Shown piece after piece: positions 1 to 29,009 of a DNA stretch of 29,009 bases; positions within the stretch are counted from its first letter, which is position 1; every line of letters begins with the position of its first letter. The notes under the pieces were generated by a model. The model ran no database searches and was not told where the DNA came from. It saw only the letters and a program-made list of their open reading frames with translations. Position numbers and translations under genes: made by a program. The DNA comes from a virus: positions 1 to 29,009 of IMG/VR virus record IMGVR_UViG_3300044293_000343; one strand, given 5' to 3'.

Positions 1-2005
1 AGGGGTCACCTCGATTAGCACGCTCATGGCGATGTAATCGTCCGGCCCTTTGCAGGACTAGGTCCACGGGGGCCACGTCCGAGTACATCACGTCAAAGTC
101 GAGGTCCAAACTCTGCTCGATCACCTGAGTCGCCACGAGGATCGACATTGTGGGCCGCTTCGGGTTGTCTGCCTTCCCATCTGTTCCTTTGCCGTACTTC
201 TCCAGAACCTCGTCTTCGATCTGCTTGCGTCGTCCGAACGGGAACCGGGCGTGGAACAGCTCCACCGCCACATCTGTGTCGGCGAACACCTCCTTCAACC
301 TCAGGTAGGTGTCCTGAGCCAGACCTACGGTGTTGCGGATAACTGCCACACACCCGCCGTTCCCCAGCTTGTCTTTGATGTTCCGGGGCAAGTTGTCATC
401 TTCGACCCAACTCAGGCGGATTTTCTTGTCGCGGCTCGGATCGGCGGCGAAGTTCCGCACCTCTGCTGCCTCGACTCCCACGCCCACCCGGACAAGTCGC
501 GGATATGCACCCCACCCGTCTTCACTTGTGTCGAGTCGCTTCGGCGTGACAGGATTTCCAGAATACGCAGCGAGCAACTTCTCTCGCTTGTCGGCCGGTA
601 GTGTGGCGCTGAGGAGCACCACCGGACAACCGAGCGCCGCCAGCCAGCGGAGCAATCGCTCAAGAAGGGTGGTCATGTAGGCGTCGTAGGCGTGAACCTC
701 GTCGAGGATGACGCACTTGCCGGTCAACCCGAACAGCCGCACGAACCCGTGCTTGGTTTGGAGCACCGAGAGCAGCGCTTGGTCGATGGTACCAACTCCG
801 AACGGGGCGAGCATCGCTTGCTTCTTGTCGTTGGCGAACCAACTCTCGGCCACGACGCCGGAGGTGTTCCCGTCCGGGTCGTAGACCCGGGCGGTGTACT
901 TCAGCTTTTCGAACTGGTCGTTCAGCGTGGCCTTTCCGTGCATGAGCATCAGGTTGCCACCGCCGGACAACTTGAGGAACTTCTCTACCCTCTCGAACAT
1001 CTGGTTGCTGGTCGCCATCGTCGGTAGGGCGACGTAGGTGCCCGCCCCGCCCGCACGGTCCCAACAGTCGGCCACATACCACGCGGCTTCTGTCTTCCCC
1101 TCGCCCATCGGCGCTTCGATGAGGAACAACTGCGGGGCGGTCGTCGGCGCGTGGCCAAGCAGGTCGATCACCTGCTGTTGCAGCGGACGGGGAATATCTT
1201 TCAGCCCGGTCACGTCGGCAAACGTGCGCGGCGTCGGATCAGGATCGGGGCGGGCCCAGCCGATGAGCCAAAGGGCACACATTGCCCGTTCATCCGAGCG
1301 GGCGATGTAGTCGGTCAGATCGAGTGGGAGAGGACCGCCGGTCCACGGGAAGAACGTCTCGTTCGAGCCGATCCAGTCGGCAACGGCGGTGAGGCCGGCG
1401 AGCAATATCCACACGGACTGATCAGGACCAACTGTACGCGGCACCGTTGAGTCGTTGCTTACGCCGAACGTGCTGGCCAGTTGGGTCAAAAGTTCCCGGC
1501 GGGCGGACGCCCAGTGGCCGTTGCCGAGTACTGCACGCAACTCATTCCAACTGGTGGGAAAGGTGCCGTGGTGCCCGCCAACGGCTACCGCCACCTTCGT
1601 GGCGAGTTCCGGCATTGCCGGCCAGCTGTCGCCGCCACACGCCAGTTCGTCGCGGAGGATTTTCGTCCCGGTCTCGGTGTGGTGTTTCGGCTCACACGCG
1701 GGGCAGTCGAATGCGTCGGTCAGGTGTTGTCTGAGTTTGTCTGTTTGCGCTCCACGGAGTTGAAAACAGGGTGTCAGTTTGCCGATGTCGTGGGCCGCAA
1801 TCCAGAAACTGATCCACCGAGCGGCGGTCACTGGGTCAAGGCCGAGTGCGTTGGCAATGAGGAGTTGGAGCGGTTTGCGAAGGCGGTTCCACAGTCGACC
1901 AGCGACATGGCCCACATCGAGCGCGTGGCACACGAGTGGGTGGTACTTCTCAGGCCAAGTCGATTGGCCCAACTTGGCCCAGAATCCATGGCTAACAGTC
2001 ATCAT
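1..2005 (-). CDS. cas3: CRISPR-associated helicase/nuclease Cas3, 5' part only
   Basis: Open frame from a double ATG at 2005 that runs off the left edge, giving about 668 residues of the N-terminal part. Cas3 is recruited by the Cascade complex of type I CRISPR systems, and unwinds and degrades target DNA. The HD nuclease domain comes first: CHALD (about residue 26), AHDIGK with His72-Asp73, and GGHHGT (about 143). The SF2 helicase follows: Walker A APMGEGKTEAA (about 298), DEVH box DEVHAYD (about 435), LSATLP (about 464), and motif VI QRAGRLHRH next to the window edge. The HD-then-helicase order and the text around DEVH and SAT look most like the I-E type. The frame is intact across the visible part. 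The C-terminus, other cas genes and any CRISPR array would lie to the left, outside the window. No strong Shine-Dalgarno is visible. Confidence 0.93.
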   Translation of the reverse strand, partial: MMTVSHGFWAKLGQSTWPEKYHPLVCHALDVGHVAGRLWNRLRKPLQLLIANALGLDPVTAARWISFWIAAHDIGKLTPCFQLRGAQTDKLRQHLTDAFDCPACEPKHHTETGTKILRDELACGGDSWPAMPELATKVAVAVGGHHGTFPTSWNELRAVLGNGHWASARRELLTQLASTFGVSNDSTVPRTVGPDQSVWILLAGLTAVADWIGSNETFFPWTGGPLPLDLTDYIARSDERAMCALWLIGWARPDPDPTPRTFADVTGLKDIPRPLQQQVIDLLGHAPTTAPQLFLIEAPMGEGKTEAAWYVADCWDRAGGAGTYVALPTMATSNQMFERVEKFLKLSGGGNLMLMHGKATLNDQFEKLKYTARVYDPDGNTSGVVAESWFANDKKQAMLAPFGVGTIDQALLSVLQTKHGFVRLFGLTGKCVILDEVHAYDAYMTTLLERLLRWLAALGCPVVLLSATLPADKREKLLAAYSGNPVTPKRLDTSEDGWGAYPRLVRVGVGVEAAEVRNFAADPSRDKKIRLSWVEDDNLPRNIKDKLGNGGCVAVIRNTVGLAQDTYLRLKEVFADTDVAVELFHARFPFGRRKQIEDEVLEKYGKGTDGKADNPKRPTMSILVATQVIEQSLDLDFDVMYSDVAPVDLVLQRAGRLHRHERANRGDP

Positions 2006-2074
2006 CAACTCACAATCAACAAGTCAGACGAAATTGAGAGTTCTGAAGCAAAGTAAGCCAGCCGAGATGTGAGG

Positions 2075-2248
2075 TCAATCTTCGTAGGTGGGAAAGTGCT
2101 CGCTGAATTGCTGATCTTCCTTGAACAGAATCGCTCGCAGGTCCGCGAATGAAACGAACTGTCCGCGTGCATTCGTACTCCTGTACCAATAATTGGCGCA
2201 AGTACGAATGCACGCCGGCCGCGCCTCAAGCTGTACACCACTTACTTG
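2075..2248 (-). pseudogene. possible 3' remnant of a gene upstream of cas3
   Basis: A 57-codon open frame on the same strand and in the same phase as cas3, ending with TGA at 2077-2075. It has no ATG, GTG or TTG start and begins right after a TAG at 2251, where the last phage gene ends. The C-terminal half (FADLRAILFKEDQQF and following) has a protein-like composition. It could be the tail of a host gene cut by prophage insertion, or chance coding-like sequence. I do not recognise the family. Confidence 0.2.
2165..2215. terminator. 15-bp perfect inverted repeat at the cas3/prophage junction
   Basis: GCGTGCATTCGTACT at 2165-2179 is exactly complementary to 2201-2215, with a 21-nt loop that itself contains CCAAT-a-ATTGG. 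It lies 26 nt past the stop of the last minus-strand phage gene and about 160 nt ahead of cas3. That position suits a transcription end point or insulator. There is no clear T-run, so intrinsic termination is uncertain. An operator or a mobile-element scar is also possible. Confidence 0.45.
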
Positions 2249-2571
2249 CTACGGCTCGACTGGACCGCTCGCACAAGCAACTCCAGCAACGGTCCCCGGT
2301 GCTCGGGTGCCACGCCGCCGCCGGTAGTGAGGAGAGCGTTGAGTGCGTCGAGCAGTGGCTGTTTCGGCTCTGTTACAGAGGGGCCGACGGGAACCTCTGG
2401 AGCCGGTGGCGAACTAGGTCTAACGGGCGCGGATGCGTTGGGAGACACGGGACCGCTCGGCTGTTTCATCCGCGCCCGCAGCCACTGTGCGCCGAAGGTG
2501 AGCGCGACCCCGATGAGCACCCCCCACGGGCCGAGGCCCGCGAGCGCGGCGTTCAGTGCGTTCAGGTCCAT
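2242..2571 (-). CDS. small membrane protein, holin/lysis candidate
   Basis: 109 residues. One hydrophobic segment near the N-terminus (about residues 14-31, WGVLIGVALTFGAQW) is followed by a proline-rich linker (about 37-68) and a C-terminal helical stretch rich in Leu. The ATG lies two bases after the stop of the peptidase gene, so the two are probably translated together. A single-pass protein in the last position of the late operon is compatible with a holin, a spanin-like lysis protein or a membrane anchor for the peptidase, but no family signature is visible. It is the leftmost clear phage gene. Confidence 0.6.
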   Translation of the reverse strand: MDLNALNAALAGLGPWGVLIGVALTFGAQWLRARMKQPSGPVSPNASAPVRPSSPPAPEVPVGPSVTEPKQPLLDALNALLTTGGGVAPEHRGPLLELLVRAVQSSRSK

Positions 2572-2573
2572 GG

Positions 2574-4088
2574 TCAGCCCTTTCGAGTGAGGAAGTATAG
2601 CAGGAGGCCCGCGCCCAAGAGCGCGAGCAGTCCGTTCGATTGCGGAGCCGCCGGTGCGATCGGGGTCGGGTTAGTCGGCTGCGCGTCCGGCTGTTTCGGC
2701 GCGGGCGTGTCGGGGTGTTTCGGTTCAGGTTGCTTCGGTGCGGGAGCGGGTTCGGGCTTCTTGATCGGGCACAGGTCCGCGAGCTTCGCGGCGGTGTACT
2801 CACTCGCCGGGAGTACGCCCGTTTCCGTGGCCCTGCGCCCCACCGCGGGCTTTCGGACGCTCACCCCGGCCGGCAGCGCGAACGTGGCGACGGGCCATTC
2901 GTCGGAGCCGTAATACTGCGCGTGCAGTTTGGCCTTCACGCTCACGGGCAGTGCGTCCACGTCGGCCCGCACCTTCGCGCGGAACGCCGCGTCGCCCACG
3001 GCGGTCAGGTGCCACCGGGAACTGTCGTCGAGCAGTTTCCCCGCACCGAACGCGGCGTATACCTGCTCGCGGGTGACTCGCGCGCCGTTCATCGTGAACT
3101 CGGGCGCGGGGTGAATCTTCGCCGTGTCTACCCCGTGGTTCTCCGCGGCCTCGGTGACTGCCGGCGCGGGCGGCGCGCCGGCCACTTTGAACCGCCAGCC
3201 CCATTCGCCGGTGTCGAACTGTCGCCACTCGTGCTCGGACGACGGCGGCGGGCCGATCGGTTCGCGGCCCGCGGTCGAGCTACCGCGAGCGGTCCCGGCC
3301 GACGCGGCCGACGGGAGCGGGCAGCGCCCGTTCGGGCACTGACCGAACGCGGCGGGGCACTTCGCCGCACAGGTGCCGGCGTCGCACTTGCACGAGTCGC
3401 CACACGGACACGGGCCGGCCCCGAACGCCTGCGCCTTGATCGGGTGCGGCGGGGGCGGGCTGTCGAGTAGCACTAGGGCCCAGCCGCCGTTCATGTCGCG
3501 CCACCGCGCGAGGAACTCGGCGCGGGTCATCCACACCCACGAACCGGGGCGATTGTTGTCGACGATTGCGGCGCGCACGGCGTCCAAGTGCGCGAGGTTC
3601 ACCATGTGCGCGATCCGGCCCCGGTAAAAGTCGTCGCGGCCCGCGTAGGTAACGCACGGGAAGCGGCCCGTCTTGAGGGCCGTTTCCAAGAACTCGGCGT
3701 CGCCGCCGGTGTGCTGCACGTACGCCGGGGTCGGGACGCCCCGCTCGCGGCAGAACTGCGCGAGCATGTCGTCGACCTTGTCGGGCCACCCGCCGCCGGG
3801 GCGCTTGCGCATCCACTCGCGGAATCCGTCGAGGGCCCGCGCGTTCTGCCAGTCCGCGGAGTGCTGCACACTGGTGAACACGCACAGCCCCGCGCCGTCG
3901 GAGCCGCCCACGTTCTTGATGTGTCGGGCCGCGGGCAGTTCCACGACGGCGGTCGTGCCGTCGCGGGACACCGGCGTCGCGGTCGGGTCGAACCCGGCGT
4001 GCGCGGGCAGACAGAGGAGTAGCGCGAGCATGCCCGCGAAGGTCGCTAGTCGGTGGCGATTCGAGAATCGGTCGGGGGACTGGGTCAC
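2574..4088 (-). CDS. secreted papain-like cysteine peptidase candidate (endolysin?)
   Basis: 504 residues from GTG 4088, chosen because GAGGTG lies 6 nt upstream; an upstream TTG at 4124 is less likely. A Sec signal peptide (about 1-31, ending PAHA) is followed by a region with a plausible Cys-His-Asn set: Cys69 in GAGLCVFTSVQ, His161 in IAHMVNLAHLD, and Asn178/179 in VDNN before a WMTRAEF segment. Residues 227-256 hold eight closely spaced cysteines in a CxC/CxxxC pattern, which suggests disulfides or metal binding. Repeated Pro/Lys motifs (PEPAPAPKQP type) come before a C-terminal membrane helix and a short basic tail. Its place among small membrane proteins suggests a role in lysis or envelope passage, for example cutting the peptide cross-links of the wall. 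This is inferred from fold-like motifs only. Confidence 0.6.
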   Translation of the reverse strand: MTQSPDRFSNRHRLATFAGMLALLLCLPAHAGFDPTATPVSRDGTTAVVELPAARHIKNVGGSDGAGLCVFTSVQHSADWQNARALDGFREWMRKRPGGGWPDKVDDMLAQFCRERGVPTPAYVQHTGGDAEFLETALKTGRFPCVTYAGRDDFYRGRIAHMVNLAHLDAVRAAIVDNNRPGSWVWMTRAEFLARWRDMNGGWALVLLDSPPPPHPIKAQAFGAGPCPCGDSCKCDAGTCAAKCPAAFGQCPNGRCPLPSAASAGTARGSSTAGREPIGPPPSSEHEWRQFDTGEWGWRFKVAGAPPAPAVTEAAENHGVDTAKIHPAPEFTMNGARVTREQVYAAFGAGKLLDDSSRWHLTAVGDAAFRAKVRADVDALPVSVKAKLHAQYYGSDEWPVATFALPAGVSVRKPAVGRRATETGVLPASEYTAAKLADLCPIKKPEPAPAPKQPEPKHPDTPAPKQPDAQPTNPTPIAPAAPQSNGLLALLGAGLLLYFLTRKG

Positions 4089-4127
4089 GGTCGCACCTCG
4101 GGGTTCGGGTTCGGTGTGGGGCAAGTG

Positions 4128-4256
4128 TCAAGGCACGCACAGCACGGCCGGTCCGCGCTGTGCGGTGAGGATCGACCAAATGAACGCCGCGCACGCCACG
4201 ATCACGGCGACCGAGGCGAGCAGCGCGAGCGCATCGAGCGCTGTGGAACGTGTCAC
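4128..4256 (-). CDS. 42-residue single-pass membrane peptide
   Basis: Starts at GTG 4256, two bases past the stop of the preceding gene, and ends 39 bp before the peptidase start. A short polar N-terminus (VTRSTALD) is followed by about 23 hydrophobic residues (about 9-31) and a short tail. Size and topology fit a mini-holin or lysis accessory peptide in a lysis cassette, but such peptides cannot be assigned by sequence alone. A longer in-frame upstream extension is arginine-rich and overlaps the neighbouring gene, so it was not used. Confidence 0.5.
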   Translation of the reverse strand: MTRSTALDALALLASVAVIVACAAFIWSILTAQRGPAVLCVP

Positions 4257-4258
4257 GG

Positions 4259-4513
4259 TTAGCCCCAGATGATGCGGAGGCGCTGTTCGTGGTCGAACCC
4301 GGCCGCGGGATCGAAGTCGGCGAGCGTGTCGGCGGCTTCCTCGCGCGCGGCCGGTGGCACGAGGTGCGGGCGGCGCGTCCGCACGTTCATGGTGCCGGTG
4401 TCGCTCACCCACGCGGTGCGCCCGCTCTTGGCGCGATACACCCACTGCCACCGGTCCACCACGCGCCGCGAACTCCGCTCCCGGTTCCGCCCATTCGCGC
4501 GCCCGCGTGTCAT
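4259..4513 (-). CDS. small hypothetical protein
   Basis: 84 residues, not recognised. The N-terminal third is strongly basic (MTRGRANGRNRERSSRR), followed by an aromatic segment (VDRWQWVYRAKSGRTAWVSD) that could form a small beta hairpin, and an acidic, helical C-terminus ending RIIWG. The ATG at 4513 has a purine-rich AGGCGGCGA upstream. It is the first gene after a good promoter candidate and couples to the membrane peptide downstream, so it probably belongs to the lysis transcription unit. Function unknown. Confidence 0.55.
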   Translation of the reverse strand: MTRGRANGRNRERSSRRVVDRWQWVYRAKSGRTAWVSDTGTMNVRTRRPHLVPPAAREEAADTLADFDPAAGFDHEQRLRIIWG

Positions 4514-4559
4514 AGTCGCCGCCTGTGATCGGCTTCTAAATCCATCGGTTGCGACTATA

Positions 4560-4588
4560 ACTATATCCGAAAGAAACCGTCCGGTCTA
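4560..4588 (-). promoter_or_regulatory. sigma70-like promoter for the lysis genes
   Basis: On the minus strand, TAGACC (4588-4583) and TATAGT (4565-4560) are separated by exactly 17 nt. These match the -35 consensus at four of six and the -10 consensus at five of six positions, inside an AT-rich pocket unusual for this GC-rich DNA. It lies about 50 nt ahead of the start at 4513 and would drive the four genes to 2242 separately from the structural operon. Confidence 0.5.
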
Positions 4589-4605
4589 CGGGCGGTGCTG
4601 GCGAA

Positions 4606-5022
4606 TCAGGGTGCGAGCGGTGCCGAGGCCGGGGCCGGTGCGTCACCAGCCCCGCCCCGGATGGCCGCTTCGAGCGCGGCCATGAGCGCGGCCCAATCGC
4701 GAACGACGGGCGGCGCGCCGGGGTCAGCGCCCAAAGCTATAAGCCGTGCTCGCACCCTTGCATTCCACACTGACTGTTCGGCAAACGCCGTATGAATCAC
4801 TCTCAGCGCAGCCCGCAACAACACTCGTTCTGCTCCACCGTCGCTAACCATCGAAGCGGCCGAAGAACGAGCGATCACGGATTGCTCAACTGGCGTTGGC
4901 CCCGCCAAGTACGCTGCAAGCTCAGGCAAGTTGCTATCCATCGGCTCCTCAGCCAAGCCCGGTTGGAGATTGGCGTACGCGCCAACGATAACTCCATTTC
5001 TGCGCTGAACGTAGTAGGTCAC
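4606..5022 (-). CDS. small tail-fibre-associated hypothetical protein
   Basis: 138 residues from GTG 5022, whose GTGA overlaps the stop of the fibre gene; GGGAGGG lies about 9 nt upstream. The first 40 residues (YYVQRRNGVIVGAYANLQ, then an acidic segment with DSNLPELAAYL) resemble short phage proteins that often follow tail fibres. The middle is helical, and the C-terminus is Ala/Pro-rich. The coupled start suggests a fibre chaperone or accessory part. No catalytic motif is visible. Confidence 0.55.
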   Translation of the reverse strand: MTYYVQRRNGVIVGAYANLQPGLAEEPMDSNLPELAAYLAGPTPVEQSVIARSSAASMVSDGGAERVLLRAALRVIHTAFAEQSVWNARVRARLIALGADPGAPPVVRDWAALMAALEAAIRGGAGDAPAPASAPLAP

Positions 5023-5999
5023 AAGTTGTCCCTCCCCCGCGGATCGTGCCAGCCGTGAGTTTGAATTCTGAGGACCGTATTTGTGCTACTCAATTGCAAG
5101 CGGGAGCGGATTTGGGAACTGGTGTTCGTCCAGACCTCGGCTCGAACGTGGACATTGTTGATAGTTGCAGATGCTGAATACCCAATCATCGTGCTCGCGG
5201 CGATATTCGGTGAGGTATCCGCGATGCTCAAGTCACTCAGCAAAATTGAGCTTGGGTTGTCACCCAAAGCAGAGGCGTCAAAGCCTACCGTTACGAGTGC
5301 GCAAGTGCGCACACCGGGAGGCGTTGATAGGGTCCGTGTTATCGCACTTATCCCCGGATTGGTCGCGGCCACATCGCCTTGGGGAGCGTTCCACAAGAAC
5401 GTGTCGCCACGTTGAACCCAGTTGTTGTCGATTCCAGCAAGACCGGTTCGTAGTGCGCCGATCCGCCGCTTGAGCGTGTAGCCAGTCGGCATGGTCGGCG
5501 CGGTCGCGCTTGTGCTAAACAGGATGTCGGGGCTGGTGCCATCAGCCTTGCAGATCACGAAAACGTGATACCAAGTGCTGTTGGCGATCGCGCCGGTGTC
5601 GAGTCCGTTGTTCCCGGTGCCGGCGGTCCAACTGCCCGAACTCTGAATCACCTTCGTTGAGGCACTGAGCGTCAGCGCGTAGGTGCCGCCGCTCTCCACG
5701 CATTGCCCCGTCGCAATGTTGACCGTGGAGGCCGAGTTGTAACTGAGTGTTAGCCCGTCGATGTGGCCGCGAGGGATCGTCCCGGCGCTAACCGCGGCCG
5801 TCGAGATGGAGACGATCCGCCCAAAAGCGTCTACGGTCACGACCGGAACAGCGCTCGCGCTGCCATAGGAGCCGGCGGCGGCCCCGCTGGGCAAGAGGTT
5901 GTAACGCCCCCCGAACACCTGCTGGGCAAGGAGGTCGTTCAGGTGCGTGGCCGCGAGCGGCCCGGCGGGGTGAGTGGAGGTGAACGGGTTCAGGTGCAT
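5019..5999 (-). CDS. tail fibre / receptor-binding protein candidate
   Basis: 326 residues from ATG 5999, which overlaps the previous stop as TAATG; a longer frame upstream would run through the neighbouring gene and was rejected. The N-terminal part holds a pattern common in phage tail fibres: HLNDLLAQQVFGG, then GSYGSASAVPVVTVDAFGRI and STAAVSAGTIP. A Ser/Thr/Gly-rich beta region follows, with WYHVFVICKADGTSPDILFS and PTGYTLKRRIGALRT. It probably sits at the tail tip and meets the host surface. Its location past the tape measure and next to other beta-rich tail proteins agrees with this. Confidence 0.7.
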   Translation of the reverse strand: MHLNPFTSTHPAGPLAATHLNDLLAQQVFGGRYNLLPSGAAAGSYGSASAVPVVTVDAFGRIVSISTAAVSAGTIPRGHIDGLTLSYNSASTVNIATGQCVESGGTYALTLSASTKVIQSSGSWTAGTGNNGLDTGAIANSTWYHVFVICKADGTSPDILFSTSATAPTMPTGYTLKRRIGALRTGLAGIDNNWVQRGDTFLWNAPQGDVAATNPGISAITRTLSTPPGVRTCALVTVGFDASALGDNPSSILLSDLSIADTSPNIAASTMIGYSASATINNVHVRAEVWTNTSSQIRSRLQLSSTNTVLRIQTHGWHDPRGRDNL

Positions 6000-6355
6000 T
6001 ACGCGATCCGGTTGACGTAGCCGGTGCAGAGCAGCACGTTCGCCACCGACGCGAACGCCGCGACCACCAGTGAGTTTTGGAGCATCTGCCCGGTCAGGAT
6101 CGGAATGGGAGGCGAGTTCGCCGGTATGCTCAGTTGCTTCACAATTAAGTTGTCGGGGTCGGTGGTCCCGCCAAACTCGATGGTGAGCAGCACGGCGCTC
6201 GCGCTCGTGTTCGTCACCCACAGATACACTTCGTCCCAACCGGCGGTGCCGCTCTGGGCCGTGTGAATCGTGGTGCCCGCAGTTGCGGTGGCCGCGACCT
6301 TCACCGACTTGCCGTTGGTCGATCCGCTCAGTTTCTCGCGCGAATAGCTCGCCAT
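5999..6355 (-). CDS. small beta-rich virion protein, hypothetical
   Basis: 118 residues with a clear start (AGAGGGAACG just ahead of ATG 6355) and a stop that overlaps the fibre gene start. The sequence alternates Thr/Ser-rich strands (KVAATATAGTTIHTAQSG, then VYLWVTNTSASAVLLTIEFG) and has no membrane segment or cysteine cluster. It looks like a single beta-sandwich, such as a tail-tip or fibre-linking protein. The position between two larger tail proteins supports a structural role. The family was not recognised. Confidence 0.55.
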   Translation of the reverse strand: MASYSREKLSGSTNGKSVKVAATATAGTTIHTAQSGTAGWDEVYLWVTNTSASAVLLTIEFGGTTDPDNLIVKQLSIPANSPPIPILTGQMLQNSLVVAAFASVANVLLCTGYVNRIA

Positions 6356-6368
6356 CGTTCCCTCTGTG

Positions 6369-8021
6369 TCACGGCCCGAATACGGACAGCGCGACTATTG
6401 TGTTCTGGGCCTCGGCAAGACTGCTGCTGCCGGGCGCGGTAATGAGTCCGCCCACGGATTCGCTGCCGTCGGGAAGCGTGCCGGTGTATCCGGGCACACC
6501 GCCGACCGAGAACCCGCCCGAAGAATCAATGCCGCCGCCGGGCAAGATCGTCAGGAAGGAACTTACCCACGTCGTGCCGTTGTGTAGGTACCCACCCAAC
6601 GCGATACGATTGAAGTTGGGGCCTCCATAGGCCCTGAGCACCAGCGGGTTGCCAATGGCCCCACCGCCTTGAACCGCCGAGCCGATGTTGTTGCCGGCCG
6701 CAAGGCCAACAGCAATCGTTGTTCCGGTGGGAAGCCCCGTGTCGTCGCGGGTGACGGTTGAGAATGCAATCGGAACGTCCCACGGGTAGCCCGCCGCCAC
6801 GGTACCAGCCGAAGAACTGAGGCCGAACTGAAGTGACCGATACTGTGGCGGCGCGCCGCCACCGAAATTCGTGTTGCCCGCGAAGCCGGGACCGTCGTCG
6901 AGCGCCGCGCCAAGTTGCCCCGGCGGGGAGGGCGGTCCAATTCGGCACGGGATGGGGGTGTCGAACCCGGAACCCGGCGCGGCCCAGCCGACCATGAACT
7001 CGCCCGCTTCGACTTGGTACGTCGTGTTCCCCAGCCGCTCCCAAATCTGATCGGCGAACGAGGCCGGTTGATTCGGTGCCGTGCATTGCCAGCGCGTGCG
7101 CGCGTGCCTGTCGCCGTAAAGCACCTGTACCGTCGCGCCGTGCAGTTTCCCCGCCGTGTCCGCGTCGGTCGCGCGCACGGGCGCGCCGCTCGGTTGCACG
7201 ACGTAGATGCCGTTGTTGGCAGCGGTGCTATTGGTCGTCAGCAAAACCCGATCAGCGGAGGCGAGCGTTTCGCCGTCTACGGTGTAGCCGGCAACCAGAT
7301 CGCTAACGTTTTCGATCTGAACCGTGGCGCACCGCACCGGCGCGAGGTAACTGCTGGTGCCGCCGGTGAAGTCCACTCGCGCGATGCCGGCCGCGGGCTG
7401 CGTCACCGTGAACCCGTCGGCCTGATCGAAGCGCAGCGTGTGAACGCCGGCGTAGCTCGGTGCGCCGTCCGCTTCCTCTACGGTCACGGTGGGCGGTGCG
7501 GTGTCGCCGAGCATCACCAGACACTTCGCCGTACCGACGCCCGGATTCGTGAGCAACCGGAACGGGCCGCTCGTTGCGCTGTCCAACGTGAACACGTCGC
7601 CGGCGACCGGCACCGCGTATTCGTGCCCGGCGTTGTTGATGACCACCGACGCGACGCACACGCCCAGCACGACGGCGCGGCCCACCTCGCCCGCGGAGAG
7701 CGGTTGCAGCAGCACAGCCGGAACGCCACCGGATACGGGTGTGTCTGCTTCAAAGAACGGGGTCGATTGCGCGTCGAACGGGGAGGCGTCGGGGTCGATC
7801 AGCGCGCCGCCGAGTGTGACAATGCCTCGGTGCGGCAGGGTGCCAGACGCCTTCACCCGGACCACCAGCACGGGACGGTCCAGAGCCGGCAGCGGCGCGG
7901 TACCGCGCGGGCGCGGGCCGTCGGCACGCAGCTGGCGCACCGCGTCTACGATCTGGTTCCACGCCGCCGCAGAGATGGACAGCGGATCGCCCGGCGCGAC
8001 TTTGTGCAATTCTTCGGCCAC
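6369..8021 (-). CDS. large tail-tip/baseplate structural protein
   Basis: 550 residues from GTG 8021. The N-terminus (about 1-45) is polar, with HKVAPGDPLSISAAAWNQIV; the middle is a series of Gly/Thr/Val-rich beta stretches. Around residues 250-300 there is a pattern shared by many phage tail proteins: ADRVLLTTNSTAANNGIYVV followed by RATDADTAGKLHGATVQVL. The C-terminal 200 residues are Gly/Ser-rich (GGGIDSSGGFSVGGVPGYTG), like fibre or spike shafts. It probably forms part of the adsorption apparatus with the fibre genes to its left. No enzyme motif was found. Confidence 0.6.
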   Translation of the reverse strand: MAEELHKVAPGDPLSISAAAWNQIVDAVRQLRADGPRPRGTAPLPALDRPVLVVRVKASGTLPHRGIVTLGGALIDPDASPFDAQSTPFFEADTPVSGGVPAVLLQPLSAGEVGRAVVLGVCVASVVINNAGHEYAVPVAGDVFTLDSATSGPFRLLTNPGVGTAKCLVMLGDTAPPTVTVEEADGAPSYAGVHTLRFDQADGFTVTQPAAGIARVDFTGGTSSYLAPVRCATVQIENVSDLVAGYTVDGETLASADRVLLTTNSTAANNGIYVVQPSGAPVRATDADTAGKLHGATVQVLYGDRHARTRWQCTAPNQPASFADQIWERLGNTTYQVEAGEFMVGWAAPGSGFDTPIPCRIGPPSPPGQLGAALDDGPGFAGNTNFGGGAPPQYRSLQFGLSSSAGTVAAGYPWDVPIAFSTVTRDDTGLPTGTTIAVGLAAGNNIGSAVQGGGAIGNPLVLRAYGGPNFNRIALGGYLHNGTTWVSSFLTILPGGGIDSSGGFSVGGVPGYTGTLPDGSESVGGLITAPGSSSLAEAQNTIVALSVFGP

Positions 8022-8024
8022 GGA

Positions 8025-8864
8025 TCACCCGATGCCGATGAGGTTGAACGGGCCATCGAGAAACACCTGCTCGACATAGGCCGCGGCCGGCACGGTCACG
8101 AGCTTGCCCGCGCCGTCGGTCGTCTCTTCGTAATCAACCCACAAGTATTCAAAGCCCTTCTTTTCGGGCACTACTAGACCAGCGCAGATTGGGACATCCT
8201 TTAGGGTCGGTTCCACGCCGAACTTGTGGGTCAGCTCCCAGCCCTCGCCCTGATTGAAAGACGCTTCGCAACCCATGTAGAGCAGTGAGCGCGCGCCGTA
8301 CCCGTACCACATCGCGTGGTTCGTGCGGCCCGCGAGTTCGAGCAGAACGCGCCCGTAGAGCAGGGTGATGATCGGCCGACGCACGGTGCGCTGAAAGGTC
8401 ATTCGCGGTTGCGGTGGCACCTCCGCGCCTTGCACCTTGCCGTCTTTGTCCGGCGCGATCGCGCCCATGTAATCCTTCGCCACGCCGCCGCCGCGCTTCG
8501 TTTTCGAGATGGTGGCGAGGCTTTGTGTGATCTTGAACCGTGGCGCTTCGATGCTGAACGAAAAAGACGACTCAAGGGGCGTGTCGTCGTCGAACGGCGC
8601 GACCACGTCCGGCTGGTTCGTCTGGCCGCTCGGGAACTCTCCGGTTCCGTAGGCAACTTCAACTTCCCAAATGCCGCCACCGACAGGGTTGCACGCGATG
8701 TCGCGCCGCACAAACCCAGACAGGAGCAATGAGGTTTCTTGACGCACGTATTCGTATGCGGCGTCCGGGTCGTCGGTGCCCCAGAGCATCCCGCGCCACA
8801 TCAGCGCGCCGCCCTGAAGCCCGAAGTTGAACTTGCGCGAATTGTGGGATTCGATCAGCCGCAC
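8025..8864 (-). CDS. tail/baseplate protein, hypothetical
   Basis: 279 residues from GTG 8864, 10 bp past the tape measure stop with GAGGGC ahead. It is a well-folded looking sequence with many aromatic and charged residues (KFNFGLQGGALMWRG; YGYGARSLLYMGCEASFNQ; GFEYLWVDYEE) and no signal peptide or membrane helix. Its slot directly after the tape measure is where siphophages keep the distal-tail or tail-tip proteins, so that role is inferred from order alone. I do not recognise the family. Confidence 0.5.
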   Translation of the reverse strand: MRLIESHNSRKFNFGLQGGALMWRGMLWGTDDPDAAYEYVRQETSLLLSGFVRRDIACNPVGGGIWEVEVAYGTGEFPSGQTNQPDVVAPFDDDTPLESSFSFSIEAPRFKITQSLATISKTKRGGGVAKDYMGAIAPDKDGKVQGAEVPPQPRMTFQRTVRRPIITLLYGRVLLELAGRTNHAMWYGYGARSLLYMGCEASFNQGEGWELTHKFGVEPTLKDVPICAGLVVPEKKGFEYLWVDYEETTDGAGKLVTVPAAAYVEQVFLDGPFNLIGIG

Positions 8865-8874
8865 AACGTGCCCT

Positions 8875-10500
8875 CTACTTGAAGGACAGAGCGCCGGCCA
8901 CCGCGCCCACGCCGGCGTTGATGGCTGCGAGCTGGACGTTAGCCTTCACTTGTTCCTTCAGTTGCTTCAACGGGATGTCGTCGAACAGGCTGAACCGCTG
9001 TGCCGCTTGTGCCGCAGTAAACGACCCTTGCGAGCCAACGGACACGCTCGCGCGTGCCGCGCCCGGAGACACGTTGGCCGGGAGTGCGCCCGGCCCCGGC
9101 GCGTTGGCCCGCGCGATCAGGTCGTTCATTTCCTTCTTCAAGTCGGCGATAGAACCGTTCAGTTCCGCCTCGCGCTTCGCCTTGATGAAGTCCATCACCT
9201 TCGCAATGTCGCTCGTCAGCACCCCGACGCCGGTGTTGCGCACCATGAAGTCGTTGAACTTGCCCAGCGGCGAATCCATGATCTCCGTGCCGAAGTCGTG
9301 CCAGACTTGAATGAGGCCGAGGATCAACTGCTTCCACATGATCCTGATGCCGGTGCCCGCGATCTTGAACGCAAGTTCGAGGTCGCCCTTCTTCACCGCC
9401 GCGACGATCCCGCCCCACGCATCTTGAAACGTCGCGCCCATCTCCGAAAAAGTGCTGCCGAGTGTGCGCACCGCGGCGCGCCCGGTTTCGGTTTCGGTCG
9501 CCAACAGATAGCCCAACCCGCCGCCGGCCGCGACCACAAGGGCAATGGGCGACAGCGCCAGCGCGAGCGTCGCGCCGAGCAGTTTCGCCACGCCGACCAG
9601 CACGCCCAACCCGATCGCGCCCACCTTCGCGGCAAGGCCGAGGCCCGCGAGCGCGAGGCCGACGCCGACGATTCCCGCGGCCACCTGCACGGCGATCACG
9701 ACCGCCGCTCGGTTCTCCTTCACCCACGCCGCGAGCGGCGCGAGCGCGTTCTTCAGACCGTTCAGCACGTCGGCGAGCGCCGGTGCGACGGCGAGCACCA
9801 CCTCGCGCCACACGCGGCCCAGCGCGCCGGCCGCGGCCGAGTACGCCGCGTTCGCTGCCGAAGCACGCGCCACGTCTTCGGCGCTCGCCGCGAACTGGCC
9901 CGCCAAGTCCTGTACCCCCGCGGACCCTTGGCGCAGCAGCGGCAGCAGCTTTTGAAAGTCACCACCAAGGCGCGCCGCCAGCCCAGCCGCGAGCGTCGGG
10001 TCGAGCTTCTGGAAGGCGTCCGCGATAGCCATGAACTGCTTGTTCACCGACATGCCGTTCAGCTTCTGCACGTCCACGCCGAGCAGGTCGAACGTCTTGG
10101 CGAGTTCGCCGCCGTTCATCGCCGCGTCTTGTATCCAGTCGGCCACATCGGTCAGCACGTCCGATGCGTCTTGCGCTTCGAGGTTGAACTGCTGAAACGC
10201 GCCCACCAACCCGGTGAAGCTCTCGGCCGAAATGCCCAGCGCGTTGGCGATTTGCCCCTGCTTCGCCAACCCGCGCAATTCGTCCAACGCAGGCGCGAGT
10301 GGCGCGAGCGCTGCGGCGCCGCCGGCACTCAGCGCCAAGCCCGCCTTGATCGTCAGCCCAGCGAACGAGTTGAACTTCGACTTGAGCCGATCCAGCGCAC
10401 GGTACACCTTGTTGTCTTCGGCGTACAGTTCCACAAAGGCGCGACCGGCACGAATCGCGCCCCCGCCCCCGCCCCCGCTGCTGTTGCCAACGCCGGCCAT
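8875..10500 (-). CDS. tail tape measure protein
   Basis: 541 residues. A Gly-rich start (GNSSGGGGGGAIRAG) leads into long Ala/Leu/Val-rich helices. A very hydrophobic centre (about residues 265-335, with repeated AGLGLA and VGVAKLLG stretches) is typical of tape measures that insert into the host membrane at infection. Charged coiled-coil sequence follows (MDFIKAKREAELNGSIADLK). The protein fills the tail tube and sets its length; 541 residues implies a rather short tail. It lies directly downstream of the tail-assembly chaperone frames, which is its conserved position. ATG 10500 follows the chaperone stop by 3 bp. Confidence 0.85.
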   Translation of the reverse strand: MAGVGNSSGGGGGGAIRAGRAFVELYAEDNKVYRALDRLKSKFNSFAGLTIKAGLALSAGGAAALAPLAPALDELRGLAKQGQIANALGISAESFTGLVGAFQQFNLEAQDASDVLTDVADWIQDAAMNGGELAKTFDLLGVDVQKLNGMSVNKQFMAIADAFQKLDPTLAAGLAARLGGDFQKLLPLLRQGSAGVQDLAGQFAASAEDVARASAANAAYSAAAGALGRVWREVVLAVAPALADVLNGLKNALAPLAAWVKENRAAVVIAVQVAAGIVGVGLALAGLGLAAKVGAIGLGVLVGVAKLLGATLALALSPIALVVAAGGGLGYLLATETETGRAAVRTLGSTFSEMGATFQDAWGGIVAAVKKGDLELAFKIAGTGIRIMWKQLILGLIQVWHDFGTEIMDSPLGKFNDFMVRNTGVGVLTSDIAKVMDFIKAKREAELNGSIADLKKEMNDLIARANAPGPGALPANVSPGAARASVSVGSQGSFTAAQAAQRFSLFDDIPLKQLKEQVKANVQLAAINAGVGAVAGALSFK

Positions 10501-10503
10501 GTG

Positions 10504-10788
10504 TCACCCATTCACCGAGAACGCCTCACGCGGCGGGAACCCGCCGAACGCCCGGTCGAGCAGTCGCCACCCGATCCGCGACTGCTCCGCGCGCTCCTCC
10601 GTTGTTAGTTCCGGCACCGGCTCGGGTTCGGGCCGGAACGCTTCCGGGATCACTGCCAGCGGGCTGATCGCCTGCTGCGTCCAGCCGTTGCGGTTTACGA
10701 CGAACGCGACTCCGATGCCCACCCGCAACCACTCGGCCCGCTGACGCGCCAAGCACATCGCGTGCAGTTCGCGGAGCGTCAGCCCGTG
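10504..10788 (-). CDS. tail assembly chaperone, frameshift-dependent C-terminal part
   Basis: A 94-codon frame in the -1 phase relative to the upstream chaperone and overlapping its end. It has no start codon with a Shine-Dalgarno; the first ATG (10758) lacks one. The protein text is convincing (HGLTLRELHAMCLARQRAEW, then RIGWRLLDRAFGG). In siphophages the second chaperone part (lambda gpGT) is made by -1 slippage just before the first stop, which fits this layout. The fusion would be about 241 residues. It helps load the tape measure before tail tube polymerisation and is usually absent from the virion. Confidence 0.65.
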   Translation of the reverse strand, partial: HGLTLRELHAMCLARQRAEWLRVGIGVAFVVNRNGWTQQAISPLAVIPEAFRPEPEPVPELTTEERAEQSRIGWRLLDRAFGGFPPREAFSVNG

Positions 10789-11228
10789 GGGATCGACTCC
10801 GACGACACCGGCGGCTCCGAGACAGAGTTCGAGGCCGTCAACCGTTCGAGGCGCGCCACCGCTTCCGCTTCCGCCTTCGCCAGCGCCACCGGAATCTTCT
10901 CCCGGAGCGCCTGCGCGATCCGGGACCGTGGGAAAAAATCCGCGACCGCTTCCAAGAGCGCGTCGCCCGCGACACTCAGGGTTGTGCCGTCGAACCGCTC
11001 GCCGAACTGCTCCGCGGTCACGTTCGCGGCCTTCGCCTGCTCCTCGCACAACTCCCACAGGATGCCGACGAGTTTGCCGGGATCGTCGAAGATCAGGTTG
11101 ACCCACTCGGTATTGCCCGCCCCCGCGAGCGCGAGATTGACGCCTGTGACGTCCTTCACGCGCTTCGCGCTGCCATAAGTGAGCAGCAGTTTCCACTCGT
11201 GCCCGGTATGGTCCGTGAACTTCGCCAT
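10779..11228 (-). CDS. tail assembly chaperone (gpG-like)
   Basis: 149 residues from ATG 11228. N-terminal MAKFTDHTGHEWKLLLTYG and VKDVTGVNLALAG are followed by an all-helical body with EELC-type acidic and Ala-rich helices, and a Ser-rich end. Size and position (between the tail tube/completion genes and the tape measure) fit the first chaperone frame of lambda-type phages. It probably binds the tape measure and recruits tail tube subunits. The second frame overlaps its 3' end in the -1 phase, as expected for a G/GT pair. The assignment rests on gene order and the overlapping frame rather than on a strong motif. Confidence 0.7.
   Translation of the reverse strand: MAKFTDHTGHEWKLLLTYGSAKRVKDVTGVNLALAGAGNTEWVNLIFDDPGKLVGILWELCEEQAKAANVTAEQFGERFDGTTLSVAGDALLEAVADFFPRSRIAQALREKIPVALAKAEAEAVARLERLTASNSVSEPPVSSESIPTG
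10788..10791 (-). promoter_or_regulatory. putative -1 ribosomal slip site (CCCC)
   Basis: In frame 0 the codons are ATC CCC ACG GGC TGA. A tRNA-Pro on CCC (10790-10788) can re-pair one base back on CCC (10791-10789) and continue as CAC GGG CTG in the second frame, three codons before the stop. It is not a canonical two-codon slippery heptamer, so slippage elsewhere in the overlap is possible. Confidence 0.35.
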
Positions 11229-11236
11229 TGTTGGCC

Positions 11237-11692
11237 TCAGCGGATCGCGTTTTTGAACATCGCCGGTGCCTTCGGCAACTCGGCCTTGAACGCAGGCCCC
11301 ATGTACGGGCGAGCGCGCACGCCGCCCTTGCCGGTTTCGAGGTTTTCCGGCGCACCCGTGCGCGGCCCGCCAAGCGCCGGGCCGATTACGACGCTCTTTG
11401 TGGTCGGGTCGTAGCTGAAGAAGATCAACTCTCGCAAGGGCGACGACGCTCGCTTGGTCACGGTGCCGCGGTTCTTGTTCTTCACGTTGCGCGTGAACCG
11501 CTCCGACTTGTGAGCGTGCGGCGGTTTGCCCGGCGCGCTCGTGCCCTTCTTGTACCGAATGCTGCTCTTCGCGCGCCGCCGCACGAACGCGCCGAACTTC
11601 GACAGCGCGCGACGCTCGCCGGCACTGAGCGCATCGCGCACGGCCGCGGTGTCGAGGAAAAACTTCTTGACGCTGTTCACGTCGAACGGCAC
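11237..11692 (-). CDS. head-tail/minor tail protein (HK97 gp10-like candidate)
   Basis: About 151 residues from GTG 11692, chosen because GAGG lies 8 nt upstream and directly after the tail tube stop; GTG 11719 would overlap that gene. A helical N-terminus (FDVNSVKKFFLDTAAVRDAL) leads to a basic stretch (LSKFGAFVRRRAKSSIRYKKG), a PGKPPHAHK loop, and beta strands LRELIFFSYDPTTKSVVIGP. The C-terminus, with RPYMGPAFKAEL, is typical of gp10-type neck proteins. It probably works in tail completion or head-tail joining. Confidence 0.6.
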   Translation of the reverse strand: MPFDVNSVKKFFLDTAAVRDALSAGERRALSKFGAFVRRRAKSSIRYKKGTSAPGKPPHAHKSERFTRNVKNKNRGTVTKRASSPLRELIFFSYDPTTKSVVIGPALGGPRTGAPENLETGKGGVRARPYMGPAFKAELPKAPAMFKNAIR

Positions 11693-11702
11693 GGCGCGCC
11701 TC

Positions 11703-12194
11703 TTATGCGTAGGTGCCACCCGAAGCGCCCGGCGTGGCGAACGTCAGCGCGCCGGCCGTGACGAGCACCGCCTTCGTGGGGTTCGTGTCGTCCATCGGCT
11801 TCAGAACGAGGTCGAGGAACCCCCCGCCGTTCAGCGATTGGTCGTCGTTGCCCTGAAACACCTGCGCGTCGTACCGCCAGCCGCGCACGTCGTTGGTGGC
11901 CTTGTCGCCGTCCAGGACCAGCACATCGAGCACCCCGTCGGACATCAAGGCGTCCACGAACGCGCCGTACACGCTGTTGCCCGGCACCTTCTTGAGCTTC
12001 ACACTCATCTCAAGGCCTAGCATCGACTTCTTCATGCTCTTGACGCGCGAGCCGCGCGAACTGATGTCGGCCTCGTCCCACTGCGGACTCACCGACACGT
12101 CGCCGGCGATGGCAACTTCCGCCCACGTCGGCGAGTTGTAGGTGCCGCCGCTGCGGTAGTAGAGCTTCGACAGAATGCCGATCGGCGTCCCCAT
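11703..12194 (-). CDS. major tail tube protein
   Basis: 163 residues from ATG 12194 with GAGGTG ahead. It starts MGTPIGILSKLYYRSGGTYN and holds AIAGDVSVSPQWDEADISSR, then LEMSVKLKKVPGNSVYGAF and LDVLVLDGDKATNDVRGWRY. This beta-rich layout is like tail tube proteins of TP901-1/lambda gpV type, whose hexamer rings stack around the tape measure. The gene sits between tail-completion genes and the chaperones, its usual place. Confidence 0.75.
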   Translation of the reverse strand: MGTPIGILSKLYYRSGGTYNSPTWAEVAIAGDVSVSPQWDEADISSRGSRVKSMKKSMLGLEMSVKLKKVPGNSVYGAFVDALMSDGVLDVLVLDGDKATNDVRGWRYDAQVFQGNDDQSLNGGGFLDLVLKPMDDTNPTKAVLVTAGALTFATPGASGGTYA

Positions 12195-12204
12195 AGTGCA
12201 CCTC

Positions 12205-12648
12205 TTACGGACGTTCGCGGTAGGTCACGTTCAGCACGCTCAGGAACAGTTTCCGAGCGGTCAGTTCTTCAAGGTCGAACACCGTGCTCACCGCGGTTTC
12301 TTGCGCCCACAGCGAAGACAGCAGCAGGCTTTCGGGATCGCCCAGTACGCCCAGCAGTGATTCGCACCACTCCACCCGCTCGTCGGTCCACGCGTCCGGC
12401 GGGAAACCCTGTTCGTCGTACTTCTCCACGACCAGCAGCACAAACGCGTAATCGTCCTGCGAGAAGCCTCGCGCAATGTTCTCGCTGCCGTACTCGCTCG
12501 GAAACACGTACACCTTGCGCCCGGTGTGCGTCTTGCTGTCGATGTCGAACCGCCACGGCGCTAGTACCGCATCCGGGTTGCTCGGCGTCCACCACGCGGA
12601 GATGACCGCCGCCAGCGCGTTCCGCACTTCGACGATGCGCGCGGCCAT
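12205..12648 (-). CDS. tail terminator / tail completion protein candidate
   Basis: 147 residues from ATG 12648, which overlaps the previous stop as ATGA; the longer frame upstream reads through the neighbour. An N-terminal helix (RIVEVRNALAAVISAWW) is followed by alternating strands with KVYVFPSEY, DDYAFVLLVVEKYDEQG, a helix with WCESLLGVLG, and a final strand FLSVLNVTYRERP. This alpha/beta plan and size fit the small proteins that cap the tail tube. Support comes mainly from position between connector and tube genes. Confidence 0.55.
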   Translation of the reverse strand: MAARIVEVRNALAAVISAWWTPSNPDAVLAPWRFDIDSKTHTGRKVYVFPSEYGSENIARGFSQDDYAFVLLVVEKYDEQGFPPDAWTDERVEWCESLLGVLGDPESLLLSSLWAQETAVSTVFDLEELTARKLFLSVLNVTYRERP

Positions 12649-13025
12649 CAGTCCACCTCGACGCAGTGAACGCGGTGAACCAGCCGCTGCGCGTCCGAGA
12701 ACCGCACGTCGGGTTCGTCCGGGAACACGGTTCCCACCTCGAACACGACCGCGGTGCCGTTGATCGTCTCGGTGATGCGGTCGCCGCGCACCGGCGCGGT
12801 TCCGCCCAGCGCCGACACCGGAATCAGGTAGTCCCGGTCGCCCCACACCACCGCCGCGTTGCCCTCGTTCGACTGTCGCTTGAACCCAGTGTTGCCCACC
12901 CACGCAACGCCAGTCAGCTCAACCGTGCCGCCCGCGAGGCGCGTGTACACGATGGCCCCGCCCGGCGCTGCCGCCGTCGGCATCTTCTCCGCGAGCCACG
13001 CACCGGCGCGGTTGAGGAGTCCCAT
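12648..13025 (-). CDS. head-tail connector / head closure protein candidate
   Basis: 125 residues from ATG 13025; an upstream extension runs into noncoding sequence. After a helical N-terminus (LLNRAGAWLAEKM) it is all-beta: GAIVYTRLAGGTVELTGVAW, then DRDYLIPVSAL, RGDRITETINGTAVVFEV and YRTL-like VHRVHCVEVD at the end. The pattern of a residue-level tuning protein with RGDRI and a final RVH strand is common in small connector proteins between capsid and tail genes. The stop overlaps the next start. Confidence 0.55.
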   Translation of the reverse strand: MGLLNRAGAWLAEKMPTAAAPGGAIVYTRLAGGTVELTGVAWVGNTGFKRQSNEGNAAVVWGDRDYLIPVSALGGTAPVRGDRITETINGTAVVFEVGTVFPDEPDVRFSDAQRLVHRVHCVEVD

Positions 13026-13120
13026 GCGAACCTCTGTGAATCCGAGTCGGTGCGGTTGGAGTCGAGCCAAAGGAACACGGCTTATGAGGCCGCGCGGGGC
13101 ACCCGCCCTCACACCGAAAG

Positions 13121-13142
13121 GCCGGCGGCGCGCCGCTTGGCC
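13121..13142. terminator. GC-rich hairpin after the decoration gene
   Basis: The self-complementary GCGGCGCGCCGC (13125-13136) is flanked by GGCC on both sides and followed on the minus strand by TTTCGG. It is the only notable element in the 124-bp gap 13026-13149. It could weaken transcription between head and tail genes; the T-run is too short to be sure. Confidence 0.3.
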
Positions 13143-13149
13143 GAGTCGC

Positions 13150-14127
13150 TTACTGCTCCATCGTCCGCAGTTCGGCACGGTCCACATACACCGGGCCGGC
13201 GGTTTCGGTGCCGGTGGTCTTTTCGAGGTGAATCAGCAAGCCCAGCGGCCCGGTCGCCGCCGCGATGTTGCCGAGGTTCGCGGTCGCCGCGAGCACCTCT
13301 ACGCCGTCCACGTAATACTTCACGTTCGACGGGTCGCGCGCGTCGAGCCAGAACTCCACGCGGTTCGCCACCGCGCTGCCGGCGGTGATGTCTACCGTCG
13401 TGTCCGTGGCGGCCACTTCGGTGGTGCCGTCGTCGCTCTCCGCGAGGATGTTCAGCGAGCCGCCGTCGATGTGGAAGAACGCGCTCTCGGTGATCGCGTC
13501 CGCGTCGGTCGTGCTGGTGCCGTTCGCCAGACCGAAATTCAAGTCCACCGTCGAGCCGGAGCCGTTCGCCGCGAGCCGGATGATGAACTCGGCGATGGGG
13601 TTGCTGGACAGCGCCACGCGGTCCACGCTCAGCAGGTCCACACACTGCGCTTCGTTGGTCGCGGCCAGCGAGAGGCCCGGCACGCCGCCCCGGATCGGCG
13701 GGATGCCGAAGCCGCCGGCCGCGGCGGTGCCCGTCGCCACCGACAGCGCGCCGTCGCGGAGCACGTCGATTTGCGCCCGCGGATCGACGTTCAGGTTGAC
13801 CACGCATTCGGTGTCGGCCGAAGCCGCGTCGCCCATCACGCGACCGAGATAGAAGTCCCGGTCGTTGACCTTCTTGAAGGTCACGGCGTTCGCGCTGTGA
13901 TCCCAGTACGCCCGCCCGCCGTCGAGCAGCACGACGCCCGCCGTCTTCGGCATCGTGAACTGGCCTTCTGTGAGGTAGCTCGCCACGTCGCCGCTCGCGG
14001 CGGCGTTTAGCCCTTGTTTCACTCCGGCCCGCCCGTCGCTCAGTTGGCGCACTTCGCCCGCGCTCGCCGCGGCTGCCAGAGTCACGCGGCGGTCGTGTTC
14101 GCCGCGAACGAGAGTCGCATCGGCCAT
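13150..14127 (-). CDS. capsid decoration protein, DUF2190-like with C-terminal beta-sandwich
   Basis: 325 residues. The first about 115 residues (AGVVLLDGGRAYWDHSANAV, then DRDFYLGRVMGDA) fit DUF2190, a small beta domain used as a head decoration or trimeric spike base. The remaining 200 residues are a Ser/Thr/Asp-rich beta region resembling a concanavalin-like jelly roll (FIIRLAANGSGSTVDLNFGL; RVEFWLDARDPSNVKYYVDG; PVYVDRAELR), which may bind glycans. It lies next to the capsid gene, separated by 86 bp with a hairpin. The fusion implies that the extra domain is displayed on the head surface. Confidence 0.65.
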   Translation of the reverse strand: MADATLVRGEHDRRVTLAAAASAGEVRQLSDGRAGVKQGLNAAASGDVASYLTEGQFTMPKTAGVVLLDGGRAYWDHSANAVTFKKVNDRDFYLGRVMGDAASADTECVVNLNVDPRAQIDVLRDGALSVATGTAAAGGFGIPPIRGGVPGLSLAATNEAQCVDLLSVDRVALSSNPIAEFIIRLAANGSGSTVDLNFGLANGTSTTDADAITESAFFHIDGGSLNILAESDDGTTEVAATDTTVDITAGSAVANRVEFWLDARDPSNVKYYVDGVEVLAATANLGNIAAATGPLGLLIHLEKTTGTETAGPVYVDRAELRTMEQ

Positions 14128-14179
14128 GTTCGCACCTGTTCAGGTTGTTGGGTTGTTCGCGGCAATGAATCGGTCAGTC

Positions 14180-14200
14180 GGCGGCGCACGGTGCGCCGCC
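14180..14200. terminator. strong hairpin between capsid and decoration genes
   Basis: GGCGGCGC (14180-14187) pairs with GCGCCGCC (14193-14200) around a 5-nt loop, 13 nt past the capsid stop in the direction of transcription. No T-run follows, so it may stabilise the capsid mRNA 3' end or cause partial stopping rather than full termination. Confidence 0.4.
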
Positions 14201-14213
14201 AGAAGTTTGCTAA

Positions 14214-16277
14214 TTAGGCGGCACCCTTGCTCTTCACGCCGCCGCGGTGCGACTGCTTGCGCACCCCAAAATCGTGGTAGCCGCGCATCTGAATGCCGAG
14301 CACGTTGAAGTCCGCGTCGGCCGTCTCGACCGTCGGCGACTCCACGCCGTTCAGGTACGCGAGTTCGATGACCGGCTCGTCCATCGGGTCGGCGAGCAGA
14401 TACCACCCGGTCGTGCTGTAGCCCGTGTACGAGGTGTTGCTCAGGTACGCGGACACCGCCGGACGGTACTTGCCGGCGTGCGTGTTACGGTTCGGAACCT
14501 GCGCGGTCGTCGCCGCGCCGCCCGTGTTGTAGTTGCCCGACGTGTACAACTCGTCGGCCGTTTGCTCCTCTTCCGGCGGCACGAGCAGGATGCGCGGCTC
14601 CACGCCGAGCGGCTTGCCGTCCGGGTCGGTCAGCTTGCGGAACTTCTGCACGGCCGTCTTGAGTGACGAGGCTTGCAGGTTGGTGGCCGCGCCCTCGAAG
14701 TAGTTGTTGTTCCCGCTCGTGAAGAACGTGCTGTTGTCGAGGAACGCGGTCCAGCCCACGTCGTTCACCTTCAACCCGGCCCCGCGGCCGATCCGCTGCG
14801 GCAATGCGGTGAGCGCCCCGAGGTCGTCGTTGATCTGATCCTGCCGCGTGACCGCGAACATCACGCCGTAGGTGTCCACCTTGTTCGTGAACGACTGCTC
14901 GCTCGCCTTGCCGTGCGGGATTTCGCCGCCCGGCCCAATCAGTTCGTACTGGAACGCGCCGGTCATCCGGTAGGATGTCATCTCCTTGAAGTCGCTGGCG
15001 TTCTTCTTGGCCGCGATTGCGAACAGCGTTTGCTCCACGCTCATGTAGCCCATGAGCAAAAACTTGTTCGCGGTGTTCGACAAGATGCCGTTGATGTCCG
15101 CGCCCGAAAACGCGGCCTTGATGATGTCGCGGTGGTTGGCCTTGAAGTTGTGAGAGCCGTGGTACCCGTTCGCCATCGCCGCGTTCAGGAGAAGCTCTTG
15201 CAGCCCGAGCCGGCCCTTGTATCGGTCGTGCGCGGCCTGCATCGTTTGCGCGTCAAAGTGCTTCTCCGCGCCTTCCAGCCGCCCCGCTTGCGCGAGCGCG
15301 GCTTCGATCACGCGCGGGTTGTCCGCGGTCGGACGGCCCGCACCGGTGTTGAATTGCACGCTCGCGCGGGCGGCGCGCAGTGCGTCCAACTCGAAGTCCT
15401 TCGCGTCGGTGCCGTCGCGCACTGCGGCGTCGATCTTCGCACCGTCCACATCGTACTTCTTGCCCGCAGCTTGAATCGCGGTCACGCGCGCGGTTTCCGC
15501 CGCGAGCTTCGCGCGGAGAGCTTCAACCGGATCGGGTTCGGGCTTTTTGGTTTCCAGTGGCTTCACTTTCGCGGCTTCTTGTTCGGCTTCAAATGCCGAA
15601 CGGAGCGCGGCCTTTTGGACTTCGTTGAGGTCGGCCGAGTTGAACCCTCGCGCCGCGAGCCACTGCTCAAAATTCATCGGGTTCTCCCGGTTTGCGGAAA
15701 CGGACGCGCTCGTTGCCGAGTCCGCGCCCATCGGAACAAAACTGATCTCACCCAACACCGACGCGCGCACGACGTACAACGGGCCGGTGAACGACTTCCC
15801 GTTCACCTTCACCGTCTGGTCGCGGTCCACGAACTCCAGCCGTTGCACGCTCGCGCCGATGCTCGCCTGCCACGGGAAGCCGTTGTCGGCAAGTCCGATC
15901 ACCTCTTGTGCCGCGTCGCCCGTGCCGCTGATGATCCCGCTCGCGCGGATGCGCTGCGGAGTAATCTCGATGCTCGCGGTGTGGCCGACGATGCGCTCGG
16001 GGTCGTGCTGACGCAGGATCGGCAAGTCTTGCCGCGGCACCTCGACGCCGGCCAAGTCCAACACCACCGGCAAGCCGAACCCGACCGCCCGCATCGCGCC
16101 GCCGGTGTAGGCGGTCATTGCGAATTTGCGCCGCTTCGGCTTGTCGCCCGCCGCGTCAACGCTCGCGTCTTCCGCGAGCAGTTCGAAGTCCGCGCTGCAC
16201 CCTTCGATGCGCAGTGTGTTCGGGGTCGAGGTGCCGTCGGCGCGGAGCCAGTGTGTCAGGAGCTTCGGTTCACGCAT
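14214..16277 (-). CDS. fused prohead protease, scaffold and major capsid protein
   Basis: 687 residues. Residues about 50-190 look like an HK97-type prohead protease: a His in ILRQHDPERIVG and a Ser in the SIG motif of QASIGASVQRLEF, then ASVLGEISFVPMGAD. From about 200 there is a charged helical scaffold (MNFEQWLAARGFNSADL, then AALRSAFEAEQEA). From about 300 to the end comes an HK97-fold capsid with GLQELLLNAAMANGY, TPF-like YLLADPMDEPVIELAYLNG and a basic tail. The protease would cut the scaffold during head maturation. ATG 16277 overlaps the portal stop. A second start with its own Shine-Dalgarno lies inside at 15677, so two products are likely. Confidence 0.82.
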   Translation of the reverse strand: MREPKLLTHWLRADGTSTPNTLRIEGCSADFELLAEDASVDAAGDKPKRRKFAMTAYTGGAMRAVGFGLPVVLDLAGVEVPRQDLPILRQHDPERIVGHTASIEITPQRIRASGIISGTGDAAQEVIGLADNGFPWQASIGASVQRLEFVDRDQTVKVNGKSFTGPLYVVRASVLGEISFVPMGADSATSASVSANRENPMNFEQWLAARGFNSADLNEVQKAALRSAFEAEQEAAKVKPLETKKPEPDPVEALRAKLAAETARVTAIQAAGKKYDVDGAKIDAAVRDGTDAKDFELDALRAARASVQFNTGAGRPTADNPRVIEAALAQAGRLEGAEKHFDAQTMQAAHDRYKGRLGLQELLLNAAMANGYHGSHNFKANHRDIIKAAFSGADINGILSNTANKFLLMGYMSVEQTLFAIAAKKNASDFKEMTSYRMTGAFQYELIGPGGEIPHGKASEQSFTNKVDTYGVMFAVTRQDQINDDLGALTALPQRIGRGAGLKVNDVGWTAFLDNSTFFTSGNNNYFEGAATNLQASSLKTAVQKFRKLTDPDGKPLGVEPRILLVPPEEEQTADELYTSGNYNTGGAATTAQVPNRNTHAGKYRPAVSAYLSNTSYTGYSTTGWYLLADPMDEPVIELAYLNGVESPTVETADADFNVLGIQMRGYHDFGVRKQSHRGGVKSKGAA
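15677..15688 (-). promoter_or_regulatory. internal ribosome binding site and start for scaffold-capsid
   Basis: GGGAG (15688-15684) lies 6 nt before an in-frame ATG (15677) within the protease-capsid gene. The encoded N-terminus, MNFEQWLAARGF, looks like a normal scaffold start. A 487-residue protein lacking the protease would be made, comparable to nested capsid-region starts in lambda (C/Nu3). Confidence 0.6.
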
Positions 16278-17706
16278 TGGCGGGTTGCTCCTGCTGTTGC
16301 TGCGCCGCCGGTGCCGGAGCCGCAGGGTCGGGTAGCCCCAACTGTTCGCGGTGCTGCTTCTCCCGCGCCTGCTGCTCCAACTGCTCTTCCCAATCCTTGC
16401 CTTCCGCCGCGGCCTCTTCCGCCAACGTCGTTAGGCCGAGCTTCAGCCGGGTTTCCGAAGCGCTCGCGTCCTTCAACGGGTCGATGGACGCGAACCCGTC
16501 CCAGTGCCAATCCCAATCCCACGAGACGAACGGCGGCAGCCCTAGCGGCGCACCGCCCTCGGATTCGGGCACGAGGCTGTATTCCTCGAACCACTCCGCG
16601 AGCAAGCGGTCGAGCACGCGCGCCCGCATCCGCTCACGCTCGATCCACAGCGAGCGGTGGTAAATCTGGTGGTCCAAGCGACCGGACGAGTAGTTGTAGC
16701 CGCTGCTGTTTCCGGCCACGACGTTGAAGGGCGCGTTGAGACAGCGGCCCATCTCGTTCAGAATCTCGCCCTTAAATTCCTTGTAGGTTCCGGTCGGCTG
16801 CTCCGCTTTGAACTGATTCGCCTTCCAACCTTCGGGAAGGGTCAACAGGTTCATGCGCGAGAGCTGAATTTCGTCCATCGCTTCGACGGCAACGGGGCCG
16901 TCTGCTGGCGGGAGGTTGCTCTCCATCACCCCGGCCAGCGAAGCCGCGAACTCGGCAGCACCGATCACCGCGAGCGTATACCGGCGCATCTGCGCGCCGA
17001 GCGGAAGCGCCGGCGTCACTTCGGAGATACCGCGCAGCTGGCCCGGCCGGTCGGGGCGAAACCAATGCAGCATCTTCGCCGAGGGCACCCGGTCGTATTC
17101 CCACGGCGCGCGGGTCACGAGGTCTCCGGGGTGACTCTTCAGAACGTGGTACTCGACCACGTTCCCGAACCGGTCCACCACCATGCCGTCCACGGCGAGC
17201 GGATCGAGCACCGCCAGTAGCGGCGTGGTCACCTGCTCCGCTTCGATCAACCGCAGGTCGAGTTTCACCGGCCCGCGAATCGCCGGATTCGTGACGAGCG
17301 CGGCGAAGCCTTCGCCGTCGCCGAGCTTGGCCTCGCACATCACGCGGAGCTTGTCCGCGAAGTCCACCGACCGACACCAGCGCTGCCACGCGCGTTCGAC
17401 GCGCCGCGCCAGTTCCCGATCTTCGATGCCGAGTTGCAGGCGCGGCCCGGTGCCCACCGTGTCGTGCGCGATCGTCTTGATGAGGCCGTTCAGGTACGAG
17501 TTGTTCGCGCGCTCGTACCGCGCCCGCTTGCGGAGAGTACGCCGAACGCCGGGCGAGTTGGCGGCGTTCGCGCTGTAGTCGTCGGCGTTCGACCAGTGGT
17601 TCGCGTTCTCTTTCGTCGTCTGCGCTGCGTCGTACTTGGCGACGACGGTGTGACGGCCCACACCGAGGCCTAGTACGCGAGCGACAAAGCGACCGAATCG
17701 GCTCAC
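16270..17706 (-). CDS. portal protein, lambda gpB family
   Basis: 478 residues from GTG 17706, which overlaps the connector stop as GTGA; ATG 17751 would reach far into that gene. The N-terminal half contains ARYERANNSYLNGLIKTIA and TVGTGPRLQLG, typical of lambda-type portals (PF05136), then DGEGFAALV and EYHVLKSHPGD. The middle has LHWFRPDRPGQLRGIS followed by a helix-rich stem region, and PFNVVAGNSSGYNYSSGRLDH. The Gln/Pro/Ala-rich C-terminus is probably disordered. The portal is the dodecameric DNA gate at the capsid vertex and docks terminase. Confidence 0.88.
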   Translation of the reverse strand: MSRFGRFVARVLGLGVGRHTVVAKYDAAQTTKENANHWSNADDYSANAANSPGVRRTLRKRARYERANNSYLNGLIKTIAHDTVGTGPRLQLGIEDRELARRVERAWQRWCRSVDFADKLRVMCEAKLGDGEGFAALVTNPAIRGPVKLDLRLIEAEQVTTPLLAVLDPLAVDGMVVDRFGNVVEYHVLKSHPGDLVTRAPWEYDRVPSAKMLHWFRPDRPGQLRGISEVTPALPLGAQMRRYTLAVIGAAEFAASLAGVMESNLPPADGPVAVEAMDEIQLSRMNLLTLPEGWKANQFKAEQPTGTYKEFKGEILNEMGRCLNAPFNVVAGNSSGYNYSSGRLDHQIYHRSLWIERERMRARVLDRLLAEWFEEYSLVPESEGGAPLGLPPFVSWDWDWHWDGFASIDPLKDASASETRLKLGLTTLAEEAAAEGKDWEEQLEQQAREKQHREQLGLPDPAAPAPAAQQQQEQPANA

Positions 17707-17942
17707 GCTGCCCCCGGCGGAATCGCCCGCGCGTTGCGACACATCCCCCACCCGGACTTCGGCCCGCCGTTCGCGTTCGTGCCGGAAGCCGATTTCTGCG
17801 CCGCGATCCGATCCGCCGCTTGCAACTGCTTAATCGGGTCCATCGCCGTGGCGCTTTGCCCGTCCGCCTGCGCGCTCTGCACCCCGTCGGCCGCGTTCTG
17901 CGCAGCCGCGTCGAGGATTTCTTGAGCCGTCGGCGTGGACAT
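17703..17942 (-). CDS. gpW-like head-tail joining protein
   Basis: 79 residues between terminase and portal genes, the place of lambda gpW. It is helical, with EILDAAAQNAADGVQSAQAD, a DPIKQLQAADRIAAQKSA segment and a conserved-looking end, RNARAIPPGAA. The stop overlaps the portal GTG. Small proteins of this length ending in a PPGA-type motif precede portals in related phages as I know them. It probably stabilises packaged DNA and joins head to tail. Confidence 0.6.
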   Translation of the reverse strand: MSTPTAQEILDAAAQNAADGVQSAQADGQSATAMDPIKQLQAADRIAAQKSASGTNANGGPKSGWGMCRNARAIPPGAA

Positions 17943-17986
17943 TTGAGCGCCAAATTAACATAGTCGGAAGTTATCTAATACGCTAA

Positions 17987-18015
17987 ATGCTATCGGCTTT
18001 ACCTATGGAACGCAA
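17987..18015 (-). promoter_or_regulatory. possible promoter for the head/tail operon
   Basis: In the AT-richer 171-bp divergent gap (17943-18113), TTGCGT (18015-18010) and TAGCAT (17992-17987) lie 17 nt apart on the minus strand, about 45 nt ahead of the gpW-like start. Each box matches consensus at four of six positions, so this is only a candidate. I see no convincing promoter for the plus-strand gene. Confidence 0.3.
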
Positions 18016-18113
18016 GAGGGAAAGTGAAGTGGCTAAGTGATGATTGGGGGAATTGTTTTGGCGCGCGGCCTCGCGGGCGTGAAAATCTGCACCAAATCCC
18101 CGGAGAGCGAATC

Positions 18114-18683
18114 ATGCAACGGTTGTGCTTGGCGGCGGTGGCGCTCCTGTTCGGGGTCCTTTGTGCAGGTGCCGACGAAAAGAAGGATGCGTGGCAAGAT
18201 CGTCTCGAAAAGTACCGGCTCACAAAGGTGGAAGAGCACAAGCTCGATGTGAAGCATTGGGAACTGAAGGAGTTCGACGCCAAGGAGAACGCGAAGGCGT
18301 CGGCGAAGAAGGGACAGAGGGCTGAAGCAGCCAAGTACACGCAGCAGGCCAAGGACTTCGCGGCCGAGCGCGACCGTTCGGCGAAGGCGCTCAAGGAAGC
18401 CGAGGCGAAGAACTGGACGCCGCCGGCTCAGGACCTGCGGAAGCTGCGTGCCGGAGAGTTCACGTACTTCCGCGGGGCGTCGGTGAAGGTGATCCAAGCA
18501 CTCGACGCCGGCACGCTGGTCGAATACGGCCGCGAAACGTTCTACATGAAGGGGCTGACCGGGGTCGCGGACGGCAAAGACTACGACCTCACCGGCTTCA
18601 TTGAATGCACCGGCACCTACAAGTACACCGCGGTGAGCGGTGCCGGGCGCTCCGTGGTCGCGCTGGAGCTACACAGCAAATGA
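18114..18683 (+). CDS. secreted coiled-coil protein of planctomycete type, moron candidate
   Basis: 189 residues from ATG 18114 with GGAG 8 nt upstream. A signal peptide (MQRLCLAAVALLFGVLCAGA) with likely cleavage before DEKK is followed by a Lys/Glu/Ala-rich coiled coil (about 25-105) and a beta domain with SVKVIQALDAGTLVEYG, TFYMKGLTGVADG and FIECTGTYKYTAVSG. That beta pattern is familiar from exported planctomycete proteins. It is the only plus-strand gene inside the late block, is separated from both neighbours, and is not a recognisable virion part. Expression from the prophage (lysogenic conversion) is plausible. No lipobox is present. Confidence 0.7.
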   Translation: MQRLCLAAVALLFGVLCAGADEKKDAWQDRLEKYRLTKVEEHKLDVKHWELKEFDAKENAKASAKKGQRAEAAKYTQQAKDFAAERDRSAKALKEAEAKNWTPPAQDLRKLRAGEFTYFRGASVKVIQALDAGTLVEYGRETFYMKGLTGVADGKDYDLTGFIECTGTYKYTAVSGAGRSVVALELHSK

Positions 18684-18696
18684 CAACCGGTTGTCA
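18681..18696. other. 16-bp perfect palindrome joining two convergent stop codons
   Basis: TGACAACCGGTTGTCA is fully self-complementary. Its left TGA is the stop of the plus-strand secreted protein gene, and its right TCA is the complementary stop of terminase. It could form a short bidirectional hairpin or be a protein site. There is no T-run on either side. Confidence 0.6.
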
Positions 18697-20796
18697 CACC
18701 GGCAACCATTCGCCCATCTTGCGCCTCTGAATCTCGCTGAGGCTCACCCGCTTCCGCGGTTGCACCTGCGCGAGCGGCGCGCCCGACGCCGCGCCGCTGT
18801 CGAACGTTAGCCCTTGCACGCTCGCCGCGACCGCGCAGCCGACAACACAATCTAGGAGGTGGTTGTCCGGCCGGTGCGGGCGCTGCTGCCACTTGTCGAA
18901 CGTCGCCCCGCGTAGCGTGATCGGCTCCGACTGCTCCGCGCTCAGGTGCTCGGCGAGCAGTTCGTGTTCGTGCTTGTCTCGTCCGTAGAAGGTCAGCGCG
19001 CCAGTTCCGCCCATCGGTTGCGTCGCGCGCTCGAACAGGAACGTCTTCCACGCGTCCGGGTCGAACTGGCACATCTGCCCGCGCCCGGTCTCGCTCATGG
19101 TCAGCCGCCAGTGGAAGCCGCTGCGCTCGCCGGGGCGCGGCTTCCACTCCGACACGCCGCGGCTCGTCGCGCTGCGCCCGATGCCCTTCGACGGCATCAC
19201 GACGCCCGCGAACGGCGTCGCCCGGCACCACTGGTAGACCGCGGCCGACTGATACCCCGCGTCAACAAGGCACCGCTCGACGCGCATCCGCTGGCCGTTC
19301 GCCGCACGCACGTACTCGCGGCTCAGCACTTCGCCCGCGAGCGCGCTCAAACCGGCGAAGATGCGTTCGCTCTCGGACATGCCGGGGTGGAGGTCCGACA
19401 ACCCCGGTCGAGGTTCCGCGGTGTGGAACACGCGGCGCGTCTGCCGCGGCCAACTCCCGTAGTCGATCACCGCGCCGCCGAAGCCCGCGGACCACGCGCA
19501 CACCGCGTACCAGTGCAGTTCGCCGCCCACGTCGATCATCGCCGTTAGCGTGCTGGCTTCCGGCGGCGGCTCGTACCGCGGCACGCCGCTCAGCCGCTCC
19601 GCGAGCTGCGCCGGCACCAGTTCCTTGCACCCGGCCGGGCCGCTGTCGCGCTCCGGTTCGTTCTGGTACTCGGCGAGGAACCCGCGCCGGTCGCGGATGT
19701 ACTCGTTCATTGCTGACTGGAGGCCCGACACCTCGTTCGGTTTCTTGCGCTCCGGCCACGTCACCACCGCGCCGGCTTCCAGTTCCGCGCGGTTCCCCTC
19801 GTAGAACTCGTTCGCACGCCGGCCTTGATCCCCGCTGCGAAGCGATTCGCGCAGCACCTCCGCGTACTCGTCCCACTTCGCCATGTTGCTCGGCATCGCG
19901 TCTAGCATCTTCGTGCGGATGCCCTGCCACTCCGGGTGCTTCTCGTGGTCAAGGAACCGGTCGGAGAGGTCGCCGGGGTAGATCACCGTGCAGAGCATCG
20001 CCGCGGCGATGGTTGTGTCCGGTCCCGCGAGGCCGAGGATGTCGCTCGACACGATGCTCTCGCGGTCCACCGTCTGCGAGAGCGACCGTGCGCTCTCGCG
20101 CGTCTGCGCGTCGTCCACGAGCACCATGTCGGGCCGCAGCATCTCGCCTGTGGGCCCCGCGACGTTCAGCCCGCGGATCGCGCCTTCCATCCCACAGACC
20201 TGCAACACCGCACCTGAGCACGCCGCCCGCGGCACCGTCGGCAAGATCACGCTCTCCGCGGTCAACTCCATCCGGGTCGGCGCGCCATTGAGCGTCTGCC
20301 CGCTCGCGCGGTTGTGGATGCGCCCGAGCGCGCGGATCGGGTAGCACGCCTCGGGAAAGTCGGCCAACAGCGCGTCGTTCGCTTCCAGTTCGCGCATGAT
20401 CGCCTTCAACCGCCGGCGCGCCAGCGGAGCCGTCGCGCACACCAGAACCACGAACCGCCGCAGACCGTACAGCACCGCGCGCAGGACCGCGACCTCGGCG
20501 AGAGTAGTCTTCCCGCTGCCGCGCGGCATCGCCAGCGCGAACAGCCCGCCGTCGTCGGAGATGGTTTGCAACCGCTCGATCGCGGTGAGGTGCCCGCGGC
20601 TGAACGCGAGCTTGAACCGACCGGGGAAGTACAGCCGGCAAAACTCCAGCAGCGACTTCTTCCCGCGCGATTTCCGCTTCGGGTTCTTCACCTTCGGCAG
20701 TGGCCCAATCTCGCGCACACTCGCCGACGACGCGCGTGACCGAGCCGCCATCTTCTCCGAATTTGCACGGCCCTCATCCTTCAGCGAACGCGCCAT
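18694..20796 (-). CDS. terminase large subunit
   Basis: 700 residues from ATG 20796 with GGTGAT just ahead. The N-terminal ATPase has Walker A MPRGSGKTT (about 90-98), an arginine-rich LARRRLKAIMREL segment and Walker B MVLVDDAQ (about 224-231). The C-terminal half has nuclease-type acidic motifs: MIDVGG, CLVDAGYQ and DNHLLDC. The enzyme cuts concatemeric DNA and pumps it through the portal. The N-terminal 45 residues are very basic and may bind DNA. No small-subunit gene is evident next to it; the adjacent upstream DNA instead holds a repeat cluster. The 3' end meets the convergent secreted-protein gene 10 bp away. Confidence 0.85.
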   Translation of the reverse strand: MARSLKDEGRANSEKMAARSRASSASVREIGPLPKVKNPKRKSRGKKSLLEFCRLYFPGRFKLAFSRGHLTAIERLQTISDDGGLFALAMPRGSGKTTLAEVAVLRAVLYGLRRFVVLVCATAPLARRRLKAIMRELEANDALLADFPEACYPIRALGRIHNRASGQTLNGAPTRMELTAESVILPTVPRAACSGAVLQVCGMEGAIRGLNVAGPTGEMLRPDMVLVDDAQTRESARSLSQTVDRESIVSSDILGLAGPDTTIAAAMLCTVIYPGDLSDRFLDHEKHPEWQGIRTKMLDAMPSNMAKWDEYAEVLRESLRSGDQGRRANEFYEGNRAELEAGAVVTWPERKKPNEVSGLQSAMNEYIRDRRGFLAEYQNEPERDSGPAGCKELVPAQLAERLSGVPRYEPPPEASTLTAMIDVGGELHWYAVCAWSAGFGGAVIDYGSWPRQTRRVFHTAEPRPGLSDLHPGMSESERIFAGLSALAGEVLSREYVRAANGQRMRVERCLVDAGYQSAAVYQWCRATPFAGVVMPSKGIGRSATSRGVSEWKPRPGERSGFHWRLTMSETGRGQMCQFDPDAWKTFLFERATQPMGGTGALTFYGRDKHEHELLAEHLSAEQSEPITLRGATFDKWQQRPHRPDNHLLDCVVGCAVAASVQGLTFDSGAASGAPLAQVQPRKRVSLSEIQRRKMGEWLPV

Positions 20797-20894
20797 ACAT
20801 CACCAAACAAGTGAACTTTGTAACAAAAACTGCTGTTCCCTTGGTGGGTCAGCCCTCGTTCGTCGTCTGGAAGGACCCGCGAAGCCGGGGGCAT

Positions 20895-21063
20895 TGGTGT
20901 CCCGCGAATGGTGTCCCGCACTGGTGTCCCGCTGCCACAGGTGCCGCGAGTGGTGTCCCAGCGGGTTTGCCCGGCGAAGCCGGGCAATACGCCGCCTTGG
21001 GACACCACTTTTACTGGTGTCCCGTTGTCTTTTGAATGGTGTCCCGTTTTGAGCGGGACACCA
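20895..21063. repeat. iteron-like cluster: eight TGGTGTCCC copies in both orientations
   Basis: Copies on the plus strand start at 20895, 20909, 20922, 20951, 21015 and 21037; inverted copies start at 20999 and 21055. The first three are 13-14 bp apart. The inverted copies pair with direct ones to form hairpins at 20999-21023 and 21034-21066. All lie in the 268-bp noncoding gap between the replication gene and terminase. Candidates are a replication origin, a cos/pac packaging region, or a regulator site. Confidence 0.75.
20967..20987. terminator. 9-bp stem, 3-nt loop hairpin inside the iteron region
   Basis: TTGCCCGGC (20967-20975) pairs perfectly with GCCGGGCAA (20979-20987) around GAA. 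It is very stable but lacks a T-run in either direction. It may be a termination aid for the replication operon or a structural part of the origin/packaging site. Confidence 0.45.
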
Positions 21064-21066
21064 TTC
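21034..21066. terminator. 13-bp hairpin overlapping the end of the replication gene
   Basis: GAATGGTGTCCCG (21034-21046) is exactly complementary to 21054-21066, with loop TTTTGAG. The stem includes two iteron copies and overlaps the TGA of the primase-helicase gene. It is probably the 3' hairpin of the early transcript, though only A-rich sequence follows on that strand. Confidence 0.5.
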
Positions 21067-23260
21067 ATTCTGGTTCTTGTGCGTCTATCTTTGCACGGGC
21101 AAAAGGCTCCTTCACCTTGGTGCGGCTCTTGTTTCCGTTGATGCGTTCAAAGGGTTCGACCTGAACCACTTCCCCGCGGTCCATAAGGCGGTCAAGGGCC
21201 GCGCTCGCACGGCGGTAGCCGCAGGTTGCGAGTTCGCCAATGAGTGTGCGCGACGCGCCGGGGTTGCCCCGTGCGGCCTCGGCGTCGATCACGAGTAGCA
21301 CGGCAGCTTCGTCGGCTTTGAGCACGGCGCGTTCTTTGGCCACCTTCTGCTGCTCTTCGGCGGTTTGGCGCGTGGTCTTGGCGTCCTCGGTGGGCTGCTC
21401 GGTGGGGCGCACGACGCACGAGACTACAGGCTTGCCGCGCCGGTCGGTGCCCAGTTGGACTGGGAGCAGTTGGAAGGCGAACTCGTCGCCCGTTTCCAAC
21501 TCGCGCTGCTTAGTCACACGGGCCGTGCTCTTCTTGCTAAAGGTGTCGCGGGTGACTTCGATTTCCGTATCGGTCGCGGCCCTCAGCAGCGAGTGACCGC
21601 GGGCACCCCGCGCGGTGTCCTTCCCGCTGTGGTGAACGACGGCAACGTGAGCGGGCAGCGCTTGCCGAATCAGGTCTAGGTGTTGCACCAGTGCCCCCAT
21701 GTCTTCGCTCGCGTTCTCGTTGCCGCCGGCGATCGCGCGGCTCAATGTGTCCACAACGATCAGGCCGACGGGAATCGTGAGCCGTTCGGCTGCGAGTTGA
21801 GCGGCTTCGATCACCCGCAGGGTGTCGCCTTGTGGCGACAGCAGGTTGAGAGCGCAGGGGACGACGGCGAAGGGCAGTTCGACGGCGTTCGCGGCGTTCG
21901 CCAGCTTGAACGCGGCGATCCGATTCCTGATGCCGTGCGAGCCTTCCAGAGCTAAGTAGAGCACGCCGCGGCGGGCCACCTGCCGTCCGCGCCAGTCGCG
22001 GCCGGCAGCAACGTGCAGCGCCAGATCGAGGCTGAAGAACGTCTTGCCGCACGAGCTTTCGCCGTAGATGACTGTCATCGCACCGTCGATCAGCAGCCCC
22101 TCAACGAAGTCGGCCGAGTCGAGAGCCGGGGTCACGTCCGAGTAGTACACAAGCGGGAGCGGCGGCTTAACGCCGGCGGCTTGTGCAGCTTGCTGCGGCG
22201 CACTCTCTGCCTGACTGAGGCTGCTCGTTGGCACCGCGAACGTCACCCCGTTCGCGCCCTTCTTGGGCGCGCTGCCGTACCCCGCTTCGCCCAGCGCCCG
22301 CGCCGCGGCCTTCCAGTCGCCGTCGTGCTTGAGGATCGTGTACACGCGGAACCGGGAGTACGCCGCGTTCACCTCGAACGGCGCGCCGTTCGAAGTGAAG
22401 CAGTAGAACAGCGGCCACCCGCCTTGCTTGGCCGTCACCATGCCCACTGTGCCACTCAGCCCTTCGCCCTTCGCCTTCCCCGGTCGACGCACGAACCCGC
22501 GCTCCGGTTCGAGTTCGCGGTGCCACACCCACGAATCGAACAGTCCAGTTTCGGCCCACGTCCCGCGCGAATTGAAATCGTCGCCGGGGCGCACGTCACA
22601 CTCGGCGCGCCCGCGTGCGGCCGGCGGCACAGTGCGCGGCTCGTTGCGCTGCTCTCGTGGCACCTCGTTCTGCTCTTCGGCCGTGAAACACCACTGGAGC
22701 CACACCTCCAACGGCACCTCGGTGTACGTGATCCCGGCGACGGTCCAGCCGTCGCGCAGCCATTCGTACAGCTTCCCGGTTTTGTGGCACTCCGCGGGCG
22801 AACCGGGCGCGACCACCTGTTGCCCGTTGGCGCGCACCTCGATCAGCGTCTTCACCTCGGTACCGCACATCCGTCGAGCGAGCACGGTTCCCGGCACCAG
22901 TTCGGGCAGCCGAGCGTACAGGTGCGCGCCGCCCCCGCCGGTGCGCGCGAGTGGACACGGGCGAGTACAGTTCTGCGTGTCCTTCGGCAGCGCACGGAGC
23001 CACTTCTCGTAAGCGTCCCATCTCTCGAAATCGAGCACCGCGAGGTTGCCGCTCGCGCTCCCGCCCGTGATGCCGATGCCGTACTGCTGCGCGGCACCGT
23101 CGCCCCACCAAGCGCGAGCCTCGGCCTCCGTCGCGCGCCGCTCGGCGTACTCGCGCCAGCCCGCGAACGCCGGTGCCTTCGTGCCGTCGGCGCGCACCGG
23201 AATCACACTCAGGCCCGCCGCGAGGTAGCCGCGAGCGATCTGTTCGACGGTGGCGTTCAC
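21065..23260 (-). CDS. primase-polymerase / RecA-fold helicase replication protein
   Basis: 731 residues from GTG 23260 (AAGG lies 7 nt upstream; GTG 23302 would overlap the previous gene). The N-terminal about 200 residues fit the bifunctional primase/polymerase domain (PF09250): GLSVIPVRADGTKAPAFAGW, GIGITGGSASGNLAVLDFER, GGGGAHLYAR and IEVRANGQQVVAPGS. The middle carries a RepA/AAA_25-type ATPase with Walker A YGESSCGKTFF, Walker B LIVVDTLSRA and the HHSGKD sensor. The C-terminal about 80 residues look like a winged helix (SRTLIGELATCGYRRASAAL). It should both prime and unwind phage DNA. Its 3' end touches the iteron cluster, which it may bind. Confidence 0.83.
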   Translation of the reverse strand: MNATVEQIARGYLAAGLSVIPVRADGTKAPAFAGWREYAERRATEAEARAWWGDGAAQQYGIGITGGSASGNLAVLDFERWDAYEKWLRALPKDTQNCTRPCPLARTGGGGAHLYARLPELVPGTVLARRMCGTEVKTLIEVRANGQQVVAPGSPAECHKTGKLYEWLRDGWTVAGITYTEVPLEVWLQWCFTAEEQNEVPREQRNEPRTVPPAARGRAECDVRPGDDFNSRGTWAETGLFDSWVWHRELEPERGFVRRPGKAKGEGLSGTVGMVTAKQGGWPLFYCFTSNGAPFEVNAAYSRFRVYTILKHDGDWKAAARALGEAGYGSAPKKGANGVTFAVPTSSLSQAESAPQQAAQAAGVKPPLPLVYYSDVTPALDSADFVEGLLIDGAMTVIYGESSCGKTFFSLDLALHVAAGRDWRGRQVARRGVLYLALEGSHGIRNRIAAFKLANAANAVELPFAVVPCALNLLSPQGDTLRVIEAAQLAAERLTIPVGLIVVDTLSRAIAGGNENASEDMGALVQHLDLIRQALPAHVAVVHHSGKDTARGARGHSLLRAATDTEIEVTRDTFSKKSTARVTKQRELETGDEFAFQLLPVQLGTDRRGKPVVSCVVRPTEQPTEDAKTTRQTAEEQQKVAKERAVLKADEAAVLLVIDAEAARGNPGASRTLIGELATCGYRRASAALDRLMDRGEVVQVEPFERINGNKSRTKVKEPFARAKIDAQEPE

Positions 23261-23291
23261 GCCCGCACCTTCTGCACCGACTGTGGTTCGA

Positions 23292-23756
23292 TCATGCGGC
23301 ACCGGTGGGTTCGATGCTGATCACGATCCCCGGCGCGCCCGTGCACTGCCGGTACACCCACGTCACCCGGACGTCGCCGTCGTCCACGCCGATGAGCGCG
23401 GCCACTTCGTCGCGCACCGACTTGAACGCCCGCGCCAAGTTGTCGTCGTCCATCTGTCGCCCGATGTGTTCGAGCGTCACGACCAGCGCCCACGGCTCAA
23501 CGAGTTGGCGCGCGAACCGCACAGGCACTTGGGCCGCGAGCCAGGCCTCTTGCACCGCGGCCTTCTGCGCGTTCTTGCGCCGAGCTTCCTCGGCCCAATG
23601 GTCCCGCCGGTTCGCCTCGGACACCACGCGGCACTTCGGGCGCAGCACCACCAACCACAGCGCGAGTGAGTGTTCGACGCGCACTGTCGGCGGGCGATTG
23701 GGCTTCTTTGCCGGTGCGCCGGTCAGCGCGCGGTACTCCGCGGCGGTCACTCGCAT
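23292..23756 (-). CDS. rusA: RusA-type Holliday junction resolvase
   Basis: 154 residues from ATG 23756 (GGAGGAGC ahead), overlapping the previous gene by 10 bp. The C-terminal half holds the RusA pattern: acidic DDDN (103-106) in MDDDNLARAFKSVRDEV, then ALIGVDDGDVR, which supplies the metal-binding aspartates, and the strand VTWVYRQ. The N-terminal half is basic and helical. RusA dimers cut four-way junctions made during phage recombination and replication and clear DNA for packaging. Its place directly upstream of the primase-helicase supports this. Confidence 0.8.
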   Translation of the reverse strand: MRVTAAEYRALTGAPAKKPNRPPTVRVEHSLALWLVVLRPKCRVVSEANRRDHWAEEARRKNAQKAAVQEAWLAAQVPVRFARQLVEPWALVVTLEHIGRQMDDDNLARAFKSVRDEVAALIGVDDGDVRVTWVYRQCTGAPGIVISIEPTGAA

Positions 23757-24091
23757 TGCAGCTCCTCCGCGAACCGCTCCCGGATGTAGGCGCGAAACCC
23801 ATCGGCAATCTGTTCCCGCTCGACATTCACAGTCGCGCTCACCACTTTGCATTCAACTGTGAAACCTGCGGCCCGTGCCGCGTCGATCGCGCGGTGAACC
23901 GGGCCGAGGATGCGCCGCTCTTTGCCCGCGTCGTACTCCGACGCACGGTGGTACTCGGTGCGGAACCGCCGCCAGCGGATGCGCAACCACGTGCCCCGCC
24001 GGTCGCCCTCGGCGTCCAAGTGGTCGGCCAGCGCCCCGGCCGCGTCCGGGGTCACGAGCGCGGCGCGCACGAGTTCGGCCGTGGTACTCAT
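23747..24091 (-). CDS. TIGR02996-like small protein
   Basis: 114 residues from ATG 24091. The N-terminal part (ELVRAALVTPDAAGALADHL followed by DAEGDRRGTWLRIRWRRFR) resembles the TIGR02996 repeat-companion domain, abundant in Gemmata-like planctomycetes, where a short helix-loop-helix around D-x-L-x-x-x-G-D is followed by a helix. The rest is charged and helical, with VECKVVSATVNVEREQIADG. The function of the domain is unknown. The 3' end overlaps the RusA start, tying it to DNA metabolism in this operon. A coding-like 20-codon frame ends in ATGA overlap at its start, but has no standard start codon. Confidence 0.55.
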   Translation of the reverse strand: MSTTAELVRAALVTPDAAGALADHLDAEGDRRGTWLRIRWRRFRTEYHRASEYDAGKERRILGPVHRAIDAARAAGFTVECKVVSATVNVEREQIADGFRAYIRERFAEELQCE

Positions 24092-24248
24092 GGAATCGCG
24101 CCCCGCTTCGGATCGTTCGGCAGTTCGGACACTTCGCCGAACCGCTGGAATTTCGAGACAATTCAAACTCTCGACGGTGGCTTCTCGTGCAAGGCCCGCC
24201 GCCGAGCACGGCGGTTCTCACAACGGAAGTTGGGGGTGTCCGATCGAA

Positions 24249-24306
24249 AGCGCTCGCCGGGAGTTGAACCCGGAGGCTGTCCGTAGCGGCTGCCGCACCC
24301 GAGCGC
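24249..24306 (-). ncRNA. tRNA-like element with acceptor and T arm but no room for two other arms
   Basis: On the minus strand GCGCTCG (24306-24300) pairs with CGAGCGC (24256-24250), a perfect 7-bp acceptor-like stem. A canonical T arm, CCGGG-TTCAACT-CCCGG (24273-24257), directly precedes the 3' strand. Only 26 nt separate the 5' strand from the T arm, about 16-20 fewer than a normal tRNA needs. They can fold as one hairpin with CTA in the loop. It may be a decayed phage tRNA, a tRNA mimic, or an att-type relic. It lies in the 228-bp gap 24092-24319, with a GCCGCCG-AGCA-CGGCGG hairpin nearby. Confidence 0.45.
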
Positions 24307-24319
24307 TCCGCGAGTGCGG

Positions 24320-25153
24320 TCAGAACGGGATCACGTCCGTGAACCCGTACTCCTTCGGCGTGCCAACGCCAGCGCCCGGCGCGGCACCCGCGGGCTTGAT
24401 CATCCACTTGCCAAACGCCTCTTGGTTCGAGTTGATCGCCTCTTGCAACTCGACGCTCGTGAGGCCGCGCTTACCGCCGGGCGTGCCGTCGTTCACGTCC
24501 CACTTCGCGTCCGGGTTGTTCGCGTGCTGCTGGGGCGCGCTCGTGCTCGTGGGGAACCCGCCGCTCTGTTGCGCCGGGGGCTTCGCGCTGCCCTTCTTCG
24601 GCTCCGGCTTCGTGCCACCGATCTCTTCGCACGCCCGGATGTGGTCCGCGAGCTGCGAACCGTACAGCCACGGGCACCATTCGGGAATCGGCGTGCCGCC
24701 GCGGAACTCGTCCAGCGAAACCGCGGTCGGCTTGTAGGTAGGGGCCGGCGCGCTCATCGCCTTCGGTAGCGCGCTCATCCCGTCCACCTTCGGGTAGCCC
24801 TTGTTGTCGATCACCGACAACAGGCAGGCTTGGCCGAGTTCGCTCATCGGGTTGAAACCGCCCTCGGGCGCTTTACCCGTGCGCGCCTTCACCCACTTGT
24901 AGAGCTTCGCCGTGTCCTTCACGGAGAGCGTCAGGTCGATGCCGATGACGTGGTTGTTGTTCGTGCCGCTCACCAGTTCGTCGCACAGCTCCCACACGAA
25001 GAACGCGCGGTGCGAGTAGTACCCTTTGTCGCCTGCGTTAAACGGCTCTTGCCACTGGCGCCCCATGTCGAAGAGGCCCACCAGCACCGCGCGGTGATTG
25101 CCCACCGGCGGCTTCTCTGTCGCTTGGCCCGATGCGGGAATCTCCCAACCCAT
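24320..25153 (-). CDS. putative single-strand DNA-binding protein of phage replication module
   Basis: 277 residues from ATG 25153. The first about 135 residues (WEIPASGQATEKPPVGNHRA; LVGLFDMGRQWQEPFN; SHRAFFVWELCDELV; LTLSVKDTAKLYKWVKARTG; LGQACLLSVIDNKGYPKV) are a beta-rich domain found in phage proteins next to primases, similar in plan to the DUF669/OB-fold group. Residues 150-215 include WCPWLYGSQLADHIRACEEI and a Lys/Pro/Gln-rich linker; the end is GFTDVIPF, an acidic-hydrophobic tip reminiscent of SSB tails. It probably coats phage ssDNA or assists recombination. The family assignment is tentative. Confidence 0.5.
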   Translation of the reverse strand: MGWEIPASGQATEKPPVGNHRAVLVGLFDMGRQWQEPFNAGDKGYYSHRAFFVWELCDELVSGTNNNHVIGIDLTLSVKDTAKLYKWVKARTGKAPEGGFNPMSELGQACLLSVIDNKGYPKVDGMSALPKAMSAPAPTYKPTAVSLDEFRGGTPIPEWCPWLYGSQLADHIRACEEIGGTKPEPKKGSAKPPAQQSGGFPTSTSAPQQHANNPDAKWDVNDGTPGGKRGLTSVELQEAINSNQEAFGKWMIKPAGAAPGAGVGTPKEYGFTDVIPF

Positions 25154-25380
25154 CACACACCACACCTTTCACTTGGTCACACGAATCACGCCACACTTCC
25201 CACGCCGGAACGCCCGGCACGGAGTGATCTGGTGTCGATCCAATGGCGCCCCGGTGTGCAGGCCCCTCTATTCGTCGCGGTGGCAGCGGGCGCGACGGTG
25301 TGCCCGCGGTCACGGGCCCGCGAGCAAAGGTGAGCACCACACGCGCGCAGCCCACCGGTCGAACTCTCGCTTGTTGGGGA
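25154..25380. other. 227-bp gap between the ssDNA-binding and DUF1580 genes
   Basis: I see no convincing gene here. One long minus-strand frame is Pro/Arg-rich and runs into the next gene. The minus strand has GT-rich text just before the start at 25153 (GTGTGGCGTG, GTGTGACC, GGTGTGGTGTGTG), which may be an untranslated leader. No clear promoter or terminator was found. Confidence 0.4.
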
Positions 25381-25692
25381 CTACCAACCCACCGCCTCAA
25401 GCTGGCGATTGATGGTCGCTTGATGTGGGTCGGCCTTCTTCGGCTGAGCTACCGGCGCGGAAGGAATCGCGTGCCGCGAAGTCGATTCGAGAAACCGCCG
25501 CACGGCCTGCCGGCTCGTCATCCACCGCACGCCCTGACGCACGGCCTCCAACTTGACGCGCAGGTTGCCAGCCCGCACGCCGCGCAGAATCCAGCGGGTG
25601 AGCGTGCTGATGCGCGGCGGCTTGCCGTTCACGCGGCCGAAGTAGGCCAACGCTTCGCGCAACGGCACGAGCGGCTCGTCGGTCAGTGCCAC
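25381..25692 (-). CDS. DUF1580 family protein, excisionase/MerR-like regulator candidate
   Basis: 103 residues from GTG 25692, with GGAGAGG about 8 nt upstream. PLVPLREALAYFG and PRISTLTRWILRGVRAGNL followed by RWMTSRQAVRRFLEST match the plan of DUF1580, a small helix-turn-helix family typical of planctomycetes and similar to excisionase (MerR-like) folds: helix, HTH with a tryptophan, wing, helix. The C-terminal 30 residues are basic and polar. As the second gene of the early operon and opposite the repressor, it could be the excisionase or an early transcription regulator. Confidence 0.65.
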   Translation of the reverse strand: MALTDEPLVPLREALAYFGRVNGKPPRISTLTRWILRGVRAGNLRVKLEAVRQGVRWMTSRQAVRRFLESTSRHAIPSAPVAQPKKADPHQATINRQLEAVGW

Positions 25693-25695
25693 GGG

Positions 25696-25875
25696 TTAAC
25701 CCTCTCCACCGAGTTCGGTGTTGGCCTCCGCGAGACACTCGCGGTACTCGGCGTCGATGCTCGCTTCCGCGTAGCGCATAATGATGTCCGCGACCGAGCC
25801 ACCGCGGCGCGCCTTGATAAGCAGCGCCTTCTTCATCAAGGCACGGTGCAAGATCGCGGCCTGCGTGTCGGGCAC
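25696..25875 (-). CDS. small first gene of the early operon, hypothetical
   Basis: 59 residues from GTG 25875; ATG at 25836 is an alternative. The text is helical and charged (ILHRALMKKALLIKARRGG, then DIIMRYAEASIDAEYRECLA). The same frame contains an upstream ATG (25902) with a strong GGAGG, but a TAG stop interrupts at codon 6, so either the true start is later or the gene is broken. It ends 3 bp before the DUF1580 start and lies 78 bp from the early promoter. Family unknown. Confidence 0.45.
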   Translation of the reverse strand: MPDTQAAILHRALMKKALLIKARRGGSVADIIMRYAEASIDAEYRECLAEANTELGGEG

Positions 25876-25925
25876 AGTCTTCGGCTACTCGGTCGCGTTC
25901 ATCGCGCCTCCAGAATTAAGTTGCC

Positions 25926-25943
25926 ACACGCTTCGCGGCGTGT
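25926..25943. promoter_or_regulatory. operator candidate 1 (ACACGC-N6-GCGTGT)
   Basis: Perfect 6-bp inverted repeat with a 6-bp spacer, just downstream of the early promoter on the minus strand. It shares ACAC/GTGT half-sites with two other palindromes at 25949-25958 and 25995-26002, so it may bind the neighbouring LexA-like repressor. Confidence 0.45.
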
Positions 25944-25952
25944 TATTACACA

Positions 25953-25981
25953 ATTGTGCAATGACCGTGAACCGCGGTCAA
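25953..25981 (-). promoter_or_regulatory. early promoter with operator over the -10 box
   Basis: TTGACC (25981-25976) and CACAAT (25958-25953) are separated by 17 nt on the minus strand. The perfect palindrome CACAATTGTG (25949-25958) covers the -10 box, so a bound repressor would block leftward early transcription. This is the expected lysis-lysogeny switch region between early genes and repressor. Confidence 0.5.
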
Positions 25982-25994
25982 GCTGTTGCTCCCT

Positions 25995-26002
25995 ACACGT
26001 GT
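25995..26002. promoter_or_regulatory. operator candidate 3 (ACACGTGT) upstream of the repressor start
   Basis: Eight-bp perfect palindrome just before the repressor Shine-Dalgarno (AAGGTGA, 26004-26010). It may allow autoregulation. On its own it is short enough to be chance; the shared ACAC/GTGT pattern with its neighbours is the argument for it. Confidence 0.35.
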
Positions 26003-26015
26003 CAAGGTGAACACT

Positions 26016-26609
26016 ATGGATGAGGTGAACCTGACCGATCCCGAGCGGCGGCTCGTGGCGCACTTGCGGTCGCTCCGGGGCCGCTCGGCGTCGTACCGCG
26101 AGTTGGCCGACGCGCTCGGGTGGTCCTCGGTGCGCGCCGTGGGCTACCACGCCGAAAACTTGGAGCGCAAGGGGATCGTGGTCCGGGGCGCGCATCGCGG
26201 CCTGCGGCTGGTCGATTCGCCCAGCGTGCTGCCAATCCTCGGGGAAGTCGCCGCGGGCGAGCCGGTGTTCGCCGGCGACGAGACGGAGTGGTTCGACTTC
26301 GAAAAGGTGTTCCGGGCCGAGGACGTGTTCCTGTTGCGGGTGCGGGGCGACTCGATGATCGAGGAGCACATCGCCCACGGCGACTTGGTCGCAGTCCAGC
26401 GCAACCCGGAAGTGGAAGACGGCCGCATCGTCGTGGTGCGCATCGACGGCGCGCACACCCTCAAGAAGATTCGGCTTCAGGGGAAACGCGTCGTGTTGTA
26501 CCCGCGGAACCGGAAGTACAGCGCCCGTGAGGTTCAGCCCTACGAAGACGCCGAAGTGATCGGCGGGTTCATCGGCGTGATTCGCACTCTCAAGCAACCC
26601 AAGAAGTGA
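26016..26609 (+). CDS. LexA/CI-like self-cleaving repressor (S24 peptidase)
   Basis: 197 residues from ATG 26016 with AAGGTGA 5 nt upstream. The N-terminal winged-helix domain (about 1-65; LTDPERRLVAHLRSLRGRSA, YRELADALGWSS) is LexA-like. The C-terminal S24 domain has the cleavage bond Ala80-Gly81 in GEVAAGEPVF, catalytic Ser113 in RGDSMIEEHI and Lys150 in HTLKKIRL. Such proteins hold the prophage silent and self-cleave on RecA filaments after DNA damage, starting induction. Its own upstream region contains three palindromic sites. Because it sits in the prophage switch region it is more likely the phage repressor than the host LexA. Confidence 0.85.
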   Translation: MDEVNLTDPERRLVAHLRSLRGRSASYRELADALGWSSVRAVGYHAENLERKGIVVRGAHRGLRLVDSPSVLPILGEVAAGEPVFAGDETEWFDFEKVFRAEDVFLLRVRGDSMIEEHIAHGDLVAVQRNPEVEDGRIVVVRIDGAHTLKKIRLQGKRVVLYPRNRKYSAREVQPYEDAEVIGGFIGVIRTLKQPKK

Positions 26610-26617
26610 GGTGACCC

Positions 26618-26974
26618 GTGCCCAAGATGACGCCCCGCCAAACGCTGATCTATCAGTTCCTGCTCGACTACTGGTTCGAGCACGGTCGCCCCGCCACCGT
26701 CCGCGAAATCGGCGTCGCTGCCGGCATCGTGTCGCCCAATGGGGTGATGTGCCACCTGCACGCGCTGGTTCACAAGGGCTACCTCGAGCGCGTCGAACTC
26801 GGCGCGGACAAGCGGCACGCGGTGTACCGGCCCACCGCGAAGGAGGTGCTCGCTCGCGCCGTTCCGTCCGGGTTCCTCGTCGGCACCGTCGGCGGCGCGG
26901 TGCGCATGACCCGCCGCGAGTACCGGGCGTGGCTCAAGGAGCAGCTCGCCGCCCTCGACGGAACGCGGGCGTGA
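26618..26974 (+). CDS. LexA-type DNA-binding protein without a peptidase domain
   Basis: 118 residues from GTG 26618, 8 bp past the repressor stop with GAGGTGA ahead. MTPRQTLIYQFLLDYWFEHGRP, read in two parts, then REIGVAAGIVSPNGVMCHLHAL and HKGYLERVE form the LexA winged helix (PF01726 type). There is no Ser-Lys peptidase domain; residues 75-118 are a short basic helical tail (TRREYRAWLKEQLAALDG). It cannot self-cleave, so it may compete with the repressor at operators or act as a Cro-like or anti-induction factor. The GTGA at its end overlaps the next gene. Confidence 0.75.
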   Translation: MPKMTPRQTLIYQFLLDYWFEHGRPATVREIGVAAGIVSPNGVMCHLHALVHKGYLERVELGADKRHAVYRPTAKEVLARAVPSGFLVGTVGGAVRMTRREYRAWLKEQLAALDGTRA

Positions 26975-27453
26975 GCGCCGCCCAGCCGCCCACGTTCTAC
27001 GTCGCCGTCACCGGGCACCGCTCGGCGATCCCCGGCGGGTACTGGACGGCGAACCCGATCCAGCGCATGGACATCAGCTGGCCCGGTGTTCACCTGCTGC
27101 GATCGTATCTCGACGGCGTGCTGTACCGTCGCCGAGACGTGGGCCGGGTTCAGGTGCTGTGCCGCGGCGGTCCCGCCGGCGTCGATCACGCGGTGCGCTC
27201 GTACTGCGAGGCCCGCGCGCTGCCATGCTTCCCGGTTGACCAGATGCGCGACCTGTGGGCCGATGATGCGCCCGTGCGCCGCGATCTGGCGATGCTGGCA
27301 CGGGCGCACGCGCTCGTCTGGTTCGGGCCGCGTGAGGAAGGGCCCGATCCGGTGACGCTCGCGGCCGTGCTGGGGATTCCGTACCGGGTGTGCGATTTGA
27401 ACGTCACCGGAGACCAGATACAAGTGATGAGTTGCAATCAGGGCGATGGTTGA
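26971..27453 (+). CDS. SLOG-family nucleotide-binding protein
   Basis: 160 residues from GTG 26971, translationally coupled to the LexA-type gene (GTGA). Signature pieces: YVAVTGHRSAIPGGYW at the N-terminus, VQVLCRGGPAGVDHAVRSYC (the GGxxGxD phosphate-binding turn), ALPCFPVDQM, and DLAMLARAHALVWFGP near the end. This Rossmann-like fold occurs in DprA, YpsA, LOG and DUF2493 proteins, and often binds nucleotides or ADP-ribose-type ligands in defence and stress systems. Here it shares an operon with two repressor-type proteins, suggesting a ligand-sensing or superinfection role. Substrate unknown. Confidence 0.7.
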   Translation: MSAAQPPTFYVAVTGHRSAIPGGYWTANPIQRMDISWPGVHLLRSYLDGVLYRRRDVGRVQVLCRGGPAGVDHAVRSYCEARALPCFPVDQMRDLWADDAPVRRDLAMLARAHALVWFGPREEGPDPVTLAAVLGIPYRVCDLNVTGDQIQVMSCNQGDG

Positions 27454-27499
27454 CTTTTCCTCAAACTTACCCGCATTGGTCCTGACGATATCGTTCACC

Positions 27500-28798
27500 T
27501 CAACCTACTTCGCCCGCGAGCTTCACGGCCAGCGCGATGTTCTTCTCCGCGTACACCTGTGTGACGTCCGCGCGAGCGTGGCCAAGGAGCACCTGAGCGC
27601 CTTCCAACCCGCCGCCGGGCATGTGCCGCACCTTCGTGGCGAAGCTGTGCCGCAGTTGGTTCGGGTGCCACCGGTGGGCCGCTTCCCACTCGGCGAGCTG
27701 CTCGCGTTGGGCGTCCGTCAACCGTTCGGACCACGCCTTGCGTGACTCCCCTTTGCGCTGAGCCAGCTCGCCCACCGGTGGGAACGCGAGAGCGCAGGCG
27801 CGCCGAACGGCGACGCCGACGGCGTGCGCGCTGTAGGCCGCGGCCGGGTGGCGCTTCGGGTGTCGTTTCTTCTTTGCGGCCTTCGCTCGGATGTGTGAGG
27901 GGTAGCGGGGAGTCTTGCGGGCTGCGCGCTGGGCGGCCCGCAACTCGGCGACGGCGGCGGCGGGGCTGAACACCGGCTCGGCCGGATCGCCACCGAGGAA
28001 CGGCGCGAGCACGGCCTGAGCCTTTGGCCCGATGGCGATCGTTCGACTCTTACCGTGGTGCTTCGTCTTGTGGTGCTTCGGCTGGAACAGCCACACGGGG
28101 CCGGTGCGGTCCATTTCGCACATGCGCAACGAACACGCCTCACCGGGGCGGCACCCGGTGAGGCGCATGAATTCGATCAGGCCCCGCACATGGCGGTTCA
28201 GGAACGGCAGTGTTGCGTTAACGGTCGCGTCATCGACCGGGCCAACTGGTTCGTTCTCGTGGGCGACTGTGCGCCCCGCGCTGAGCCCCTCCACCGCGGC
28301 CAGTGCCTGATACACGAGCGGGCCTACCAGCGCGTGACCGACGGCCCACTTGAAGACGTGCCGGACGCGCCGCGTCTGCGCGTTCACGTACTGCCGCGAC
28401 CACTTCCGTTTGCCAACCTGTTGGTCGCGCCACTTCCGCAGTTCGAGCGGGCCGAACTCGGCGACGGGTAGGTGGCCGTACATCTCGCGCAGCGGCTTGA
28501 GCGCTGCGCCGAAGGTCGCCAGTTCGGTGCTCGTCTCGCCGTAGTGTTGCGTGGCATGATCGCGGAACCGGAGCACCAGTTCTGCGATGGTAATCGGGGC
28601 TGGCACCGCGCCGCGCACCTCGGCGGGTTCGGGCGGGGCTTCCTCGGCGCGAATCTGTTGCAGGAGCGCGGCGTACCGCCGCTTGCACTCGGCCGACCCG
28701 TACGGGCCGAGCCAGTATTCTTGACCCGCGTACTTCACGCGGCCCTGACCGCGGGAGTGACGGTGGAGTTTGGGAACGGCTGCGCGGGGACGTGACAT
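27500..28798 (-). CDS. int: tyrosine recombinase integrase
   Basis: 432 residues from ATG 28798 (GGAG 7 nt upstream). Core catalytic residues are visible: Arg217 in TGCRPGEACSL, a Lys in the KTKHHGKSR beta hairpin (about 244-250), His378 and Arg383 in HPNQLRH, His407 in LLGHARADVTQVYAE, and nucleophile Tyr416. An SAM-like core-binding domain covers about 70-175. Between the Lys hairpin and the H-x-x-R box there is an insert of about 80 residues rich in Arg/Lys, as seen in planctomycete integrases. It would integrate and excise the prophage. It converges with the SLOG gene and has tRNA-Met about 120 bp upstream. Confidence 0.92.
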   Translation of the reverse strand: MSRPRAAVPKLHRHSRGQGRVKYAGQEYWLGPYGSAECKRRYAALLQQIRAEEAPPEPAEVRGAVPAPITIAELVLRFRDHATQHYGETSTELATFGAALKPLREMYGHLPVAEFGPLELRKWRDQQVGKRKWSRQYVNAQTRRVRHVFKWAVGHALVGPLVYQALAAVEGLSAGRTVAHENEPVGPVDDATVNATLPFLNRHVRGLIEFMRLTGCRPGEACSLRMCEMDRTGPVWLFQPKHHKTKHHGKSRTIAIGPKAQAVLAPFLGGDPAEPVFSPAAAVAELRAAQRAARKTPRYPSHIRAKAAKKKRHPKRHPAAAYSAHAVGVAVRRACALAFPPVGELAQRKGESRKAWSERLTDAQREQLAEWEAAHRWHPNQLRHSFATKVRHMPGGGLEGAQVLLGHARADVTQVYAEKNIALAVKLAGEVG

Positions 28799-28814
28799 GA
28801 GAGCGCTCCGAAGG

Positions 28815-28843
28815 GGTTTGGGGTGTCATTGACACCCCAAACC
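28815..28843. promoter_or_regulatory. 29-bp near-perfect palindrome upstream of the integrase
   Basis: Two 14-bp arms (GGTTTGGGGTGTCA and its complement) with a single central base, ending 17 bp before the integrase start. It is likely an operator for integrase control, or an accessory recombination site. The GGTGTC core recalls the iteron unit TGGTGTCCC elsewhere in the prophage. Confidence 0.55.
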
Positions 28844-28859
28844 GGACATTCGGGCCACT

Positions 28860-28892
28860 CTCTCGACCACCGAGAGGTAAGCGTAAACGCTT
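28860..28892. other. paired small inverted repeats in the presumed att region
   Basis: CTCTCG-ACCAC-CGAGAG (28860-28876) and AAGCG-TAAA-CGCTT (28879-28892) lie between the integrase and the tRNA 3' end. Their spacing and position suit integrase arm-binding or accessory sites. They could also fold in a tRNA 3' trailer. Confidence 0.35.
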
Positions 28893-28916
28893 GGGGCCAC
28901 AGTGGTTTCAGTGCAG

Positions 28917-28989
28917 TAGCGGGGGTGGGAATTGAACCCACGACACCTCGCTTATGAAGCGAGTGCTCTAACCTCTGAGCTACCCCGCC
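28917..28989 (-). tRNA. tRNA-Met (anticodon CAT)
   Basis: 73 nt with all four arms: acceptor GGCGGGG/CCCCGCT, D arm GCTC-AGAGGTTA-GAGC, anticodon arm CTCGC-TTCATAA-GCGAG, variable GTGTC, T arm GTGGG-TTCAATT-CCCAC, discriminator A, no encoded CCA. The loop TTCATAA gives CAT, read as elongator Met; lysidine-modified Ile2 cannot be excluded. The terminal pair is G1-U72 rather than G-C, which could come from phage-supplied sequence rebuilding the 3' end. Its 3' end faces the integrase, the normal geometry for tRNA-targeted integration. Confidence 0.93.
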
Positions 28990-29009
28990 AGAAGTATCAC
29001 CTCACTTTA

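Follow-up and report, generated by a model that had tools for sequence, protein, structure and literature searches.

A SLOG-like gene linked to the S24 repressor of a Gemmata-type temperate phage

Self-cleaving repressors are usually viewed as reporters of DNA damage alone. The locus analysed here, in which genes for an S24 repressor (P1), a peptidase-less LexA-type protein (P2) and a SLOG-like protein, probably of a nucleotide-sensor type (P3), follow one another in a temperate phage, raises the question of which of these genes belong together, and of what the second and third might do to the decision taken by the first.

The phage and its immunity region

The window (the whole stretch of 29,009 nucleotides that was analysed) is one complete IMG/VR record and encodes a temperate tailed phage: it carries genes for a terminase, a lambda-type portal, a capsid/protease, a tape measure and a primase-helicase and, at its right end, an integrase beside a tRNA-Met (Table 1). 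No attachment repeat was found elsewhere in the window. A second predicted tRNA-Met lies at 13046-13116 on the minus strand, amid the phage structural genes. Since the integrase is 87% identical to the copy in an element of a Gemmata MAG (L006), which also adjoins tRNA-Met, the host should be Gemmata or close to Gemmata. Together with this integrase, L006 shares with the window a DUF1580 gene (77%) and is without P1-P3, in place of which (L006 6056-6952, against window 25693-27499) there are about 900 bp with no clear gene.

P1, P2 and P3 point rightward. On their left is a divergent early operon (orf59, then the DUF1580 gene), on their right the convergent integrase, and this region constitutes the immunity region of the phage. 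In two other Gemmata elements discussed below (L169 and L204) the place of the DUF1580 gene in the early operon is occupied by HTH_17 proteins; in L169 the relative of orf59 is likewise divergent from the repressor, as is the HTH_17 gene, with further short ORFs in between.

Table 1. Features of the immunity region and the right end of the window (positions in the window)
Feature	Position	Strand	Remarks
DUF1580 protein	25381-25692	-	PF07618, E 1.5e-11; excisionase-like position in divergent early operon
orf59, divergent early protein, 59 aa	25696-25875	-	37% identical to L169 2338-2559
Predicted P1 operator, TTACACAATTGTGCAA	25946-25961		palindrome, consensus TTACAC-N4-GTGTAA
Promoter-like site of divergent early operon, TTGACC-17-CACAAT	25953-25981	-	9/12 matches; 0.1 expected in shuffles
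P1, LexA/CI-type S24 repressor, 197 aa, ATG start	26016-26609	+	winged HTH and peptidase
P2, peptidase-less LexA-type winged-helix protein, 118 aa, GTG start	26618-26974	+	PF01726
P3, SLOG-like (YAcAr-related) protein, 160 aa, GTG start	26971-27453	+	profile comparison and motifs
Tyrosine integrase	27500-28798	-	PF00589, E 1.9e-13; convergent with P3, 46 bp apart
tRNA-Met next to integrase	28916-28989	-	probable attachment site

The initial annotation had claimed an S24 repressor, a peptidase-less LexA protein and a SLOG protein in close coupling. All three ORFs were recovered, the last as SLOG-like, and so was the spacing, with 8 bp between P1 and P2 and with the P3 start codon overlapping the P2 stop as GTGA. 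The GC content at the first, second and third codon positions (0.71/0.40/0.89 for P1, 0.73/0.47/0.91 for P2, 0.74/0.51/0.83 for P3) supports all three frames. When the P3 frame is extended upstream into P2 the corresponding values are 0.90/0.72/0.47, which is not coding-like, and thus the start at 26971 is correct.

The repressor, its predicted operator and the LexA-type protein

P1 matches Peptidase_S24 (PF00717, E 9.5e-26) and passes the cut-off of the NCBIfam LexA model TIGR00498 (134.6 bits; cut-off 110.95). The cleavage site A80-G81 and the catalytic residues S113 and K150 are invariant across five Gemmata repressors: P1 is likely to be a self-cleaving S24 phage repressor, whose RecA-stimulated cleavage is predicted from these retained residues. 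Its closest relatives, with 47-50% identity, are repressors in Gemmata genomes (L151-L153), which likewise point away from a small early gene. No close relatives of P1, P2 or P3 came out of peptide-pattern scans across viral contigs and genome contigs.

The palindrome TTACAC-N4-GTGTAA is found beside the S24 repressors of three other Gemmata elements (L204, L170 and L197), in two copies each, 46-48 bp apart. In the window, allowing up to 3 mismatches, there is a single copy, and a weaker half-palindrome, TACACGTGTC, lies at 25994-26003, about 45 bp from it, where the relatives hold their second copy. The -10 element of the predicted divergent promoter overlaps the palindrome, which is the place expected for repression. 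On these grounds the palindrome is likely to be the operator of P1, and we infer that P1 occupies it.

P2 matches the LexA DNA-binding domain (PF01726, LexA_DNA_bind, E 5.4e-13) with 49 bits, above the cut-off of 23.7, and LexA chains of the PDB with E from 6e-6 to 1.4e-4. Its 118 residues give no match to PF00717 and are therefore without the S24 dimerisation/peptidase domain. In the AF2 model (pLDDT 75) the HTH is predicted to be LexA-like, and the 45-aa C-terminal tail to form a beta-hairpin plus a helix. Planctomycete genomes commonly encode peptidase-less LexA proteins, which are known from phages as well; one of them, encoded at L050 and L154, is 39-42% identical to P2, C-terminal tail included, and its gene ends at a tyrosine integrase gene and has no SLOG neighbour. 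Other loci (L155, L156, L157 and L168; genomes G065 and G106) show a peptidase-less LexA-HTH gene followed by a sigma-factor-like gene, an arrangement seen 3 times in one genome. A phage contig (L141; 3153-4088, 4953-5195) holds a solo LexA-HTH gene, and the C-terminal part of a nearby gene resembles the nucleoside deoxyribosyltransferase type.

Which DNA would P2 read? The core of its recognition helix, SPNGVMCHL, is identical to that of the Gemmatales host LexA. The box of the latter, derived from 47 Gemmatales lexA upstream regions (loci L050-L109), is conserved and approximately TTGTG[TA]AC[AG]NN[TC]GT[CTA]; a TATACT-type -10 element often comes after it. The host LexA matrix gives the window operator 4.3 bits, versus 9-22 for host sites; 4.3 bits being also the best score in the P1 promoter, a host-type LexA box there was rejected.

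These values bear on the suggestion, made in the initial annotation, that P1 and P2 are two competing operator binders. In such a scheme both proteins would contend for one phage operator, and P2 would be Cro-like or an activator, as is gp6 of phage GIL01. The gp6 site, GaCACAnnTGTGaC (PMC6182141), is indeed close to the window operator, CACAATTGTG, and the core ACRNNYGT is common to host LexA boxes and the window operator. The low score of the window operator in the host matrix speaks against it, as does the presence of the operator in L204, L170 and L197, related prophages that are without P2; moreover P2, unlike Cro, would come from the repressor's own transcript, and its helix is that of the host LexA, whose box differs and did not turn up in the phage switch region. 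Competition between the two proteins is accordingly quite improbable. We consider instead that the sites read by P2 are probably host SOS boxes and not the phage operator of P1, since P2 has the host LexA helix core and the P1 promoter contains no box in the host range. How tightly it would bind SOS boxes is uncertain, because the LexA dimerisation domain is missing.

P3 and its pairing with repressors

The assignment of P3 to the SLOG proteins rests on profile comparisons and motifs. The whole protein has no match in Pfam, NCBIfam or PADLOC, and its N-terminal fragment reaches 12.7 bits against PF10686, for which the gathering threshold is 28.2. A tblastn search of phages and plasmids gave no relatives, and BLAST in 494 sampled genomes (102 Gemmatales and 392 planctomycete) returned chance matches only, in wrong frames or with stops. 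The reference set for YAcAr (PF10686) consisted of 27 aligned YAcAr-type sequences from Gemmatales, 19 of them canonical. Against all 27, hhalign gave P3 an E of 1.4e-5, a probability of 80 and a score of 36.8, the best of 100 shuffles reaching 18.9. Taken singly against the 19 canonical sequences, P3 and its counterparts in L169 and L204 are not above chance. The link runs through a degenerate PF10686 subfamily, with E from 9e-5 to 4e-7 for single sequences and 2.5e-14 for the subfamily versus the core; a profile of the three sequences (P3 and its L169 and L204 counterparts) reaches the canonical core with E 2.2e-5 and probability 76. Members of the degenerate subfamily (G024, G027 and G031) were also considered as another repressor partner and rejected, as no S24 or LexA-HTH gene was found near them.

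P3 keeps TGHR after strand 1, GGPAGVD (GGxxGxD in the family) and R-R-D as the equivalent of the family's R-N. The PGGxGT phosphate/catalytic loop is lost, being replaced by GPREEGPD; it is lost in the L169 and L204 proteins too, which, with the GGxxG element gone or degraded, are more degenerate than P3. The single-sequence AF2 model of P3, with a low pLDDT of 55, shows alternating helices and strands, and a fold search with it gave no match at E < 0.001; a profile search of the PDB with the three SLOG-like proteins also gave no match. If P3 were not a SLOG protein, and its recurrence beside repressors a coincidence of small diverged ORFs, the lack of a single-sequence Pfam match, the poor model and the missing fold match would be accounted for. 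We regard this as very improbable given the E value of the three-sequence profile, the TGHR and GGPAGVD motifs, and the bimodal profile scores described below, which none of 2000 background ORFs attains. We take P3 as SLOG-like and probably not catalytic.

In two other genomes (G092 and G094; L176, L185, L189, L191 and L193) a YAcAr SLOG domain (PF10686) is fused before a tyrosine recombinase (Phage_integrase, SAM_4), in proteins of 460-530 aa with the look of integron-type integrases; four or five copies occur in G094.

The LexA-HTH plus SLOG pair (P2 and P3), which had been put forward as a conserved unit, was looked for in contigs and genomes and found nowhere else. No SLOG gene was found to follow other peptidase-less LexA genes (15 loci), several of which precede sigma-factor-like or unrelated genes. 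What recurs, in two further Gemmata elements, is an S24 repressor gene with a SLOG-like gene directly behind it and without P2. L169 (G005, a Gemmata MAG) has the repressor, a 3-bp gap, a SLOG-like protein of 135 aa (E 4.4e-5 and score 33.2 against the YAcAr profile; best shuffle 17.8) and an integrase whose start overlaps the SLOG-like gene. L204 (G015) has a divergent HTH_17 gene, the repressor, a 4-bp gap, a SLOG-like gene (E 5e-6, score 38.9) and an integrase that overlaps it; what appear to be genes for phage tail proteins lie on the left. The profile scores are bimodal: while P3 and its two counterparts score as given above, none of the remaining ORFs that lie downstream of S24/LexA genes exceeds 21.7, in a scan that covered these genes in all loci, including 80 IMG/VR repressor loci, and the 2000 background ORFs reach 25.1 at most. 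The search for the pair was partly post hoc, L169 having been reached through a repressor match and L204 through the subsequent downstream scan, and the pair is known from three elements in all.

P1 shares 31-32% identity with the repressors of L169 and L204, and P3 shares 25-34% with the SLOG-like proteins encoded beside them; with proteins so diverged, the pairing is either old or of repeated origin. It is not universal: the L170 and L197 repressors, with the same operator, do without a SLOG-like gene, which is thus dispensable. Of the lysogeny operon originally proposed, the linkage of a self-cleaving repressor to a SLOG-like gene holds, the LexA-HTH plus SLOG unit does not, and P2 represents an independent insertion peculiar to this phage; the observation itself is confirmed, its interpretation partly supported. 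The repressor-SLOG pair of Gemmata phages is a new element among repressor-linked accessory genes.

In all three elements the SLOG-like gene is encoded with the repressor, with gaps of 3-8 bp or overlaps, and a common mRNA is probable from the gene order. This arrangement could also arise if the P3 family were a moron, that is, a lysogenic-conversion, counter-defence or superinfection-exclusion gene that borrows the repressor promoter and leaves P1 unaffected. Genes that lysogens express are often neighbours of the repressor, the passages of PMC9503650 on phage SLOG proteins predict that these counter ADP-ribose-based host defences, and the region is variable, P2 being an insertion and L006 having the same integrase and DUF1580 gene and none of the three. 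Variation is what one would expect of a moron; the SLOG-like gene, by contrast, stays beside three highly diverged repressors, in L169 and L204 within 3-4 bp of them, and we find this explanation rather doubtful.

P3 could, on the other hand, be a ligand-gated switch, in which NAD, an ADP-ribose-type or another nucleotide signal would make it a co-repressor or anti-repressor of P1 and the prophage would answer a host signal, for example an antiviral one. The retained TGHR and GGPAGVD are where SLOG proteins usually contact the nucleotide, the P3 gene is linked to that of a repressor, and Iyer et al. 2022, where they treat phages (PMC9503650), report sporadic SLOG-HTH fusions with a predicted SLOG-sensed control of transcription. 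The loss of PGGxGT in all three repressor-linked proteins, and of an intact GGxxG in two of them, speaks against ligand sensing, because a conserved sensing function is expected to retain the pocket motifs; we therefore hold such a switch to be unlikely.

Proposed mechanism and relation to known systems

The reading that we favour, tentatively and with somewhat less than even confidence, is that P1 holds lysogeny, that P3 tunes its stability or RecA-stimulated cleavage, and that P2 is a LexA mimic acting on host SOS boxes. It builds on what can be read directly from the DNA, namely gene order and coupling, the cleavage residues of P1, the shared operator, the recurring repressor-SLOG pair, and the helix core that P2 has in common with host LexA. 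As the lysogeny repressor, P1 would be bound to its operator over the divergent early promoter, and upon DNA damage it would be destroyed through RecA-stimulated self-cleavage. P3, an accessory protein presumably made from the repressor mRNA, would act on the stability of P1 or on this cleavage and so set the induction threshold, in the manner of Hex of phage 434, which is made from the same mRNA as the repressor and blocks its RecA-mediated cleavage (PMC3564112). By this analogy a Hex-like modulator of repressor cleavage is the likeliest role of P3. A connection between a SLOG protein and RecA is plausible because DprA, itself a SLOG protein, conveys ssDNA to RecA (established, and cited in PMC7824862). 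P2, as a peptidase-less mimic of LexA on host SOS boxes, would dampen or reshape the SOS response in the lysogen.

A wider form of this idea would have prophage induction in Gemmata temperate phages wired to a SLOG-type protein, through which a second input (a nucleotide signal, or the ssDNA/RecA state) gates the DNA-damage response of the S24 repressor, with a non-cleavable LexA mimic holding down the host SOS response in the present phage; at this breadth it is decidedly unlikely. The repressor-SLOG pairing, which is shared by two other, distantly similar elements, points to a means, so far undescribed, of adjusting the moment at which a dormant virus is reactivated. With a SLOG-like protein retained next to diverged repressors, the induction decision would have a modulator not described before, in phages of a host phylum that have been little studied. 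The idea can be tested directly in vitro, given the conservation of the operator, the pairing of repressor and SLOG-like genes, and the match of the P2 helix to that of the host.

These proteins can be compared with several known systems. Like bacterial LexA (TIGR00498), P1 scores above the cut-off of the model and has its catalytic residues intact; unlike it, P1 lies in a phage immunity region, its HTH helix differs and its operator is of the phage type. P2 resembles gp6 of GIL01, a truncated LexA homologue that works in the lysis/lysogeny switch of its phage, in that a LexA DNA-binding domain without peptidase takes part in the control region of a temperate phage (PMC6182141); whereas gp6 has its own evolved site and activates a late promoter, P2 has the host LexA helix core and an extra C-terminal tail and belongs to the repressor operon. 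P3 shares profile-level similarity and motifs with the Gemmatales members of the YAcAr/YspA family (PF10686), from which it differs in lying below the Pfam threshold and in having lost the PGGxGT loop. In the phage SLOG proteins of Iyer et al. 2022 a SLOG domain is likewise tied to a DNA-binding regulator and a sensing role is proposed; those passages describe fusions or standalone genes and no pairing with a repressor (PMC9503650), whereas here a separate, degenerate SLOG-like protein accompanies an S24 repressor. With 434 Hex, finally, the locus has in common an accessory gene that overlaps or adjoins the gene of a self-cleaving repressor and would be expressed from its promoter in the lysogen (PMC3564112); P3 differs in being SLOG-like, and it is through gene arrangement that it is likened to Hex and by analogy that it may affect cleavage.
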